Shown here: positions 1 to 64,000 of the stretch, piece after piece
Position numbering within the stretch: the stretch's first letter is position 1
Layout of the letters: every line of letters starts with the position of its first letter
Source of the DNA: Fimbriimonas ginsengisoli Gsoil 348
GTDB lineage: Bacteria; Armatimonadota; Fimbriimonadia; Fimbriimonadales; Fimbriimonadaceae
NCBI GenBank assembly: GCA_945881865.1
Contig: CAMCVK010000001.1
Coordinates: 372,001-436,000 of the forward strand
DNA length: 64,000 nucleotides
Direction of reading: 5' to 3'
Notes under the pieces: generated by a model
The model's input: the letters and a program-made list of their open reading frames with translations, nothing else
Database searches by the model: none
Told to the model about the DNA's origin: nothing
Program-made: the position numbers and the translations under genes

Positions 1-2
1 CG

Positions 3-245
3 GACGACGACAAGCAGTTGGTAGGCCGAGCGCGAAAGATCGAGCGATTCATGTCGCAGCCGAATTTCGTTGCCGAGCAGTTCACCGGTAACCCGGGCCG
101 CTACGTCCCCATCGACGAAACGGTTTCGGCGTTCAAGGAACTCGTCAACGGCAACCTCGACGATGTGCCCGAGCAGGCGTTCCTGTACTGCGGCGGCATG
201 GAAGACGTTCGCGAGAAGCAGAAGAAACTCGCCGCGGTGGCCTAA
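3..245 (+). CDS. atpD: ATP synthase F1 subunit beta, C-terminal fragment
   Basis: This is the last roughly 80 residues of the catalytic beta subunit of F1 ATP synthase. The frame is open from the left edge to TAA at 243-245, so the 5' part, including the nucleotide-binding domain, lies outside the window. The segment [14 protein letters not shown] and the following [11 protein letters not shown] match the C-terminal helical domain of the family. The epsilon subunit gene follows after 6 bases, the usual beta-epsilon order of atp operons. Confidence 0.95.
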
Positions 246-251
246 ACCAAC

Positions 252-656
252 ATGGCCCGAGACATCACCCTCTCGATTGTCGCTCCGGACAAGTCCGTGA
301 TGGAGGAACCCGTTTCCTCCATCGTCGCTCCGGGCACGGAAGGGTATTTCGGCGTCCAAGCGGGCCACGAGCCGCTTGTCGCTTCGCTCAAAGCCGGCCT
401 GCTGGAATATGTCCAGAACGGACAGAGAAGTTTTGTTTACATCGGCGGAGGTTTTGCTGAAGTTCGACCGGATCGAGTGACGATCCTGGCCGACGAAGCC
501 GAACTCGCGCAAAATATCAGCCTCGCCCACGCCGAAGCTGACCTCGAAAAGGCCCGCGCCGGACTGCAAGGCGAAGGCGTAATGGGTTCCGATGAGTCGG
601 TCCAGCAGATCGAGAAAGCGATCCAGCGGCTCCGCGCCGCCCGAATCGTAAAATAA
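252..656 (+). CDS. atpC: ATP synthase F1 subunit epsilon
   Basis: A 134-residue epsilon subunit, normal length for the family. It is part of the central stalk that couples proton flow to catalysis and inhibits reverse hydrolysis. The N-terminal beta-sandwich is recognisable (SIVAPGTEGYFGVQAGHEPL, residues about 23-42). The C-terminal helical hairpin follows from about residue 90 (LAHAEADLEKARAGL). It starts 6 bases after atpD and should be co-transcribed with it. Confidence 0.95.
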   Translation: MARDITLSIVAPDKSVMEEPVSSIVAPGTEGYFGVQAGHEPLVASLKAGLLEYVQNGQRSFVYIGGGFAEVRPDRVTILADEAELAQNISLAHAEADLEKARAGLQGEGVMGSDESVQQIEKAIQRLRAARIVK

Positions 657-662
657 GCCTGG

Positions 663-668
663 TACCCT
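663..668 (+). promoter_or_regulatory. -10-like TACCCT upstream of RNase J
   Basis: The TANNNT hexamer TACCCT ends 8 bases before the ATG at 677, with no Shine-Dalgarno sequence between. It is one member of the recurrent leaderless-type arrangement in this window. Only 20 bases separate atpC from the start codon, so read-through from atp is also possible. Confidence 0.4.
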
Positions 669-676
669 GACGGGGA

Positions 677-2323
677 ATGCCCCAAGTTCAAATTATTCCC
701 CTCGGCGGCGTAGGGGAGATCGGCAAAAACTGCACCGTTGTGCAAGAAGGCGATGACCTACTCATCGTAGACTGCGGCCTGAGCTTTCCCAATGAGGAAA
801 TGCTCGGCATCAACATCGTTGTTCCAGATTTCACTTACCTCGTTCAGAACAAAGATAAGTTCAAAGCGATCTTCCTAACCCACGCGCACGAGGACCACGT
901 TGGGGGACTTCCCTACCTTCTCGACAAACTGCGGGTGCCCATCTACTGCACCGAGTTCACCGCCGCCCTCATTCGCCAAAAGTTGGACGAAAAAGTCGGC
1001 CGCGACAAGTACGATATTCGCATCTACAAACCGGGCGACATCGTCAAAGTCGGCGCGCTCTCGGTAGAGCCGGTTCGAATCACCCACTCGATTCCGGAAA
1101 ACTGCGGCCTAGCCGTTCGTTGCTCCCACGGCATCATTTTCTTCACCGGTGACTTCAAGTTTGACTTCACGCCGGTAGACGGCAAAGCCACCGATATGGC
1201 CCGGTTGAGCGAGCTCGGACGGGAAGGCGTCGTTGCCCTCCTCAGCGACTCGACCAACGTCGAGCGACCAGGCTGGGGCCCCAGCGAGCGGTCCGTCCTC
1301 CCCGGAATGCAGGCGGTTTTTGCCGCCGCCGAGGGTCGCATCCTCATGACGACGTTCGCCAGCAACATCCACCGGATGCAGCAGTTTATGGATGTCGCCG
1401 CTGAATACGGACGCAAAGTCGCGGTCGTCGGTCGCCGGATGGAGCAGAACATCGACACCTGCGAGCGGCTTGGCTACATCAACGTCCCCAAAGGCACGCG
1501 CATCAAGCTTGAAGATCTCGCGCTGTATCCGCCGAACAAGGTCGCCATCCTGACCACGGGCAGCCAGGGCGAACCCATGAGCGCGCTCGTGCAGATGAGC
1601 CGCGGCGAGTACGGCCGGTTACAGATCAAGGCGGGAGACACCCTTGTCTATTCGGCGCGCCCAATTCCAGGTAACGAAGGCGCCATCTGGCGAACGATCA
1701 ACCGACTGTTCCAGCAAGGCTGTCGGGTCATCTACGATTCGCCGATGCCGATCCACGTTTCCGGCCACGCGTACCAGGAGGAGCTGAAGATGATGATCAA
1801 TCTTCTGAAGCCGTTCTACATCGCGCCGGTGCACGGCGAGCCGCGCCACCAGTACCTGTACAACCACATTGCCCGAGAGATGGGCCACCCAGAGCACCGG
1901 ATCTTCACGATGGCCACCGGCGTTCCGTTGAATCTGGACGACACCTCGGCGGCGCTAGGAACAGCCGTCGCGGCGGGCAGTGTTTTGGTAGATAACGCCG
2001 GCACGGCCGGAGTTTCAGACGAGATCCTGCGCGACCGATACAGCGTCGCCAACGAAGGGCTCGTCATCGTGACGGTTCCGGTTGACGTGACGAAGGGCGT
2101 GCTTGCCGGCGACCCGTCCATCATGGCCAAGGCGTTTAGCGGTTCGCCCAAGACCCTGGACATTGCGCTTGACTTCCTGATGGACGCCATGCGAAACCTG
2201 GGACGAGAGGAGCTCCGCGATACCTCCCGCGTGAAAGCAGACGCGGCGGATGCCGTAAAGCGCGCCATTCAGCGGCGCGGCGGAGCCCGACCGTTGGTCG
2301 TGCCCATCGTCATCGAGTTCTAA
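677..2323 (+). CDS. rnj: Ribonuclease J (metallo-beta-lactamase family RNase)
   Basis: A 548-residue RNase J, combining 5'-exonuclease and endonuclease activity in mRNA decay and rRNA maturation in bacteria. The metallo-beta-lactamase core shows the zinc motif HAHEDH at residues 69-74. Further ligands appear in THSIPE (His137) and TGDF (Asp159). The beta-CASP part holds HVSGHA near 359-364 and PVHGEPRH near 387. Length fits the family (about 550-560). Bacillus has two paralogues, J1 and J2; one copy is seen here, so I give only rnj. The gene ends tail-to-tail with a minus-strand gene, overlapping it by 4 bases. Confidence 0.93.
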   Translation: MPQVQIIPLGGVGEIGKNCTVVQEGDDLLIVDCGLSFPNEEMLGINIVVPDFTYLVQNKDKFKAIFLTHAHEDHVGGLPYLLDKLRVPIYCTEFTAALIRQKLDEKVGRDKYDIRIYKPGDIVKVGALSVEPVRITHSIPENCGLAVRCSHGIIFFTGDFKFDFTPVDGKATDMARLSELGREGVVALLSDSTNVERPGWGPSERSVLPGMQAVFAAAEGRILMTTFASNIHRMQQFMDVAAEYGRKVAVVGRRMEQNIDTCERLGYINVPKGTRIKLEDLALYPPNKVAILTTGSQGEPMSALVQMSRGEYGRLQIKAGDTLVYSARPIPGNEGAIWRTINRLFQQGCRVIYDSPMPIHVSGHAYQEELKMMINLLKPFYIAPVHGEPRHQYLYNHIAREMGHPEHRIFTMATGVPLNLDDTSAALGTAVAAGSVLVDNAGTAGVSDEILRDRYSVANEGLVIVTVPVDVTKGVLAGDPSIMAKAFSGSPKTLDIALDFLMDAMRNLGREELRDTSRVKADAADAVKRAIQRRGGARPLVVPIVIEF

Positions 2324-3147
2324 ACGAACAAATTCCTAAGGGCTTCTTCGATCGAAGGGGCCCTTTTGATGACGGTGCGAACGTTTCCGTAGCCCTCCAA
2401 CAGCAGGCGCGCCGCCAGCTCTTGGCCCTCCCGTGCCTTCAGCACGACCGAATCCTCCTCGACCGACATCGAAACGTCGAACGGCTCGCAGATGGCGCGG
2501 ACGGACGCCTGCTGGTTCGTTTCCACGCGGATCTCCTGCGGCGGGCCCAAGCGCAAAAGGTCTTCAACCGACTTTGCAAACCGAATTTCCCGCTCCCGTA
2601 GCACGACGACCGCGTCGCACAGCTTCACAAGCTCAGGGCGATGGGTGGAAAAGAAAATGATTTGGCCGGTAGATCGCCGCCGCTGAAAAGCGGACAGTGT
2701 GCTGGCCAGCGCCCAAGGGTCCAGCTGATCGAACTGCCCGTCTAGGCACAACAACGGCTCTGGCGCGGTGATCGCAGAAAGCAACTCGGCAGAAGCCATC
2801 TGCGTCGGTGAAAGGTCCCCCACCGAAGCGGCGCGCTGATCCCACAAGCGGACGGAAGCCAACAGGTCAGACAGGGCCGAAGCCGCCCCGACTCCACCCG
2901 GTAGCCGAGCCAACGAGGCAACTTTCGAACGGCGATGCACCCCACCGGGCCGGGCAAAGTGGGCGGTGGGACGTTCGATGCGTCCGATGGGAACACGGTC
3001 TAGGCCGGCAAGAATGCGCAAAAACTGGGTTTTGCCGCTGCCCCCGGGACCAACTACGGCGACCCATTGGCCGGGCCGAACCGAGAGCGTGAGCGACGGG
3101 CCGGTGTTCACCAGCGCAAACTGCTGGAGTGAAACCCCGCCCGTCAT
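2320..3147 (-). CDS. Degenerate ABC-type ATPase domain protein
   Basis: A 275-residue protein with an ABC ATPase fold. Walker A is GPGGSGKT (residues about 34-41) and the H-loop is STHRPE. The signature is LSPTQ rather than LSGGQ. Walker B reads LLCLDGQ, so the usual catalytic Glu after the Asp is Gly. The protein may therefore bind ATP but hydrolyse it poorly. About 80 C-terminal residues after the ATPase core resemble accessory domains of export ATPases. The start MTGGVSLQQF lies 2 bases after the M24 peptidase stop; longer upstream frames would run through that gene and are rejected. No permease gene is adjacent. It is the last gene of the five-gene minus-strand operon. Confidence 0.75.
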   Translation of the reverse strand: MTGGVSLQQFALVNTGPSLTLSVRPGQWVAVVGPGGSGKTQFLRILAGLDRVPIGRIERPTAHFARPGGVHRRSKVASLARLPGGVGAASALSDLLASVRLWDQRAASVGDLSPTQMASAELLSAITAPEPLLCLDGQFDQLDPWALASTLSAFQRRRSTGQIIFFSTHRPELVKLCDAVVVLREREIRFAKSVEDLLRLGPPQEIRVETNQQASVRAICEPFDVSMSVEEDSVVLKAREGQELAARLLLEGYGNVRTVIKRAPSIEEALRNLFV

Positions 3148-3149
3148 GG

Positions 3150-4220
3150 TTACGGCAACACCAAAAGCTCTTTTGGCGCGTGGGTCAGCACTTCGACACC
3201 ATCCGCCGTGACGACGACGTCGTCCTCGATTCGAACCCCGCCGAAGCCAGGGATGTAAATTCCGGGCTCGATGGTCCAAACCTGGCCCGGCTCCAGCACA
3301 TCATCGGAAGTCGCGGCAAGGCGACCGCTGTCGTGTACCACGCGCCCAAGACCATGGCCCAGGCTATGGCCAAAGAAGACGTCCCAGCCCTTCTCGGCGA
3401 ACCGCTCTCGCACGCGGGCGTCTAGGTCGCGGGCTCGAACCCCAGGCCGCACGCTTTCCACCGCTTCGATCTGCGCCGATAGCACGGTGTCGTAAAGCTC
3501 GCGGTGCCGGGCGGTGGCGTCTCCGACGACCACGGTTCGGGTGAGGTCGGAGTTCATTCCGCGCCATTTCGCCCCAAAATCCATCGTCAAGAAGTCGCCG
3601 ACTTCCAGCTTCTTCTCGCTCGCCCGGCCGTGCGGGCGGGCGCTTCGCTCGCCGCTGACGACGATCGGCTCGAACGCGATCTCGGCCCCGTTGCGCCGAA
3701 TGAAGAACTCAAGTTCTAGGTTGATATCAAACTCTGAAACGCCAACCTGGATGAGGCGGCGCACGTGGTCAAAGGCGGCGTCGGCCAGCGCGCAGGCTTC
3801 GCGAAGGCCGGCAAGCTCGTCGGGGAATTTGATCATCCGTAGGCCGTCGAACAGGCTGCTGGCCGGTACGAGGGTCACGGCGGGCCACTTCGCCTGCCAC
3901 TTTTCCCACTGCGCGTGGGTGGTCGAAGACGCGTCAAATCCGAGCCGCGTCACGCCAAGCCGGGCCAGAACCTCGGCCAGATAATCGGCAAGCTCTACCG
4001 GCGAGGCAAAAGATTCGGTCGGCATGTTGCCAACCTCCTCCGCCGCCTGAAGGGTGTAGCGGCTGTCCGTTACGAAAACTGCTTCTTTGGCCGTGGCGAT
4101 GACGACGCCGCTGGAGCCTGTAAATCCGGTTAGCCAGCCAACGTTGACTGGATTTGCGACAAGCACGGCATCCACGCCGTCGGGCAAGAGCAACCGTAGT
4201 CGGTCCAAAGCGAGGCTCAT
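3150..4220 (-). CDS. M24 family aminopeptidase (Xaa-Pro peptidase-like)
   Basis: A 356-residue metallopeptidase of the Xaa-Pro aminopeptidase/prolidase type, expected to be cytoplasmic and to remove N-terminal residues preceding proline. The N-terminal creatinase-like domain spans about residues 1-130. The pita-bread catalytic domain carries all five metal ligands: Asp214 (LTMDFGA), Asp225 (NSDLTR), His289 (GHSLGHGLG), Glu318 (TIEPGIY) and Glu332 (RIEDDV). The start codon overlaps the aroQ stop as ATGA. The aroQ-pepP adjacency is common in bacteria (Gram-positives in particular, often with efp next), though efp is absent here. Confidence 0.9.
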   Translation of the reverse strand: MSLALDRLRLLLPDGVDAVLVANPVNVGWLTGFTGSSGVVIATAKEAVFVTDSRYTLQAAEEVGNMPTESFASPVELADYLAEVLARLGVTRLGFDASSTTHAQWEKWQAKWPAVTLVPASSLFDGLRMIKFPDELAGLREACALADAAFDHVRRLIQVGVSEFDINLELEFFIRRNGAEIAFEPIVVSGERSARPHGRASEKKLEVGDFLTMDFGAKWRGMNSDLTRTVVVGDATARHRELYDTVLSAQIEAVESVRPGVRARDLDARVRERFAEKGWDVFFGHSLGHGLGRVVHDSGRLAATSDDVLEPGQVWTIEPGIYIPGFGGVRIEDDVVVTADGVEVLTHAPKELLVLP

Positions 4221-4666
4221 ACGACCTCTTTTCGGTAGTTCAAAATCGCCTGCATCGCCATGATGTAGCCGTACCCGCCGAACCCGACCACCTGGCCAAT
4301 CGTCACCGGCGAGACGACCGAGTGCCGGCGGAATTCTTCGCGGCCGTGAACGTTCGTGAGATGCACTTCAATGACCGGCAGCCGAACGCTGGTTAGCGCA
4401 TCGCGAAGAGAAATCGAGTAGTGCGTGAGTCCGCCCGGGTTGATGACGATGGCGTCGGCCCATCTCCGGTGCTCCTGGATCGTGTCAATGAGAATGCCTT
4501 CCGAGTTCGACTGAAGGATGCGCACCTCAATTCCAAGGTCCTTCGAAGCGTTGCGCAGGTCGTTGTCGATCTCTTCTAGCGGCTTCTTGCCGTAGATATC
4601 TGGCTCTCGAAAACCGGTGAGGTTGAGATTGGGCCCGTGTAGGACGAGTACGCGAATAGAGCTCAT
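4217..4666 (-). CDS. aroQ: Type II 3-dehydroquinate dehydratase
   Basis: A 149-residue type II dehydroquinase that converts 3-dehydroquinate to 3-dehydroshikimate in the shikimate pathway. The family opening LHGPNLNLTGFREPDIYG is present with the catalytic Tyr at residue 25. The SNSEG motif and the substrate-binding region EVHLTNVHGREEFRRHS are intact. Length is typical (about 145-150). The ATG at 4666 overlaps the stop of the preceding Trm112-like gene by 4 bases. Longer upstream frames run through that gene and the glycosyltransferase and are rejected. Confidence 0.95.
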   Translation of the reverse strand: MSSIRVLVLHGPNLNLTGFREPDIYGKKPLEEIDNDLRNASKDLGIEVRILQSNSEGILIDTIQEHRRWADAIVINPGGLTHYSISLRDALTSVRLPVIEVHLTNVHGREEFRRHSVVSPVTIGQVVGFGGYGYIMAMQAILNYRKEVV

Positions 4667-4848
4667 TTCAAAATTTCCTTCATGTCTTCGGCAGAAATCA
4701 CATCTTCGGGAAGCAAACGCGGAACACCGTCGCGAATGGGAAAGCCCACCCCCGTCTTCGTGCAAACAAGGTAGTCGCCAACTTTTCGCAATGGCGGTCG
4801 ATCCGGCTCCAGCGGGTTTGCCAACTTCGCCAGCACCTCGTCGGTCAT
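4663..4848 (-). CDS. Trm112-like / YcaR-type small protein
   Basis: A 61-residue protein of the Trm112p-like (UPF0434) group; relatives are small zinc-ribbon partners or orphans of unclear function. The hallmark GFPIRDGVPRLLPEDV occupies residues about 35-50. The usual first Cys pair (CPxC after LA) is replaced by LANPLEP, leaving a single Cys in LVCTKT. Zinc binding is therefore doubtful. It is translationally coupled at both ends (4-base overlaps with the glycosyltransferase stop and the aroQ start). Confidence 0.75.
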   Translation of the reverse strand: MTDEVLAKLANPLEPDRPPLRKVGDYLVCTKTGVGFPIRDGVPRLLPEDVISAEDMKEILK

Positions 4849-5918
4849 CGGTTACAAACCTCCCGATAGATGGAGTCCAGATGGGCTGCCGTCGCCTTCC
4901 AGGAGAAGTCGCGCTCGCGCGTGAAACCAGACTCTTGCATGGCCTCAAGCTTACTCCGGTCGCCCAAGAGCTCGGCAATGGCGGCGGTCCAATCGTCCGC
5001 CAGAAAAGTCGGCATGACCCTTGCCGCCAAGCCGCACACTTCCGGCGCGGCCCCTCCCGAACTTGAAAGCACCGGGCAGCCGCAGCGGAAGGCTTCCAGA
5101 ATCGGAATCCCGAACCCCTCATGAAAGCTGGGCAGCAGGTAGAGTTCCGCCGCCGAGTAGAGGGCGCTCAGGTCCTCCGTCGAGACATATCCGACCGCGT
5201 GTCCGCGCGGCCCCGGGCTTTGGTCGCCCCATCCCGACTTGCCGGTGATCACGAGCGTTTGCGGCAGCGGTGCCATCGCCGCGACGGCGAGCCCAAAGTT
5301 CTTGCGCGGCCAACGCGTCCCGACAGTGAGGACATACGGCTCGTCAATGCCAAACTTCGAGCGGACGCGTTCGACGGCTTCGGAACGCGGCAACCGCTGA
5401 ATCCAGCTCGGGCACGCGTTGAAGGTGACGTCCGTTTTGCCCTGCGCCGCCGGAATGTAACCTGCTATCTCCCGCTTGCACGTTTCCGAAACGGCCAAAA
5501 CCCGGGCCGCGCGCCGAACCGCCGCCGGCACGCTGCGCTGCAAGATGAAGCGATCTTTCGGTTGGAACCACTCGGGCCCGATGAAAAACGAGACGTCGTG
5601 GACGGTCGTGATGCCATGCCTGCCGACCAGCGGGCTGAGGGAGTACTGGGTGTGGATCGCCCGGGCGCCAGCCTTTCGGGCCGCCAACGGGAACTGAACG
5701 TAGCTCCACAATCGGCTGGATCGCGCGGGGAGCTCAATCCACCGAGCGTTCGGCGGAAGCACCACCCCGTCCGGGACCGGCCCGTCGGAGTAGAGCAGCA
5801 ACCGAAGGTCCGACGAGATCTGGCAAAACCCTTCCAGGAGTCCGGTCCAGTAGGTGCTGTCGCCGGTGCTGGTCTTGCCGACCAGCCTAGCATCCATTGC
5901 TACCGTGCTTGCCGCCAT
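4845..5918 (-). CDS. GT4-type glycosyltransferase
   Basis: A 357-residue retaining glycosyltransferase of the GT-B fold, likely cytoplasmic and adding a sugar during glycolipid, exopolysaccharide or glycoprotein synthesis. The N-terminal domain begins VAMDARLVG, where GT4 members usually read IAIDARL, and carries THDVSF near residue 107. The C-terminal domain has LTVGTRWPRKN and the donor-site motif PSFHEGFGIPILEA with Glu residues of the EX7E pattern. It is the first gene of the minus-strand operon leading to aroQ. ATG at 5918 is chosen because the first beta strand begins immediately after it. Acceptor and donor cannot be read from the sequence. Confidence 0.88.
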   Translation of the reverse strand: MAASTVAMDARLVGKTSTGDSTYWTGLLEGFCQISSDLRLLLYSDGPVPDGVVLPPNARWIELPARSSRLWSYVQFPLAARKAGARAIHTQYSLSPLVGRHGITTVHDVSFFIGPEWFQPKDRFILQRSVPAAVRRAARVLAVSETCKREIAGYIPAAQGKTDVTFNACPSWIQRLPRSEAVERVRSKFGIDEPYVLTVGTRWPRKNFGLAVAAMAPLPQTLVITGKSGWGDQSPGPRGHAVGYVSTEDLSALYSAAELYLLPSFHEGFGIPILEAFRCGCPVLSSSGGAAPEVCGLAARVMPTFLADDWTAAIAELLGDRSKLEAMQESGFTRERDFSWKATAAHLDSIYREVCNR

Positions 5919-6001
5919 CTTTTCGTCACTTCCGGTACCGGCGCGGGAATCATCTTGCCCGTGGAATCGTTCACAATCGTAAGGGTCCGTTCTGGATTCT
6001 T

Positions 6002-6006
6002 AGGAG
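6002..6006 (+). promoter_or_regulatory. Shine-Dalgarno AGGAG deciding a TTG start
   Basis: AGGAG lies 5 bases before TTG at 6012 and fixes the start of the small membrane protein. The longer open frame upstream is antisense to the glycosyltransferase gene and is not accepted. Confidence 0.7.
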
Positions 6007-6011
6007 TTGCC

Positions 6012-6392
6012 TTGAAACGCCGAAAAAAGCCCACCGCCCTTATTGTTGCCCTATTCTTCTTTGCCATGCTGGCCTTCGGCCTGCAGGGCGCACAGTCGGG
6101 GATGTTCCGAGACCTTCAAAAGATGGCGCAGCCCGCCGTGAGTGCCGAGCGACCTAACGACACCTCTAGCACCGACTTCGGCAAGCAGGCAAAAGCCGCC
6201 CTTGGCGACCTCGGAAAGGCGAAGAAGGACGAAAAGGCCGAGGGCAAGAAGGCTGCCGCCGCCGCAATGCGAAACAAAATGGGTGGCGTTCCGATGATGG
6301 CCACACCGAAATCCAGCACATTCAAGGCAAAGCCGAACGATTCGAGCATCGGTACCCAGTGGTACACCGACGAATCGCGCACCTACAATTAA
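6012..6392 (+). CDS. Small single-pass membrane or secreted protein, unknown function
   Basis: A 126-residue protein starting at TTG. A basic N-terminus (KRRKKP) is followed by one hydrophobic segment (residues about 8-24, ALIVALFFFAMLAFGL), which is a signal peptide or anchor. The rest is hydrophilic, with a Lys/Ala/Asp-rich stretch around residues 55-80 and a Ser/Thr-rich tail ending DESRTYN. I do not recognise a family. It converges with the ABC ATPase gene, overlapping by 4 bases around the palindrome TTAA. The good Shine-Dalgarno sequence supports translation. Confidence 0.6.
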   Translation: MKRRKKPTALIVALFFFAMLAFGLQGAQSGMFRDLQKMAQPAVSAERPNDTSSTDFGKQAKAALGDLGKAKKDEKAEGKKAAAAAMRNKMGGVPMMATPKSSTFKAKPNDSSIGTQWYTDESRTYN

Positions 6393-7171
6393 GCCGATTC
6401 TTCGGCAAAAACCCGGACTCGACCGTTAGACTCGGTCCGGGTAAATCGAACTCCGTACGCCTCGTCGAGTAGAGGTGAGGAAAGGGCATCTTCTAGGGCC
6501 CCCGCAAAAATTGCTTGACCGCCGGACAGCAGAATCGCCCGGCTGGCAAACGCGCCCGCCAAGTTCAAGTCGTGAATTGCGGCAAGCAGAATGCCACCGT
6601 CATCGGTATGGGTTCGGGCCAGCCGGGCAAACGAAAGCTGATGCCGAACGTCCAGGCTTGCGGTTGCCTCGTCCAGAGCGAGCAAACGCGCCTGCTGGGC
6701 AAGCGCACGGGCCAGCAGGACCCGCTGCTTCTCGCCACCGCTCAGCGTGAAAATCGAGCGATTCGCCATCTCGCGAACGCCGGTTCGTCCCATCGCATCC
6801 TCCACCACGAGCTGGTCGTTTTGTGAATCCATGAGCCGCGTTGCGTGGGGCAGCCGCCCCATCGCCACCACCTCGTACACCGTGAAGGGGAACAGGAACG
6901 ATTCTTCCTGTGGCACCACCGCCACCCGACGCGAAACCTCCCGGTTCGTTAGCCTCGATAGAGGGTCTCCGAACAGCTGGACCTCACCCTCAAGCGCTGC
7001 AATCTCCTGGCTCAGCGTCTTCAAGAGGGTGCTCTTTCCGCTACCGTTGGTGCCAAGAAGGGCGACAGCGTCGCCAGGCCGAAGCGAAAAGTTAAGGCCA
7101 CGTAGTACCGCCTGGCCATGGTAACCGCACGCCATGTCCTGAACGCGAACTTCGTCGGCAACTTGAACCAC
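6389..7171 (-). CDS. ABC transporter ATP-binding protein (siderophore/heme/cobalamin type)
   Basis: An ATPase of about 260 residues resembling FecE/BtuD/HmuV subunits that power import of iron chelates or cobalamin. Walker A is GTNGSGKST, the Q-loop VVPQEE, the signature TLSGGEKQR, Walker B LLALDEATASLD and the H-loop AAIHDLN; all are intact. No permease or binding-protein gene is adjacent, so its partners must lie elsewhere. GTG at 7171 is preferred because a TANNNT box ends 5 bases upstream; the in-frame TTG at 7174 is the alternative. Confidence 0.85.
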   Translation of the reverse strand: MVQVADEVRVQDMACGYHGQAVLRGLNFSLRPGDAVALLGTNGSGKSTLLKTLSQEIAALEGEVQLFGDPLSRLTNREVSRRVAVVPQEESFLFPFTVYEVVAMGRLPHATRLMDSQNDQLVVEDAMGRTGVREMANRSIFTLSGGEKQRVLLARALAQQARLLALDEATASLDVRHQLSFARLARTHTDDGGILLAAIHDLNLAGAFASRAILLSGGQAIFAGALEDALSSPLLDEAYGVRFTRTESNGRVRVFAEESA

Positions 7172-7176
7172 CAAAG

Positions 7177-7182
7177 ACAGTA
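7177..7182 (-). promoter_or_regulatory. -10-like TACTGT upstream of ABC ATPase
   Basis: On the minus strand TACTGT ends 5 bases before the GTG at 7171. No Shine-Dalgarno sequence fits in the gap, so a leaderless transcript is suggested. Confidence 0.4.
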
Positions 7183-7359
7183 TGAAAAGTTTCTGGGATC
7201 AGCCGTAGTTGGGCCTGCCATTGCGGCAGAAGGAGATTAGGATCTCCGGTCCGCAACCGGGCGGAACGTGGTGACAAGCTTTGGGCGCCCTTGGTTGCCG
7301 ACTGAACTCATTCTTCTGCCACCTGCCGTCAGCGAGCGAAATGTCTCTTATTGGCCGCA

Positions 7360-7395
7360 CCGAATGAAGTGCGAATTTCTTCGCACTTCATTCGG
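7360..7395 (-). terminator. Perfect 16-bp hairpin after the dioxygenase gene
   Basis: Two perfectly complementary 16-base arms (7360-7375 and 7380-7395) enclose a 4-base loop. The structure begins 10 bases after the stop codon of the PhyH-type gene at 7406. It lacks a T-tract on either strand, so it could be an atypical terminator, an mRNA 3'-end stabiliser or a protein-binding palindrome. The rest of the 7175-7405 interval shows nothing else I can name. Confidence 0.6.
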
Positions 7396-7405
7396 CTGGA
7401 TATGT

Positions 7406-8287
7406 TCAGGCTTGGGCGTCTTCGGCTTCGGCGTATCCGAACGATTGCGGCGCGTCGATGTAGTTGATATCTTCCGAGACAAACTCGGCGGCCGTATAGA
7501 GATCGGGATGCTCAAAGATGTTCTCGGTTCCGCGCGGAAAACGAAGCGGCGTTCCGGAGAACCACCAACCCACATGGTGGATCAGCGCAATCATCGGGCG
7601 GGGAACATCGGTGTGGTTTGGCATACCGGCATGCCACAGGCGCAGATCGCGAATCACAAGGCTGCCGGCCTTAACCACCGGCTGAAGCGGCGGGCTGAAC
7701 TGTCGTCGCTCCTCCAGCTTGGCTTCCGGCACTTCGATGTTGCCGTCCGACATCGCGACGGTCGGGTCCAGGTGCGAGCCCGGCCAGATTTCCGTAGATC
7801 CGTTCTCCGCGCTAACATCGACGAGCGGGAAGTTGACCACGAGGCCGTAGGCAGGGTGCACGCTGTCCTGATTTGGCCATAGCTGGCCCGCGTCGGCATG
7901 AACCGGTTGCCGATCAGTGCTCTTGATCGCGGTGTTGCCGCTGTACATCACGTTCTTCTGGCCCCGTCCCAGCACGGCGAGCGTCACCTGAATGGCGAAG
8001 TCGTTCACCACGATGTCTCGGTACAGGTACGGCGGGAACGGCGGCGGATTCTGCTGGAGGTTTCCGCTGTTCCAGTTGAACGGTCGGTCCTTGCGCGCGA
8101 GAAGCGCCGTCACGTCCAAGGTCATCTTGTCGCGGAGGGCGCCGACCGACGCCAAAGAAACGACATCTTCCAGAATCACGACTCCGTCTCGATTAAGTGC
8201 CTCAACAGCCAAGGCGAGGTTCTCGGGCCGAAATCGCCCCTGCTCGCGCTCTTCGGCATCTGGGCACAGCGTTGTGAGAATCGACAT
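7406..8287 (-). CDS. Phytanoyl-CoA dioxygenase (PhyH) family protein
   Basis: A 293-residue Fe(II)/2-oxoglutarate-dependent dioxygenase of the PhyH superfamily, probably cytoplasmic. The facial triad looks complete: the HxD pair in VHADAGQLW (residues about 133-135) and a distal His in RDLRLWHAG or IALIHHVGW. The motif WPGSHLDPT is typical of the family. Substrates in the family range from phytanoyl-CoA to amino acids and halogenated metabolites, so no specific reaction can be assigned. The gene is monocistronic, with a leaderless-type promoter and a strong hairpin at its 3' end. Confidence 0.85.
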   Translation of the reverse strand: MSILTTLCPDAEEREQGRFRPENLALAVEALNRDGVVILEDVVSLASVGALRDKMTLDVTALLARKDRPFNWNSGNLQQNPPPFPPYLYRDIVVNDFAIQVTLAVLGRGQKNVMYSGNTAIKSTDRQPVHADAGQLWPNQDSVHPAYGLVVNFPLVDVSAENGSTEIWPGSHLDPTVAMSDGNIEVPEAKLEERRQFSPPLQPVVKAGSLVIRDLRLWHAGMPNHTDVPRPMIALIHHVGWWFSGTPLRFPRGTENIFEHPDLYTAAEFVSEDINYIDAPQSFGYAEAEDAQA

Positions 8288-8293
8288 GGTCGT

Positions 8294-8299
8294 AGTTTA
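8294..8299 (-). promoter_or_regulatory. -10-like TAAACT upstream of phyH-type gene
   Basis: On the minus strand TAAACT ends 6 bases before ATG at 8287, with only ACGACC between. This is a clear leaderless-type arrangement. Confidence 0.55.
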
Positions 8300-8365
8300 G
8301 GCGATTCCCGCGCCGGATGAAACATCCATGTCCGAAAACGGCGAGATTAAACTCACCCGATCGAA

Positions 8366-8371
8366 TAGCAT
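8366..8371 (+). promoter_or_regulatory. -10-like TAGCAT upstream of ada-alkA
   Basis: TAGCAT ends 6 bases before ATG at 8378, with no Shine-Dalgarno sequence in GAACCC. The same hexamer at the same distance precedes the genes starting at 40656 and 62860. Confidence 0.55.
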
Positions 8372-8377
8372 GAACCC

Positions 8378-9802
8378 ATGGAATTGGATCACGCCGCATG
8401 CCACCGTGCGCACGCCAGCAAGGACCGCCGCTTCGACGGCTGGTTCTTCATCGCGGTCGCTTCGACGAAGATCTATTGCCGCCCGATTTGCCCCGCTCGA
8501 ACGCCGAAGCCCGAGAACTGTACGTTCGTGCGAACGCCGGCGGAAGCCGAAAAGCTGGGCTATCGGCCCTGCCTTCGGTGCCGTCCAGAGCGAGCGCCCA
8601 TTCTCGCCGATTCCACTTTTGCCGCCTCGGTAGACGCGACGCGGGCGGTTGCGCTAGCCGCAGCCCGGTGCATCGAAAACGGTGAACTGACCGGACAGTC
8701 GTTGGAAGTCATCGCCGAACAGCTGGGCGTGAGTTCAAGGCATCTTAGGCGGGTTTTCACCGAAACCTGGGGCGTCAGCCCGGTTGAATATGCCCAGACC
8801 ACCCGGCTCCTCACCGCAAAGCGTTTGCTCACCGACACCTCGCTCGACGTCGGCGTGATTGCGCACGCGAGCGGGTTCTCAAGCGTCCGGCGCATGAATG
8901 CCCTCTTCTTGGAGCGTTACCGGATGGCACCGACCCGGGTCCGGCACGGGCGCCGGGCAAAAGACGAAATTGCGGTCGAACTTGCCTATCACGGTTCGTA
9001 CGACCACGTGGCCCTGATGACTTTCCTCGGCTCGCGAACTTGGTCAGGGGTGGAGTCGGTTCTCGGCGGCGAGTACCGTCGCACCCTCGCGGACGGCTCA
9101 AACGTCGGCTGGCTTGCCGCCAGCTTTGACGCCGAGCGGCCCATTCTCCACCTCCGCTTCTCGGCATCGCTGGGTGCTGCGATTACCCAAATCATCGCCA
9201 CGACCCGGCGGGTCTTCGATCTCGACGTGGACATCACGGCGATTGACGACCGGCTGCGCGGCATCCCCGAGGGTGCCGGCAAACGGCTACCCGGCGCCTA
9301 CGTGCCGTTCGAAATGTTGCTGCGGGCGATCATCGGCCAACAAGTTTCGGTGGCGGCGGCCCGCACCGTCGCCAGCCGGGTGGCCGCCCAGTTTGGATCG
9401 CAGATGACCACGCCGTTTCCCGAGTTGAACCTCGTTTCGCCCAGCCCCGAAACCTTGGCAGCTGCCTCAATCGCCGACATCCAGGCATGCGGCATGCCCA
9501 CCAAGCGGGCCGAAACGATCGTGCAGGTCGCGGAGGCGGTGGCGAACCTGGAAGTGGATTTCTCGAACCGACGCGAGGCGGCGAGGTTCTTGGCGGTCCT
9601 GCGAAAGATTCCGGGTATCGGCGATTGGACGGTTCAGTACGTCGCGATGCGGGCGTTCGGCTGGCCAGACGCCTTTCCAGAATCTGACCTTGGAATTTAC
9701 AAAGCGCTCGACGTGCGAACACCGGCGGAAGCCCGGGCCGCCGCCGAGCCCTATCGCCCCTGGCGCGCCTACGCCACGATCCGACTCTGGAGCACCCTAT
9801 GA
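8378..9802 (+). CDS. Ada-AlkA fusion: alkylation-response regulator and 3-methyladenine DNA glycosylase
   Basis: A 474-residue three-part protein. Residues 1-80 form the Ada N-terminal zinc domain, with Cys34, Cys38, Cys65 and Cys68; in Ada one of these accepts a methyl group from phosphotriesters and switches on transcription. Residues about 85-190 form an AraC-type HTH pair (GQSLEVIAEQLGVSSRHLRR). Residues about 200-474 form an AlkA-type glycosylase with the HhH element IPGIGDWTVQYVAMRAFG and a candidate catalytic Asp near 437 (FPESDLGI). It should sense methylation damage, induce the operon and excise alkylated bases. Similar fusions are known in actinobacteria. It overlaps ogt by 4 bases. 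Confidence 0.92.
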   Translation: MELDHAACHRAHASKDRRFDGWFFIAVASTKIYCRPICPARTPKPENCTFVRTPAEAEKLGYRPCLRCRPERAPILADSTFAASVDATRAVALAAARCIENGELTGQSLEVIAEQLGVSSRHLRRVFTETWGVSPVEYAQTTRLLTAKRLLTDTSLDVGVIAHASGFSSVRRMNALFLERYRMAPTRVRHGRRAKDEIAVELAYHGSYDHVALMTFLGSRTWSGVESVLGGEYRRTLADGSNVGWLAASFDAERPILHLRFSASLGAAITQIIATTRRVFDLDVDITAIDDRLRGIPEGAGKRLPGAYVPFEMLLRAIIGQQVSVAAARTVASRVAAQFGSQMTTPFPELNLVSPSPETLAAASIADIQACGMPTKRAETIVQVAEAVANLEVDFSNRREAARFLAVLRKIPGIGDWTVQYVAMRAFGWPDAFPESDLGIYKALDVRTPAEARAAAEPYRPWRAYATIRLWSTL

Positions 9803-10299
9803 ACACGTTCACCATCCTTCCCGCGACTCCGGTCGGCGATTTAATGCTCACCAGCGACGGCAACGCACTCACAGGCGTGTTTTTTGAGGGGCATTCGCAT
9901 CCGCCGAAGCTCCCGGCGGGGGCAATCAACGATCCTTCTCTCCCGGTTTTTGGCGAGGCGACCAAGCAGCTGAAGGAGTACTTCGAAGAGGGTCGCCGCA
10001 CTTTCGACATTCCCCTTGCGCCAGTCGGCACGCCGTTCCAGCAGAGTGTTTGGCAACGGCTTCGGGAAATCCCCGCCGGAACGACGGTGAGTTACGGTTC
10101 GATTGCGCACGAGTTGGGGCAGCCAACCGCCAGCCGCGCGGTTGGCGCGGCCGTCGGCCGGAATCCGCTTTCGATCATCGTGCCGTGCCACCGCGTCGTC
10201 GGCTCCACCGGCAAACTCACTGGCTTCGCCGGAGGGACGGACCGGAAGCGATGGCTTCTCGAACTTGAAACCGGCCTATTTCACGGCGCTAATCGCTAG
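9799..10299 (+). CDS. ogt: Methylated-DNA--protein-cysteine methyltransferase
   Basis: A 166-residue suicide enzyme that transfers the alkyl group from O6-methylguanine to its own cysteine. The active-site motif IVPCHRVVG is present with Cys130. The preceding winged-helix region (GTTVSYGSIAHELGQP) fits the family. It is translationally coupled to the Ada-AlkA gene (4-base overlap), so both strands of the adaptive response are expressed together. Its 3' end overlaps the convergent hydrolase gene by 24 bases. Confidence 0.95.
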   Translation: MNTFTILPATPVGDLMLTSDGNALTGVFFEGHSHPPKLPAGAINDPSLPVFGEATKQLKEYFEEGRRTFDIPLAPVGTPFQQSVWQRLREIPAGTTVSYGSIAHELGQPTASRAVGAAVGRNPLSIIVPCHRVVGSTGKLTGFAGGTDRKRWLLELETGLFHGANR

Positions 10300-13200
10300 G
10301 ATTGCCGGAACGCCGACCCGCTCGCCGTTGCCGTAGCGAAGCGTGATCGAGCGAATTTCGGCATCCGGTCGTGGGTTGTTCCACTGCTTCACATAGGCGA
10401 CGGCGGTCTCGCCACCGACCGCTTTCGTCCAGGCGATTTGGGCGCCCGGCAGCACGCGCGGCGTGGACTGGCGATAAGACTCGATGTCCTCCCCATACCG
10501 AAGCGGCACGGTTTCCTCCTTGCCGTCCGCGTAGCGAATCACTATCTGCGCCAGTTCGGGACGTCGCCCCTCGTTTCGCTGGCGGTCGTCCATCGGGCGA
10601 TCGATTCGCGCCGCCGTCAGGAAGAACAGCGTCGCCGCCTTCTGATTCACCGCGATCCCTTCGACTTGGTCGGGGAGGTTCCCCGGGATTCCGCCGGCAC
10701 CCAGCATGATGGCATTCGGTACCGGCGACGTCGTGAACTCGTACACCTTGAACTTCACCCCGGCCAAGGTCTGCTCTCCGGTCGGGAAGTCGCGGAACGA
10801 GAAGTTCGTGTCGCCAAACCAGCCCTTTTCGTTTCGGAACTGATTCGCCTTCGGCGCGATGTCGATGGGAACGTAAACGTTGCCAACTGCCCCCGCGACC
10901 ACCGTCTTGCTGGCCGCGAACGGTGCCTTCAGGTTTCGCAAAATGGCGGCGAAGATCGCCTTCTTCTTAACGGCGTTCTCCGGAACTGCTTCCGAATCCT
11001 TGAACCAGAGGTTCGCCAAAACGATATTCCCGGCGCCCTGCTTGTATTCGACAAGGCCGCCGATGTTCATCATCGGCCGAACCGTCGCGAAGTAGCTCGC
11101 CGGTCGCTTGATCTTCAAACGAATGTTGTCGATTCCGACAACGTCCGTCACGCCCGGCGTGCGCACCCAGTCGGCGATCCGGAGCCTGAGCAATTTACCG
11201 CTCGTTCCATCCGGCAGGGTGAGTGTCTGCGGCTCGGTGTTTAGCTTCACGTCAAACTTCAGCGTCGGCTTGGCATCGAACGTAAACTCCAGCTTGTTCA
11301 CGAAGTGGTAGAAGCCGTTTCCGACCCACTCCATCTCTGTCAGCGGCACTTCCTGCGGGAACTCCATCGTGTACTGCGGGTCGGGCGTCGTTCGCAGGTC
11401 GAACGAGAAGATGTACTTCCAACCGTCGGAAGACACAAACCCGTTCGTCGTGTTATAGAAGTAGTCGTCGGGCAGCTTCGCAAACGGCGCGGCGTCTTCC
11501 AAGTCCACGACGTAGCGGAAGATATCGTCCGCCACGAACATGTCTTGGTTGAAGTCGAACATGCGCTCGCCAGACATCATCACAACCTCGCCGAGCGAGA
11601 GGCCCGAAGTCAACGGGCTTGGGGGCAAGGCAAGAGTCGTCTTTTCGCGACGGAACGGCCGGATCATGTGGTTGACGCCGACCAGCTGGTTGTAGTCGGC
11701 CAGCCCTTCGGGCGTGAGACCGTTGAGCACGAGCGAGCCTCCGGCGGCGGTGAATGCCTTGACCTTGGCTAGGTTCGCGGTCAGGGTTTTCAGGTGTGCG
11801 GCCGAGGCATCCGCCACGACGATTCCCGGCTTGGCCAGCGCGGCGACCAGGTCCTTCGACTCCGTGTAGGCGACGCCGATGCCGTCGAGGGTTCGCTTCA
11901 GCCCAGCGTTGCCTTCGGTGATCGTGGTGACCGGTCGAGTAACCAACTTGTAGGTTCCGGCGTAGCCTAACAGATTCTTAAGGACGGTCTGCGCGACGAC
12001 CGAGCTACCGAGCTTTTCGCCCACAAGCAGTTGGCTCAGCAGCACGACGCCTTCCCCAACCGGAACCTCCAGCAGCGCGCTTTGCGTGAGTCGCTCTTGA
12101 CACTGAACCAGGCTCTTGGCCCCTTTGACCGGCTTGACATAGGCGTTTCGGTAGCTCGTGCCGTCGCCGGACCAAGCCCAAAAGTCCGAGGCGGCAAGGC
12201 CGGCAAGCACCGGATGCTGGAGGTCCTCGGGGAACGCGAACTCGCCTTGATTCTCTTTCGGCTCAAGCGCGGTCGGCAGGGCTTGGTAGCGCAGCGCGTG
12301 CTTCTGCTCCAGCACGATCGCCCGGCCACCGCGCAGCGCGAACGCCGCGATCGTCGGCTGGGTGCTGTCCGCTTCGGAAAGCGCGTTTGGCCCGACGAGA
12401 AGCGTCTTCACCGTCGCCGGAATATTTTCAAGTCCGTTGAGCGCGGTAAAGCTCACGCCCGCCGCCTTCAGAAACGGGGCGACTTTGCCGTTTGGGTCCC
12501 AAACGCCCAGAGCCGGGATGGTGACCAATTTCGGTGCGGGAATAACGCGGATCGTGCGCGCTTCCCTAAAGACTTCCTTTCCGCCGACCGTAGCCGAGAC
12601 TCGTAGGCTTCCGACGGTTGGCACCGTCACGGCCGGGACCGCGAGGTTGACGGGAAACTTGATGGACGTTCCCGGCGCGAGCTTCTCGGTTCGCTCGCCC
12701 TTGACCACCGTTGCCCCGACCTTGAGTTCCCAATGAGCGGTAATCGGGTCGGTGAACCGGCTGTCATTGAACAGCCCGAGGGTTCGGGTCACCGGTTTGC
12801 CGCCGGCAAAAGTCGTGTCGTACTCGCGGACGAACACGGCGCGCTCGGTATTGGCGTTGTGCTTACCAAACTTCGCGCCTTCCTCACCAAGCCAGAAGTG
12901 CGCGGCGGCCATCTTGCCATTCCATCGGTAGCCCTCAGTGAGCATGCGCTGGACCAAAGCCATGCCACGATGCGCGGCCGTTTTGCCTTCAAACGCCTCG
13001 GGGCCAGCGATCCAAGCGTAGTCGGCCGGATTGATGCCGCTGGCGAAATAGTCTTCGGCCGCATATCGCGGTCGCTTTCCGTCGAAGAGCCAACGCCCTC
13101 GTCCGCCGCCCTCCGGGAAGTCCGCGTAGGCGAGGTCGGGGTAGCGTGAAGGCTCGTTCGTATACACGTAATGGTCGCCATGGACCGGGAACAGGTTCGC

Positions 13201-15246
13201 CTTGCCGGCACTGCCGCCGTCCGTCATCCAGAGCCGCGAGGGGTCCGCCGCCTTGACGGCTTCGCCGACCTTCAAGACTTCCCGCTCGAACTCGTCCATC
13301 AGCCCGCCGTAGAGGTTGATGCAGTTGATGTAGAGCCACTCGTTTTCAAGCGACCAAAGGTGAATCGACGGGTGGTTCCGCTCGCCCTTCACCTGCGCCA
13401 CCATCTGGTCGCGCCAGTTGTTCATTAGCTGCTGCTTGATCTCGCTCTTGTACAGCTTTTTCAGGGCATCGTCGTTCTCGATCGCCATGTAGCCGATGGC
13501 TTGTCCGTCGAGAATGCCGCTCCGACGGATGACGACGCCGTTTTCATCGGTCCACTTTAGGGCGTCGTTGAATGTCATGCCGTTCCAACGGATGCCGCCG
13601 TTCTGCGAGACGCCGCTCATACGTTGGAACCGCTGGCCGGTTCTTCGGTAGTTTGCCAGCCAATCTTCGCGGTTCTGGCCCTGGGTGAGCTCGGCCCAGC
13701 CCCGCCAGATTTGGCCGTTCAACGTAAAGTTCAGGCCCTCACTGCCCCACTCTCGGAACCCGAACGGCGTGTTGGAGACATCCACCACTTTGCCGCCGAT
13801 GGAAATCGTCGTTCGGAGATGCGTCATCTGCGGGTCATCCGGCCACCACAAACGGGCGTTCGCAAACGGTCCCGTTAGCGCGACTGTCTTCGTCTGCCCG
13901 GCGGCAAGGGAAACGTCCTGGCTGGCGATTTCCGCTTCGACGGCCTGCGTCGTGGGGCTTATCGCAGATATCTGAACCTTTGCGGTGGCAGCCTGCCCCG
14001 AGTTGTTTCGCACCTCAACGTCGGCGGTCAGTGCCTTCTTGGCGACGTTCGGTTGAACGAAGACGTCCGACGCGGTGATCGCCCCCGAAGCAACCAACAC
14101 CGGCGTATCGAGAATGCCGCTCTGGAACGAGTTCCAGACCGGATAGGCAAGGTCCAGGAAGCCGCGATTGGTGAACGTCACCGGCAAGTTGAACATCCTG
14201 CGCAGCTTCATCGGGTCGTTCGGGGAGCTCGAGAACCCGTACCAGGCGTCGCGAATACCGACGAGAATCTCGTTCTCGCCGGGCTTGATCGCCGACGAAA
14301 TGTCGATCCCGAACTTGACGAACGGGTTCTTCTCGAACCCGCAAAGCTGGCCGTTCACCATCACCGTCGTGTTCAAATTGTTCTGGCCGAACTCCAGCCG
14401 GAAGGATCGAGCCTTCTGGTTCTCGGGAACGGTGACGCGGGTCCGGTACCAAAGCCGATGGGCAAACGTAAGGTCCGGGCGGGAGACGTTCCGGTCGGAG
14501 GGCACCGGAATCTCGCTCCAGCGCGGCGCCTTCGGCATGTCGGTCATCGGGACGGCGACGTCGAAAGGCGGCGTCTGCTCGTCGTTGCGGGTGACTTCCC
14601 AGGTTCCGCCAAGCTCCATCGACTGCCTGGCTCCGTCGGCCGTGGCGTCAGGCACGGCAAAAGCGGTCGGCTTCGTCGGCGGGGTTAGAGCATCCGGCTT
14701 CAAAAAACTGCTCGGACGGAATTCGCCGCTCGAAACGACAATCGCGTCCGAGGCATACAGGATTCTTTGCGGCTCGCCTTTTCCGTTTTTGGTGACCGGG
14801 AGTCGGATCGACAGCGTGTGCTTGCCGGCCGACAGGTTTTGGGTGCCCAGGCGAATCCAGGCGACCTCCGTCCATTCCGCGATCGGCATCAGGTCGGTCG
14901 TTAGCTCCGTCGGCTTGACGCGGGTCCAGTTGCCGCCGTCGATGCTCCACTCGAAATCGCTTCGCACAAATTCGTAGCCAATGCGGTTCCAGATCTCGTG
15001 GTTTCCGGCACTCCGGGTCTCGAAGGCGTAGTCGAGTTTGACTCCTTCCGCCGGCACTTTTGCTAGGTCGCCACCCTCGACTCCGATTCTCAGCCACGCC
15101 TGGTTGGAGAGGATCTCCTTTCTGCCCCAATTCGCGGTGTCGAATGCAAAGGAGTGCGCCGTCGGCTTTTCGCCTTCCAGCCAGACATAGTCCGGAGTCG
15201 CTTGGGGAGCAAACGGGATCGCGAGGGCGAGCAGGAGAGACAGCAT
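10276..15246 (-). CDS. Very large secreted glycoside hydrolase family 2-like protein
   Basis: A 1656-residue protein with a signal peptide (MLSLLLALAIPFAPQA). A malectin/CBM-like jelly roll probably covers residues 20-180. A GH2-type sugar-binding domain follows (RLEFGQNNLNTTVMVNG, about 285-300), then an Ig-like domain. A TIM barrel carries HPSIHLWSLENEW, in which Glu636 is the likely acid/base. After about residue 860 come Ig-like, GATase-like and further jelly-roll segments of unknown role. Typical GH2 beta-galactosidases are near 1000 residues, so about 600 residues are additional. The substrate is probably a plant or microbial polysaccharide; beta-galactosidase, glucuronidase or mannosidase activity cannot be separated. 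The nucleophile is not clear to me. Confidence 0.8.
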   Translation of the reverse strand: MLSLLLALAIPFAPQATPDYVWLEGEKPTAHSFAFDTANWGRKEILSNQAWLRIGVEGGDLAKVPAEGVKLDYAFETRSAGNHEIWNRIGYEFVRSDFEWSIDGGNWTRVKPTELTTDLMPIAEWTEVAWIRLGTQNLSAGKHTLSIRLPVTKNGKGEPQRILYASDAIVVSSGEFRPSSFLKPDALTPPTKPTAFAVPDATADGARQSMELGGTWEVTRNDEQTPPFDVAVPMTDMPKAPRWSEIPVPSDRNVSRPDLTFAHRLWYRTRVTVPENQKARSFRLEFGQNNLNTTVMVNGQLCGFEKNPFVKFGIDISSAIKPGENEILVGIRDAWYGFSSSPNDPMKLRRMFNLPVTFTNRGFLDLAYPVWNSFQSGILDTPVLVASGAITASDVFVQPNVAKKALTADVEVRNNSGQAATAKVQISAISPTTQAVEAEIASQDVSLAAGQTKTVALTGPFANARLWWPDDPQMTHLRTTISIGGKVVDVSNTPFGFREWGSEGLNFTLNGQIWRGWAELTQGQNREDWLANYRRTGQRFQRMSGVSQNGGIRWNGMTFNDALKWTDENGVVIRRSGILDGQAIGYMAIENDDALKKLYKSEIKQQLMNNWRDQMVAQVKGERNHPSIHLWSLENEWLYINCINLYGGLMDEFEREVLKVGEAVKAADPSRLWMTDGGSAGKANLFPVHGDHYVYTNEPSRYPDLAYADFPEGGGRGRWLFDGKRPRYAAEDYFASGINPADYAWIAGPEAFEGKTAAHRGMALVQRMLTEGYRWNGKMAAAHFWLGEEGAKFGKHNANTERAVFVREYDTTFAGGKPVTRTLGLFNDSRFTDPITAHWELKVGATVVKGERTEKLAPGTSIKFPVNLAVPAVTVPTVGSLRVSATVGGKEVFREARTIRVIPAPKLVTIPALGVWDPNGKVAPFLKAAGVSFTALNGLENIPATVKTLLVGPNALSEADSTQPTIAAFALRGGRAIVLEQKHALRYQALPTALEPKENQGEFAFPEDLQHPVLAGLAASDFWAWSGDGTSYRNAYVKPVKGAKSLVQCQERLTQSALLEVPVGEGVVLLSQLLVGEKLGSSVVAQTVLKNLLGYAGTYKLVTRPVTTITEGNAGLKRTLDGIGVAYTESKDLVAALAKPGIVVADASAAHLKTLTANLAKVKAFTAAGGSLVLNGLTPEGLADYNQLVGVNHMIRPFRREKTTLALPPSPLTSGLSLGEVVMMSGERMFDFNQDMFVADDIFRYVVDLEDAAPFAKLPDDYFYNTTNGFVSSDGWKYIFSFDLRTTPDPQYTMEFPQEVPLTEMEWVGNGFYHFVNKLEFTFDAKPTLKFDVKLNTEPQTLTLPDGTSGKLLRLRIADWVRTPGVTDVVGIDNIRLKIKRPASYFATVRPMMNIGGLVEYKQGAGNIVLANLWFKDSEAVPENAVKKKAIFAAILRNLKAPFAASKTVVAGAVGNVYVPIDIAPKANQFRNEKGWFGDTNFSFRDFPTGEQTLAGVKFKVYEFTTSPVPNAIMLGAGGIPGNLPDQVEGIAVNQKAATLFFLTAARIDRPMDDRQRNEGRRPELAQIVIRYADGKEETVPLRYGEDIESYRQSTPRVLPGAQIAWTKAVGGETAVAYVKQWNNPRPDAEIRSITLRYGNGERVGVPAILAISAVK

Positions 15247-15299
15247 CGTCGGTGTCTATGTTAACGCGTTTATCCCAAAAAAGCTACGCGGAAGATTAG

Positions 15300-15305
15300 T
15301 AGACT
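15300..15305 (+). promoter_or_regulatory. -10-like TAGACT upstream of esterase
   Basis: TAGACT ends 7 bases before ATG at 15313. The same hexamer precedes the DinB-like gene at 45509. No Shine-Dalgarno sequence is seen. Confidence 0.5.
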
Positions 15306-15312
15306 CCGCGAC

Positions 15313-16038
15313 ATGGCCCTGCTTCAGATGAACTACGACTCCCACGCGCTTGGGAAAATGGCGACGGCGAACCTCATTGTTCCGCAGGGCGTTCCCGGGC
15401 CGTATGCGGTGATGTTCTTGCTGCACGGCCTTTCGGACGACCACTCGGCTTGGTGCCGACGCACTAGCATCGAGCGGTACGTCGAGGGCCTCCCGCTGAT
15501 CGTGGTGATGCCGGACGGGGGACGAGGGTTTTATGCCGACGCGGTCGAGGGCTACGCGTTCGGCACCGCGCTGGGGATCGAGCTTCCGGCTCTGATTCGG
15601 CAATGGTTCCCGACAAGGCCTGGCTGGGCGGTTACCGGTCTCTCGATGGGCGGCTACGGTGCGGCGCGTTTTGGGTTCGCGTATCCTGAGACGTTCGTAA
15701 GCGCAGTCTCACATAGCGGGGCCCTGGGCTTTGGCTACGATCACCGAGCGGACGACGCCAACTACGTCCGGGAGTTCGGCCGGATTCTGGGGGCGAACCC
15801 GGTCGGCGGACCGTGCGACTTATATGCGCTGGCGGCCTCGGGTCCCCGTCCTGCCCTGAGAATCGATTGCGGGACGGAAGATTGGCTGCTACCGGCAAAC
15901 CGTAGCTACCATGAGTACCTGGATTCAATTGGGTTCACCCATGAATACGCGGAATATCCCGGCGACCATAACTGGGAGTATTGGGACGAGCACGTACAGG
16001 CCGCGATCGCGTTCCACCGGCGCATTTTGGGTTTTTAG
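15313..16038 (+). CDS. Esterase D / FrmB-type alpha/beta hydrolase
   Basis: A 241-residue alpha/beta hydrolase of the putative-esterase family that includes S-formylglutathione hydrolase, feruloyl esterases and mycolyltransferases. The nucleophile elbow is GLSMGG with Ser111. The oxyanion region FLLHGLSDDHSAW, the Asp-bearing DCGTEDWLL and the His in GDHNWEYW complete the triad. There is no signal peptide, so it should act in the cytoplasm. It diverges from the GH2-like hydrolase, so a role in removing acyl groups from imported sugars is possible but unproven. Confidence 0.85.
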   Translation: MALLQMNYDSHALGKMATANLIVPQGVPGPYAVMFLLHGLSDDHSAWCRRTSIERYVEGLPLIVVMPDGGRGFYADAVEGYAFGTALGIELPALIRQWFPTRPGWAVTGLSMGGYGAARFGFAYPETFVSAVSHSGALGFGYDHRADDANYVREFGRILGANPVGGPCDLYALAASGPRPALRIDCGTEDWLLPANRSYHEYLDSIGFTHEYAEYPGDHNWEYWDEHVQAAIAFHRRILGF

Positions 16039-16070
16039 TCGGTCGGGTGTGCGCCGTTTGGCATCAACCT

Positions 16071-16291
16071 GATGCTCCGTAGCCGACGGTTGGTTTTTAC
16101 CGTCGCGAATTTTTTGCGAGACGCACCGGGAAAACCCACCCGGTGGCTACCGAACCATGGTCGTGGGACGTTCGCCCTCGCCGCCGGGTTTACCGTGGCT
16201 GGCACGTGATGCTCCGTAGCCGACGGTTGGTTTTTACCGTCGCGATTCTCGCTCAACCGGCACCGGTAAAAACCAACCGGTGGCTACGGAA
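16071..16291. repeat. Two hairpin repeat elements between convergent genes
   Basis: An identical 38-base sequence occurs at 16071-16108 and 16208-16245, 137 bases apart. Each copy is followed by a partly complementary arm (about 16124-16156 and 16258-16291). The core CGGTTGGTTTTTACC is repeated exactly in inverted form in the second element, giving two large imperfect hairpins. The elements fill the 264-base gap between the convergent esterase and ftsK genes. They may be REP-like repeats or bidirectional transcription terminators. Confidence 0.75.
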
Positions 16292-16302
16292 TTTATCGCG
16301 AT

Positions 16303-18654
16303 TCAGCGAAAATCGTCGCCCGATTCTTCCGAAAAATCCGCGTCCGGAGGCGGAATGTCGTCGTCCAGCGTGCGGCCAATTTGGTACGTCTCGCCTTTCC
16401 CGAAGATCGCATCGACTTCCAAAATATTGACCATAACGTCGCGGGGGCGTGGTCCATCGCGCGGGCCAACGATGCCGCGCTCTTCCATCAAATCTAGCAG
16501 GCGCGAAGCCCGCTGGAACCCGATGGAGAACCGCCGCTGGATCATTGAGGTCGAAGCCTGGCCTCGTTCGACGACCCAACGGACGGCGTCTTCCCACAGC
16601 GCATCCATCTCCTCGTCGTCGATCTTTCCAGCGGCCGGGCCAACTTCGCCCGGCGACTCGACCGGGACGAGCGTGTATTCCGGCGCCTGCTGCGCGCGCC
16701 AGAATCGACAAATGTCGTCGATTTCCTTCTCTGACACGTAACAGCCCTGGATTCGCGTCGGCTTCTGCGACTCGATTGGGTTGTAGAGCATGTCGCCCTT
16801 GCCAATAAGGTTTTCGGCGCCTTTCGAGTCCAGAATCGTCCGCGAGTCAATTTGCGACGCCACCGAGAAGGCGATTCGGCTCGGGATGTTCGCCTTGATG
16901 AGGCCGGTGATGACGTCCACGGACGGCCGCTGGGTGGCGATCACGAGGTGGATTCCAACCGCACGGGCAAGCTGCGCCAGACGCACGATGACGGTTTCGA
17001 CCTCGGCCCCGCACTGAATCATCAGGTCGGCGAGCTCGTCGATGATCACGACGATGTAGGGCAGCTTCTCGGCGACGCTCACCTTTTCGTTCCAGCTGGC
17101 GATGTTCCGCACGCCGCTTTCGCTGAAGAGGTCGAAGCGGCGGTCCATCTCGCGCCAGAGCGCACGCAGTACGCCCGCCGCTTCCTTAACGTCCTTAATC
17201 ACCGGACACATCAGGTGCGGGATATTGTCAAATAGAGTCAATTCAACGCGCTTGGGGTCGATCATAACCAGCCGAAGCTCGCGCGGGGTGTTGCGCATCA
17301 GCAAGCTGGTGATGAGCGTTGCCAATCCGATGGATTTCCCGGAATTGGTCGCACCTCCGATGAGCAAGTGCGGCATCTTCGTAAGGTCGGCGTACTTCAG
17401 CGCACCGCTGACGTCCTTGCCGAGCGCGATGTAAAGGTGGCTCGGGTGCCCCATGAACTCCTTCGATTCGCAGAGTTCACGAAGCGTGACCATCGTTGGC
17501 GTTTCGTTGGGAACCTCGACGCCGATCGCCGCCTTGCCGGGAATCGGCGCTTCAACCCGAACCTGCGATGCCGCCAAATTCATCGCGATGTTGTCGGCAA
17601 GGGCCGTAATTCGGCTCACCTTGACGCCACGGCCAAGCTGGATTTCGTAGCGCGTGACGGTCGGACCGGCCGCAACTTCGACCACGGTCGATTCAATTCC
17701 GAACTCCTCCAGCGTGCTTTCCAGCGTTTCGATATTGCGCTGAATCTCCGAAGGGGATCGCTCCAGACCGGGCTTGCGTTCGGCGAGCAGCGAGATCGGC
17801 GGCAGTTGGTAGCCCTCTTTGGGCACCGGCAGATCGAGCGGCAGGGCCGGAGCTTCTTCGATCTTCTCTTTCGCGACCGGGGCGAGTCGTCGCGTTGGCG
17901 GCTTCGCAGGTTCGGGTTTTGGCGCGATGACCACCGCTTCGGCTTCGGCGGCGGCGCGCGCATCGAACGGCGGCTCTTCGACCGGGGCGGGCTCCTTAAC
18001 CCGTTTTGCCTTATTCAAAAATGCTGGCGCGTCGTAGTTAAGTTCCTTTGCGGGACGGTTTTCCGTGCGCTTCTGTACGACGGCGGCCACGGTGGATTTC
18101 GCCTTTTTCCCCGCGTCGCTGGCGCTTTTCTGCGCGCGGGCAATCATGTCGCGAATCGGGACGTCGACCAGCAGAATTACGCCGACAACGGCCATGGTTG
18201 CGGCCGCGATGCTCGCCGCGCTTCCCATCATTGCGTGCAGCGCCCATCCGAGGAAGGCACCCAGGATTCCGCCGCTAACCGAAACCACGGAAGGGTCGAA
18301 GTAGTCGCCGTTTCGCGTCTGCGCAACGCTCGCCAAGAAGGCAACGGTGAGTAAAACGAGGCCCCAAGCCATGTGCCGAACGGCGACCGGCTTGCCCCGT
18401 AAAAGTCCTACTCCGATGACACATCCGGCAATGGGCAGGGCCCACGCGCCCCGGCCAAGAATGTAGCAGAGGACCGAATTGAGCCCGGCGCCGACGATGC
18501 CGGCGCTCGAAGACGCAAGGGCAACCGCAAGAAATAGGCCTGCGGCCAGGCAGATCACGCCGAGAATATCTTCGGTGCGGTGGGTTTTCGCCCTCGGCGC
18601 ACGCTTGGTTTCAGGCGTATTTTGAGTTTTGGCGGCTTTTGCCGGGGCTTTCAT
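16303..18654 (-). CDS. ftsK: DNA translocase FtsK/SpoIIIE
   Basis: A 783-residue septal DNA motor that pumps chromosome ends through the closing septum and activates dimer resolution. About four membrane segments lie in residues 25-165. A Pro/Ala/Glu-rich linker follows (about 165-300). The RecA-like motor has Walker A GATNSGKS near 434-441, Walker B VVIIDELADL and IATQRPSVDVITGLIKANIP. The C-terminal winged-helix gamma domain begins near 700 (STSMIQRRFSIGFQRASRL) and normally reads KOPS-type sequences. Length matches SpoIIIE (about 790). ATG at 18654 has GAGG/AAGG sequences just upstream. Confidence 0.95.
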   Translation of the reverse strand: MKAPAKAAKTQNTPETKRAPRAKTHRTEDILGVICLAAGLFLAVALASSSAGIVGAGLNSVLCYILGRGAWALPIAGCVIGVGLLRGKPVAVRHMAWGLVLLTVAFLASVAQTRNGDYFDPSVVSVSGGILGAFLGWALHAMMGSAASIAAATMAVVGVILLVDVPIRDMIARAQKSASDAGKKAKSTVAAVVQKRTENRPAKELNYDAPAFLNKAKRVKEPAPVEEPPFDARAAAEAEAVVIAPKPEPAKPPTRRLAPVAKEKIEEAPALPLDLPVPKEGYQLPPISLLAERKPGLERSPSEIQRNIETLESTLEEFGIESTVVEVAAGPTVTRYEIQLGRGVKVSRITALADNIAMNLAASQVRVEAPIPGKAAIGVEVPNETPTMVTLRELCESKEFMGHPSHLYIALGKDVSGALKYADLTKMPHLLIGGATNSGKSIGLATLITSLLMRNTPRELRLVMIDPKRVELTLFDNIPHLMCPVIKDVKEAAGVLRALWREMDRRFDLFSESGVRNIASWNEKVSVAEKLPYIVVIIDELADLMIQCGAEVETVIVRLAQLARAVGIHLVIATQRPSVDVITGLIKANIPSRIAFSVASQIDSRTILDSKGAENLIGKGDMLYNPIESQKPTRIQGCYVSEKEIDDICRFWRAQQAPEYTLVPVESPGEVGPAAGKIDDEEMDALWEDAVRWVVERGQASTSMIQRRFSIGFQRASRLLDLMEERGIVGPRDGPRPRDVMVNILEVDAIFGKGETYQIGRTLDDDIPPPDADFSEESGDDFR

Positions 18655-18719
18655 CCTTGATCCTCGCTAGTTTCCATGGCCCTCTTGGCTCTGGCATCTC
18701 TATTGTATCGCAGGAATTG

Positions 18720-18985
18720 GAAAGGAAGGGGCGAATGCGGAGGGAATGCGGAGGTTAGGTTGAGGGAATGCCGAGGTTAGGTGGAGATTTGGTCGACGGC
18801 ATGCCGAGGTTAGGTTGAAGAGAGGTTTGAGGATATCTGGAGGGTAGGTCGAAAAATTGCAGAGGTTAAGTGGCGCTTTAATTGAGGGTAAGTCGAGGTT
18901 GAGTGGATGAGAGAGCCCGACGACCAGCTTGAATCTCAGCTCCGACTCTCCTCAATTCAGCCTCAACCTATCCTCGCTCTCCGTC
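18720..18985. repeat. Purine-rich degenerate repeat tract with pyrimidine-rich mirror end
   Basis: The 337-base gap between ftsK and tRNA-Leu has no gene. From 18720 to about 18915 the plus strand is strongly purine-rich and repeats variants of AATGCCGAGGTTAGGTTGAG at irregular spacing of 22-35 bases, at least five times. From about 18940 to 18985 the composition flips, with CCTCAACCTATCCTCG, the complement of the repeat unit. The tract could fold as a long imperfect hairpin, in DNA or in the ftsK 5' region. It could also be a protein-binding array. Function is unknown. Confidence 0.65.
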
Positions 18986-18991
18986 GCCTCG

Positions 18992-19074
18992 TGCCCAGAG
19001 CGAGATTCGAACTCGCACGCTCTTGCGAGCAAAGGATTTTAAGTCCTCTGTGTCTACCGTTCCACCATCTGGGC
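18992..19074 (-). tRNA. tRNA-Leu (anticodon UAA)
   Basis: The minus strand folds as a class II tRNA. The acceptor arms are GCCCAGA and TCTGGGC with discriminator A. The anticodon loop reads CTTAAAA with anticodon TAA, a long variable arm follows (GCTCGCAAGAGC region), and the T loop is TTCGAAT. CCA is not encoded, because the bases after the discriminator are CGAGG. It reads UUA/UUG codons. Confidence 0.95.
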
Positions 19075-19197
19075 GCATCCTAAATGCTACCGGAAGGAGA
19101 GCCTTGCAGAACAGGCAGGCCACGTGTCATACTCCGTGTTTGCGCCGCAGGCATGTTTCTGAAAAACGTTTCGGCCCCGGCAGCATAAGGATTTACG

Positions 19198-19515
19198 ATG
19201 TACGCGATTGTTAAAACCGGCGGAAAGCAGTTCCGCGCCGCCATGGACGACATCCTCACGATCGAAAAGATCGAGGGTGAGTCGGGAACGGCCATTATCT
19301 TGGACGAAGTCCTTCTTCTTGTAGACGGAGAGACGACGACCGTCGGCGCACCTTTTATCAAGGGAGCCAAGGTAACGGGCGAAATTTTGCACCAGACGAA
19401 GGCAAAGAAGATCAACGCCTTCGACTACAAACCAAAGAAGAACGAGCGGAAGCGCTGGGGACACCGGCAACCGCTGACGCAGGTCAAGATTACGGGCATT
19501 GAGGTGAATGGTTAA
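19198..19515 (+). CDS. rplU: Ribosomal protein L21
   Basis: A 105-residue large-subunit protein that binds 23S r[16 protein letters not shown] at the N-terminus and [14 protein letters not shown] near the C-terminus are diagnostic. A Shine-Dalgarno sequence (AAGGA) lies about 6 bases before the ATG, one of the few clear ones among first genes in this window. The stop overlaps the rpmA start by one base (TAATG), the classic rplU-rpmA coupling. Confidence 0.97.
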
Positions 19516-19769
19516 TGGCACATAAAAAAGGTCAAGGTTCGTCGCGTAACGGTCGAGATTCGCACTCGCAGCGCCTCGGCGTCAAGCGATACGGCGGTCA
19601 AATCGTCAAGGCTGGCGAGATCCTCGTTCGCCAGCGCGGAACTCAGTTCCACCCGGGTCCGAACGTCGGCATCGGCCGAGACCACACGCTGTTCGCGCTC
19701 ATCGCCGGCGCCGTGAAGTTCGAAGGCCCCGAGAACAAGCGACGCATCGCTGTCTACGTCCACGAGTAA
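19515..19769 (+). CDS. rpmA: Ribosomal protein L27
   Basis: An 84-residue protein that sits near the peptidyl transferase centre. The N-terminus [16 protein letters not shown] begins directly with the mature-type sequence, without the cleaved leader seen in Firmicutes. GVKRYGGQ and [14 protein letters not shown] are standard. It is coupled to rplU, and a strong terminator follows 14 bases after the stop. Confidence 0.97.
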
Positions 19770-19783
19770 ATCCAACTCTCGAA

Positions 19784-19815
19784 AAGCCCCCGTCGATTCG
19801 ACGGGGGCTTTTTTT
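19784..19815 (+). terminator. Rho-independent terminator of rplU-rpmA
   Basis: A GC-rich stem (AAGCCCCCGTCGA paired with its complement at 19798-19810) is followed by a run of T residues to 19815. It is placed to end the rplU-rpmA transcript. Confidence 0.92.
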
Positions 19816-19862
19816 GTTTGTGGTCCTAGAGCTGCGACCAACTTCGCAAACTCAGTGGTAAG

Positions 19863-19887
19863 GTATGAAAAGTATGAAAATTCATAC
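19863..19887 (+). promoter_or_regulatory. Candidate operator: three 7-base boxes at the AbrB start
   Basis: GTATGAA occurs at 19863 and 19872, and its inverse TTCATAC at 19881, each spaced by 2 bases. This gives a 9-base period with a perfect inverted pair. A TANNNT box (TAAGGT, 19859-19864) abuts it. The boxes cover the probable transcription start and the two possible start codons (19865, 19874) of the AbrB-type gene. That is the position expected for autorepression of the efflux operon. Confidence 0.5.
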
Positions 19888-20179
19888 AAACCAGAATTGT
19901 CCCCGGTTCGATGAAAGTTTCTACGGAACGTCGACGCTTGGAGAACGCGGTCAGCTGGTCATCCCGGCGGAAGCGCGGGCAGAACTCGACATGCAGCCCG
20001 GGGACAAGATTCTCATCATGCGGCACCCGGTCCACCAGGGCCTGATGCTCTTCAAACTTGCTCACGTCCGACAATTTCTGGACGACTTCGCAAACGGTCT
20101 TGCGCGCGTCGAAGCTGACGGCACAGCGTTGCCAACCGAGGAACTCCCCACCAAAAACGTTTCCCAGGAGGAACCATGA
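19874..20179 (+). CDS. AbrB/SpoVT-type transcriptional regulator
   Basis: A protein of about 101 residues with one swapped-hairpin AbrB DNA-binding domain (TLGERGQLVIPAEARAELDMQPGDKILI, residues about 21-48). Such proteins dimerise and bind AT-rich or palindromic operators. The tail ending SQEEP is acidic. It is the first gene of the RND efflux operon and overlaps the TolC-type gene by 4 bases, so it is very likely the local regulator. The start at 19874 fits a -10 box nine bases upstream; 19865 would add MKS and cannot be excluded. Confidence 0.85.
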   Translation: MKIHTNQNCPRFDESFYGTSTLGERGQLVIPAEARAELDMQPGDKILIMRHPVHQGLMLFKLAHVRQFLDDFANGLARVEADGTALPTEELPTKNVSQEEP

Positions 20180-21516
20180 TTCTCAGCACATCCGCACTTG
20201 CCGCCGCACTCGTTCTGATGACCCAGGCCGGCGCCGCCCCGCTCTCGCTCGATCAAGCAATCGCGATCGCCTCGCAGAACGCCTACGATGTCGCGCTCCA
20301 AAGAACCCAGTTAGAAAAGAGCACCAGCCGAGTTCAGCAGGCAAAAAACTCTCTCAAGCCGATCATCGCCGCCAACGGCACCTATCAGAGGTTCGGCAGC
20401 GAGACGTTCACCCAGTCCGGTGGGCAAAACGCCGTCATCGACAGCCGAACGGTTGGCGCTTCGGTCCAAATTCCCATCGACCTAAGCGGAGGCTTCGGTC
20501 GCCAGATTAATGCGGCCCGGCGCTCTCGCGACGCCAGCGCACTGAACGTGGACTCAACGCTCAACATCGTTCGGCTCAGCGTGAAGGCCGCCTACTTCAA
20601 CGTGCTGCAAGCCCAATCGCTGGTCGCGGTCCAGACCCAAGCTCTCGAGCAGAGCCGAGCCCGCCTCAAGCAGGGCGAGCTCCAGTTCAAAGCCGACCAG
20701 ATCGCGCGGGTGGACGTGCAACGCTACCGGGCTTTGGTGTTCCAAACCGAATCGAACCTTCTCAATGCGCAAAACGCCCTCGTGCTGGCAAAGAATGCGC
20801 TCAACGAAACCCTTTCCCGTCCGATTGAAACGCCCGTCGAGGTGGTGGATCTTCCGGAATTGCCAAAGGTTGATATCGAGCCTGCCGACCTGGTCGCGGG
20901 AGCGGTTTCTGTTCGACCGGACGTCCTTTCGGTTGAAGCCACGCTCAAGGCCCTCACCGAAACCCGGCGAGCTGCCGAAACCGGCGACGATCCAACCCTC
21001 TCGGTTGGTTTGAACTGGCAGCGAAGCTTCGCCGCCAACGGTCGCCAAGCCGGCGATACTAACACCACCGGAACGGTCACCTTGTCGATTCCCCTTTTCG
21101 ACCAGGGTCAAACCCGCGAGCGGGTGAAGCAGGCCTGCCTCGACGAGGACGCCACGCGGATCCAACTAAACCAGTTGAAGCTTTCCATCTCGGCGGAAGT
21201 TCGCCGTTCCTTAACCAATCTCCAAAACGCTCGCGCCCGCTACGACAGTGCCGTGGAGCAGGTGAAGCTCGCCGAGGAAGTGTTCCGTATCGCCAGCATC
21301 CGTGAGGATGTTGGGGAAGCCACGTACCTCGAAGTCATCGACGCCCAGACCGACCTCACGTCGGCCAAGAACCAACTCGTTACCACCCGGTACGACGCAT
21401 TGACCGCGTTGGCCCAACTCCAGAAAGCGGTCGGCCGCGACGCATTGCAGGAAGCCGTCGACGCCGCCAAGAAACAAAGCGCCGGAAAAGAGGGCGTCCT
21501 AAAGGTGAACCATTGA
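20176..21516 (+). CDS. TolC-type outer membrane efflux protein
   Basis: A 446-residue outer-membrane channel subunit with a signal peptide (ILSTSALAAALVLMTQAGA). The repeat begins LSLDQAIAIASQNAYDVALQ, the usual OEP opening. Two OEP repeats with long helical segments follow (about 25-210 and 220-430), including LSVEATLKALTETRRAAE and QTDLTSAKNQLVTTRYDAL. It forms the exit duct for the adjacent RND pump. Its presence supports a diderm envelope. It is coupled by overlaps on both sides. Confidence 0.92.
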   Translation: MILSTSALAAALVLMTQAGAAPLSLDQAIAIASQNAYDVALQRTQLEKSTSRVQQAKNSLKPIIAANGTYQRFGSETFTQSGGQNAVIDSRTVGASVQIPIDLSGGFGRQINAARRSRDASALNVDSTLNIVRLSVKAAYFNVLQAQSLVAVQTQALEQSRARLKQGELQFKADQIARVDVQRYRALVFQTESNLLNAQNALVLAKNALNETLSRPIETPVEVVDLPELPKVDIEPADLVAGAVSVRPDVLSVEATLKALTETRRAAETGDDPTLSVGLNWQRSFAANGRQAGDTNTTGTVTLSIPLFDQGQTRERVKQACLDEDATRIQLNQLKLSISAEVRRSLTNLQNARARYDSAVEQVKLAEEVFRIASIREDVGEATYLEVIDAQTDLTSAKNQLVTTRYDALTALAQLQKAVGRDALQEAVDAAKKQSAGKEGVLKVNH

Positions 21517-23000
21517 ACCCACATAAATTCTCCGTAGCGGTCATTGCGCTTGGTCTCGTTTGCACGGCCCTCGTCGGTGGCTGCGTCAACCGCGAAGCCC
21601 AGAAAGCCGCCGTCCAGACCGGAAAGATTCTGAGCGATCCCGACACGACCGTCGAAACCGTTGATGCTACGAGCCGAGACCTGGCGGATACGGTCGAAAT
21701 CACCGGCCAGTTGGTGACCGGAACCGATACCCAGGTTGGCGCGAAGAACAACGGCCGACTTCTACAGGTCTTCGTTGACGACGGCTCCAAGGTAAACGCG
21801 GGCGACATCATCGCCGTGCAAGACACGAATTCGCTCCAGGCCCAGTTGGCCCAAGCCTTTGCGCAGGTTCAAGCCGCCCAGGCCCAGCTTGCGCAGCAGC
21901 AGACCTCGGCCCGGTTGAACCCGGCAAGGAGTTCGGCCGCCGTAAGCCTCGCGCAGGCGTCACTTGGCCAAGCCAAGGCATCGTTGGAGAAGGCCCGGCA
22001 AGGCGCACGTCCGCAAGAGCGGGCTCAGGCCGACGCCAACCTCGCTTCGGCGAAGTCGAACTTGGACACTCAGCAGAAGGAACTCGCGCGACTCAAAACT
22101 CTTGCCAAAGAGGGAGCGATCGCCGCGAACCGGGTTGACGCGCAGCAAAACTTAGTGGCCTCAGCGCAAGCCGCCTACGACTCCTCAAAGCAGACCGTGA
22201 GTTTGCTGAAGGAAGGCACGCGGCGCGAGGACATCCGCGCGTTTGAAGAAGGGGTGCATCAAGCGGAAGAGTCGGTAAGGTCGGCGCGGGCCAACCAAGC
22301 CCTCGACGTTCTCTCGAAGGACCTCGTTGCCGCGGCGCGCGCCAGCGTGGCTTCGGCGGCGGCCAACGTTCGTTTGATTCAGCAACAGATTCAAGACGCC
22401 ACGATTCGCGCTCCCTACGCGGGAACGATTAGCGGCAAGCCGGCCCAAACCGGAACCGTCCTCGGCCCCGGCGGCGTAGTTGCCCAGCTCGTGGGGAACA
22501 GCAATGCGTACTTCGAGGGCCAAGTACCGGAGCAGGTAGTTGAGACGGTGAAGGTCGGCAGCCAGGTCCAAGTGACCATTGACGCGATCAAGAAGACGAT
22601 CACCGGAACCGTCACGTCGCTGAATCCGCTCGGCACCAGCTTCGGACGGTCCTTCAGCGTTCGAATCGTGCTCGCCGGCCTCCCCGCCGACGCCAAGCCC
22701 GGCATGTTCGCCCGCGGCGTGATCACGCTGCGAACGATTCCCGACGCCATCCTGATTCCGGTGACGGCGGTGGTCACGCGAAATGAAAAGCGTGTGGTGT
22801 TTGTCGTCGAAGACGGAAAAGCCAAATCGATTCCGGTGACGCAAGGTCTCCGTGATGCCGGGAACGTCCAGGTGACCGGCATCACCGTTGGCCAGAAGGT
22901 CGTGGTCCGGGGTCAAGAAAGCCTAGACGACGGCAGCAAGGTTAAGGTCGACGACGGCAAGGCCGCCGACGCCGCAACGGAAGGAGAGAAGAAACCATGA
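21513..23000 (+). CDS. RND efflux membrane fusion lipoprotein (HlyD/AcrA family)
   Basis: A 495-residue periplasmic adaptor starting at TTG within the TTGA overlap with the upstream stop; AAAGGTG provides a Shine-Dalgarno sequence. A lipobox (LVGGC, Cys at about 26) indicates lipid anchoring. The order is biotinyl-lipoyl half (about 75-105), a long Ala/Gln-rich coiled-coil hairpin (about 105-285), the second lipoyl half (ATIRAPYAGTISG), beta-barrel and membrane-proximal domains (PGMFARGVITL). The hairpin is longer than in AcrA, which may suit the partner channel. Confidence 0.92.
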   Translation: MNPHKFSVAVIALGLVCTALVGGCVNREAQKAAVQTGKILSDPDTTVETVDATSRDLADTVEITGQLVTGTDTQVGAKNNGRLLQVFVDDGSKVNAGDIIAVQDTNSLQAQLAQAFAQVQAAQAQLAQQQTSARLNPARSSAAVSLAQASLGQAKASLEKARQGARPQERAQADANLASAKSNLDTQQKELARLKTLAKEGAIAANRVDAQQNLVASAQAAYDSSKQTVSLLKEGTRREDIRAFEEGVHQAEESVRSARANQALDVLSKDLVAAARASVASAAANVRLIQQQIQDATIRAPYAGTISGKPAQTGTVLGPGGVVAQLVGNSNAYFEGQVPEQVVETVKVGSQVQVTIDAIKKTITGTVTSLNPLGTSFGRSFSVRIVLAGLPADAKPGMFARGVITLRTIPDAILIPVTAVVTRNEKRVVFVVEDGKAKSIPVTQGLRDAGNVQVTGITVGQKVVVRGQESLDDGSKVKVDDGKAADAATEGEKKP

Positions 23001-26000
23001 ACCTGACCAAGGTCGCAATTGGACGACCGGTTTTTGTTTTGATGCTGATGCTCATCGCAATCGTGATGGGACTCATCGGCTACAGCGCGATGCGCAAAGA
23101 ACAGAACCCGGACGTAAGCTTCGGCATCATCACCGTTCTGGCCGTCTACCCGGGCGCAAACCCAGAAGAGGTCGCGACGCTAGTCTCTCGACCGCTTGAA
23201 GAAGCGGTCTCCGGCGTCAACGGCATTCGAGATGTCACTTCGACCTCGGTCGAAGGCCGATCGATCGTTCAGATCCAGTTCGAAATTGGGTCGGACATGA
23301 ACGTTGGCCTCAACGACGTTCGCGCGAAGGTAGACGGCATCCTCAGCAGCCTGCCGGATGACGTCGAGAAGCCAACCATCGCGAAGGTGGACACGGCGGC
23401 AACGCCGGTTCTCTATATGGCCATGAGTGCCAGCCGAACGTCTTCCCGCGAGCTTCGCACGCTGGTCGACGACAAGCTGAAGGACCGATTTGCCCGTATC
23501 CCCGGCGTCGCCGAGGTCGGTGTTCAGGGCGGAGACATCCGCGAAATCCAAGTCGCGATCAAGAAAGATCAGCTGCTTCGATACGGAATCGGTCTCTCTA
23601 ACGTTCAGCAGGCCATCGCAGCCGCGACGCAAAACGTCCCTTCCGGCCGAGTTATCTCGGGCGACAGCGACGTCAGCGTCCGCGTTCCCGGCGAATTCCA
23701 AAACATCGAAGAGTTGGAAAACCTCGTGTTCTCGGTTGCCGATCCAAAGAATCCGCAGGCGAAGGGCCGACTCATCCGGCTGAAAGACGTTGCCAAAGTG
23801 ACCGACGGCGTGCGAGAGCGCACCGCCTATTCCACGCTGAACGGCACCGACACGATCGTCATGGTTCTCACCAAGGCGACCGAGGGCAATGCCATCCAGA
23901 TCGTGGACCAGGCAAAAGCGCTAGGGAAGGATCTTAAGACCGAGTACAAGTCGATCGGCCTGAACATCGTCAACACGCAGGACCAGGCAAAGCGAATTTA
24001 CGAAGGCCTCGAGGACCTGAACGTGGCCCTCATCTTCGGCATCATCCTCGTCGCGGCCATTGTTTTCATCTTCCTGCACGACTGGCGCGGAACCCTCATC
24101 GTCGTATTGGCGATTCCGACCTGTATCTGCGCGACTTTTGCCGCGCTGAAGATCTTCGGATTCACGATCAACAACCTCACAATGCTTGCGCTTTCGTTGG
24201 CGGTTGGCGTGTTGGTCGACGACGCGATCGTCGTTATCGAGAACATTTATCGTCACCTTAAGATGGGCGAAGACCCGCGCGACGCGGCGGTGAACGGACG
24301 CGCGGAGATTGGCTTGGCGGCCATCGCCATCACGCTTGCCGACGTCGTCGTGTTCCTTCCCCTGGCGTTCGTGGGCGGCATCGTCGGCCAGTTCTTCCGG
24401 CCGTTGGCATTGGCCTACGTCATCGCGGTTCTCTTCTCGCTCTTCGTTTCGTTCACCCTGACGCCGATGCTAGCCTCGCGCTGGTACCGGGCGGGCGAAG
24501 ACATGGAGCACCCGAGAACGCGGTTCGCCGCCTGGTTCGAGCGCATGTTCACGAAGTTCGAGAACGGCTATCGCCGGGTGCTGGAATGGTCGCTCAACCA
24601 CCGCTGGTTCGTGTTCATCTCCGGCAACGTGGTTCTGTTCGCGGTGTTTGTCTTCATCGGAGGCGCTAACCAGCCCGACTTCATGTCGGCGGTCCGAATG
24701 GGCGCGAACGGACTCTATAATGCGGCAGCCGTCTCGGTCGTCGCAATCCTCTGCAACCTGGTCTTCTTCCGCCGGTTCAAGCCGCTGCTGCTGATTCAAG
24801 GCCTCCTTTTCGGGCTTGTGTTCCCGGTCGCGGCCGTGATCGGCTTCCAAACGCACGAATGGAAGAAGGAAGCGGTCTTCAAGTTCCAGTTCTTCCCGGC
24901 AAGCGACACGGGTTCGCTTAACGTGAACATCCAGTTGCCGCCAGGCCGAAACCTTGCTTCGACGGAAGCCGTGGTGAAGCGAGTCGAGGCCGCGATCAAA
25001 GGCGTGCCCGAGATCGAGTTCACCCTTGCTACCATCGGAACCCAAGGCGTCAGCCAGTTCCAGGCCGGAACCTCCGGTTCGAACTACGCCCAGGTCGTCG
25101 TCTCGCTCTACGAAAAGGGAGCATTCCTCGACAAGATCATGTTCTGGAAGAAGCACGAGGGCTTTATCCGTTCTCGCTCAAGCGACGCTGTCTCGGCCGA
25201 CCTTATCCAGCGCATAGGACGCGTTCCGGGTGCAGAGATTCGGGTTGCCGCGGCCGACGGCTTTGGTGCCGGTGGTGCGATCCAGCTATCCCTTTCCGGT
25301 CCAAATCGCGACGTGATCTTGGACACGGCGTCTAAAATCAAGCGTGGCCTGCAGGGTGGTGCCGTCGCGGGAATCATCAACCCCGACATCTCCTCCAAGC
25401 CGGGCAAGCCGGAGCTTCGCGCCGAGCCAGACCGTGTCCGCTTGGCAGATAGCGGGTTGTCCGTGCTTGACCTTGCTCTGGCGCTGCGAATTGCCTATAC
25501 GGGCGATGAGACGGTGAAGTACCGGGAAGCGGGACGCGAGTACACGATCCGCACGATGCTCGATCTCGAAGATCGAAACGACCCGAACATTCTGGCCACG
25601 TTGCCGATTCGTTTCCGGCAGGGTGAAGCGGTCTACGTGAGCTCCGTTGCGGACCTGAAGCCTGGAACCGGCACCGACAAGGTCGAGCGCCGAAACCGCG
25701 CCGAAGAGGTTCGCGTTTCTGCGGACCTGCTCCCCGGTTTTGCCGCGGGAACGGCCTCGAGTCAAATCGACGCGTGGCTCGCGAAAGAGAAAATCATTCC
25801 TGCCGACGTCAAGATTCGCCCTCTGGGACAGGCCGAATCGCAGGCCCGTGAGTCGGCTGGCCTTCTGGCCGCGCTCGTCCTGGGCTTGCTTCTGGTCTAC
25901 ATGGTTCTGGCGTCGCTTTACGACAACCTGCTCTACCCGCTGATCATTCAGCTGGCCCAGCCGCAGGCTTTCGTCGGAGCGATCCTCGCCCTCATCATTA

Positions 26001-26461
26001 CGGACAAACCGTTCAGTCTCATCGGCTTTATCGGGTTGGTCGCCTTGATCGGCCTCGTGGGTAAGAACGCGATCTTGCTGGTCGACTACGCGAACACGCT
26101 TCGGGAACGTGGCCGTAGTCGGCACGACGCGTTGGTGGAATCGGGTCCGACCCGACTTCGACCGATCATGATGACGACCTTGGCCCTGGTTCTGGGAACC
26201 CTTCCGACGGCGCTCGCCATCGGTCGCGGCTCCGAGTTCCGCGAGACCCTCGGCATCATCATCATCGGCGGCATCGCCCTTTCGACCATCCTGACGCTCG
26301 TGGTCATTCCGTGTTCCTACACGATCTTTGACGACGCCAACATCGGTCTCGGGAAGGCGCGACAGAACGTCGCCAAGTTCTTTGGACGCACACCTCCGAC
26401 CCCGCCTGCCCAGCAACCGATGACCCCGGAGGAAGCTCCGGACTCGGTTACGAACGCCTAG
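22997..26461 (+). CDS. RND efflux pump inner-membrane transporter with inserted membrane segment
   Basis: A 1154-residue proton-driven exporter of the AcrB/HAE-1-like class. The proton relay is intact: Asp408-Asp409 in GVLVDDAIVVIEN (TM4) and Lys1023 in GLVGKNAILLVDYAN (TM10). Porter-domain motifs such as FFPASDTGSLNVNIQLPPG are present. AcrB-type pumps are near 1040 residues. Here about 70 extra residues (about 558-628) lie between TM7 and the second periplasmic loop and contain at least two hydrophobic stretches. It is the last gene of the AbrB-TolC-adaptor operon and overlaps the adaptor gene by 4 bases. Substrate unknown. Confidence 0.93.
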   Translation: MNLTKVAIGRPVFVLMLMLIAIVMGLIGYSAMRKEQNPDVSFGIITVLAVYPGANPEEVATLVSRPLEEAVSGVNGIRDVTSTSVEGRSIVQIQFEIGSDMNVGLNDVRAKVDGILSSLPDDVEKPTIAKVDTAATPVLYMAMSASRTSSRELRTLVDDKLKDRFARIPGVAEVGVQGGDIREIQVAIKKDQLLRYGIGLSNVQQAIAAATQNVPSGRVISGDSDVSVRVPGEFQNIEELENLVFSVADPKNPQAKGRLIRLKDVAKVTDGVRERTAYSTLNGTDTIVMVLTKATEGNAIQIVDQAKALGKDLKTEYKSIGLNIVNTQDQAKRIYEGLEDLNVALIFGIILVAAIVFIFLHDWRGTLIVVLAIPTCICATFAALKIFGFTINNLTMLALSLAVGVLVDDAIVVIENIYRHLKMGEDPRDAAVNGRAEIGLAAIAITLADVVVFLPLAFVGGIVGQFFRPLALAYVIAVLFSLFVSFTLTPMLASRWYRAGEDMEHPRTRFAAWFERMFTKFENGYRRVLEWSLNHRWFVFISGNVVLFAVFVFIGGANQPDFMSAVRMGANGLYNAAAVSVVAILCNLVFFRRFKPLLLIQGLLFGLVFPVAAVIGFQTHEWKKEAVFKFQFFPASDTGSLNVNIQLPPGRNLASTEAVVKRVEAAIKGVPEIEFTLATIGTQGVSQFQAGTSGSNYAQVVVSLYEKGAFLDKIMFWKKHEGFIRSRSSDAVSADLIQRIGRVPGAEIRVAAADGFGAGGAIQLSLSGPNRDVILDTASKIKRGLQGGAVAGIINPDISSKPGKPELRAEPDRVRLADSGLSVLDLALALRIAYTGDETVKYREAGREYTIRTMLDLEDRNDPNILATLPIRFRQGEAVYVSSVADLKPGTGTDKVERRNRAEEVRVSADLLPGFAAGTASSQIDAWLAKEKIIPADVKIRPLGQAESQARESAGLLAALVLGLLLVYMVLASLYDNLLYPLIIQLAQPQAFVGAILALIITDKPFSLIGFIGLVALIGLVGKNAILLVDYANTLRERGRSRHDALVESGPTRLRPIMMTTLALVLGTLPTALAIGRGSEFRETLGIIIIGGIALSTILTLVVIPCSYTIFDDANIGLGKARQNVAKFFGRTPPTPPAQQPMTPEEAPDSVTNA

Positions 26462-27084
26462 TAGGTGATCGTTAAGGAAGGCCGAACGCTCTCGCGTTCG
26501 GCCTCTTTTGCGAATAGCTTGTAGCTTTGCCGGCCTTGGGCAACATCCACCGACGCCGTGAGGAGCAGCGAAAGCGTGTTGCCAGACTGGATCGCCGCCG
26601 CCCAAGGACGATCAAATCGCTTCTTCTTTAGCAGGTCGATCTCAATCGCGAACTCTTTATCCGCGTTCACTTCCTTCAGCTCGGATTGACCGACGACGTC
26701 CTCATCCTTCAAGCCGAGTTCGAGCTTGGAAAGCGCGTCGTAGGACCAGGTCTTTTCCGAGAACGTGCCGCCAAGCGTGCGAACCTGAAGCGGGTTCGCC
26801 TTTGTGACGTCGAGGTTGTAGGTTGCGCCCGGAACCTGGGTCAACTTCAACGTGACCGAAGTCGGCTTCGTTCCGGCCGGAATCTTGCTCAGGTCGAACC
26901 GGAGCAAGCTGTAGGAGTAACTCTCCGTATCGGACGCATCTGCTCCGACGGCCCGGCCGTCGACACCCCAAACCCGCAGGTTGGCGTCCTTTGCGCCGTC
27001 GGAGGCGTGGGGGTAAGCCCAAATGTCGTCGGTCGGCACCAACGTCACCGACGTGGCCATGGTTGTGAGCAGAAGCGCGAGCAT
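26458..27084 (-). CDS. Secreted DNRLRE-domain (CBM96-like) protein
   Basis: A 208-residue protein with a short hydrophobic leader (MLALLLTTMATSV). The body resembles a single DNRLRE/CBM96-like beta-sandwich: DDIWAYPHASDG, then NLRVWG and SYSLLRFDLSKIPAG, ending RPSLTITY. Such domains are usually attached to larger secreted proteins and may bind polysaccharide; a stand-alone copy is less usual. It converges with the RND gene (4-base overlap) and has a leaderless-type promoter. Confidence 0.75.
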   Translation of the reverse strand: MLALLLTTMATSVTLVPTDDIWAYPHASDGAKDANLRVWGVDGRAVGADASDTESYSYSLLRFDLSKIPAGTKPTSVTLKLTQVPGATYNLDVTKANPLQVRTLGGTFSEKTWSYDALSKLELGLKDEDVVGQSELKEVNADKEFAIEIDLLKKKRFDRPWAAAIQSGNTLSLLLTASVDVAQGRQSYKLFAKEAERESVRPSLTITY

Positions 27085-27090
27085 ATGACT

Positions 27091-27096
27091 AGCTTA
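27091..27096 (-). promoter_or_regulatory. -10-like TAAGCT upstream of DNRLRE gene
   Basis: On the minus strand TAAGCT ends 6 bases before ATG at 27084, with AGTCAT between. No Shine-Dalgarno sequence is present. Confidence 0.5.
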
Positions 27097-27211
27097 ACGA
27101 ACCGGCTTACCGTTTGCGTCACAGAATTCACCGAAACCTTGTCCAATCCGTCGGTCCTTCTTCCCGATTCCGACTAAACGCCCCGGTTGGGCCGCCAAAA
27201 TAGAAACGGCG

Positions 27212-29542
27212 ATGCACGCGCTCAAGGTCCTAGAATTCCGGCTCATCCTCGAGCGGCTGGCAAAACATGCCGAAACGCCTCTCGGATCGGAGCGTTGCGC
27301 CGAAGCGGCGCCGGCATTCGATTGGGACACCGTCTCGCGCCGTCAACGCGAAACGCAAGAGGCGTACCTCGCGTTGAGCGGCGGGGCCGTACCGAGCTTG
27401 TACTCCATCGGCGACCTGCGGCCGATGCTTCGGCGCGCCTCAAAAGGCGGCGTCTTGGGCGGAACCGAGCTTGGCCAAGTGCTCTCGGCGTTGGCGGCCC
27501 TCCGCGGCCTTTCCGATTTTCTCATCAACCGGGCCGATGAGCTTCCCGAACTCCAGGCGCGGTCGGTTGCCCTTCCCCGCTTGCCAAAGCTGGAACGCGA
27601 GCTTTCGGATTCGCTCGATCCGTCGGGCGAGCTTCGAGACGAGGCCTCGGTCGCTTTGGGAGAACTCCGAAGAAAGAAGCGCGGCGCGGCCTCGCGGATC
27701 ATCGAGCGGATTCAGCAATACCTTTCCGGCAAGACCCGGGAACTACTGAGCGACCCAATTTACACGATTCGTGACGGCCGTCACGTTCTCCCCCTGAAGG
27801 CGGAAAACCGGGGCAAGATTCGCGGCATCGTGCACGACACCAGCGCGACCGGGCAGACGATCTACGTTGAGCCGGAGGACGTTTTGCAGCTTGGCAACGC
27901 CCTACGGGAAGTGGAATCGCAGGAGCGGCAAGAAGAGCTTAGGATTCTCACCAAGCTCTCCGCGTTGGTGGGGGCCGAAGCCGAACCGGTGCGAATCGGC
28001 ATCGAGATTGCCGGCGAGCTCGACGAAATCTTCGCGCGCGGTCGGCTCGCCTTCGAAATGAAGGCCCTTGCCCCCGCGCTGGACAACCGCGACAAGCCTT
28101 TCATCGAGATCGATAACGGCAAGCATCCGCTCATCGCCGCCGAGAACTGCGTGCCCCTCACGGTTCGGGTGGGGCAGTCGGCGAACGTGCTCATCACCGG
28201 TCCAAACACCGGCGGAAAAACGGTCGCGATCAAATGCACCGGGCTGTTTGTGCTCATGGCGCAATGCGGAATGTTTCTCCCGGCCCATCAGGTTCGCCTC
28301 TCTCCTTTCCGCCAGATTTGGGCGGACATCGGCGACGAGCAGAGCCTTCATCAATCTTTGTCCACTTTCAGCGGGCACATCAAGAACATCGGCGACGCGC
28401 TTCGATGGATGAAACCGGGCGCTCTGGTCCTTCTCGACGAAGTGGGTGCGGGCACGGACCCCGCCGAAGGTGCCGCCCTCGCCGCGGCGATTCTGCGGGA
28501 AATGGACCGGAAGGGCGCGGCGATCATGGCCAGCACCCACTATGGCGAGTTGAAAGCGTTTGCCTACGACACGGAAGGCTTCACGAACGCCGCGATGGAG
28601 TTCGACGTCAAGACCCTGCGGCCGACTTACCGACTTTTAATGGGCGCCCCCGGCGCCAGCCACGCGCTGCGAATCGCCGAGCGCTACGGCATTGCGCCAG
28701 AAATCATTGAGTCGGCCAAGCAGGAGCTTGGCACCCAGGCGCAGGACCTGGCAAAAATGCTGGAGCAACTTGAGCTGGCGCAAAAGCAAGCGCGAATCGC
28801 CCAAGGCGAAGCCGACCGCCGCATCCAGGAACTGCGAAAAGCCGAGGAACGGGCCGACCGAAAGCTGGAGGAAGCGGATGAGGTTCGCCGCAGCGTCCAT
28901 GGCAAGGCGAACGAAGTCATCGAGAGCGCGCTTCGCGAGATTCGCTTGGAAGCCGGAAAGCTGTTCGAAGAACTGAAGCGCGCGCCGCGCGACGCCCAGA
29001 CCCAAGAGAAGGTCCGGCGAGGCCTCGAAGACCTAGACCGAATCGGCAAGGATTTTGCGCATGAGTTCGTTCCGGTGACGCCCCGCCTGCGGCAGGATAC
29101 GACGATCAAACGCGGCATGACGGTCTCCATCGAGGGATATTCGCAGGCCGGTACCGTGATGGAAGACCCGCGAGACGGCAAGGCCACGGTTCAAGTCGGC
29201 ATGCTGCGCATCACCGTTCCCGTAAACCGATTGCAGGTAGCAAAGGCCGTCGCGACGGCAAAAGCCCGGCCAAACGTGCAGTTGCGCAAGGCGATGAACG
29301 CCACGACCGAGCTTCATTTGCGCAACATGCGGGCCGAAGATGCCGTCCGCGACCTCGAAAAGTTTGTCGACGACGCCGTGCTGGCCGGTCTGCCCAGCAT
29401 CCGAATCGTGCACGGAAAGGGCGAAGGCATCCTGCGCAATATCACCCGCGAGTATCTTCGCAAGCACCCGAACATCGGCAATTATCAAGACGCCGACCCC
29501 GGCGAGGGCGGCCACGGCGTGACCATCGCGGTGATTCGATGA
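27212..29542 (+). CDS. mutS2: MutS2 family ATPase/endonuclease
   Basis: A 776-residue MutS2, typical length. MutS2 lacks the mismatch-binding domains of MutS. It suppresses homologous recombination, and in Bacillus it rescues collided ribosomes. The MutS-type core and clamp occupy about 1-300, and Walker A is GPNTGGKT at 330-337. Walker B is ALVLLDEVGAGTDP. A Lys/Glu/Arg-rich coiled region spans about 505-610. The C-terminal Smr nuclease domain is at about 700-776 (TELHLRNMRAEDA, then IVHGKGEGIL). The imperfect box TAGAAA lies 5 bases before the start. It overlaps cdd by 4 bases. Confidence 0.94.
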   Translation: MHALKVLEFRLILERLAKHAETPLGSERCAEAAPAFDWDTVSRRQRETQEAYLALSGGAVPSLYSIGDLRPMLRRASKGGVLGGTELGQVLSALAALRGLSDFLINRADELPELQARSVALPRLPKLERELSDSLDPSGELRDEASVALGELRRKKRGAASRIIERIQQYLSGKTRELLSDPIYTIRDGRHVLPLKAENRGKIRGIVHDTSATGQTIYVEPEDVLQLGNALREVESQERQEELRILTKLSALVGAEAEPVRIGIEIAGELDEIFARGRLAFEMKALAPALDNRDKPFIEIDNGKHPLIAAENCVPLTVRVGQSANVLITGPNTGGKTVAIKCTGLFVLMAQCGMFLPAHQVRLSPFRQIWADIGDEQSLHQSLSTFSGHIKNIGDALRWMKPGALVLLDEVGAGTDPAEGAALAAAILREMDRKGAAIMASTHYGELKAFAYDTEGFTNAAMEFDVKTLRPTYRLLMGAPGASHALRIAERYGIAPEIIESAKQELGTQAQDLAKMLEQLELAQKQARIAQGEADRRIQELRKAEERADRKLEEADEVRRSVHGKANEVIESALREIRLEAGKLFEELKRAPRDAQTQEKVRRGLEDLDRIGKDFAHEFVPVTPRLRQDTTIKRGMTVSIEGYSQAGTVMEDPRDGKATVQVGMLRITVPVNRLQVAKAVATAKARPNVQLRKAMNATTELHLRNMRAEDAVRDLEKFVDDAVLAGLPSIRIVHGKGEGILRNITREYLRKHPNIGNYQDADPGEGGHGVTIAVIR

Positions 29543-29958
29543 CATTGCTCGCGGCGGCCCTTGCCGCCCGCGAAAAGGCGTATGCGCCATACAGCGGGTA
29601 CCGGGTAGGGGCGGCCGTCGAAACCGAGGACGGCCAGATCTTCGCAGGGTGCAATGTCGAGAACATATCCTACGGCCTCACGATCTGCGCGGAGCGTGCG
29701 GCGATCACCGCGATGGTCCATGGTGGCGGGAAAAAACTTGTCGCGGTAACCGTGGTTACGCAAGACGGCGGCACGCCGTGCGGGATGTGCCGCCAAACGC
29801 TGGCCGAATTTGCATCGGCAAACGGCGTCGCGATCACGCTCGCCACCCCATCGGGAACAACGATGGCCACGACGCTTGAGGAGCTTTTTCCGAATTCCTT
29901 CTCAAGCGCGGAAGTTTTGCGAACCGCTAACGACCCGTCGGGAGTCGAATCTGAGTGA
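29539..29958 (+). CDS. cdd: Cytidine deaminase
   Basis: A 139-residue zinc enzyme that converts cytidine and deoxycytidine to uridine and deoxyuridine for pyrimidine salvage. Zinc ligands are Cys50, Cys81 and Cys84; Glu52 in CAERAA is the proton shuttle. The substrate loop CNVENISYG is standard. It is coupled to mutS2 by an ATGA overlap. Length is typical of the small homotetrameric class. Confidence 0.95.
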   Translation: MTLLAAALAAREKAYAPYSGYRVGAAVETEDGQIFAGCNVENISYGLTICAERAAITAMVHGGGKKLVAVTVVTQDGGTPCGMCRQTLAEFASANGVAITLATPSGTTMATTLEELFPNSFSSAEVLRTANDPSGVESE

Positions 29959-29995
29959 AGGTAACGTGCTAGGGCGACCGTCTGGAGAATCCGTC

Positions 29996-30760
29996 TTGAA
30001 AAATTGGACCCCATTTGTCATCGGCGCGGCCTTATTGGTCGCCATTGCCTGCGGCGGAGGTGGCGGCGGCGGATCGAGCACGACCTCGGGAACGACCAGC
30101 GGCACAACTGCTGGCGGCCTCACGGATGTTCGTATCGAAGGGGTTCTGCCCAACACCTACCGGGCCGACTTCAACAACATCCAGGTCGGCGACACGATCG
30201 CGCTTGGCCTTTGGGGTCGAGACGCCGACGGACAGGTTGCCTACGCCACGGCGAGTAACTTCTCAACTAATGCCCCCGGCTCCGTCGCAACCGTGTCAGG
30301 ATCGACACTGACCGTCATCGCGGCTTCGGCCGCCACCTACCGGGTTTTTGCGAACGGCACCACCTACTCCGTCAACTTCCGTCCCAAGGCGAGGGCGGCG
30401 GCCCTCACCGGCAGAGTTCGTAACACGACCAGCCAAGGCGTGCCGGATGCCGACGTCTATTTCTTTAGCGCCAGCGGCGCCAACGTTGGGTCCGCCGTCA
30501 CCGGATCTGACGGCACATTCCGCGCGGTGCTGCCTACGACCGCGAGAACCTTCTTGGTCGATCTGGGCGATATCAGCACCAGGTATTACAACCAGTTCGG
30601 TTTTGGACCCAGCGAATACAGTGTGATCTGCCCGGCGAACAAGGCCAATTTGCCAACGCTGGTATCTGGCTCGACGGTCGCCCTTTCCGGCAATGCGGTC
30701 GTATATCGTAAGGTTTCGGGCACCACACCCCCGCCACCGCCGCCAGATTGTGGTCTGTAA
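29996..30760 (+). CDS. Lipoprotein with carboxypeptidase-regulatory-like domain (first of a pair)
   Basis: A 254-residue predicted lipoprotein starting at TTG, with GGAG about 9 bases upstream. The lipobox ends AIAC (Cys at residue 19) and is followed by a Gly run and a Ser/Thr/Gly linker. An Ig-like segment spans about 40-130. A CarboxypepD_reg-like beta domain follows (ALTGRVRNTTSQGVPDADVY, about 135-200). A Pro-rich tail ends PPPPPPDCGL. It resembles the next gene in order and wording, so the two are probably a tandem duplication. Function unknown; an envelope structural or binding role is likely. Confidence 0.72.
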   Translation: MKNWTPFVIGAALLVAIACGGGGGGGSSTTSGTTSGTTAGGLTDVRIEGVLPNTYRADFNNIQVGDTIALGLWGRDADGQVAYATASNFSTNAPGSVATVSGSTLTVIAASAATYRVFANGTTYSVNFRPKARAAALTGRVRNTTSQGVPDADVYFFSASGANVGSAVTGSDGTFRAVLPTTARTFLVDLGDISTRYYNQFGFGPSEYSVICPANKANLPTLVSGSTVALSGNAVVYRKVSGTTPPPPPPDCGL

Positions 30761-30816
30761 TTGCCCTCGTGCCGCAGAAACTCACGATTACTCTTCCATT
30801 ACCTCTAAATGCTTGG

Positions 30817-30822
30817 CATAAT
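30817..30822 (+). promoter_or_regulatory. -10-like CATAAT upstream of second lipoprotein
   Basis: CATAAT ends 8 bases before ATG at 30831. It is one base from the TATAAT consensus and is spaced as in the other leaderless candidates. Confidence 0.45.
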
Positions 30823-30830
30823 AGGGACCG

Positions 30831-31619
30831 ATGAAGCGCGTGACATGGTCTGCGGCAGCCTTGCTTGCCGTCGGAATCGCAGGATGCGGTGGAGATAACG
30901 GAAGTAGTGCCCCTGGTGGCGGAGGTCTGCCCGTTGCCTCGGCCCAGACTTTTGTCGAGGCGGTAATTGCGCCGGGCGGAACCGCCCCGAGCGATCCGTC
31001 AACTTACATCTACCAAGATGCCCTTAACATGGAGGTCGGGCAGACGGTTCAGTTCCAGTTGGCAAGCTACGATGCCACCGGTAAGCGAACGGTGCTCCCA
31101 ACTTCTGGTTGGCGCACGTCGGACGCGCTGAACGTCTACGGCAGTCTCGCTGAGAACTCCGGTCTTTTCAGCGGTGGCCCGGCTACTACTCCCAGCACCT
31201 ACTTTGTCGGCGTTCGATACGACGATAAGGATTACTATTCTGCCTATCAGCTGAAGGTCCGGCAGGCAACGGTTACCGGTCGAGTCGTGAACAGCGTCAC
31301 CGGCTCCGAAATCCGGGGCGTAATTGTGGAGTTCTACGACGCCACGGAAACCCTGGTTGGCCGAGTGGCCCAGCCGTTCAAAGGTACCTTCCGCGCATCC
31401 GTCCCGCTCAATGCGCGGAAGATGCAGATTCTGAGCGAGTCGGTGACCAGCACTTACCGCCGCGCCTTCACCTTTGGTGGTAAGGCCTACCGCGTCGGAG
31501 ATCCGGCTTGTACGGCAACGATTCCGTTAACCCTCGTCACCGGCGTGAACGCGATCGGCGACCTTCAGGTTGTGCCTAAGACCGCCGCCGAGCCGGCGCT
31601 CGACGGCTGCGACTTCTAA
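30831..31619 (+). CDS. Lipoprotein with carboxypeptidase-regulatory-like domain (second of a pair)
   Basis: A 262-residue predicted lipoprotein. The signal peptide ends VGIAGC (Cys at 19) and a Gly/Ser linker follows. The body contains an Ig-like part with EVGQTVQFQLASYDATGK, then ATVTGRVVNSVTGSEIRGVIV, the same repeat-type domain as the preceding gene. Both proteins also share a conserved late Cys and a tail ending with a Cys-containing motif (here DGCDF). It ends one base before the convergent cytochrome gene. Confidence 0.72.
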   Translation: MKRVTWSAAALLAVGIAGCGGDNGSSAPGGGGLPVASAQTFVEAVIAPGGTAPSDPSTYIYQDALNMEVGQTVQFQLASYDATGKRTVLPTSGWRTSDALNVYGSLAENSGLFSGGPATTPSTYFVGVRYDDKDYYSAYQLKVRQATVTGRVVNSVTGSEIRGVIVEFYDATETLVGRVAQPFKGTFRASVPLNARKMQILSESVTSTYRRAFTFGGKAYRVGDPACTATIPLTLVTGVNAIGDLQVVPKTAAEPALDGCDF

Positions 31620-31620
31620 G

Positions 31621-32961
31621 TCACTTAGTCGGGATCGGATACCGGAGGAACTCGGCGAGTGCGCTGAGTTCCTCTTTTTTTAGATCCGGGAACGCCGGCA
31701 TCGTGGAACTCGCCTTTACGGAAGTCGGATTCTTGATGTAACGAATGTAGAAATCGGCGTCCGGATGCTTCTTGTGAAGGTCCGCGAGCCGTGGGCCACC
31801 GTCGCTTCCCTTCCCGTTTGCGCCGTGACAACCGGCGCATCCCACGGCATCGAAAGCCACTTTGCCTTTAGCCGCAAGGATGGGGTCTTGCGGCTTTGCC
31901 TTCTCCACGACGACCGACTTCACGCCAACTGGGTCGCGGGTGCCGGTTAGGGATGCGAATTGAGAAGGCGAATTGAGCCCGCCGACCAATAAGAGGATCG
32001 CGGCCGCCCCCATTGCGTAACGGGTGATGGCGGGTGGCACCGGCTTCCAGGCCAAAGCTACCAGCGCAGCCCCGATCAGCGCGGGCACGAGGATCGCGCC
32101 AATCCAGCCACCGTTGGGAATGGCTTTCTGCCCGGCAGCAAGCAACAAGTGCGCGGGATAGGTGTACCAACTGGGCAGCGCGTCATAGCCGCGAGCATCG
32201 TCGGCGGTCGCCACCGAACCGAAGGGGCTGGCGACGAAGCCAGAAAACAGTATCAGCGCGAAAATGGGCACCGCCGCAAGGCGAACGTCAAAGCGAACGT
32301 CGCGCTTCGCGCGGTACTCCCGGGCTGCCATAAAGAGCAACGCCAAGAGCGCAATGGGGAGCACAAATCTGTGCAGGGCATACCAAAGCTCCATCGTTGC
32401 TGGCGAAAAGCCCTCACCACCCATCATCAGTCGCGACGCCGCCGGCCCACCACCCGGTACTCGCGCCGCAATCGACCCTTCAATCGCGGCGGTTTGAACT
32501 CCATGCCGATCGTATGGCAACACATTTCCTGTGATCTGGTAGCCAAGCGCCAGCCCAAACATGCCAAGGCTGGCAAGGTACCGCGCCCGATGGTCGCCGG
32601 ACGTCCGCCCGACCCACAGAATGGCCGCCAAATGCAGCACCGCGTGCAGGATCAACAGCGCACTGCCCCAATAGTGCAGCCGCTGGACAAACGCCCAGAA
32701 CGGGTCGAGACGCATTTGCGCGACAACTTGATGGGCTGCGGGAATTGCCGGCGAGTAACTCAGCGACATGAGAATGCCGAGAAACATTTGCAGCAAAAAT
32801 TGGGCTGCGAGCCCAACGCCAGAGGTGGCGATCCCGTCTATCTTTTGGTCTCGTTCTTGGTTGATAGAGAACTTTACATGGTCGATAGGCCGAAACGGAA
32901 CAGGGCGATGGGCCGTTATGAAAGCGCGGCGGGAATTATCTTCGAAAAACGAGGTGTACAA
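31621..32961 (-). CDS. Cytochrome b / cytochrome c fusion protein
   Basis: A 446-residue membrane protein. Residues about 45-230 resemble the N-terminal four-helix cytochrome b with haem-ligand histidines (HYWGSALLILHAVLHL, and WYALHRFVLPIALL). A C-terminal half with more helices follows. From about 355 a cytochrome c domain carries CAGCH near 374-378 and a candidate axial Met in TMPAFPDL. This is the membrane electron-transfer core of a bc-type complex in one chain, but no Rieske gene is adjacent. The TTG start at 32961 is the only upstream candidate and is weak. Confidence 0.8.
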   Translation of the reverse strand: MYTSFFEDNSRRAFITAHRPVPFRPIDHVKFSINQERDQKIDGIATSGVGLAAQFLLQMFLGILMSLSYSPAIPAAHQVVAQMRLDPFWAFVQRLHYWGSALLILHAVLHLAAILWVGRTSGDHRARYLASLGMFGLALGYQITGNVLPYDRHGVQTAAIEGSIAARVPGGGPAASRLMMGGEGFSPATMELWYALHRFVLPIALLALLFMAAREYRAKRDVRFDVRLAAVPIFALILFSGFVASPFGSVATADDARGYDALPSWYTYPAHLLLAAGQKAIPNGGWIGAILVPALIGAALVALAWKPVPPAITRYAMGAAAILLLVGGLNSPSQFASLTGTRDPVGVKSVVVEKAKPQDPILAAKGKVAFDAVGCAGCHGANGKGSDGGPRLADLHKKHPDADFYIRYIKNPTSVKASSTMPAFPDLKKEELSALAEFLRYPIPTK

Positions 32962-32966
32962 TCCCT

Positions 32967-32974
32967 AGGAGAGG
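32967..32974 (+). promoter_or_regulatory. Shine-Dalgarno AGGAGAGG deciding a GTG start
   Basis: AGGAGAGG lies 9 bases before GTG at 32984 and fixes the cyclase start. The cytochrome gene starts only 22 bases away on the other strand, so the cyclase promoter must lie within that gene. Confidence 0.65.
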
Positions 32975-32983
32975 AACGGTAGC

Positions 32984-34252
32984 GTGGAATCAGAATTGAT
33001 CAAGTTAGGGGAGCGAAACGAACACCCTCTAACGGATGACCGCGTTGACCAGATGCTCATGCTTGCCGAGCGGTTGCGCGCGGCGAACGGAGGCGTCTTG
33101 GATGAAGCAACGATCCAGGCCGTCGCGGAAGCGACCGGCGCTCCGCTCGAATATGTCCGCCTGGCCGTCAAAGTGCGCGCCGAGAAGGAGACGTCCCACT
33201 CGTTTCTGAGCAGCCTCCGGGCGCAGTTCTTAACCCTCGACCCTACGACCCGGCGCTTTGTCATCTCGGGAGCTATCGCGACGGGCGGAGCGCTTCTGCT
33301 CGCCGTCGAGCGGGCCGTTGGGCCGAGCCTCTCCAACTACAACTTCCTCACCATGATCGCCATGGTGTTCTTGGTCGCCGGCCTCTACAATGCGGCGGTC
33401 GCACGGGAGGCGCGTTTGGCCGCGATCACGGGGGCTATTTTGGGCGGCGGCGGGTTCGTCATGTACGCCCTGTTCTCACTCGTGCTCCGCACGCCGGTTT
33501 TTATTCCCGCGCCGTTGCTCATCCCGGCGGTCCTTATCGGCACCTTTGCCGGCTTATTTGCGCAGCGGACGATGACAAATAATCGGGCCAAGCTTGGCTT
33601 GAAAGACCCGGTCAAAGAGCGCCAAGCCATGCTCACACAGCTTGTCGAGCTTCAAGAGCGGCTGCGCAGCGGCGAGCAAAGTATGACGTTCCTGAGCGTG
33701 GACATCGTCGGCAGCACCCGGTTGAAGCAACTTGCAGATCCGCTTTCGGTCGAATTCACGTTTACCGAGTACCACAGCTACGTTGAGCGGATCACAAAGC
33801 GTTACGGCGGCCAAGTGCACTCCACGGCCGGCGACGGCGTGACGTGCGCGTTCGACCATCCGCAGCAGGCGTTTGGCGCGGCTCGCACCATCCAAACCGG
33901 ACTCATCGAGCTGAACACCCACCGAAACAAGATCGGCACCCCGATCGTGTTGCGGTGCGGCGTCCATACCGGAACGGTGGTGACGCCCGACATTCGCGAC
34001 GTGACCAGCGTCAACTTTTCGCAAGTCATCGACATTGCGGCCCATATGCAGAAGGTTTGCCCGCCGGGTGGCGTCGTGGTCAGCGATGCCGCGGCCACGT
34101 TCTTGCCGGGTGGCTGGATCGCGGTTGGCACGGAAAAAGTAGCGACCGACGACATGAAAGGCACCGTTTGGACTCCGCGCGCCGCCACGCCAACCAAGCG
34201 CTCGCCCGACTCCATTCCGCCGCCGGCCCCGGCCGCCAACCCGGCGGCCTGA
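32984..34252 (+). CDS. Membrane-bound class III adenylate/guanylate cyclase
   Basis: A 422-residue protein starting at GTG. Residues 1-75 are cytoplasmic and helical (DRVDQMLMLAERLRAANGG), followed by four membrane segments (about 85-195). The cyclase domain begins near 225 with TFLSVDIVGSTRLK, whose Asp should bind metal. A second Asp sits in STAGDGVTCAF, and VLRCGVHTGTV is also typical. It would make cAMP or cGMP; the substrate-specifying residues are not clear to me. A Pro/Ala-rich tail follows. A hypothetical gene follows 9 bases later and may be co-transcribed. Confidence 0.85.
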   Translation: MESELIKLGERNEHPLTDDRVDQMLMLAERLRAANGGVLDEATIQAVAEATGAPLEYVRLAVKVRAEKETSHSFLSSLRAQFLTLDPTTRRFVISGAIATGGALLLAVERAVGPSLSNYNFLTMIAMVFLVAGLYNAAVAREARLAAITGAILGGGGFVMYALFSLVLRTPVFIPAPLLIPAVLIGTFAGLFAQRTMTNNRAKLGLKDPVKERQAMLTQLVELQERLRSGEQSMTFLSVDIVGSTRLKQLADPLSVEFTFTEYHSYVERITKRYGGQVHSTAGDGVTCAFDHPQQAFGAARTIQTGLIELNTHRNKIGTPIVLRCGVHTGTVVTPDIRDVTSVNFSQVIDIAAHMQKVCPPGGVVVSDAAATFLPGGWIAVGTEKVATDDMKGTVWTPRAATPTKRSPDSIPPPAPAANPAA

Positions 34253-34261
34253 GAACTCCCG

Positions 34262-34996
34262 ATGTTAGCCACCTATGACGTCGCGGCGGACTGGGCGGCA
34301 GATTGGCACGGAGCCGTGCGGGTAGATGCCAGCGGTCGCGAAGCCACCAACCTTCGACTGCGGGAGGCCGCGCTTTTCCTTTCCGGCTCGATGTTTGCCG
34401 AGCGATTTCGGTTGTTTTCGCGGGGCGGCCTTCCCAGGCTCGAACGCCATCGCGGCGAGTGGACCCAAGAAATTTTGCTTCGCGCTGGTGCGTACTGCCC
34501 CAAACGCAACGCCGTCCCGATTCGCCTGGTACTTCATCTATGCCACAGCAACGTGCAAGAAATTCGGGCCAAATATTACCGACCCAGCGGAATTATTCCC
34601 AAATCAATTGCCGTCGCCGACATCGGCGAACTTGAGAAGAGCGACCGAAAGTTCATCTGGTGGGTCGATGGATCGCCGTCGGTGATGGAGGACATGGCGT
34701 CGTGGGCCACGTTTTTGGCCGCCACCTGGTTCGACGCGGTGGGCGACCCGGATGTCTTTACCGAGCGGCTCTACGCCCGTCGATTGGGGCTCTTTCACCA
34801 TGCCAACAGCCTGGAAGCCCTCCTAGCCGAAGGGGAACGTGGCTCCGCGCGCCGCTACATCAACCGTTGCCTGGTCGAAAGTTTCGACTTTTGGGACGCC
34901 GTCAAGGACGTGAGATCTCGGCCGGTCATGGACTTCCCCAACGATCTCGACTTGCGCAAGGCCGCCACCATCGCGCAAAGCTACGACTTGCTCTAG
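34262..34996 (+). CDS. Hypothetical protein downstream of the cyclase
   Basis: A 244-residue protein I do not recognise. It has no signal peptide or membrane segment. It is rich in Arg, Trp and Phe, with segments IRLVLHLCHSNVQEIRAKYY, KFIWWVDGSPSVMEDMASW and ARRYINRCLVESFDFWD. It starts 9 bases after the cyclase stop, so it may be expressed with it. Codon use looks like that of its neighbours. A cytoplasmic effector or partner of the cyclase is possible but unsupported. Confidence 0.65.
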   Translation: MLATYDVAADWAADWHGAVRVDASGREATNLRLREAALFLSGSMFAERFRLFSRGGLPRLERHRGEWTQEILLRAGAYCPKRNAVPIRLVLHLCHSNVQEIRAKYYRPSGIIPKSIAVADIGELEKSDRKFIWWVDGSPSVMEDMASWATFLAATWFDAVGDPDVFTERLYARRLGLFHHANSLEALLAEGERGSARRYINRCLVESFDFWDAVKDVRSRPVMDFPNDLDLRKAATIAQSYDLL

Positions 34997-35054
34997 GCAT
35001 CGGTCTGATTCTGGGAACCGAAAACAGCCTCATCCGGTTGAAAAATCGGAGGGG

Positions 35055-35060
35055 TAACCT
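35055..35060 (+). promoter_or_regulatory. -10-like TAACCT upstream of ECF sigma gene
   Basis: TAACCT ends 8 bases before ATG at 35069. An alternative ECF-type promoter (GGGAACC at 35013, 16 bases, GGTTG at 35036) lies upstream and could give autoregulation. Confidence 0.4.
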
Positions 35061-35068
35061 GATCCGAG

Positions 35069-35644
35069 ATGCTGTTCGGCAAGCGTAACGCAAAAGACGC
35101 TTTCGAAAGGCAAGCGGAGAAGGTGTTCCCCTCGGTTTTCGGTACGGCTCTTCGCCTCACAAGGTCCAAGGAAGAGGCCGAAGACCTTGCGATGGAAGCA
35201 ATGGTTCGGGCTTACGAAGCGTACGAACGTTTCGACGGATCGAATTTCAAAGCTTGGCTTCTGAGAATCGTTACGAATCTGTATATCAACCGCTACCGTC
35301 AACGGCAGCGTGGGCCGCAGCTGACTTCCCTGGAAGACGACGCGATCTACGAGCCCGTTGGGAGTGAAGCGGAGATTCCAGATCGGATGCTTTTCGACGA
35401 AGCCCTTGGGGCGGAGGTCGAAGAGGCTCTTGCGCGGGTTCCGGTCGATTTTCGGGTCGCCGTGGTGCTTAGCGACATCGAAGGCTTGAGCTACCAGGAG
35501 ATCGCGGAGGCGACGGACGTTCCGATTGGAACGGTGCGGAGTCGGCTGGCGAGGGGTCGGGCCATGCTTCGAAAGGCGTTGCAGGGATTTGCCATCCATC
35601 AGGGATACATCAAGGAAACGGACACGACAAACGATGAACTATGA
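35069..35644 (+). CDS. ECF-type RNA polymerase sigma factor
   Basis: A 191-residue group 4 sigma factor. Region 2 spans about 15-85 (EEAEDLAMEAMVRAYEAYERF, then FKAWLLRIVTNLYINRYR), and region 4 about 125-180 (YQEIAEATDVPIGTVRSRLARGR). It would direct RNA polymerase to a stress or envelope regulon. The next gene overlaps it by 11 bases and encodes a membrane protein of anti-sigma type, the usual pairing. Confidence 0.92.
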   Translation: MLFGKRNAKDAFERQAEKVFPSVFGTALRLTRSKEEAEDLAMEAMVRAYEAYERFDGSNFKAWLLRIVTNLYINRYRQRQRGPQLTSLEDDAIYEPVGSEAEIPDRMLFDEALGAEVEEALARVPVDFRVAVVLSDIEGLSYQEIAEATDVPIGTVRSRLARGRAMLRKALQGFAIHQGYIKETDTTNDEL

Positions 35645-36374
35645 ACTGCTCCACGCGCTGGCCGATAACCAACTCGATGCCGAGACGGCAGATCGCGTTC
35701 GCAACGAGATGCGGCAAGACTCGGAAATGGCATCCGAGTTCCAGGCGATTCTCGACCTGAAGAAGTTTGTTCAAACCCACGCCGTTCCGGTCGCCAACGA
35801 CGCACTTTGGGTGAGCTGCCAGGGCCGGTTCCGAGAGCAAGCTCGGGCCAAGCGCGTCGATTCGTTTGTGGGCAGATACGCCTGGGCGATGTCGGCGACG
35901 GTTCTCGGCTTCATCGTGGTCGGCGGCCTCATGCAACGCAACAGCCCTGCGGGGAATGTTGAGAGCGCGGACATCGCGCGAATCATGATGACGATGGAAC
36001 CGTCGGTAAAGGCGGAAGCTCCCTCTCCGGTTTTGAAACGGTGGGTGCAGGGCGCGTTCGCCCTCGCACAGGAGTCCGCGGCGTCAAACAAGTTGGTTGT
36101 TCGCTACGCCGAGGCATTTACGGTCGAAGGACGCCCCATCGAGCGCTACTTCCTTCGCGATGGTGCCGGGAAGCTTGTCCTGGTCGTATTGCCGGGCGTT
36201 AAATCCTTCAATGGCCTGGAAACGGTTCCCGGGAATTCGTCGGTAGCAACCGGCCAAATGGGTAAATCAAACTTTGTCGCCTGGAACAATCACGGTGCGG
36301 GTTTCGTACTGATTGGCGACCGAAAAACGGCGGACTTGGCCGTCCTCGCCGAGCGCCTAGATTCCACCAACTGA
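35634..36374 (+). CDS. Probable membrane-anchored anti-sigma factor
   Basis: A 246-residue protein. The first 70 residues are cytoplasmic and helical (MNYELLHALADNQLDAETA), as in anti-sigma factors that clamp the sigma. One membrane segment lies near 92-108 (WAMSATVLGFIVVGGLM), and the remainder should be extracytoplasmic. No HxxxCxxC zinc motif is seen. The start overlaps the sigma stop by 11 bases, which implies coupled translation. The extracytoplasmic domain (about 110-246) has no family I recognise. Confidence 0.78.
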   Translation: MNYELLHALADNQLDAETADRVRNEMRQDSEMASEFQAILDLKKFVQTHAVPVANDALWVSCQGRFREQARAKRVDSFVGRYAWAMSATVLGFIVVGGLMQRNSPAGNVESADIARIMMTMEPSVKAEAPSPVLKRWVQGAFALAQESAASNKLVVRYAEAFTVEGRPIERYFLRDGAGKLVLVVLPGVKSFNGLETVPGNSSVATGQMGKSNFVAWNNHGAGFVLIGDRKTADLAVLAERLDSTN

Positions 36375-36396
36375 AAGCCACGAACTAGAGAATTCG

Positions 36397-36472
36397 TGGC
36401 AGGGGCGACAGGACTCGAACCTGCGACAACTGGTTTTGGAGACCAGGACTCTACCAACTGAGCTACACCCCT
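36397..36472 (-). tRNA. tRNA-Trp (anticodon CCA)
   Basis: The minus strand gives a full cloverleaf. The acceptor arms AGGGGTG and CGCCCCT pair with one G-T, followed by discriminator G and an encoded CCA. The D loop is AGCTCAGTTGGTAGAG. The anticodon loop CTCCAAA carries CCA, and the T arm contains GGTTCGAGTCC. An 8-bp inverted repeat at 36377-36400 overlaps its 3' end. Confidence 0.95.
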
Positions 36473-36509
36473 GCGCTGGTTTTATGGTACCAGACGGCCC
36501 GGAACCGCT

Positions 36510-36515
36510 TATACT
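36510..36515 (+). promoter_or_regulatory. -10-like TATACT upstream of outer-membrane-type gene
   Basis: TATACT ends 7 bases before ATG at 36523. The start was chosen independently, by the signal peptide, so this is good support for a leaderless transcript. Confidence 0.55.
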
Positions 36516-36522
36516 CTCCGGT

Positions 36523-37353
36523 ATGCGTTCCGCAAATTTGGTTCGGACCTCGATTTCGCTCACGTGCCTCGCCATCGTTTCGATCGCCGGAGCGCAGACG
36601 CTCTCTGGCCCGGGCCAATATCCGCAGTTTCGGAATATGTCGGGCTTTTCGGGCGGCCTCTTTGGTGTCACCCGCGAGGGCATCCCATCCATGCGCGGCG
36701 CGATGGCGATTAGCACGCCGATCGGCTACTCCCTGAGTGACTTCCATGTTGCCCTGGGCTACGCTAGCCAGAGCGTTGATCGACAACTTCGGTTCCCCGA
36801 AAGCAGCGGCGACAGTGCCCGCGCCAACGGAACGGCCCAGGGAATCATCGGCCTGCGCACGAAGTTTGGCAGCCTAGCCTTCTCCGACATGGTCCACAGC
36901 AAACTGGGCGACAGCGTCCTCAACCTCCAGTTCCAATTCAAGACCAGCATTCCCAAGTTCGGCCTCAGCGTTGGCGTTCAGGACGCTTTCTCGACCGGCG
37001 GCGCGGCCGGGCAGGACATCCCGGGCGACGACGAGATCAGTCGATCCTACTGGGTCGCCGCGACCTACGAGTTTGCGCCCGGCGTGCACGGAACGATTGG
37101 GAAGGGAGACCGCCGCTTTAAAGGCGTCTTCGCCAGCGCGAGCGCGAACGTTTCGCCCCGGCTGAAGTTCGTGGCCGAGTACGACACGTTCAACATCAAC
37201 TATGCGGTCTCCTACAACCTGGGACCGTGGAAGCCGTTTGATCCCAAGTACACGCTGAATCCGGAAGACGACAATCGGCGCGGCGACGTCTTCTTGACGT
37301 TCGGCTACATCCGCACGTCGAACATCTTCTGGGGCGTCAACATCACGTTCTAG
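36523..37353 (+). CDS. Probable outer-membrane beta-barrel protein
   Basis: A 276-residue protein with a signal peptide (MRSANLVRTSISLTCLAIVSIAGAQ). The mature part has many alternating short amphipathic strands ending in aromatic residues, such as FGLSVGVQDAF, YWVAATYEFAPG and LKFVAEYDTFNINYAV, and ends in Phe (WGVNITF). These are features of outer-membrane barrels, resembling YjbH-like proteins. No specific function can be named. A start upstream at 36436 would run into the tRNA and is rejected. Confidence 0.7.
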   Translation: MRSANLVRTSISLTCLAIVSIAGAQTLSGPGQYPQFRNMSGFSGGLFGVTREGIPSMRGAMAISTPIGYSLSDFHVALGYASQSVDRQLRFPESSGDSARANGTAQGIIGLRTKFGSLAFSDMVHSKLGDSVLNLQFQFKTSIPKFGLSVGVQDAFSTGGAAGQDIPGDDEISRSYWVAATYEFAPGVHGTIGKGDRRFKGVFASASANVSPRLKFVAEYDTFNINYAVSYNLGPWKPFDPKYTLNPEDDNRRGDVFLTFGYIRTSNIFWGVNITF

Positions 37354-37354
37354 T

Positions 37355-37360
37355 CATAAT
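37355..37360 (+). promoter_or_regulatory. -10-like CATAAT upstream of kinase-like gene
   Basis: CATAAT ends 6 bases before ATG at 37367, with CGTCGG between. It begins immediately after the stop codon of the preceding gene. Confidence 0.45.
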
Positions 37361-37366
37361 CGTCGG

Positions 37367-38509
37367 ATGGCCGCCCACCTGCTCCCCGTTGTCGAAGCGT
37401 TCTTTGGCGGGGAGACTCCCGATGTGCGGCCGTTTGACCGTCCCGGCAACATTAACCTGGACGCCTTTCGGCTTGAGTTTCATGGCCGAGAATTCCTGCT
37501 TCAGCGACTCAACACCGAGGTTTTTCGGTTTCCGGAAAGGGTGTTCGAGAACGCCGTCGCCTGGATGCAGGCACAGCGCCAGTCCGATGCTGACTGGCAG
37601 ACGATGGAGTTTGCGCTTACGGTTGACGGGCAGCCGTTTTTTCGCTCTCCGTCTGGCGACTATTGGCGACTGATTCCTTTATTGCCCGCAGTCGTCACCT
37701 ATTCAAGCCTGGCCGACGCCGGTGAGCGGTCGGCACAACTGGAAACTGCGAAGCAAGTGGGAGTCGGTCTGGCCAACGCGACCCGCCATGCGCGGTCCCT
37801 GCGCGCGGCAAATTTTCAACCGTCGCTTCCGGGTTACCGGAACACGGCCGGATATCTCGCGCAGTTTAAGTCTGTATGGACGCAGGAGCCGGAGCGGTAT
37901 CTCCCGACTGACCCGGAGCTTCGGGCGTCTACCGAGGCGTCCTACCACGTTCACCAGCCGGAAGGGTACGCAGACCGGCGCGCGAAGCTTGCCTCCATCG
38001 CAGAATTGACCGACGACATTGAGGAAGAGGTCGTGGCGTTTTGGCTCGAGTTTCCTCCCGTCGGCGTGATCCACGGTGACACAAAACTTGAGAATTTCCT
38101 CTTTGACCAAGCGACCGGGCGCGTTAGGAGCCTGATTGATCTCGACACCGTCATGGCCGGTCATTGGCTGATGGACTGGGCGGACCTCATCCGCTCGCTC
38201 GTGAACGTCGCGGGAGAGAAGGCGGAGACACTGGAGGCGGTAAAGATCGACGCCGAGGTCTACCGTGCGGCCCAGGCCGGGTTTCTTGCGAATCTGCCCG
38301 AGGTCAGCGACGTCGAGGTGGAAGCGATGGCACTTGCTCCGCGCTTTCTCGCTTTCGAGCAGGCACTGCGATTCCTGACCGACTACCTCCGCGGCGACAA
38401 CTATTACCGGCGGTCAGCGTCCGATGCGCCCGACCTGAACCTGCAAAAAGGGCTGGTCCAGTTGCGGCTGTTCAAAGAATTCGCAAACGCGGCTCTTCGT
38501 CGCGAATGA
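37367..38509 (+). CDS. Phosphotransferase (APH / N-acetylhexosamine kinase-like)
   Basis: A 380-residue cytoplasmic kinase of the aminoglycoside phosphotransferase fold. The catalytic loop is VIHGDTKLENFLF (Asp about 228, Asn about 233), and the metal-binding DLD follows in SLIDLDTVMAG. The N-terminal GNINLDAF and FLLQRLNTEVF resemble NahK, the kinase that phosphorylates N-acetylhexosamines at C1. A sugar substrate is therefore more likely than an antibiotic. No sugar-transport gene is adjacent. Confidence 0.82.
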   Translation: MAAHLLPVVEAFFGGETPDVRPFDRPGNINLDAFRLEFHGREFLLQRLNTEVFRFPERVFENAVAWMQAQRQSDADWQTMEFALTVDGQPFFRSPSGDYWRLIPLLPAVVTYSSLADAGERSAQLETAKQVGVGLANATRHARSLRAANFQPSLPGYRNTAGYLAQFKSVWTQEPERYLPTDPELRASTEASYHVHQPEGYADRRAKLASIAELTDDIEEEVVAFWLEFPPVGVIHGDTKLENFLFDQATGRVRSLIDLDTVMAGHWLMDWADLIRSLVNVAGEKAETLEAVKIDAEVYRAAQAGFLANLPEVSDVEVEAMALAPRFLAFEQALRFLTDYLRGDNYYRRSASDAPDLNLQKGLVQLRLFKEFANAALRRE

Positions 38510-38575
38510 ATGCAATTCGAATTGCGGTCGTAGCGCTCCTTCCGCTCTATCGGCCGCGCAAGTAGGCTGCCGTGC

Positions 38576-38581
38576 TAGAAT
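38576..38581 (+). promoter_or_regulatory. -10-like TAGAAT upstream of secreted hydrolase
   Basis: TAGAAT ends 5 bases before ATG at 38587. The start was fixed by the signal peptide; the in-frame GTG at 38572 would place the box inside the gene. Confidence 0.5.
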
Positions 38582-38586
38582 CGCGC

Positions 38587-40005
38587 ATGCGCGGTCGCTC
38601 TGCCCTTGCTCTGATTCTGGTTGCCTTGACGAGCTTGGCAAGCGCACAGACGGTGGAAGACAGCCTCGTCGGCATCTGGTTCGGCAAAGTTAACGCCAGC
38701 GGCACCGTGCTACGAATCGTTGTGAAGATAACGCGTGACGCTGGCAAGCTCAAGGTGATCCTTGAAAGCCCGGACCAAACGCCCGCTGGCTTCCCGGGCG
38801 CCGCGCCAAAGATCTCGGGACAGGAAGTCACGATCGGCGTTCCCGCGGTCGGCGCGTCCTTCTCCGGAACCCTTTCGAAGGACGGCAAGACGCTCACGGG
38901 GTTCCTCTCTCAAGGCGGAAATCGGCCCCTGACCCTGGCGAAAGTGGACGCCGTTCCTGAGCTTCGCCGGCCCCAGACTCCCAAGCCACCATTCCCATAT
39001 CAGTCCGAGGAGACGACGTTTGCCTCGCCGGGAGGACCCGTGCTATCCGGCACGATCACCATTCCGGCAGGTAAGGGCCCGTTCCCGGCGGCGATATTGG
39101 TCAGCGGTTCCGGCCCGCAAGACCGCGACGAGCTGCTCATGGGCCATCGGCCGTTCGCGGTGCTGGCCGACTTCCTCACCCGTCGTGGCGTGGCGGTGCT
39201 TCGCTATGACGACCGGGGAACCGCAAAATCGAAAGGATCGTTTGCGGCGGCCACCGTGTTCGAATTTGCCGACGACGCCCAGGCAGCCGTCCGGAAACTC
39301 GCCGCCGACCCACGCTTTGACGCGAAGCGCATCGGAATCATCGGCCACTCGGAAGGTGGGCTGATCGGCCCCATCGTCGCCGCGCGCGAACCGGCAGTTG
39401 GCTTCATCGTCATGATGGCCGGGCCGGGAGTTACCGGCGAGGAAATCATCTTGCTCCAGGCCTCCCGGATTGCGAAAGTTTCCGGAACAACCGAAGCGGA
39501 GATCCGAGCCAACACCAGAATCAGCGAGCAGATCTATGCCGCGCTGCGGGCGGAAGGAACCGAGGCGGAGCGAATCGCCAAGGTCGATGCCCTTTTGTCC
39601 GAAGTATGGAGGGGGATCGATCCCAAAAACCCCGCTCGGCCGACCGAATCGGAATTTCTGGCCATCCGGAAAGCTCAGCTTCTCTCGCCCTGGTTCCGCG
39701 CGTTCCTAAAATACGACCCGCGCCCGAACCTACGAAAGGTCACCGTGCCGGTGTTGGTGCTCAACGGAACGACGGACCTTCAGGTGGACGCCGAGCAAAA
39801 TGTTCCGGAGGTCGTGAAAGCGCTGAAAGCCGCCGAAAACAAGGCGGTCACCGTCAAGCGCCTCCGCAACCTTAACCACCTGTTCCAGAAATCGAAGACC
39901 GGCGACCCATCGGAATACAGCGAGATCGAAACGACCTTGGACCCATCCCTTCTCAAGGCAATCGGAGACTGGTTTAACATGGTCGTCCTCAAGCCGACCA
40001 AGTAG
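38587..40005 (+). CDS. Secreted alpha/beta hydrolase (dipeptidyl-peptidase-like)
   Basis: A 472-residue exported hydrolase with a signal peptide (MRGRSALALILVALTSLASAQ). An N-terminal beta domain covers about 25-120 (DSLVGIWFGKVNASG). The catalytic alpha/beta domain shows LVSGSGPQDRD, YDDRGTAKSKG and the nucleophile elbow GHSEGG (Ser near 253). A late Asp appears in LNGTTDLQV, and a His in RNLNHLFQ. The fold resembles bacterial acyl-peptide or esterase-type hydrolases that occur next to unknown beta domains. The substrate is not known. Confidence 0.82.
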   Translation: MRGRSALALILVALTSLASAQTVEDSLVGIWFGKVNASGTVLRIVVKITRDAGKLKVILESPDQTPAGFPGAAPKISGQEVTIGVPAVGASFSGTLSKDGKTLTGFLSQGGNRPLTLAKVDAVPELRRPQTPKPPFPYQSEETTFASPGGPVLSGTITIPAGKGPFPAAILVSGSGPQDRDELLMGHRPFAVLADFLTRRGVAVLRYDDRGTAKSKGSFAAATVFEFADDAQAAVRKLAADPRFDAKRIGIIGHSEGGLIGPIVAAREPAVGFIVMMAGPGVTGEEIILLQASRIAKVSGTTEAEIRANTRISEQIYAALRAEGTEAERIAKVDALLSEVWRGIDPKNPARPTESEFLAIRKAQLLSPWFRAFLKYDPRPNLRKVTVPVLVLNGTTDLQVDAEQNVPEVVKALKAAENKAVTVKRLRNLNHLFQKSKTGDPSEYSEIETTLDPSLLKAIGDWFNMVVLKPTK

Positions 40006-40008
40006 CGG

Positions 40009-40656
40009 CTATTTGCGGGTAGTGACGGCGGCGGAGATCGTGGTGACTTTGTCGCCTGTCTCCCACTTTGCTTCCACCGAAAACTCTTTGCCGCTGGGCA
40101 GTCGTCCGGTCATGGTCCAGTGCTCCTTTTCGGCGCTCTGGTTCCAGGTCGTTGCCGTTTCGGTTGCCTTGCCTTCGTAAAACTTTCGGACCTCGGCAGG
40201 CTTTGCGGGAGTTGTTCGAACCGAAAGGAGGTTGTCCTCTTTTGCCGAGGAGAATCGCATCGTGGCAACTGTCACCGGCTCTGATCCAGGGAAGAACGGC
40301 GCACCAAATTCAGCCTCACTAAAATTGACGTTGTTTTCGAACTTGCTGTCCTTACCGTCGATCTTGATATCGAGCTTGCCGCCTTTCTCGTCGGCATTGA
40401 TGCTCATGTTGCTGCCATCGCCGCCTTTGGCGTTGAATTTCATCCCGCCTTTATCGCTACCGGCGTCGATGCTGACTCCGCTTCCGTCTTCGCCATTTGC
40501 CTTGAACTTGAAGGAACCCTTGTCGTTATCGGCGTTGATGTTCAACGAGACGCCCGGCTCCGGGGTGGACTGTTTCTCGATCACTTCCGCCGCGCAGCCA
40601 GAAAGCAATCCGGCGGAAACCATAGCGAACAAAACGGCCGAGGTCGTGAATTTCAC
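40009..40656 (-). CDS. Repeat-containing lipoprotein, unknown function
   Basis: A 215-residue predicted lipoprotein starting at GTG. The lipobox is LLSGC (Cys at 21). Residues about 36-105 contain three copies of a roughly 22-residue repeat of the form SINADxDKGxxKFxAxGxDGS, rich in Asp, Gly and Lys with alternating beta-type residues. The C-terminal half (110-215) is a separate domain ending TISAAVTTRK. I do not recognise the family. The promoter is leaderless-type. The gene converges with the hydrolase, 3 bases apart. Confidence 0.7.
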   Translation of the reverse strand: MKFTTSAVLFAMVSAGLLSGCAAEVIEKQSTPEPGVSLNINADNDKGSFKFKANGEDGSGVSIDAGSDKGGMKFNAKGGDGSNMSINADEKGGKLDIKIDGKDSKFENNVNFSEAEFGAPFFPGSEPVTVATMRFSSAKEDNLLSVRTTPAKPAEVRKFYEGKATETATTWNQSAEKEHWTMTGRLPSGKEFSVEAKWETGDKVTTISAAVTTRK

Positions 40657-40662
40657 GACCTC

Positions 40663-40668
40663 ATGCTA
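40663..40668 (-). promoter_or_regulatory. -10-like TAGCAT upstream of repeat lipoprotein
   Basis: On the minus strand TAGCAT ends 6 bases before GTG at 40656. Hexamer and spacing are identical to those at 8366 and 62848. Confidence 0.55.
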
Positions 40669-40676
40669 CGCTAAGC

Positions 40677-40710
40677 AAAAAGGCGGACGGGACTTGTGGT
40701 CCCGCCCGCC
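40677..40710 (-). terminator. Rho-independent terminator of the hypothetical gene
   Basis: On the minus strand a 12-bp GC stem (one G-T pair, loop of 5) at 40682-40710 is followed by TTTTT. It ends the transcript of the gene at 40722-41240 just before the promoter of the repeat lipoprotein. Confidence 0.88.
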
Positions 40711-40721
40711 GCTTAGGCCGT

Positions 40722-41240
40722 TTAGGCCTTGATGTCGACCGGCAAGTTGAGCAGCTTCTTCAGAAGCGACAGAACATGCTGGACGGCCTTGTCGAAGCCG
40801 AACTCGCTACCAAGGCCGCGGCCAACTTTGCGCGAGATCTCCTCGATGAGGTCATCGAAGTCGTCCTCGGCAAGATCCTCAACGAACTCAGGATCGATCG
40901 CCAGCTCGGCCGCAATGCTTTCGACCGTCTCGGTCTTTGCGATTCGGAACAAGCTGATCTTGTCGTCATCGGCGTCGACCTTGACGTCGGCGCGGAACTC
41001 CTTCGCGAGTAGCTGGCCGGCGACGTTACCGGTTGCGCGAACCACCGCTTCAAGGAAGGCGATCTGAAGGGTTTCGTCGTCTCGTTCTTCGGCGTAAGCG
41101 TCGAACGAGGCCTTCAGCGCGGCGCTCGCGAGAAGCGGCTGCTGGATGTTGTGATGAAGTCCCTTCTTGAACACTTTCCAGATGGAGTGCTTTTCAGCTT
41201 GGGAACCATACTTTTGGGCGATTGCGTTGAGGTCTGCCAT
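40722..41240 (-). CDS. Hypothetical acidic cytoplasmic protein
   Basis: A 172-residue protein, probably helical, with no signal peptide. It opens MADLNAIAQKYGSQAEKHS and has an acidic stretch (DPEFVEDLAEDDFDDLIEE, about 118-136). I do not recognise the family. ATG at 41240 is chosen. GTG at 41261 adds seven residues but sits in the loop of a leader hairpin (GGCCGC/GCGGCC, 41254-41272), which follows a TAAGTT box at 41280-41285. This gene therefore has a structured 5' leader, unlike most neighbours. Confidence 0.65.
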   Translation of the reverse strand: MADLNAIAQKYGSQAEKHSIWKVFKKGLHHNIQQPLLASAALKASFDAYAEERDDETLQIAFLEAVVRATGNVAGQLLAKEFRADVKVDADDDKISLFRIAKTETVESIAAELAIDPEFVEDLAEDDFDDLIEEISRKVGRGLGSEFGFDKAVQHVLSLLKKLLNLPVDIKA

Positions 41241-41353
41241 GAGTTTCTCTTCGGGCCGCACCTTTCGCGGCCTCCAGAGAACTTAACGCTCGAAGCACTG
41301 AGGCAAGTTGCATCAGGTTGTTAATGTGTGTGAGGTGGATCACAAATCAAAAC

Positions 41354-42313
41354 TTACACGCCAAACACTTGGCCGACGGTTTTCTGTTTGCCGTCTGCCA
41401 AGTCAAGCACGATGGCGTCGCGCATTGCGCGTTGTTTGTCATCGAGCTCCGTGATGAACGTGTTGTTAAATGCTGCGTCACGAGAGTCTCGGTAGCGCGG
41501 CTCGCGGTACTCCTGCGTGACATCTGCCACGGGAAGGCTGCCCGCGACATCCTCGCGCACAAAGAAGGCGTTGCAGCCACTCGACGTGCCGACAAACCGG
41601 TAACCCAACTGGTTCCCCAGCTCGACCAAGGCCGCCAGCGAAACCCCCGCACAAAGCATCGAGTAGTGGTGCTGGCGTCGCTCAAAATCGGGGCGATACG
41701 GCACCGTGACCTGCTTCTCGGGGCCAAAATTCATCTGGTACTCGATGATCACGATACGCGGCGAAACGACCTTAACCGCCTTCCATAGGTGATAGTCGAC
41801 GCCATCAACGTCAATGCTCAACAGGCCAATGTCGCCCGCTTGGCCGGCCAGAAGGTCGTTGACGTTATCGACGGTAACAAACGCTTTCTTGAAGTCGATC
41901 GTGAACCAGCCCTTCAGTCGCGAGACCGCCAGGTAGGTCTCGGCGGCGCCGTCGCCGTCCAGAATCAGCCCCTTCCAATTCGATTTCTCCAGCAGGTACC
42001 GGGTGTTCGACTCGCGATAGTCCTCAACGCCAATCTCAATGAACGTCTCGTTCGGAATCTCCACCTGTCGGATGAGCCACTGGATAATGCCGTCTTCGTC
42101 GAACTGCGAAAAAACGCGGTAGCCAACGTCGCGAATTTGCTTTACCGGCACGTCGCGCAAAGCGAGGTCCTTCAGAAACGCAGATTCGTATCGAATCTCC
42201 TCGCGCGGGGTGCGAAGGATTCTTTCGTCGTCCGGGCCGGCGACGCGGCAGTTCGAAACCGCCGCTTCAATGAAGCGACGCATGCGGTCCTTAATGGCAA
42301 AAAGCAAACGCAC
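41354..42313 (-). CDS. FkbM-family-like SAM methyltransferase
   Basis: A 319-residue protein resembling the FkbM methyltransferase superfamily, which O-methylates sugars or secondary metabolites. The region FIEIGVEDYRESNTRYLLE (about 95-113) is the SAM-binding motif I equivalent, followed by KGLILDGDGAAETY and LLSIDVDGVDYHLWKAV. The N-terminal 60 residues are helical and uncharacterised. It starts at GTG and diverges from an oxidoreductase. With the nearby glycosyl genes absent, the acceptor is unknown. Confidence 0.72.
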   Translation of the reverse strand: MRLLFAIKDRMRRFIEAAVSNCRVAGPDDERILRTPREEIRYESAFLKDLALRDVPVKQIRDVGYRVFSQFDEDGIIQWLIRQVEIPNETFIEIGVEDYRESNTRYLLEKSNWKGLILDGDGAAETYLAVSRLKGWFTIDFKKAFVTVDNVNDLLAGQAGDIGLLSIDVDGVDYHLWKAVKVVSPRIVIIEYQMNFGPEKQVTVPYRPDFERRQHHYSMLCAGVSLAALVELGNQLGYRFVGTSSGCNAFFVREDVAGSLPVADVTQEYREPRYRDSRDAAFNNTFITELDDKQRAMRDAIVLDLADGKQKTVGQVFGV

Positions 42314-42321
42314 TTCGGGGA

Positions 42322-42327
42322 ATTATG
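42322..42327 (-). promoter_or_regulatory. -10-like CATAAT upstream of FkbM-like gene
   Basis: On the minus strand CATAAT ends 8 bases before GTG at 42313, as in the 30817 example. Confidence 0.4.
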
Positions 42328-42375
42328 ATGAAGTTTCGCCGGGTGCCGTCGGCGCGTGGCAAACTACCGAGAATC

Positions 42376-43404
42376 ATGGGTTCCACCGCGCGTAACCAGC
42401 TTCGGGTCGGGGTCGTCGGCTGCGGATTTTGGGCGCGGTTTCAGATTCAGGCTTGGTCCGAAGTCGAGGGCGTTCGCGTGACGGGTCTCAATAGCCTTCG
42501 TCGGTCGGATGCCGAGGCAGCCCTTTCACTGGCTCCCGGTGCAGAAGTCTACGATCGAGTCGTAGAGTTGGCCGCGCAGGTTGACCTAGTGGACATCATC
42601 GCCAGCGTTCCGGCCCACCGGCCATTGGTCGAAACCCTTTTGCCGCTTGGCGTTCCGGTGGTCTGCCAAAAGCCGCTGGGCGCGACGATCGACGAGTGCG
42701 AGTCGATGACTAAGCTCGCCAAAGAGACGGGTACCTGGCTTGCGGTGCACGAAAATTGGCGGTACCAAGCTCCCTTTCGCGCGATCAAAGACGTTTTGGA
42801 GGCGGGCGAAATCGGCGCGGTCCACCGTGCCCGGCTCACTTTCTCGTGTTCGTTCGATGTGTTCCTCAATCAGCCCGCGCTGGCGACCGCCGAGAGGTTC
42901 ATCGTCTCGGATGTCGGCTGCCACGTGCTCGACACGGTCCGATATCTCTTCGGTGAAGCCGCCGAACTCTTCGCATTGAACTCTCGCGTGAACCCGGCCA
43001 TCGCCGGAGAAGACGTCTCCACGATCCTGCTGCGGATGGAGTCGGGCGCGCATGTGACCGTCGAGCTGAGCTACGCGAGCCCGCTGGAAGACGAGAGCTT
43101 CCCCGCCACATACCTTCTTGTAGAAGGCAAATCCGGTTCGCTGCGGCTCGGCCCGAACAATGACTTGAGCGTATATGTCGACGGCGTGATCCGCCAAGAA
43201 ACGATCTTGGCACCGGTATACGACTGGGTCGATCCACGGTATGCGTTGGTGCAGTCCAGCATCGTCGCTTGCCACCGCGACCTAGTCCGGGCGTTAGGGG
43301 CCGGCGAATCCGCCGCTACCTCGGCGGCCGATAACCTGCGCACGATGCGGCTCGTCGAGGCGGCTTACTTGTCGGCGGCTTCGGGCCTCGCCATCGCGAT
43401 TTAG
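42376..43404 (+). CDS. Gfo/Idh/MocA family oxidoreductase
   Basis: A protein of about 342 residues with an N-terminal Rossmann domain (VGVVGCGFWARFQIQ), the family GxGxxx pattern. The EKP-like element reads CQKPLGATIDE, with Gln for Glu before the catalytic Lys. The C-terminal domain begins with NWRYQAPFRAIKDVLEAGEIG, typical of sugar or inositol dehydrogenases using NAD(P). I choose ATG at 42376, because the Rossmann strand begins soon after it; ATG at 42325 would add 17 residues. Substrate unknown, probably a sugar derivative. Confidence 0.87.
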   Translation: MGSTARNQLRVGVVGCGFWARFQIQAWSEVEGVRVTGLNSLRRSDAEAALSLAPGAEVYDRVVELAAQVDLVDIIASVPAHRPLVETLLPLGVPVVCQKPLGATIDECESMTKLAKETGTWLAVHENWRYQAPFRAIKDVLEAGEIGAVHRARLTFSCSFDVFLNQPALATAERFIVSDVGCHVLDTVRYLFGEAAELFALNSRVNPAIAGEDVSTILLRMESGAHVTVELSYASPLEDESFPATYLLVEGKSGSLRLGPNNDLSVYVDGVIRQETILAPVYDWVDPRYALVQSSIVACHRDLVRALGAGESAATSAADNLRTMRLVEAAYLSAASGLAIAI

Positions 43405-43451
43405 GAAAAACTCCTCGCGGTTCCTGCCGCCACGTGCTCTTTATTTCTGGA

Positions 43452-44000
43452 ATGGCATTCGACAGCCGAGAACAGGGAGCAGACGTGCAGCTGGTGATCC
43501 GGGCGCAAGCCGGGGACATCCACGCGTTCGACGCACTGGTCCGACGGTACCGGCGTGGGCTCACGACTCTCGTGGGGATGCAATTCCCGGACGTGACGGC
43601 GGATGACGTGGTTCAAGACGCGCTGCTCACCGCGTTTAAGTGCTTGCCCAAGCTCCACGATCCGACGCGCTTTGCCGGATGGTTGAGCACGATCGTGCGG
43701 CGTCGCGCCGTTCGGTCGGCGGCCGAATGCACTCCATCCACCGGGCTTGACCAGATCCTTCTCGGCTACTTGCCGGCGATGACGGAGCGGTTGATCACCC
43801 AAGAGCGGCACGCGGATCTGTACAAGGCCATCGCGCGGCTGCCATCCGAACTGACCACCGTAGTGACCCTTTACTACCTCGACAACCTCCAGATTGAATC
43901 CATTGCCCGGCTTCTTCAGATCTCCGCGACGACGGTGAACTGGCGGCTGCGGCAAGCCCGGGTTCGACTTCGACGCCTTGCGGCTTCTTGCCAGGACTAA
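43452..44000 (+). CDS. ECF-type RNA polymerase sigma factor
   Basis: A 182-residue sigma factor. Region 2 covers about 15-80 (IHAFDALVRRYRRGLTTLV, DVVQDALLTAFKCLPKLHD, FAGWLSTIVRRRAV). Region 4 is at about 125-175 (IESIARLLQISATTVNWRLRQARVRL). No anti-sigma gene of usual type follows; instead a soluble-looking protein with LAPFL repeats starts 3 bases later. ATG at 43452 is preferred to GTG at 43434. Confidence 0.9.
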   Translation: MAFDSREQGADVQLVIRAQAGDIHAFDALVRRYRRGLTTLVGMQFPDVTADDVVQDALLTAFKCLPKLHDPTRFAGWLSTIVRRRAVRSAAECTPSTGLDQILLGYLPAMTERLITQERHADLYKAIARLPSELTTVVTLYYLDNLQIESIARLLQISATTVNWRLRQARVRLRRLAASCQD

Positions 44001-44003
44001 CTC

Positions 44004-44615
44004 ATGCACCAAACCGACGCTTCTCAGACTCTCTCTCGTTTGCTCCAGGAAATCGCCCAGATGGCCGAGGATGCGGCGCTGACGGGCCAAATGCAGGGCG
44101 GTCTCCGCCGCCTCATCACCCGCTATAACACAGTGCTCGCCCAAGCGGTGACCGAGAATCTGGTTCCGGCCGGAATGTTCCAGCCGCTCGGAGCGGATGA
44201 CGGATTTGAGGACCTCGCGATCGAAGCGCGCCTATTCCGCACGGCCATGTCCGCACCGGAGCAACCGACCGAAACGGCGAGCCAGCGGATGGACCCCGGG
44301 CACCTCGTCCGATTGGCACCCTTTCTGAACTCGGAGGACCTTGGCCGTCTTGTGCGCTCGGCCACGGCGTCCAAAACCCATTTCGACGCCAACCTGGTGG
44401 TCTCGTTGGCTCCGTTTCTCGATCAGGAAAGCCTCGGTGAAATTGTTCGAGAGAGCCTGCTGGGGCAAAAAAGAGAGGAGCCACATGAACCAAAAGTGGA
44501 GGAGGAACCACAACACGTCCGGGCGCACTTTCTGGCCGAATCGCACGAGCTGAGGCACTTCAGCCCGCCGATCCAAACGGAGGAACCGGCCCTGGAGTCC
44601 GCGCCCGAACGGTAG
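44004..44615 (+). CDS. LAPFL-repeat protein, partner of the ECF sigma factor
   Basis: A 203-residue protein I do not recognise, with no membrane segment. The N-terminus is helical (TLSRLLQEIAQMAEDAAL). Two copies of a repeat follow: LVRLAPFLNSEDLGRLV (101-117) and LVVSLAPFLDQESLGEIV (131-148). The tail is Glu/Pro-rich. It begins 3 bases after the sigma stop, so they form an operon. A soluble regulator of sigma activity is a reasonable inference. Similar LAPFL-type repeats occur in uncharacterised Firmicutes proteins as far as I recall. Confidence 0.7.
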   Translation: MHQTDASQTLSRLLQEIAQMAEDAALTGQMQGGLRRLITRYNTVLAQAVTENLVPAGMFQPLGADDGFEDLAIEARLFRTAMSAPEQPTETASQRMDPGHLVRLAPFLNSEDLGRLVRSATASKTHFDANLVVSLAPFLDQESLGEIVRESLLGQKREEPHEPKVEEEPQHVRAHFLAESHELRHFSPPIQTEEPALESAPER

Positions 44616-44618
44616 CGG

Positions 44619-45449
44619 CTACTTGCCGAACTCGCCGGAGGCGATCATCGCAAGCGTCTCTTGGATGTCCTCCGGCGTGTTCATGACAAACGAACGAAAT
44701 TGCAGCACCGGTTCGTTTAGCGGCTGGGCCGAAACGAAGAGGAAGCGCCCCGCATTTGGTCCGGCCGTGATTTCTACCTGGTCACCGTCCGCGAAGACCA
44801 AAAGGCGGGGTGCCGGTAAGGTGTGCCCGTCGACAACAAGGCTGCCACGTACGGCGTAGGCAATCGTCGAAGCACCTGGCTCGGTCGGAATTTCCATCTG
44901 ACCCCCTGGATTCAGCTCGACGTCCAGAACCGTCGGTCGAACCGCGATGCCTTGGAAGGGGCCGTCGGTGCCCTCATAGCTCCCCGCAACCACGCGAACG
45001 TTTCCGGATTCGCTTCCCACGAGGGGAATCTGCGAGGGCTCCGCGCCAACGTAGGCGGGCGGAACGCGCTTGAGGGCCTTCGGCAAGCTGAACCACAACT
45101 GGATCATCTCGGCGCCGTCGGCCTCCGCGACCAGCATCTCTTCGTGGAAAATCCCGTTTCCGGCGGTCATCCATTGGGAGCCGTTCGCGCCGACCGTGCC
45201 GTCATTGCCAATCGAATCTTTGTGCCCGACCTCGCCGGCCAGAACGTAGCTAAGGGTCTCGATGCCGCGATGCGGGTGTCGTGGGAAGCCAACCGTCGGC
45301 GAGCCCGGCGCGATGCTGGCATGGTCCAAAAGCAGGATCGGGTCCAGCAACGCCATGCGCTCGGCCCCAACGGCGCGTTGGATCGTGACGCCTTTGGCTT
45401 CGTTGACCGGCGTGGGGGCGAAGGAGAATGCGAGCTGTCTGGATTTCAT
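44619..45449 (-). CDS. Pirin family protein
   Basis: A 276-residue bicupin. The N-terminal cupin carries the metal ligands in FPRHPHRGIETLSYVLAGEV and in AGNGIFHEEM (His and Glu). The C-terminal cupin is the usual pirin partner domain. Bacterial pirins include quercetin dioxygenases and regulators of central metabolism. ATG at 45449 (MKSRQLAFSF) is chosen; GTG at 45491 would add 14 residues that do not match the family. It diverges from the DinB-like gene. Confidence 0.9.
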   Translation of the reverse strand: MKSRQLAFSFAPTPVNEAKGVTIQRAVGAERMALLDPILLLDHASIAPGSPTVGFPRHPHRGIETLSYVLAGEVGHKDSIGNDGTVGANGSQWMTAGNGIFHEEMLVAEADGAEMIQLWFSLPKALKRVPPAYVGAEPSQIPLVGSESGNVRVVAGSYEGTDGPFQGIAVRPTVLDVELNPGGQMEIPTEPGASTIAYAVRGSLVVDGHTLPAPRLLVFADGDQVEITAGPNAGRFLFVSAQPLNEPVLQFRSFVMNTPEDIQETLAMIASGEFGK

Positions 45450-45494
45450 CTTGTTTCGTAGGACCCGGCTTATATACGTCAGATCAGTCACATG

Positions 45495-45500
45495 TAGACT
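45495..45500 (+). promoter_or_regulatory. -10-like TAGACT upstream of DinB-like gene
   Basis: TAGACT ends 8 bases before ATG at 45509, without a Shine-Dalgarno sequence between. Confidence 0.5.
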
Positions 45501-45508
45501 AGCCGACG

Positions 45509-46042
45509 ATGGACACCCGCGAAGCGATCAACGGTTGGAAAGAACACACCTTGGCTCTGAGCACTCGCCTGGACAATGCCATTCGCGGTTTGTCACAAGC
45601 CCGCCTGAACCAGCCGCCCGCAAACGGCGACTGGAGCCCGGCCCAGGTGGCCGAGCACGTGGTGATGGCGAATCGGCCTTACCTGGACATCATGTCGAAG
45701 GCGCTCAACGAAGCCTCGCGGGATAGCGCGATTGCACCGATAAAGTTCACGTTCTTTGGGCGCGCGCTGATGAAGGTCGCCGGTCCGGACGGAAACGCCC
45801 CCGCCCCCAAGATGCTTCAGCCTCGCAAGGGCGAGATTTCAAGCGAGATCTTCGACGAGTTGCGCGACCAATTGACCCGGCTGCACACGCTTCTGGAGAA
45901 GTCGGACGGCGTCAACCTTTCCGCCGTCCGGGTTTCGAACCCATTCTTCGGCCTCATCCGGATGAACCTGGCCGACTGCTACGGAATCTTCACGCAGCAC
46001 ACCGAGCGGCACGTGCGCCAGATCGAAGAACGCGTTCACTGA
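45509..46042 (+). CDS. DinB-like four-helix metal-binding protein
   Basis: A 177-residue protein of the DinB/YfiT superfamily. Helices of the bundle carry the likely metal-binding histidines in WSPAQVAEHVVMAN (His about 50) and FTQHTERHVRQIEE (His about 165 and 169). Members include thiol-dependent S-transferases and stress proteins; the reaction here cannot be told. It converges with cydB, 8 bases apart. Confidence 0.82.
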   Translation: MDTREAINGWKEHTLALSTRLDNAIRGLSQARLNQPPANGDWSPAQVAEHVVMANRPYLDIMSKALNEASRDSAIAPIKFTFFGRALMKVAGPDGNAPAPKMLQPRKGEISSEIFDELRDQLTRLHTLLEKSDGVNLSAVRVSNPFFGLIRMNLADCYGIFTQHTERHVRQIEERVH

Positions 46043-46050
46043 GACGATGA

Positions 46051-47082
46051 TCAGTAGTGCAGGTGAGCCTTGTCGACCTTTCCGCCGAAAACGCGGTAGA
46101 TGACGATGGTGTAGGCCAGCACGAACGGAACGCCGACGACGGCCATAATCGTCATCGTTTCCAGGGTCTTGGTCGACGCCGCCGCGTTGCGAATCGTCAG
46201 GCTAAGCTCCGGATTCGGGTTCGAAGGAACCAGGTTCGGATAGATGCCGCAGCCAAAAAGCAGAAGCAATCCAACGATTACCAAGGAGGACGACACGAAC
46301 GCGGCGTTCTCGCGTCCGCGGCTGATTTCTCGCGGAATGTTCGCGGCGGCGAGCAACGTCAGCAATGGAAGGATGAACAGTGCTGGCACCGCGCGGATCA
46401 CATTTCCCAACTGGGGAACGAAAATGAAGGTCGTCAGCGAAAGCACGCCGTACATCACTCCGAAGAAGATCATCGCCTTCTTCGTGCGTTCTCGCATCAT
46501 CTGGTTCAGCTCGCCCTCGGTCTTGAGTACCGCAAAAATCGACCCGTGCATCATGAACAGCGCGACCGTCGTGAGGCCAAGCGCAATCGAGTGCGGGTGG
46601 AACAGGTTCCAGAATCCACCGCCATACTCCCGGTCCGGGCGGAGCGGCAAACCGACCGCGATGTTGCTAAGCGCAACGCCGGTCAGCATGGCAATGAGGT
46701 AGCTTGCTCCCGAGAAAAGGCTATCCCAGGTCTTTCGCCAGACCGGCGAAGCTTCCTTGCTGCGGAACTCAATCGCCGCCGCCCGGAAAATGAGCGCAAC
46801 CAGCAAGAGGATGAACGGAAGGTAGAAGCCGGAGAACACCGTCGCGTAGACATCCGGGAAGGCGGCGAACAAACCGCCGCCACCGACCAGCAGCCAGACC
46901 TCGTTACCGTCCCAAACCGGACCAATGGCGTTGAGGAGCACGCGGCGGTCCAGATCCTCTTTGATCGTCGGCAAGAGCATGCCGATGCCGAGGTCGAAAC
47001 CATCCAGGATCGCATAGCCGGTGAGCAAGATTCCGATCAGGGCAAACCAGATCGAAGGCAAGTCGAGGGATTGTAGGTTCAT
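46051..47082 (-). CDS. cydB: Cytochrome bd-type quinol oxidase subunit II
   Basis: A 343-residue polytopic subunit of the cytochrome bd oxidase. The start MNLQSLDLPSIWFALIGILL overlaps the cydA stop (ATGA). TGYAILDGFDLGIGMLLP is the family signature. About eight membrane helices are visible. It supports the haem-bearing subunit I in reducing oxygen with quinol at high affinity. No cydX-type gene is visible before 46051. Longer upstream starts inside cydA are rejected. Confidence 0.94.
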   Translation of the reverse strand: MNLQSLDLPSIWFALIGILLTGYAILDGFDLGIGMLLPTIKEDLDRRVLLNAIGPVWDGNEVWLLVGGGGLFAAFPDVYATVFSGFYLPFILLLVALIFRAAAIEFRSKEASPVWRKTWDSLFSGASYLIAMLTGVALSNIAVGLPLRPDREYGGGFWNLFHPHSIALGLTTVALFMMHGSIFAVLKTEGELNQMMRERTKKAMIFFGVMYGVLSLTTFIFVPQLGNVIRAVPALFILPLLTLLAAANIPREISRGRENAAFVSSSLVIVGLLLLFGCGIYPNLVPSNPNPELSLTIRNAAASTKTLETMTIMAVVGVPFVLAYTIVIYRVFGGKVDKAHLHY

Positions 47083-48437
47083 TTTGCGTCTCCGGCGGCG
47101 GAGTCGTTTGCCAAAGTCTCCGGCCAGGTCGGCTCTTCGGGGCCGATCTGAATGCGCTTGTTGAGCAGGTAGAAGAACAGGAAGCCCAGCAGCGCATAGA
47201 GCAAACCGAAGAGAACCAGGCTTGCCCAGATCTGGGACTCCGTAACGATCTTGCTGAGTCCGTCTTTCGTTCGGAGTACGCCAAAGACAACCCACGGCTG
47301 CCGCCCCATCTCGGCCGTGACCCATCCGGCCTGGTTGCAGATGTGCGGGATCGCCACCGAACCGACGAGCACGGAAAGCATCAACCGGTTGTTCCACAGC
47401 TTGCCGTTCCAGGCCATGATGCTGGCGACAAACGTGATCCCGGTCAGGAGCAGTCCCAGCCCCACCATCAGGTGAAACATCTGGAAGGTTGCTTGCACGT
47501 TGGGCAGATCCTCGCGCGGAAAGTCATTCAGCCCTTTAGCCATCTGGCCGTTCATCAGCGCGCTGCCGCCGCCGGGAATCGTCGGGCCAATGACGGTTTT
47601 GTTGGCTTCATCGACCCAGCCAAAGGGGATCAAGTCGATCGGTTGCTTCGAGTCGAAGTGGCCCTCCATCGCGGCGAACTTCGACGGCTGGTTCTTGGCG
47701 ACCCCAATTGTGCTGGTGTGGCCGTTCACGATCTGGAACAGTAACGCGACCATCGCTAAGGCGAGGCCAATTTTGATTCCGGGGAGAGCGATATCTGCGT
47801 GGCGCTTCTTAAGCAAATAGTAAGCCGAAACGCTGATCAGCAGGTACGCGCCGGTGATCCAAGCGCCGGTGACGCTGTGAATCAATCGATCCATCGAGCT
47901 TGGGTTGAAGACCATCGCCCAAAAGTCGGTGATTTCCGCGCGAAGCACGCCGTGGTTGTTACGAATCACGTACCCCTGCGGCGTCTGCATCCAGCTGTTC
48001 GCGACGATGATCCACACCGCGCTAAACGTTGAGCCCAGGGCGACCATGCACGTCGAGAAGAAGTGCATCTTCGGCGAGACCTTGTGCCAGCCAAAAACGA
48101 GAATGGCCAGAAAACCAGACTCAAGGAAAAAGGCGAAGATGCCCTCGGCGGCGAGGGCAGAGCCAAAGATGTCGCCGACGTATCGCGAGTAAGTCGCCCA
48201 GTTGGTGCCGAATTCGAATTCCAGCACGATGCCGGAGGCGACACCGATGCCGAAGATCAGGGAGAAAATTTTCACCCAGAAGTGCGCCATCCGCTTGTAC
48301 TTCTCGTCGCCGGTGCGAAGCCAGATTCCCTCGATGATGACCAGCAACAGGCCAAGCCCGATGCTCATCGGCGGGAAAATATAGTGAAACATGCTCGTGA
48401 AGGCAAATTGAGCCCTTGCCAGAATTTCTGTGTTCAT
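47079..48437 (-). CDS. cydA: Cytochrome bd-type quinol oxidase subunit I
   Basis: A 452-residue catalytic subunit carrying the haems. The N-terminus ARAQFAFTSMFHYIFPPMSIG holds the His18 axial ligand region, GHFD follows the Q-loop start (PSKFAAMEGHFD), FHLMVGLG holds the Met ligand, and GRQPWVV is conserved. It is shorter than E. coli CydA (522), which fits the short-Q-loop (CIO-type) class. GGAG lies about 7 bases before ATG. Its divergent neighbour is a LuxR-HTH/PAS protein. Confidence 0.95.
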   Translation of the reverse strand: MNTEILARAQFAFTSMFHYIFPPMSIGLGLLLVIIEGIWLRTGDEKYKRMAHFWVKIFSLIFGIGVASGIVLEFEFGTNWATYSRYVGDIFGSALAAEGIFAFFLESGFLAILVFGWHKVSPKMHFFSTCMVALGSTFSAVWIIVANSWMQTPQGYVIRNNHGVLRAEITDFWAMVFNPSSMDRLIHSVTGAWITGAYLLISVSAYYLLKKRHADIALPGIKIGLALAMVALLFQIVNGHTSTIGVAKNQPSKFAAMEGHFDSKQPIDLIPFGWVDEANKTVIGPTIPGGGSALMNGQMAKGLNDFPREDLPNVQATFQMFHLMVGLGLLLTGITFVASIMAWNGKLWNNRLMLSVLVGSVAIPHICNQAGWVTAEMGRQPWVVFGVLRTKDGLSKIVTESQIWASLVLFGLLYALLGFLFFYLLNKRIQIGPEEPTWPETLANDSAAGDAK

Positions 48438-48527
48438 CGCATCTCCGCTGAAAAGATGGCAAACTACTGGCGACGGGGCAAGTCATTTCTTGCGCGTCAT
48501 GCGGTTCGAGTCATCGGTTCCGACGTC

Positions 48528-49187
48528 ATGGCAAACATTCCAACCCGGCAACTTTCCGAGCGAGAGCGGCAACTTTTGGAGCTCGCGCGTCAGGGCTTTA
48601 CCGATCAGGCGATTGCGAAAGAGCTAGTAATTAGCGTTCCCACCGTCGCCACGTATTGGGGGAGAATCCGCATCAAGATGGGCCCGCTTTCTCGGCCGGA
48701 GCTCGTCGCCCATTACGTTCAAGCCGAATCGGCCGATCGCATGGACGCACTTCACGCCGAGAACGAATCCTTGCGGAGACGCCTGACCCCCGCAACTGAG
48801 GAAGGTGAACGCGCCGCGCCGTCGTTCGATTCCATCTTAGAACTGATTCGCAAAGCCCCGGACGCCGTCCTCCTGGTAAACCGCCTGGGCGAGATTCTGC
48901 TGGGCAACGAGGCCGCATCAACCCTCTTCGCCTGCCCGATGGAAGACTTCTCGAAGTTGCGCGTGGGTAGCTTCATCCCGCCCGAAGTGCACGAGGTGCA
49001 CCGTGCCCACCGGGAGCAATTTTTCGAAACCGGCGTGCGAAGCCGGATGGGCGATCATCACGGCGTGCAAGCGCAGCGCCTCGACGGATCGAGAATCCGC
49101 ATTACGGCGGCGGTGAGCATGGCCGAAACGCCGCAAGGACCTATCGCCATCGTATTCGCGCGGGAAGCGGAAGAGCCGCATAGGTAG
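48528..49187 (+). CDS. LuxR-type HTH plus PAS regulator, divergent from cydAB
   Basis: A protein of about 219 residues. Residues 5-65 form a LuxR-type HTH (LSERERQLLELARQGFTDQAIAKELVISV, shown in parts: LSERERQLLELARQGF then TDQAIAKELVISVPTVATYW). A PAS domain spans about 105-215 (ILELIRKAPDAVLLVNRLG). The HTH-first order is unusual. It shares the HTH and the PAS type with the two larger sensors at 50.2-53.4 kb. The 90-base gap to cydA suggests it may control respiration, which is inference. ATG at 48456 would add 24 residues; neither start has a clear signal. Confidence 0.78.
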   Translation: MANIPTRQLSERERQLLELARQGFTDQAIAKELVISVPTVATYWGRIRIKMGPLSRPELVAHYVQAESADRMDALHAENESLRRRLTPATEEGERAAPSFDSILELIRKAPDAVLLVNRLGEILLGNEAASTLFACPMEDFSKLRVGSFIPPEVHEVHRAHREQFFETGVRSRMGDHHGVQAQRLDGSRIRITAAVSMAETPQGPIAIVFAREAEEPHR

Positions 49188-49190
49188 CCT
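49185..49190 (+). promoter_or_regulatory. -10-like TAGCCT upstream of BD-FAE-type hydrolase
   Basis: TAGCCT ends 6 bases before ATG at 49197. It overlaps the stop of the preceding regulator gene. Confidence 0.45.
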
Positions 49191-49196
49191 GCGATC

Positions 49197-49901
49197 ATGA
49201 TCATCGTGCCGCTCTACCCCCACGACGCTCCCGGATCGGAAGGACTGCCGAACCAGGAATGGGAGAAAGACGGCGTCGTCGGCGAGGTCAGTCGCCCGAC
49301 CCTGACCGTGATGCTTCCCGAGAACCCGACGGGAACCGGAATCATCGTTTGCCCGGGCGGCGGCTACAACGTGCTCGTCATCGAGCGAGAGGGGGTGGCG
49401 ATTGGTCGGCGGCTCAACGAGCTCGGCATCGCGGCGTTCATCCTCAAGTACCGAATGGACGGGCCGGACCATGCGCATCCGCTTGCCGACGCCCAGCAAG
49501 CCATCCGCTTGGTGCAAAGCACCATCGATTGGAGCGTTACGCCGGGGCGGATTGGCTTGATGGGCTTCTCCGCCGGCGGCCACTTAGCAGCTTGGACTTG
49601 CGTATCGGACGGCCAACGACCGGACTTTGCTGTGCCCGTGTACCCGCGCACTTTGGAGCTCAATGCGCGGGTCGATGTCGGCTGCCCGCCCATGTTTTTG
49701 GTTCATGCGGCGGACGATGATGTCTGCCCCGCAGACGACAGCGTTCGGCTTTTCACGGCCCTGAATCAACGAGGAATATCGGTAGAGTTGCATGTTTTTA
49801 CGCGCGGAGGGCATGGTTTCGACTTGGGACGACTGGGTTCACCGGAGGCCAGCTGGATGGACTTGATGGCGAATTGGCTTCGAGGACAGGACCTTTTGTA
49901 A
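49197..49901 (+). CDS. BD-FAE/acetyl-xylan-esterase-like alpha/beta hydrolase
   Basis: A 234-residue cytoplasmic hydrolase of the esterase/lipase family that includes carbohydrate acetyl esterases. The oxyanion motif is IIVCPGGGYNVL (about 49-60). The nucleophile elbow is GFSAGG (Ser near 125). An Asp in AADDDVCP and the His in RGGHGFDLG complete the triad. It may deacylate sugars. The gene begins 9 bases after the HTH-PAS gene but has its own TANNNT box. Confidence 0.85.
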   Translation: MIIVPLYPHDAPGSEGLPNQEWEKDGVVGEVSRPTLTVMLPENPTGTGIIVCPGGGYNVLVIEREGVAIGRRLNELGIAAFILKYRMDGPDHAHPLADAQQAIRLVQSTIDWSVTPGRIGLMGFSAGGHLAAWTCVSDGQRPDFAVPVYPRTLELNARVDVGCPPMFLVHAADDDVCPADDSVRLFTALNQRGISVELHVFTRGGHGFDLGRLGSPEASWMDLMANWLRGQDLL

Positions 49902-50070
49902 GGCCGGGGGCAGGGAGGACGCGGCCAACTTCTCGGCTCGCCATCGTACGCTGCAGCATCGCCGCGATGGGAAAAACGAGGAAGACAACGGTCTTGCCGT
50001 GCCCGGCTAGGAACAGCACGGTGGCGAAGGTGGCCGCTGCCGCAATTTTAAGAAGTTGGATCCGGTTCAT
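49798..50070 (-). CDS. Doubtful small membrane protein
   Basis: A possible 90-residue protein with a hydrophobic N-terminus (KIAAAATFATVLFLAG and VVFLVFPIAAML). It would overlap the 3' end of the hydrolase gene by 104 bases. No promoter box or Shine-Dalgarno sequence is seen, and the C-terminal half is antisense to coding sequence. I list it because the membrane-like half lies in otherwise empty sequence (49902-50070). Confidence 0.25.
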   Translation of the reverse strand: MNRIQLLKIAAAATFATVLFLAGHGKTVVFLVFPIAAMLQRTMASREVGRVLPAPGLTKGPVLEANSPSSPSSWPPVNPVVPSRNHALRA

Positions 50071-50200
50071 GACTCAAGACGGCATGTGATCGTCATTGAT
50101 CGGCCGTGTAGAGAGTCTGCCGCGGAATGGGCCAAAGGGCTAGCCGCATCTTGGCGCGGCATCGATGGCGGGTAGGGCCATCGAGGTAATCAGAATCGTG

Positions 50201-50216
50201 CACGTATTTTTACGTG
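50201..50216 (-). terminator. Hairpin at the stop codon of the second sensor gene
   Basis: CACGTA and TACGTG (6 bp, loop TTTT) straddle the stop codon at 50210. The same hairpin occurs at the stop of the paralogue (51832-51847). The interval 50071-50200 also contains two small inverted repeats (GCCGC/GCGGC and GATGGC/GCCATC). Confidence 0.5.
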
Positions 50217-51751
50217 CTCGATTTAGGTCGGATAAACGCGCTGTATCGGGGCTCTGGGTCCTGCTCGATGCGCGTGATGAACATCTCGATTTCAAAAGTG
50301 TGCCCATCCTTGTGCAGCGCATCTATGGAGATGACCTGGTTTAGCACTCGGCTCTCGCGAGTTGTCAGGTAGCGCTCCAATCCGTTACGATGCGCCTCCC
50401 TGTGTTGCCGAGGAATAATGAGATCCTCTAACAGCTCACCCACAGCACTTAGCGCACTGTGACCGAAAATCTTTTCCGCTTGTGAATTCCAAAACTTCAC
50501 TTCCCCCTCGGCATTGATGATAATGACGGCATCCATCGATCCTCGGAATAGGCTCGTCATGAGCTCAAATTCTTTCCGCCATGCCGAGACTTCTCTGAAC
50601 TTCCACAGATATCCGACAACGTGGGGTTCCGACTTTACAATCGTGAAGTCACGCTCGTATATCTTCCCATTACGTAATTGTACGACATCTCCGTAAACAC
50701 TAACGCCATTTCGCACGATTTCCTCTACGCGGTCTATGTATTCGTCGGGAGCGACGAACGCCCCCCGCAGAACCTCTACCAACAAGCCGGAATCCATCCC
50801 GAGGAACGCGTTAGGGGAACCTCTGATGCCGAACGCGCTGAGAAAGGGTCGGTTCACGTATCGAATTCGCCTCGATGGATCCTCAAAATATACGGCCGAC
50901 GGCATATTATCAACTAGCGTCGAGATCAACAAGGCCGCGTGACGAAGCTCTTCTTCAATTGCTCGCCGATCACGCTCGTTCTGCCAGCCCCGTAGATAGC
51001 TCGCATACGTCGCAACAACGGGACCAATGTGGTCGACGAGATCCAAGTCATAGCCGCCAGGCCGATTCCCTAGTCCAATTACGCCCAGCAGCTGCCCGTC
51101 TCCGAAAACAGGTATCCCCAGAAACGTGTTCAGTGGCGGATGGCCTTCCGGCAGCCCTCCCGCTCTAGGATCGCTGTAAGGATCGTTTGAAATGATGACC
51201 TCTTGTTCGGTCAGAACTGCACCAAACAGAGTGTCCAAATTTCGGAACTCCATCCCCAAAGTTTCGGTCTCGCTGAAGAGCGCGCGCGTCTCTGCGTCCC
51301 AGGCAATATTCGTCATGGCGTGAGTTCGCATGAACGGGGCGCCCTTTTCATCCCGATAGACTTCCGCCAGGAACCCATACTCGGACTGAGTAAGAGCAAG
51401 TGCCTCCTCAAGAAACCATGCAAATAGTTCCTTAAAGATAGCTCTGCCCTCCATAAACTCTAGCAAGCATTGCAGGTTAGCCTCTAGTTGATTTCGCTGG
51501 GCCGCCTGCGCTGCTTCCGCTAGGCTTCGACCTTGACGCTGAAAAGTGCTTCTGGGACTGACGCTGCTCCCTTCCAAATTACGGAACGCATGTTCCTCAG
51601 CCTCGCGCGAGAAAGCTGCCGCTCGCCTTGGCATATTGTATTGCCCCAGAAATTTCTTCCAATAGCTCTGCGTGCTTGCCTTTAATAGCGATATGTTTGC
51701 ATTATTGTCGACCTGCCTGGCTTCATCGCTAGTCGGAGAGTGGACTTCCAT
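50210..51751 (-). CDS. GAF-PAS-PAS sensor with remnant HTH (divergent paralogue)
   Basis: A 513-residue protein. A GAF domain is at about 115-275 (YGFLAEVYRDEKGAPF, GIPVFGDGQLLGVIGL) and two PAS domains at about 280-395 and 400-510. It aligns over its whole length with the next gene upstream. The N-terminal HTH keeps only the recognition-helix half (NISLLKASTQSYWKKFLGQY); the preceding scaffold helix is replaced by unrelated sequence. DNA binding is therefore doubtful. Base composition is visibly more AT-rich than in its neighbours. A TACAAT box 8 bases before ATG 51751 supports this start. Confidence 0.75.
   Translation of the reverse strand: MEVHSPTSDEARQVDNNANISLLKASTQSYWKKFLGQYNMPRRAAAFSREAEEHAFRNLEGSSVSPRSTFQRQGRSLAEAAQAAQRNQLEANLQCLLEFMEGRAIFKELFAWFLEEALALTQSEYGFLAEVYRDEKGAPFMRTHAMTNIAWDAETRALFSETETLGMEFRNLDTLFGAVLTEQEVIISNDPYSDPRAGGLPEGHPPLNTFLGIPVFGDGQLLGVIGLGNRPGGYDLDLVDHIGPVVATYASYLRGWQNERDRRAIEEELRHAALLISTLVDNMPSAVYFEDPSRRIRYVNRPFLSAFGIRGSPNAFLGMDSGLLVEVLRGAFVAPDEYIDRVEEIVRNGVSVYGDVVQLRNGKIYERDFTIVKSEPHVVGYLWKFREVSAWRKEFELMTSLFRGSMDAVIIINAEGEVKFWNSQAEKIFGHSALSAVGELLEDLIIPRQHREAHRNGLERYLTTRESRVLNQVISIDALHKDGHTFEIEMFITRIEQDPEPRYSAFIRPKSST
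50229..50269. repeat. 41-bp sequence identical to 51860-51900
   Basis: This segment encodes the C-terminal region EQDPEPRYSAFIRP of the sensor. It is identical base for base to the same place in the paralogue, although the rest of the two genes has diverged strongly at third positions. Confidence 0.85.
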
Positions 51752-51759
51752 CGGCCCGG

Positions 51760-51765
51760 ATTGTA
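51760..51765 (-). promoter_or_regulatory. -10-like TACAAT upstream of divergent sensor
   Basis: On the minus strand TACAAT ends 8 bases before ATG at 51751. The inverted repeat CGGCCC/GGGCCG (51753-51774) surrounds it. Confidence 0.5.
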
Positions 51766-51831
51766 CAGGGCCGATTCACGAAATCTTGGTCGCCAATTCT
51801 CACGCCCCAAAAGCGTGTACCACAAAAGTAG

Positions 51832-51847
51832 CACGTAATTTTACGTG
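51832..51847 (-). terminator. Hairpin at the stop codon of the first sensor gene
   Basis: CACGTA and TACGTG with loop ATTT straddle the stop codon at 51841, matching the hairpin at 50201-50216. No T-tract follows, so the role as a terminator is uncertain. Confidence 0.5.
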
Positions 51848-53421
51848 GCCGATTTCGGCCGGATAAACGCGCTGTATCGGGGCTCTGGGTCCTGCTCGAT
51901 ACACGTAATAAGAAGCTCCACATCCAGCAGCTGCCCAGATTTGTGGAGACCCGAAATGGAGATGACCTGGTTCAAAACTCGGCTCTCGCGGGTCGCCAAA
52001 AATCGCTCAAGGCCGCGACGATGGGATTCCCGGTGCTCCAACGGAACGATGAGATCGCCGAGCAGCTTGCCTACGGACTCGGCGCTCGTGTAGCCAAACA
52101 TCCCTTCTGCCTTAGAGTTCCAGTACTCGACGATGCCCGCCGCGTTAATGACGATCACGGCGTCCATCGCCCTTTGGAACACACTCGCCAGCATCTCATG
52201 TTCGCTGCGCCAGATCGTGACTTCGCGGTACTTCCAGAGGTACCCGAGCAGGCGTTCGTTCTTTCGCACGACAACGAAGTCGCGCTCGTACACCTTGCCG
52301 TTTGCTAGCCGGACGATGTCGCCCGGAACATCGACCCCGGCGAGAAGCAGGTCATCCACGCGCTGCATAAAGCCGTCCGGATCCGCAAACATTGGTCGCG
52401 AGAGCTCTGCAACCAGCGCGCAGTCCATGCCAAGAAAATCGTTCGGCGACCCGCCAGCCCCGAAGACTTCCAGGAACAGCCGGTTTACATACTGAAGTCG
52501 GCGCTTGCCGTCCTCAAAAAGGATCGCGGTCGGCATGGAGTCCACGAGCGTGGAGGTCAGAATCGCGGCGTTTGTAATCTCTTCTTCCACCGAGCGACGG
52601 TCGCGTTCGGCCTGCCAACCCACGAGGTAGCTAGCGAACGTCGCTACCAACGGGCCGAGGTACTCCGCGATCTCCGCCTGGTATCCACCGGGTCGGTTCG
52701 CCAGCCCGATGACGCCGATCAGGTGATTTCCGCTAAATACCGGAAGCCCGAGAAACGCCGTCATTGCCGGGTGCCCGGTTGGCAAACCACCGGCTCGGGT
52801 GTCGTTCTCGGGGTCATTTGAGATAACAATTTCTGCCGAGGTAGCAACAGCACCAAAGAGCGTGCTCAGGTTTCGGAATTCCATTCCGGCATCCCCGGCC
52901 TGGCTCACCATCTCTCGGCTTGCCTCATCCCAAGCGATGTTCGTCACCGCGTGGGTTCGAAGGAAGGGTTTGTTCTCTTCGTCGCGATGGACCTCGGCCA
53001 AGAAGCCGTACTCCGACTGGCTGAGGCCAAGAAGCTCAGAAAGAAATCGTTCGAAGACCTCGCGGAAGCCGGTTCGACCGCCGATGAACTCAACGGTGCA
53101 CTCCGTGATCGCCTGGAGCACGTTGCGTTGCGCAAGCTCCTTTGCCTCGGCGAGGGTTCGCCCGCTGACCTCGGTCGCAACCTCAAGTTCCGACGGGCTC
53201 GGGCTGAGACGCAACATCGCCTTTTGCTCGGCGTGACGCGCCACGACCTCGGTTCGGCTAGCCGCCTGGTACTTCAGCAGGATGCGACGCCAGTAGCTGC
53301 TGACGGTCGCCTTGCTGATGTCGAGCTTAACAGCGATTTGCTTATCGGTGAAGCCCTCGGCGGCGAGCTCCAAAACCTGTACTTCTCTTCCGGTAGCCGA
53401 AATCTCTTTAGCGTTCTTCAT
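51841..53421 (-). CDS. LuxR-type HTH, GAF and PAS sensor-regulator
   Basis: A 526-residue one-component regulator with its HTH at the N-terminus (residues about 5-65: GREVQVLELAAEGFTDKQI, then SKATVSSYWRRILLKYQ). A GAF domain follows (about 125-290: YGFLAEVHRDEENKPF, GLPVFSGNHLIGVIGLANRP), then two PAS domains (about 295-410 and 415-525). The GAF may bind a small ligand and the PAS domains a cofactor; none can be named. ATG at 53421 is chosen; the frame extends to 53475 without support. The paralogue downstream lies 89 bases away. Confidence 0.82.
   Translation of the reverse strand: MKNAKEISATGREVQVLELAAEGFTDKQIAVKLDISKATVSSYWRRILLKYQAASRTEVVARHAEQKAMLRLSPSPSELEVATEVSGRTLAEAKELAQRNVLQAITECTVEFIGGRTGFREVFERFLSELLGLSQSEYGFLAEVHRDEENKPFLRTHAVTNIAWDEASREMVSQAGDAGMEFRNLSTLFGAVATSAEIVISNDPENDTRAGGLPTGHPAMTAFLGLPVFSGNHLIGVIGLANRPGGYQAEIAEYLGPLVATFASYLVGWQAERDRRSVEEEITNAAILTSTLVDSMPTAILFEDGKRRLQYVNRLFLEVFGAGGSPNDFLGMDCALVAELSRPMFADPDGFMQRVDDLLLAGVDVPGDIVRLANGKVYERDFVVVRKNERLLGYLWKYREVTIWRSEHEMLASVFQRAMDAVIVINAAGIVEYWNSKAEGMFGYTSAESVGKLLGDLIVPLEHRESHRRGLERFLATRESRVLNQVISISGLHKSGQLLDVELLITCIEQDPEPRYSAFIRPKSAT
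51860..51900. repeat. 41-bp sequence identical to 50229-50269
   Basis: Second copy of the perfect 41-bp match between the two sensor genes, at the same distance from the stop codon in both. Confidence 0.85.
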
Positions 53422-53488
53422 TAGCGGTCGGACATTTGATCCTACCTTCGGTTCCCGGCAATGCCTGACGCACAAACGTGTTAACGGA

Positions 53489-54175
53489 TTACCGTTTGGG
53501 CTGGCTCGCCTCGCGGAACTCCGCCCATAGGGCGTCTGCCGTCTTGCCGGTGAACTTCACAAACGTCGGCATCGGATCTTCGGCGCGCCGAAGGTTGCGG
53601 TCAAGCGCCGGAACGAGACGGAGGTCGTACCGCTGCGAGGTCCAGGCGAGCCAGGCGGCCGTTGTCCGATAGGCGTCTCGGTAGCTTGCACGTGAGAAAT
53701 CAATCCGTGTGCGAGGGGCTTCCGGCTCGTAGCGCCACCAACGGGTGTAGTCCGCGATGCCTTCCACGAGCCAGCCGACGTCGTTCTTGTTGGCCGGGTA
53801 TGCCTGCACTACGTGGGTAAGTTCGTGGATAACGATCCCCAAATCGTCGGGATACTTTCGCACCCATTCCGCGCTAAATGAAATCTCGTCTCCCGCGCAG
53901 TAGGCCGGGGCATCCTGCTTTGCCCGGAACACAAACCGCAAAGACTTTGGTCGCTTGAATTCTTCCGTCGCAAGTAGCTGGCACAACTGCGGGAACCAGC
54001 TGGTGGCGAGGCTACGCGCGGTTTCGGCCCACGCTTGCAAGTCCGGCGCTTCCTTCGTGTCGATCAAAATCTTTGGGCACCGGATGGGTTTGGCGAGGGG
54101 ATAGACGTAACGGGCAAGTTCTGCCTTGGTGGGCGGAGCGACCAACAGCATCGCGAGAATAGGGGCAGCAAGCAT
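53489..54175 (-). CDS. Secreted basic-secretory-protein-like metallopeptidase
   Basis: A protein of about 228 residues with a signal peptide (MLAAPILAMLLVAPPTKA). The BSP-family zinc motif HELTH is at about 112-116, followed by WLVEGIADYTRWW, which is diagnostic of that family (plant basic secretory proteins and bacterial relatives). ATG at 54175 is preferred since it begins the signal peptide; GTG at 54223 would add 16 residues. Peptidase activity is predicted for the family but its substrate is unknown. Confidence 0.8.
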   Translation of the reverse strand: MLAAPILAMLLVAPPTKAELARYVYPLAKPIRCPKILIDTKEAPDLQAWAETARSLATSWFPQLCQLLATEEFKRPKSLRFVFRAKQDAPAYCAGDEISFSAEWVRKYPDDLGIVIHELTHVVQAYPANKNDVGWLVEGIADYTRWWRYEPEAPRTRIDFSRASYRDAYRTTAAWLAWTSQRYDLRLVPALDRNLRRAEDPMPTFVKFTGKTADALWAEFREASQPKR

Positions 54176-54273
54176 GAACCCGTATTTGACCACGGTATCG
54201 TACGAGAACGTTCGACAGCGCACTTTCCTACAACTTCGGAACGCGGAGTCGCGGCAATAGGGTATGCGACTGT

Positions 54274-54807
54274 GTGCTTCATAAAGCTCGTGAGCTTCAC
54301 CGTATTGTCGGTCTCGTCAACGCGGTCTTCCTCCTGCTGATCAGCGTCACTGGCTTTCTGCTCGCCACGAAGTCTCGCGTTGCCTGGATCCGTCCCGAGG
54401 AGAAAACGGGTCAGAAAATCGAGAGCCACGTCGATACCATTTCGGTAGATCGGGCGATGCAGGCGGCTTTCGCCGTCGGGTTAGCCGAACTGAAGACGCC
54501 GAAGGACATCGACCGCGTTGACTACCGGCCGAAGCGAAACGTCTACAAAATCGTCGCGAAAACCGGCTACCAGGAGGTTCAGGTGGACGGCAAGACCGGC
54601 GAGGTTTTGCAGGTGGCCAAGCGAATCGACCAGTTCACCGAGGACGTCCACGACCTGAGCTTTTTTGGCGACGGCTTCAACACCTTCGTCTTACCGGTGG
54701 TCGCGCTCTGTCTCGCGACGCTTAGCGTGAGCGGAATCGTGATCTACACGATTCCGATTCTTCGCCGACGGAAGTTCTTCAAAAAGAATCCGCCTAGGGC
54801 TGGATGA
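54274..54807 (+). CDS. PepSY-associated two-helix membrane protein
   Basis: A 177-residue protein, GTG start. One membrane segment lies at about 12-30 (VGLVNAVFLLLISVTGFLLA). A PepSY-like extracytoplasmic domain follows (about 55-120: YKIVAKTGYQEVQVDGKTGEVL), then a second segment at about 140-165 (FVLPVVALCLATLSVSGIVIY). PepSY proteins inhibit or regulate extracytoplasmic peptidases, and others belong to metal reductases. The divergent neighbour is the BSP-like peptidase, a suggestive but unproven pairing. Confidence 0.78.
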   Translation: MLHKARELHRIVGLVNAVFLLLISVTGFLLATKSRVAWIRPEEKTGQKIESHVDTISVDRAMQAAFAVGLAELKTPKDIDRVDYRPKRNVYKIVAKTGYQEVQVDGKTGEVLQVAKRIDQFTEDVHDLSFFGDGFNTFVLPVVALCLATLSVSGIVIYTIPILRRRKFFKKNPPRAG

Positions 54808-55951
54808 GGTGCGGAACGAAGCGGCTGGTATCGGTGGTGATCCATCCGTCGGCTTCGCGAATGCCCACGCCGCAGGATTCATCCCCGACGACCCAGGAGC
54901 CGATCACGGCCGCACCGGCAACCGTCCAGTACAGCGGCGCCACTGCCTGATAGACGAAGCGCGGCTCGAACCCGGCCGGCCCCATCTCGGCTTCCGGCGT
55001 TTCTTCTTGAGTCACGCCTTCGACCACAACGGTAATGCCATCGCCCTCGCGCGAAAATAACGGCTTTCGCACGAAGTCGGTGAGGTCTCCGGGTTCGTCG
55101 AAATAGGCCGGCAATAGGTTAGGGTGACCGGGATATCGCTGCCAAAGGATCGGAAGCAACGCCTTGTTGGAAAGCAGCATCTTCCACATCGGCTCGATCC
55201 AGATCGAGCGCATGTCCGGGAGGAGTGCCTTCTCACCGAAGTCTTCGCGCACCAACCACTCCCACGGATACAGCTTGAAGAGCTTTCGGATCGGGGCTTC
55301 CGCCGCATCCACGAACGTATTGCGGTCCGAATTCCAACCAATGTCGCTCATCAGAAGGCCATCGCTTCGCAGGCCAGCCGAGGTCGCCGTATCCCGAAGC
55401 AGGGAGACCGTGAGTAGGTCCTCATCCGAATCGGAGTGCGCGAAGTGAATCTTGCCGGGCAACGTGCCGTCGGCACTGAGTGCCTGCCAACGCGCGACGA
55501 GAGCCTCCCAAATCGAGTTGAACTGGTCGGAACCAGGGAATCGGTCCTGGCTCCATTGCCATTGTACGACCGCCGCCTCGAGCAGAGCGGTCGGCGTGTC
55601 GGCATTGTATTCCAGGAGCTTGGGCTCCGATTCGCCGTCGTAAGCCAGGTCGAACCGGCCGTAGAGATGCCCCTTTGGGCCCTTGTAATCTTCGATCATC
55701 GCCGTCGCGGCGGCTTCCGGGATCCCAAATTCAGCGATCTGGCGGGTTCGAATCAGGTCGTCAACTGTTTCGAGACAGAGCCGATGAAGCTCGTTGGTCG
55801 CGTTTTCGATGCGCTCGACATCGGTATCGTCCAGCGTGTAGTAGGCACTCTCGTACCAGTACGGCTGCCCGCCGAGCGTGTGGTAGGTGAGGCCCCATTT
55901 CTCGACCTTAGCCGGCCAATCGGGGCGGGGAGGAATGTCAAAACGTCGCAT
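54794..55951 (-). CDS. Glutathionylspermidine synthase-family ATP-grasp ligase (YgiC/YjfC-like)
   Basis: A 385-residue ATP-grasp carboxylate-amine ligase of the GSP_synth family. The N-terminus has PYWYESAYYTLDDTDVERIE; the ligase motifs include YGRFDLAYDGESEPKLLEYN and ADTPTALLEAAVVQWQW. The family includes the synthetase half of E. coli Gsp and the orphan enzymes YgiC and YjfC, whose product is not glutathionylspermidine. The amidase domain of Gsp is absent. It is preceded in the operon by a glycine-rich lipoprotein 3 bases away, the same arrangement as ygiB-ygiC. It overlaps the convergent PepSY gene by 14 bases. Confidence 0.87.
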   Translation of the reverse strand: MRRFDIPPRPDWPAKVEKWGLTYHTLGGQPYWYESAYYTLDDTDVERIENATNELHRLCLETVDDLIRTRQIAEFGIPEAAATAMIEDYKGPKGHLYGRFDLAYDGESEPKLLEYNADTPTALLEAAVVQWQWSQDRFPGSDQFNSIWEALVARWQALSADGTLPGKIHFAHSDSDEDLLTVSLLRDTATSAGLRSDGLLMSDIGWNSDRNTFVDAAEAPIRKLFKLYPWEWLVREDFGEKALLPDMRSIWIEPMWKMLLSNKALLPILWQRYPGHPNLLPAYFDEPGDLTDFVRKPLFSREGDGITVVVEGVTQEETPEAEMGPAGFEPRFVYQAVAPLYWTVAGAAVIGSWVVGDESCGVGIREADGWITTDTSRFVPHLIQP

Positions 55952-55954
55952 CGA

Positions 55955-56242
55955 CTAGCTTCCGCCGCCGCCGAAGCTGCCGAAGCCGCCGCGCGAGGTT
56001 GAGCTGCCGACTCCGCCGGCCCGCGAGCCGGTGCCTGGATCGTACGAACCGCCTGAGATTCGGCCGCCGCCAATCGGGCTGCCGCCGTAGATGAAACGCG
56101 AACCAGCGGTTCCCCGGTTGCACTCGATATCGGGCCGACGGTTCCCGAGTTGGTCGACGCAGTCGCGCCGCTGACCCGCACAACCGGTCAGGATAAGGCT
56201 AGAGAAGGCAATAACGTAAACGAGTTGGATTTCTTTTTTCAT
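55955..56242 (-). CDS. Small glycine-rich lipoprotein (YgiB/DUF1190-like)
   Basis: A 95-residue predicted lipoprotein. The signal peptide ends ILTGC (Cys about 20). The mature part has a DCVDQLGNRRPDIEC pair of cysteines, then a Gly/Ser-rich region and the C-terminal SRGGFGSFGGGGS. E. coli YgiB and YjfM, encoded next to YgiC-type ligases, are lipoproteins with a GGFG-type tail; this looks like a short relative. ATG at 56242 is preferred to 56257. The tail is the obvious candidate for modification by the adjacent ligase. Confidence 0.68.
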   Translation of the reverse strand: MKKEIQLVYVIAFSSLILTGCAGQRRDCVDQLGNRRPDIECNRGTAGSRFIYGGSPIGGGRISGGSYDPGTGSRAGGVGSSTSRGGFGSFGGGGS

Positions 56243-56309
56243 TTCAGAAAAGACCATAAAGATTTACGCGTTTGTCCATGTCGAGGATGCATTCGAGGCT
56301 TAGATTTTC

Positions 56310-59300
56310 TTATTTCGACGTGAATGTAGCGCTGCCGGACCCCATCTTGTAAACCTTCTGGCTGCCATCGCGTTGCGGTACGACGACCTCGGCCCGAACG
56401 TTTGGCGGGACCTCAACCTTAACCGAAACGGTGCGACCGTTTCGCCGCCACGAGCACCGAATCTTTCCGCGAACCGAGTTGAACTTGGCATCCGCCCAAC
56501 TCAACTTAGGGTCGAAAACCGGCGCGATTCGAACCCGACCGAAGCCCGGCTCGAGCGGCGTGATTCCACCGATCGTCTGGAACATCCAGCCCGCGACCGC
56601 GCCGTAGGCGTAGTGCGAGAATGAGTTCATGCCTGGGTCTTGGTAGCCCTTCTCGGGCGTCCAGCCGTCCCACCGCTCCCAGATCGAGGTCGCTCCATTT
56701 ACGATTGTGAAGCCCCACGACGGGAAAGTCGTGTTGTGCAACAGCCGAAACGCAACGTCATTGCGCCCGATCTTCGAGAGGACGTGCATAAGGTCACGCG
56801 TGCCCACGAACCCGGTCGAAAGATGCCAGTTTCGCTTTTCGATGTCCGCCACGAGGAAGTTAGCGGCCAGTTTTGCCTGCTTTGGCTCCAGGAGGTCGAA
56901 CGCCAGGGCAAGAACATAGCTGCACTGGGTTTCGCCTCGCACCTTGCCGTCGGCGGAGACGTACGCCGATTGGAACGCCTTTCGAAGCCGTTGATGTAAT
57001 GCTTCGTACCGGTTGGCGTCCTGGGTCTCGCCCAAGATCCGGGCGGCGCGCGCCACCAGCGCGGTGCTTCCGGCGAAGTACGCGGTGGTGATCACATCGT
57101 TCGGCGTGTTCGCGCCGATGCTGAGCCAGTCGCCGAAGGCGTGGTACTGGTCGGGCGGCAACAGGCTTGGCTTCGAGCGCTTCAGGCAGAACTCGATGAA
57201 CCGCTTCATGTTTGGGTAGTGCTTCGCCAGCATCGCCCGGTCGCCGTACATGTCGTAAATCGTCATCGGGCAGATGACTCCGGCGTCAGACCACGCCGGT
57301 CCGCCGTCGTCTAGCCCGGCCAAAACGGGGGCCACTTTGGGATACTGCCCGTCGGCGCGCTGGTCGTCATCCAGCGTCTCGCCCCACTTCCGAAAGAACG
57401 CCTGGACGTCGGAGAAGTAGCTCGCGGTCTGCACGTAGGCCTGGGCGTCGCCGGTCCAGCCGAGCCGCTCGTCGCGCTGGGGGCAGTCGGTGGGAACGTC
57501 GATGAAGTTCATCTTCTGCGTCCACCAGGCGTTCTGCACTAGCTTGTTCAGCATGGGATCGCTTGTGACGAGTGACCCGGTCTCGGGCGTGTCCGAGGAG
57601 ATCGCCAACGCCTGGATGGTCGAAGGATCTGGCTTGTGGACCAGCCCCGAGACCTCAACATATTGGAAGCCGTGGAACGTAAATCTTGGGTTCCATGTTT
57701 CGACTCCGGTCCCGGCCGCGACGTAGCGATCGATCGCTTGCGCCATCCGCAGGTTCGTTGTGTAGAGCTGCCCCTTTGCGTCGAGCCGCTCGCCGTGGCG
57801 AATTGTGATGGCAGAACCCTTGGGTTGCCGGACCCGTAACCGAACAAATCCGCTTAGGTTCTGGCCAAAGTCGATTAGGTAGACGCCTGGCCGAAGCGTA
57901 CGAATCGACTTCATTCGGACCGTCTGGTACGGCCGGACAGGGTTACCCGGGAAGGCTTCGATCTTGGTCGCGTAGTTTCCGATCCGGACTCCCGACCACC
58001 TGCGCGGCTTGAAGGTCGCGTCGTAGGTTTCGCCGTGAAGGAAATGTTCGTCGCGAATCGGGCCCTCGCGGAAGTTCCACCGCTCGTCCGTGCCGACCGT
58101 CTGCCGCGTGCCGTCGGTGAACTCGAGTTCGACCTGAGCCTTCAGCATCGGTGTGCTGCCGTAGTGCTCCCGCTGCATGCCCCAGGCGACGTAACCCGCA
58201 AACCACCCTTGGCCCAAAACGGCGTCCAATCGGTTTTCGCCGGGCTTGAGGAAGCTCGTAACGTCGAACGAGCGATAGTGAACGCGCTTTCGGTAGCTTG
58301 TCCAACCGGGCGTGAACAGATCGTCGGTGACTCGCTTCCCGTTGACCTCGAAGTCCACGATGCCAAGGGCGGTAACGTACGCGGTGGCCCGCTTCACTCG
58401 CTTCGCCAATTTGAAGTTGCGTTCGAAATACTGCGCGGGGGCACGGACAATCTGGCCGGCGTTGAGCGGCCCCCAAGGGCTGACGCCGTTCGGGCCGACT
58501 TCCTTAGCCGGCTTGCCGTCGCACTCCCAACTGGAATCGGTCAGGAACTCGCGCCGACTGCCACCGCCGTCGTACAAGTCCATTTTGGCGATGAGGCCGC
58601 TCGGTCCGCGCTCGGCGTTGTTCACGACGACCTCCAGGACGTTACCGTCGCGGCGCAGATCGAACTGATTGGTGACTTCTACGGGCTTTCGCCAGCCTTC
58701 TGGGTCGGTGGTCCGCGCGATTTCCTTTCCGTTCAGTCGCACCACGAAGGTGTTATCCGCCGTCAGGAAAAGCTTCAACGGACCGCCGACGCCCGAGAAC
58801 CGCTTGATGTAGGTGGATTCTCCCGCCGGAACCTGGCCCACCGGGTGAGCGGCGGATTGGATCCACTTGGCGTTACCCAGAACTTCCGGCACCGGGACCG
58901 GCTTGTTTCCGAAGACCCACTTTGCGCTCCAGTCGGAGTTCTTCTGAAGGCCGGTGGCGAAGTTTGCCGACTCGCTCCAGGCGGAGGCGCGGCCCTTCTC
59001 ATCCCAAATCCGAACCTTCCACCAAGCGTGTTGCCGCGAGGTTAGCGGCTTGCCACCGTAGCGCACCCCGAACGTGGCCGAGCTTGCAACCCGGCCACTG
59101 TTCCACAAATCGCCCTGGTTCGCGGCCAGCCTTGCCGGGCTGCTCGCCACCAGGACCGAGTAGGCCGACTGCCGCAAGTTGATCCCGCCGCATCGCACCG
59201 GCCGAAGTTTCCAAGAAAGCTCCGGTCGTGTCGCCTGGATGGCGAGCGGGTTCGTCAGGGCCTCACACCGCAGATCGAACGCAACCAGCGAGGCAGATAC

Positions 59301-59321
59301 GAGGAGCGCAGAAATCGGCAT
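56310..59321 (-). CDS. Secreted alpha-L-rhamnosidase (GH78)
   Basis: A 1003-residue exported rhamnosidase, length typical of GH78. A signal sequence is likely (MPISALLVSASLVAF). N-terminal beta domains follow (LTNPLAIQATRPELSWKL, ready match to bacterial GH78), with jelly-roll modules at about 140-300 and 310-480. The (alpha/alpha)6 catalytic barrel has DCPQRDERLGWTGDAQ (about 613-628) and SHYAYGAVAGWMFQTIGGI (about 893-911). It should release terminal rhamnose from plant or microbial glycans. It starts 15 bases after the Ig-repeat gene and is probably co-transcribed. Confidence 0.92.
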   Translation of the reverse strand: MPISALLVSASLVAFDLRCEALTNPLAIQATRPELSWKLRPVRCGGINLRQSAYSVLVASSPARLAANQGDLWNSGRVASSATFGVRYGGKPLTSRQHAWWKVRIWDEKGRASAWSESANFATGLQKNSDWSAKWVFGNKPVPVPEVLGNAKWIQSAAHPVGQVPAGESTYIKRFSGVGGPLKLFLTADNTFVVRLNGKEIARTTDPEGWRKPVEVTNQFDLRRDGNVLEVVVNNAERGPSGLIAKMDLYDGGGSRREFLTDSSWECDGKPAKEVGPNGVSPWGPLNAGQIVRAPAQYFERNFKLAKRVKRATAYVTALGIVDFEVNGKRVTDDLFTPGWTSYRKRVHYRSFDVTSFLKPGENRLDAVLGQGWFAGYVAWGMQREHYGSTPMLKAQVELEFTDGTRQTVGTDERWNFREGPIRDEHFLHGETYDATFKPRRWSGVRIGNYATKIEAFPGNPVRPYQTVRMKSIRTLRPGVYLIDFGQNLSGFVRLRVRQPKGSAITIRHGERLDAKGQLYTTNLRMAQAIDRYVAAGTGVETWNPRFTFHGFQYVEVSGLVHKPDPSTIQALAISSDTPETGSLVTSDPMLNKLVQNAWWTQKMNFIDVPTDCPQRDERLGWTGDAQAYVQTASYFSDVQAFFRKWGETLDDDQRADGQYPKVAPVLAGLDDGGPAWSDAGVICPMTIYDMYGDRAMLAKHYPNMKRFIEFCLKRSKPSLLPPDQYHAFGDWLSIGANTPNDVITTAYFAGSTALVARAARILGETQDANRYEALHQRLRKAFQSAYVSADGKVRGETQCSYVLALAFDLLEPKQAKLAANFLVADIEKRNWHLSTGFVGTRDLMHVLSKIGRNDVAFRLLHNTTFPSWGFTIVNGATSIWERWDGWTPEKGYQDPGMNSFSHYAYGAVAGWMFQTIGGITPLEPGFGRVRIAPVFDPKLSWADAKFNSVRGKIRCSWRRNGRTVSVKVEVPPNVRAEVVVPQRDGSQKVYKMGSGSATFTSK

Positions 59322-59336
59322 GACGTGCCGGGCAGG

Positions 59337-61859
59337 TTACTTTGTAATCGTCAGAATCTGCGACTTCGTCACCGTGCCCAGCTTGGCGTAGATTCCAGCG
59401 AGAGAGTTCTTCGAGACCACCTTCGTCAGGATCGTGAACGTTGCCGTCGTCTTTCCGGCCGGCACCACGATGGAGACGGGGCACTCGGCGTTTGCACTAG
59501 CCGACTGCAGTGAAACCGGGGTTCCGCCGGCCGGTGCCGGTGACGCGAGGGTTACGGTGCCGGTGGTGGTTTTCCCACCAACCACCGACATCGGGTTGAG
59601 GGTAAGCCCGGCCAGAGTTGTCGGCTTCACTGTGATGCCCGCGGGGACGCTCGTGCCGCGCGCGGTCGCCGAAAGGGTGGCGAAGGTCGAGGTGAACACC
59701 GGCTTAGTGGCCAGGGTAAACGTTCCTTCGCTCGCGCCGGACGGAATGGCGACGTTGGCCGGTGCCGTCAGCGCCGCGGACGCCGTCGCGAACGAAACCG
59801 TCATGTTCGCGCTTGGCTTGCCGTGAAGCTTGATGACTCCCGGAACCGAAAGGCCGCCGAGGGTCGACGCCGGAAGCACGATCTCCCGGATGATCGCCTG
59901 CGAGACCGCGAACCGGCTCAGCTTGATGCTCTCGTCAATGTTGACCCGGACCCAGGGCCAATACGCCTCGGGAAGGGCAACCGCTGAGACCGGGAACGTC
60001 ACGGTTTTCTTCCCCTTCGGCACCACCACAAATTCCGGAACCTGCACTAAGTCCGAATTCGTCGTCACCGTGACGATGGCGTCTTGACCGACCGGCGCGT
60101 TGTCCAGCGTGACGGTGGCGATTCCGGCGACGCCTTCGTAAACCGTGGAGGGGACAGTGAACGAGGCAATGTTCGGGGCCGAGATCGTGACGCCAATCTG
60201 GGCGTTGCCAACCGCGCTCGTCGCCTTAATCGTCGCGCGCTCCGTATTCTTTACGGCGATGGTGCGAACGAGGAACGTGGCCGAGGTTTGCCCGGCTGGA
60301 ATCGTAAGAGAAGACGGCATCGTCATCTTCGTCGAGTCCTTGCTCAGGTTCACCCGCAGGCCGGCCGCTGGTGCCGGATTCTTCAGCGTGATGGTTCCGG
60401 TCGCGCTGGTGCTGCCAAAAATGTTGCCCGGCGAAACCTTGAGGCCGAGCGCGGGAGCAGTGGAGCCGTACCGACCAAAGACAAGCTCCGGCTGGGACGC
60501 TGATCCGGAACCGGACGAGCCGACACCGGCCGCCATCGCCGAGCCATCCGGAAGCAAGACCAGCCCCGCCACCGCGCCTGGCCGGAAGCCAGGACTGACC
60601 GCATCCCCACGGAACTGGACCTCACCCGAGGTTCCAAGGCGGGAAACGTTGAAGACATCGGGGTCGCCAAGCACCTGCTGGTAAGCCGCATACAGCGATC
60701 CGTCGGTCAGGGGCGCGGCCAATACCTTCGCGAAGTCGTAGCCCGAGGCGGAGCCGAGCAAGGTGCGGTACCGCTGTCCTCCGGCCGAATCGAGCCGGTG
60801 CAATACCAACCGCTCTCCGAGGGAAGGAAATGAAGTGACCTGGAACAGGTAGGCGTCGTTGTCCGCGCCGACCGCGATTGACTTCGGATACAGCGCTGAA
60901 CGCGCCGAGTCGTAGTACTCCTGGAACCAATCAACCGTCCCCGTTTTTCGGTACAGCTTCAGGGTCTGAAGGCTGTCGCCCCAGTTGTTTCGGTTCTTTT
61001 GCGACCCGATCACATAGAGGAAGCCATCGCTGGTGGCGGCAAAATCCACCGGCGAGATGTCGCCCGTATCGCGGAAGTGCGTCTGCCAGATTGTCGTGCC
61101 GTCGGTTGGCTTAAGGGCGAAAACGCTTAGGTACTCCTCGTTGTTTAGCCGGGTCTTCGCCAGCACCAGGACGTTGCTGGTAGCCGGGTCGATAAGGATT
61201 TTGCGGCCGTAGACCTCGTCGTTTGCAGCGGCGTCGTTGCGCTTTGGGTAGGCCTTCCAGAGCACTGCTCCGGACCGCGAGGTTCGCGCCACCAAAATCC
61301 GGTGGCTACTCACGTTGATCGTCGAAATCTGCTCGTTTGCGAGGATGTAGGCGGCTTCACCTTTATCGAGGGCAAGACTTACCGGCGAAGGATCGAGCGG
61401 AAACGTTTGGCCTCCGTCGGTGAACGAGTCGGTGATCTCGGTCACCCGTGGTTTCGCCGTACCGGCCGGAAAGCGCAGGCAAAGCAGGTACGTGTTGATG
61501 CCGCGCCGCTCGGAACCCAGAACAACCGCTTCGTTGCTGCCACCCGGCGTCAGAGCGATGGCTGCCGGATTCGGGAAGGTGAACTTGATCGGAGAAACGT
61601 AGAAGCTGTTCGAAACAACCGTGCCGCCGGGCGAGACGCGCGTGGTGAAAAGCCGTCTGAAGTTGTCGGGCGCGTCGCTTGCGCCAAAAACGACCATGTT
61701 TCCGGCGGTATCCAGAGCCGCTCCGGGGCCAAGCCGCTGGTCCGTCATGTTTGGAAGTCGGTACCGCAAAAGCCAGTCGTAGTTTTGGGCGTCGGCTCGT
61801 ACGGCAGTCGTTCCGACGATGGCGGCGATGGAGACGATGCCTCCGAGGAGTCGCTTCAT
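59337..61859 (-). CDS. Secreted beta-propeller protein with four Ig-like repeats
   Basis: An 840-residue protein with a signal peptide (MKRLLGGIVSIAAIVGTTAVRADA). Residues about 25-440 look like a beta-propeller with repeated short strands. From about 465 there are four repeats of roughly 90 residues, each with a VPAGKTTATF-type segment (IPAGQTSATFLV, VPKGKKTVTFPV, IPSGASEGTFTL, VPAGKTTATFTI). Repeats of this kind occur in large extracellular proteins. The start codon at 61859 is set by the signal peptide and by a TATTCT box; the frame extends 77 codons further upstream without support. Confidence 0.78.
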   Translation of the reverse strand: MKRLLGGIVSIAAIVGTTAVRADAQNYDWLLRYRLPNMTDQRLGPGAALDTAGNMVVFGASDAPDNFRRLFTTRVSPGGTVVSNSFYVSPIKFTFPNPAAIALTPGGSNEAVVLGSERRGINTYLLCLRFPAGTAKPRVTEITDSFTDGGQTFPLDPSPVSLALDKGEAAYILANEQISTINVSSHRILVARTSRSGAVLWKAYPKRNDAAANDEVYGRKILIDPATSNVLVLAKTRLNNEEYLSVFALKPTDGTTIWQTHFRDTGDISPVDFAATSDGFLYVIGSQKNRNNWGDSLQTLKLYRKTGTVDWFQEYYDSARSALYPKSIAVGADNDAYLFQVTSFPSLGERLVLHRLDSAGGQRYRTLLGSASGYDFAKVLAAPLTDGSLYAAYQQVLGDPDVFNVSRLGTSGEVQFRGDAVSPGFRPGAVAGLVLLPDGSAMAAGVGSSGSGSASQPELVFGRYGSTAPALGLKVSPGNIFGSTSATGTITLKNPAPAAGLRVNLSKDSTKMTMPSSLTIPAGQTSATFLVRTIAVKNTERATIKATSAVGNAQIGVTISAPNIASFTVPSTVYEGVAGIATVTLDNAPVGQDAIVTVTTNSDLVQVPEFVVVPKGKKTVTFPVSAVALPEAYWPWVRVNIDESIKLSRFAVSQAIIREIVLPASTLGGLSVPGVIKLHGKPSANMTVSFATASAALTAPANVAIPSGASEGTFTLATKPVFTSTFATLSATARGTSVPAGITVKPTTLAGLTLNPMSVVGGKTTTGTVTLASPAPAGGTPVSLQSASANAECPVSIVVPAGKTTATFTILTKVVSKNSLAGIYAKLGTVTKSQILTITK

Positions 61860-61867
61860 TACAGCTA

Positions 61868-61873
61868 AGAATA
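61868..61873 (-). promoter_or_regulatory. -10-like TATTCT upstream of Ig-repeat gene
   Basis: On the minus strand TATTCT ends 8 bases before ATG at 61859, a start fixed independently by the signal peptide. Confidence 0.55.
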
Positions 61874-61943
61874 CAATCTCATACCGGCAGCGTTGCAGGG
61901 GATTCGCGTTTCTTAACAATTCGCCCCGTGCCAAACTCGGAGG

Positions 61944-62819
61944 ATGAGAATCCTTGTCACCGGGGCCGGCGGAAACATTGGTCGCGGCCTCGTTCCCCGT
62001 TTGGTCGCCGCCGGGCACGAGGTCGTGCTGTCGGACGTAAACCGCATCGACCACGGCGACTTGCCGTTCCACCAAGTCGATATCCAGCACGGATTCGGGC
62101 TAGAAAAGGCGGCCGAGGGTGCCGACATGCTGATTCACCTCCCGGCCTGGCACGGCATCCACTGGGGTCAAAAATCCGAAGCCGACTACTGGCGGCTGAA
62201 CGTGGACGGAACGTTTTGGGCGTTTCAGGCGGCGCGAAGCCAGGGCATTTCGCGGGTGGTTTTCCTTAGTTCGACCGCTTGGTATGGCCACTACGACAAG
62301 TACGGGTTCACGAAGCGCATCGGCGAGGAGCTTTGCGAATACAACCGCCGCAACCACGGCACTCGGTATGTCGCGGTGCGGCCGAACGACCTAACGCCCT
62401 GGGGCGACGACTGGCTGAACGGCTACGGAACCCGCCTACTGTACGGCGGGGTCGATCGCGAGGACGTATTGGATTGCGTTGCGCTGGCTGCCGAACGGTT
62501 GGTCCGACCGCTAGAAGGCGATGCCGAAGGCATCATCGTCGAAGCCTTGAAGCCGCCGACTTTCACGGAAGCCGATGTCGCCGACTGGGAGTCGAACCCG
62601 GAAGCCGCTTTCGCCCGCCTCTTTCCCGGTTACGAAGACCTGGTCGAAATCTATCGCCTTCGCATTCAACGCAAGCCCTCACCATCGGGATCACGGCTCG
62701 GCTGGGACGAAGTCGGTTACGCCCCGAGCCGACACTACGGCACCTTTCTCGCCGAACTCCGCCAAAAGCATGAGGAACTTGGCGAATCGGCGGTGCGGGC
62801 GCTGCGCTGTCCGTACTAA
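61944..62819 (+). CDS. NAD-dependent epimerase/dehydratase (extended SDR)
   Basis: A 291-residue cytoplasmic nucleotide-sugar-type epimerase or dehydrogenase. The Rossmann motif is VTGAGGNIGRGL (residues 5-16). The catalytic region is SSTAWYGHYDKYGFTKRIGE, with the YxxxK pair. GGAGG lies directly against the start codon, too close to act normally. CAAACT six bases upstream matches the leaderless geometry. The next gene starts 40 bases later with its own promoter. Confidence 0.85.
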   Translation: MRILVTGAGGNIGRGLVPRLVAAGHEVVLSDVNRIDHGDLPFHQVDIQHGFGLEKAAEGADMLIHLPAWHGIHWGQKSEADYWRLNVDGTFWAFQAARSQGISRVVFLSSTAWYGHYDKYGFTKRIGEELCEYNRRNHGTRYVAVRPNDLTPWGDDWLNGYGTRLLYGGVDREDVLDCVALAAERLVRPLEGDAEGIIVEALKPPTFTEADVADWESNPEAAFARLFPGYEDLVEIYRLRIQRKPSPSGSRLGWDEVGYAPSRHYGTFLAELRQKHEELGESAVRALRCPY

Positions 62820-62847
62820 AAGGGAACCAAGCGCGACAAAAAACGGA

Positions 62848-62853
62848 TAGCAT
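62848..62853 (+). promoter_or_regulatory. -10-like TAGCAT upstream of tricorn-like gene
   Basis: TAGCAT ends 6 bases before ATG at 62860, the same box and spacing as at 8366 and 40663. Confidence 0.55.
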
Positions 62854-62859
62854 AGCGGG

Positions 62860-64000
62860 ATGCTTCTGGTGCCAATCTTGGTTCTGGCCATTCCGCCTAC
62901 CGATCCTGCCTTCGACGCCGGGCCGAACCCGCAGTTGATGCAGCACCCGACGGTGAACGCAACGACCGTGGTCTTCAGCTTTGCGGGCGACCTCTGGTCG
63001 GTGCCGCGAGCCGGCGGAGACGCGGTACGCCTCACCACCTCGATTGGCAGAGAAACCAACCCGACGTTCTCGCCCGACGGCAAAACGATTTCGTTCACCG
63101 GCGAATATGACGGCAACACGGACGCCTACGTGATTCCCGCCGGAGGCGGCGTTCCGGTTCGCCTAACCGCCCACCCCGGCGCAGACCTTGCCCTTGGCTG
63201 GACCCCAGACGGAAAGAGCGTCCTCATCCAGTCGCCGATGCTCTCGAACACGGCCTACACCCGATTGTTCACCGTGCCGATGACCGGCGGCGTGCCGACC
63301 GCGCTTCCCTTCCCCGCCGGCGACGAAGCCGCGTTTTCGCCCGACGGCAAGCGCATCGCCTACACGGCCAACGGAAAGTGGCAACAGTCTTGGAAGCGGT
63401 ACCGCGGCGGCCAAACCAATACGATTTGGCTGGCGCAGCTCTCCGATTCTCGCCGTGTCGGCGTTTCGCGCGAGGGTACGGATGACAAGAACCCGATGTG
63501 GATCGGCGACAGCATTTACTACCTCTCCGATCCCAACGGCGTGATGGGCCTCAACCGCTTCGACATCAAGTCGGGCAAGGTGACCGAGGAGATCAAGGGC
63601 GAGGGCTTCGACCTGAAGTCGGCCACCGCCGGACCGGGCGTCATCGCCTACGAGCGGCTCGGCTATATCCACTTGTACGACCTAGCAACGCGAAAATCTT
63701 CCCGTTTAGATGTCTCCATTAAGGGCGATTTCCAGGCGGTTCGACCGGCGATCAAGGACGTCAGCGGAGCCATCAACGGAGTCGGCATCTCGCCTTCCGG
63801 TTCGCGCCTGGTCGTTTCGGCCCGCGGCTGGGTCTTCACGCTTCCGGCGGCAAAAGGCGACGCCCGATTGCTGAGCGGCAAGCAAGGCGTGAACCGCCGC
63901 GATCCGGCGTGGTCGCCGGATGGCAAGACGATCGCGTACATGACCGACGAAGACGGTACGCAGAAGCTGGCCCTGTTCGACGTGGCCACCTCGACCGAAA
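62860..64000 (+). CDS. Tricorn protease-like protein, N-terminal part (truncated by window)
   Basis: An open frame of 380 codons that runs off the right edge. A short signal-like N-terminus (LLVPILVLAIPP) is followed by QHPTVNATTVVFSFAGDLWS, the typical opening of tricorn-type peptidases. Beta-propeller blades with the TolB-like element FSPDGKTISFTGEYDG recur at about 68, 155 and 355 (AFSPDGKRIAYTANG, AWSPDGKTIAYMTDE). The PDZ and serine-protease domains would lie outside the window. Tricorn proteins degrade oligopeptides; a signal peptide would place this one in the periplasm. Confidence 0.85.
   Translation, partial: MLLVPILVLAIPPTDPAFDAGPNPQLMQHPTVNATTVVFSFAGDLWSVPRAGGDAVRLTTSIGRETNPTFSPDGKTISFTGEYDGNTDAYVIPAGGGVPVRLTAHPGADLALGWTPDGKSVLIQSPMLSNTAYTRLFTVPMTGGVPTALPFPAGDEAAFSPDGKRIAYTANGKWQQSWKRYRGGQTNTIWLAQLSDSRRVGVSREGTDDKNPMWIGDSIYYLSDPNGVMGLNRFDIKSGKVTEEIKGEGFDLKSATAGPGVIAYERLGYIHLYDLATRKSSRLDVSIKGDFQAVRPAIKDVSGAINGVGISPSGSRLVVSARGWVFTLPAAKGDARLLSGKQGVNRRDPAWSPDGKTIAYMTDEDGTQKLALFDVATSTE

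Follow-up and report, generated by a model that had tools for sequence, protein, structure and literature searches.

A lipoprotein with an RGGFG tail beside a YgiC/YjfC-type ATP-grasp ligase: a candidate substrate for C-terminal polyamination

What does a YgiC/YjfC-type ATP-grasp ligase act on? The question is raised by a locus of Fimbriimonas ginsengisoli Gsoil 348 (Armatimonadota), within a 64,000-nucleotide stretch of DNA that is referred to throughout as the window, in which the gene for such a ligase follows that of a small lipoprotein with a glycine-rich end. To our knowledge, no native substrate of E. coli YgiC or YjfC is known. Both proteins have a published peptide-spermidine ligase activity (Pederick et al. 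2023, as cited in PMC12568646), which corrects the preliminary description of the locus, where the function of the pair was called not established; RefSeq product names also call them peptide-spermidine ligases. Glutathionylspermidine is reportedly not a product of YgiC (Sui et al. 2012, as cited in PMC12506659). The ligase family, its fold, its in vitro activity, and the operon with DUF1190 and DUF350 (PMC11237479) are already known. We examined the partner lipoprotein and its tail across bacteria, plasmids, and phages.

The ligase and its adjoining lipoprotein

The open reading frames, the PF03738 match, and the gap between the genes confirmed that a ligase of this type begins 3 bases after a 95-residue lipoprotein, as had been proposed from the sequence (Table 1). 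The ligase matched the GSP_synth profile over its whole length (positions 1 to 371 of 371; E = 5e-132; 441 bits against a curated cutoff of 29.3). Its nearest solved structures by sequence were E. coli YgiC (7uk8; E = 3.5e-92) and YjfC (7uk6; E = 1.2e-78), to which it is 43% and 40% identical, respectively, over the full length. Its AF2 model (pLDDT 90.4, pTM 0.91) gave 7uk6 as the top PDB match (TM 0.92), with a TM of 0.87 to 7uk8. The protein has no signal peptide, and PF03738 is its sole domain: the N-terminal CHAP-type amidase domain of the bifunctional GspSA (619 aa) is absent from its 385 residues. The source genome (3.2 Mb, 26 contigs) encodes only this one GSP_synth protein.

Table 1. 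Features of the ligase-lipoprotein locus, in window coordinates
Feature	Position	Strand	Basis
YgiC/YjfC-type ATP-grasp ligase, GSP_synth family, 385 aa	54794..55951	-	PF03738 match and predicted fold
GspSA-equivalent active-site stretch of the ligase	54857..55657	-	Alignment to E. coli GspSA
Intergenic gap between lipoprotein and ligase, 3 bases	55952..55954	-	
Partner lipoprotein, 95 aa from the MKKE start, without a Pfam family	55955..56242	-	ORF and in-family alignment A3
C-terminal tail SFGGGGS, 7 residues; free Ser carboxylate is the proposed ligation site	55958..55978	-	
RGGFG motif, lipoprotein residues 84 to 88, proposed ligase docking element	55979..55993	-	Partner alignment
Cys28...Cys41 pair, CVDxxGxxxPDxxC, in a small predicted fold	56120..56161	-	Both Cys invariant in alignment
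Signal peptide with lipobox LTGC (Cys21)	56180..56242	-	No change at G20 or C21 across 24 Armatimonadota sequences

The ATP-grasp fold is shared with GspSA and trypanothione synthetase (TM of about 0.7 to 0.85), with equivalent catalytic, carboxylate, and spermidine residues. In GspS, ATP phosphorylates the C terminus of glutathione and the N1 of spermidine attacks, with Glu391 holding spermidine and Ser337 assisting (PMC6272389); the group that GspSA activates is the carboxylate of the C-terminal Gly of glutathione. A model of trypanothione synthetase assigns Mg-ATP and glycyl-carboxylate roles to Arg328, Glu344, Asn346, Lys513, and Lys548 (PMC3581523). Aligned to GspSA, the window ligase has R99, D101, E114, N116, T119, and T121 at the positions of R316, D318, E330, N332, S335, and S337, and E177, D178, K263, K296, R301, and R365 at those of E391, E392, K498, K533, R538, and R598. 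At 9 of these 12 positions the residue is identical; S335 and S337 are each replaced by Thr, and E392 by Asp. Most of the 12 are invariant in ligase alignments A1 and A6. By this alignment, the Mg-ATP, acyl-carboxylate, and spermidine sites of GspS are conserved. In contrast, the GspSA glutathione-site residues T446, W571, and D610 are replaced by W232, A338, and R377. Retention of the GspS catalytic, carboxylate, and spermidine residues indicates that the predicted site for a polyamine and for the carboxylate of a small C-terminal residue has been kept, and we infer peptide-spermidine ligation as the putative activity of the window ligase.

The lipoprotein begins MKKEIQLVYVIAFSSLILTGC and ends STSRGGFGSFGGGGS, its tail being SRGGFGSFGGGGS; an upstream ATG at 56257 is an alternative start and would give a protein of 100 aa. 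The signal-peptide consensus among Armatimonadota partners is MKKSxxVPAxL...GC, and residues 24 to 70 were modelled with a pLDDT of about 68 to 85 in the read-through fusion model described below. Neither Pfam nor NCBIfam gave any match to the window lipoprotein, the DUF1190 models PF06693 and NF008655 included. Profile comparison with DUF1190 proteins gave a probability of 97%, resting on the tail, and one of 94% for the N-terminal part alone, to which signal-peptide similarity may contribute. The window lipoprotein has the context of a DUF1190 protein (membrane anchor or signal peptide, RGG[FY]G tail, and adjoining YgiC-type ligase) and not its two Cys pairs, since comparison with the proteobacterial and phage alignment leaves it the single pair C28 and C41. 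Window-type partners and DUF1190 proteins are plausibly one very divergent family.

The same pairing had been pointed out in E. coli (ygiB-ygiC and yjfM-yjfC), and this proved correct. There, too, the gene for an anchored protein lies directly upstream of that for a ligase of the same fold, and the tails of YgiB (...TVTRGGFGES...SRSMGG) and YjfM (...TVSRGGYGRSSSARGHWGG) share the motif RGG[FY]G and end in GG. The E. coli partners have 212 to 223 residues, two Cys pairs, and a DUF1190 model match, whereas the window partner has 95 residues, one pair, and no such match. In E. coli, as in other proteobacteria, PspA-type and DUF350 genes belong to the operon as well; the PSP-associated operon, as described in PMC11237479, comprises an ATP-grasp peptide ligase, DUF1190, DUF350, and a K+ channel. 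It resembles the loci sampled here in its ligase family and lipoprotein partner and in the presence of DUF350 downstream at many of them (the immediate downstream neighbor in 26 of 62 same-strand cases). In contrast to the E. coli system, the source genome has no DUF350 gene and thus a bare pair; the minimal conserved unit is therefore the lipoprotein and the ligase.

Distribution of the pair in bacteria, plasmids, and phages

With the window ligase as query, 84,980 species genomes were scanned and the best 80 of at least 592 relatives were taken as loci, a sample of top-scoring relatives that is tilted toward the ligase's own clade. Phyla among these best 80 of at least 592 were Acidobacteriota, Hydrogenedentota, Planctomycetota, Actinomycetota, Pseudomonadota, Bacteroidota, Sumerlaeota, Verrucomicrobiota, and others. 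In 115 of 115 evaluable loci, those from Armatimonadota and the best 80 of at least 592 included, the ligase had as its neighbor a small protein, anchored in the membrane and bearing a tail of RGGFG type, whose gene usually overlapped that of the ligase or ended at most 9 bases upstream (gap of −4 to +9 in most family members). Scored as the pattern [RKHTSQ][GS]G[FYLIAMW]G near the C terminus of the ORF ending at the ligase start, the motif was present beside the ligase in 114 of 116 loci, E. coli included. The two loci off the pattern are L010, which has the variant YGGFG, and L088, which is not evaluable, its contig starting only 193 bases upstream. As a background, 4,493 other ORFs of 80 aa or more in the 116 loci gave 38 matches to the same loose pattern (<1%), and only one of the 38, a tandem paralogue beside the ligase in Actinomadura barringtoniae, resembled real tails. 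Pfam matched 3 of 106 partners, all as DUF1190 (PF06693). Loci L025 (Fimbriimonadaceae) and L111 (the window's own family) have the same lipoprotein sequence, an identity by which the window belongs to Fimbriimonadaceae within the Armatimonadota. The suggestion that the pair and its tail motif are conserved in a distant phylum thus turned out to be far more general than stated, and the search for recurrence outside the proteobacteria did not refute it: nine named phyla, and phages as well, have the motif-tailed partner.

Other genes were observed around the pair. At the A. barringtoniae locus (L054:826-4658), an R2K-type ATP-grasp gene is followed by genes for two tandem RGGFG-tailed lipoproteins, and these by the YgiC-type ligase gene and a gene for a small multi-pass membrane protein; R2K_3 genes lie upstream of the pair at four loci. 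A gene for a GyrI-like small-molecule-binding protein lies downstream of the ligase at nine loci (L004, L008, L105, L111, and others), several of which belong to the window's own family. In the window itself, an alpha-L-rhamnosidase gene (56310-59321, minus strand) lies directly upstream of the lipoprotein gene on the same strand and was not seen as a recurrent neighbor of the pair among the loci sampled. Two tandem paralogous regulators are encoded at 50210-53475 (minus strand), the second with LuxR-type HTH, GAF, and PAS domains.

Plasmid and phage records provided an independent sample: 18 ligases with 33% or more identity to the window ligase. A tailed partner was present for 17 of them; the variants among these 17 partners are two that keep GFG (SAGFG and RQGFG) and one RGGWG. 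The partner lies downstream of the ligase in Rhodobacter, and in several phages one or two genes separate the two; therefore, translational coupling alone does not account for the link. The sole exception of the 18 was the ligase of roseophage DSS3_VP1 (L135:802-1785), near which no tailed lipoprotein was found. Among five more distant ligases (<30% identity), four (from Brevibacillus, Vibrio, Bacillus phage FADO, and Pseudomonas phage phiK7A1) were accompanied by a small membrane protein or lipoprotein whose tail is rich in Gly/Ser and has G or S as its last residue but lacks the exact motif.

The phage loci that bear the pair (L132, L133, L134, L136 to L138, L152, L153, and L156) include many T4-like Acinetobacter and Aeromonas phages. 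In phage LAh_6 the pair follows a K+-channel-like gene, and in DSS3_VP1 an ion-channel gene (TVGYGD filter) directly precedes that of the YgiC-type ligase; the two phages resemble the PSP-associated operon in this closeness of a channel gene. An SMR transporter gene lies just before the pair in two Acinetobacter phages, and one partner (AB1I1M-1) is annotated as a putative receptor-binding protein.

Within the phylum, ligase matches were found in 41 of 291 genomes searched. Both genes are present in 19 of 61 relatives; the lipoprotein profile finds all 19 ligase genomes by construction and matches one of the 42 relatives that have no ligase (G005). The G005 remnant (L128:683-1405) encodes a 240-aa Gly-rich protein with an expanded tail that ends in Tyr and has lost the motif-plus-tail form, and this single ligase-less case suggests that the motif decays after ligase loss.

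Genes of polyamine synthesis were also surveyed. AdoMet decarboxylase occurs in 19 of 19 ligase genomes; we rejected it as a discriminating co-occurrence, the gene being near universal in the relatives, most ligase-less ones included. The source genome carries AdoMet decarboxylase and two spermidine-synthase-type genes. At some bacterial loci, the neighbors of the pair include genes for AdoMet decarboxylase, spermidine synthase, and Orn/Arg decarboxylase and saccharopine-dehydrogenase-type genes. In Achromobacter phage Motura (L133, 74267-77092), a gene annotated as homospermidine synthase, whose product has saccharopine dehydrogenase domains, stands in a row with those of a tailed lipoprotein and the ligase.

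In the available portion of PMC11237479, the shared RGGFG tail, the short non-DUF1190 partners, and the phage cassettes go unmentioned, and a search of the accessible literature gave no description of them.

Constraints on the partner tail

Across the family, the constant parts of the partner are the N-terminal anchor (often K[KR]S...GC) and the tail, joined in Armatimonadota by the invariant Cys pair. The middle region is freely variable, and total length runs from 71 aa to more than 200. Within the motif, G86 and G88 (window numbering) are invariant and G85 is nearly so in 106 partners. The stretch after the motif is 7 to 26 residues long and mostly Gly and Ser; it never falls below 7 in 114 partners, and about two dozen of these, the window partner among them, have exactly this minimum. 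Neither a transmembrane helix nor a basic cluster was found after the motif. Gly and Ser make up 72% of the tails.

The C-terminal residue is constrained as well, being Ser, Gly, Glu, or Ala in 113 of 114 partners and in 69 of 70 representatives (ligases clustered at 80%). A bulky, basic, or otherwise disfavored last residue was seen in 1 of these 70 against 18 expected from tail composition, and in 1 of 37 against 10.4 expected at 60% clustering, the same trend in a test that ignores the kinship left after clustering. Of the 70 representatives, 49 have Gly at position −2 and 42 have Ser at position −4. A Shine-Dalgarno origin was considered as the main cause of the C-terminal Gly and Ser, a GGAG-type site lying inside the tail codons for about a third of the ligases. 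It was rejected: 73 partners without a GGA-like sequence over the last four codons keep the same C-terminal ends, and the C-terminal Ser codon is TCN in 35 of 76 cases.

In graspetide systems, too, the partner of an ATP-grasp ligase is a small peptide or protein that is genetically encoded. Their ligases form intrapeptide lactam and lactone linkages (PMC8939145), whereas the tails of the window family are nearly devoid of Asp and Glu (14 of about 1,266 tail residues family-wide) and belong to exported, membrane-anchored proteins. The window tail, with no acidic residue, does not have the form of a graspetide precursor.

A proposed mechanism and its alternatives

The two genes probably encode an enzyme and its substrate, the ligase attaching a polyamine by an amide bond to the C terminus of the lipoprotein before the latter is exported. 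The cytoplasmic ligase would recognize RGGFG near the C terminus of the newly made lipoprotein, and the flexible Gly/Ser tail, at least 7 residues long, would reach the active site. There, ATP would phosphorylate the C-terminal carboxylate of the tail, and a polyamine (spermidine or homospermidine) would form an amide with the activated end; the lipoprotein would then be exported with a polyamine-capped, positively charged tail. We favor this enzyme-substrate reading because the ligase is paired in 115 of 115 evaluable loci and in 17 of 18 from plasmids and phages, because the length and end of the tail are constrained, and because ligase-less relatives, but for the one remnant, do not have the lipoprotein, the GspS residues are kept, the activity is published, and polyamine genes are present. 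The cross-phylum pairing, the motif, the minimum tail length, the C-terminal constraint, the active site, and the polyamine genes are direct observations. From them, we infer the lipoprotein tail as acyl substrate, spermidine as the amine of the source organism, and a role of the product in the envelope. Modification would have to precede export, because the lipoprotein tail ends outside and no signal peptide is present in the ligase.

The expected positions of the lipoprotein and the ligase on opposite sides of the membrane count against the enzyme-substrate reading and are its main difficulty; AdoMet decarboxylase in ligase-less relatives, the DSS3_VP1 ligase without a partner, and the results of fusion modelling and of a co-variation test were also weighed against it. 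The idea that an amine is added to the lipoprotein tail, already put forward in the preliminary description, fits the published activity, the GspS residues, the constrained C-terminal residue, and the polyamine genes in some cassettes. The encounter of the ligase with a tail destined for export is the presumed part. In a model of a lipoprotein-ligase read-through fusion (TAG = Q, 27 fused homologues), both the small middle domain and the ligase came out well, and the tail was disordered (pLDDT <50), so that docking was not shown. No ligase columns were found to co-vary with the motif beyond chance, among only five changes of R (to T, S, or H) and four between F and L; column 216 of the ligase changes on 4 of the 5 R-loss branches, and such a column is expected by chance among about 385.

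More tentatively, RGG[F/L]G and a following stretch of 7 or more small residues with G or S at its end might be a widespread bacterial and phage tag for C-terminal polyamination. YgiC-type ligases would attach spermidine or homospermidine to membrane-anchored proteins as a tether that acts in the envelope, and the phage loci might be envelope-modifying cassettes. Possible targets of the tethered polycation include anionic lipids, porins, and K+ channels. Were this true, C-terminal polyamination would be a protein modification of broad distribution in bacteria. For E. coli YgiC and YjfC and the enzymes related to them, the RGGFG tail is the obvious, still proposed, native substrate; a motif-tailed partner accompanies essentially all ligases, in lineages from Armatimonadota to actinomycetes and in T4-like phages, and it names both a candidate substrate and its exact end. 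Nearly all motif-tailed partners currently lie outside any Pfam family.

Alternatively, the RGGFG tail might dock onto or activate the ligase, which would then have a different target: a separate peptide, some other site in the lipoprotein, or a fragment released from the tail. An internal motif with a separate conserved C-terminal end is compatible with such a leader-type element, and the small middle domain of the lipoprotein is predicted to fold. We consider this alternative unlikely, given that the C-terminal residue is itself constrained, which docking alone does not need, and that no other conserved acidic or carboxylate acceptor was seen in the partner alignments.

It is rather improbable that the ligase makes a soluble conjugate of a polyamine and a small peptide, the lipoprotein being a functional partner in the same envelope-stress pathway, with a tail that binds a membrane or cell-wall component. 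GspS homologues do act on glutathione (PMC6272389), and the proteobacterial operon, that of E. coli included, with its PspA-type and DUF350 genes (PMC11237479) would suit such a pathway; however, the source genome has no DUF350 gene, and the pair alone is constant. Although the rest of the protein varies, the tail has one and the same form in Gram-negatives, actinomycetes, and phages, and a soluble product predicts neither the lower limit of tail length nor the tie between motif and ligase.

Short C-terminal sorting tags exist in bacteria (e.g., GlyGly-CTERM and PEP-CTERM), and the tail is C-terminal throughout the sampled partners. That it is a general sorting signal to which the adjacent ligase is unrelated is nonetheless very improbable, as the motif is followed by no transmembrane helix or basic cluster, ligase-less relatives have no tailed protein, and the only other clear tail in the 116 loci is that of the tandem paralogue beside a ligase. 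Finally, the Gly/Ser richness of the tails and the GGAG-type sites in their codons would fit a chance resemblance of low-complexity sequence or an origin in ligase ribosome-binding sites, but we give this reading almost no weight, as the motif is found in every evaluable locus against fewer than 1% of other ORFs, and the C-terminal pattern persists without Shine-Dalgarno-like overlap.
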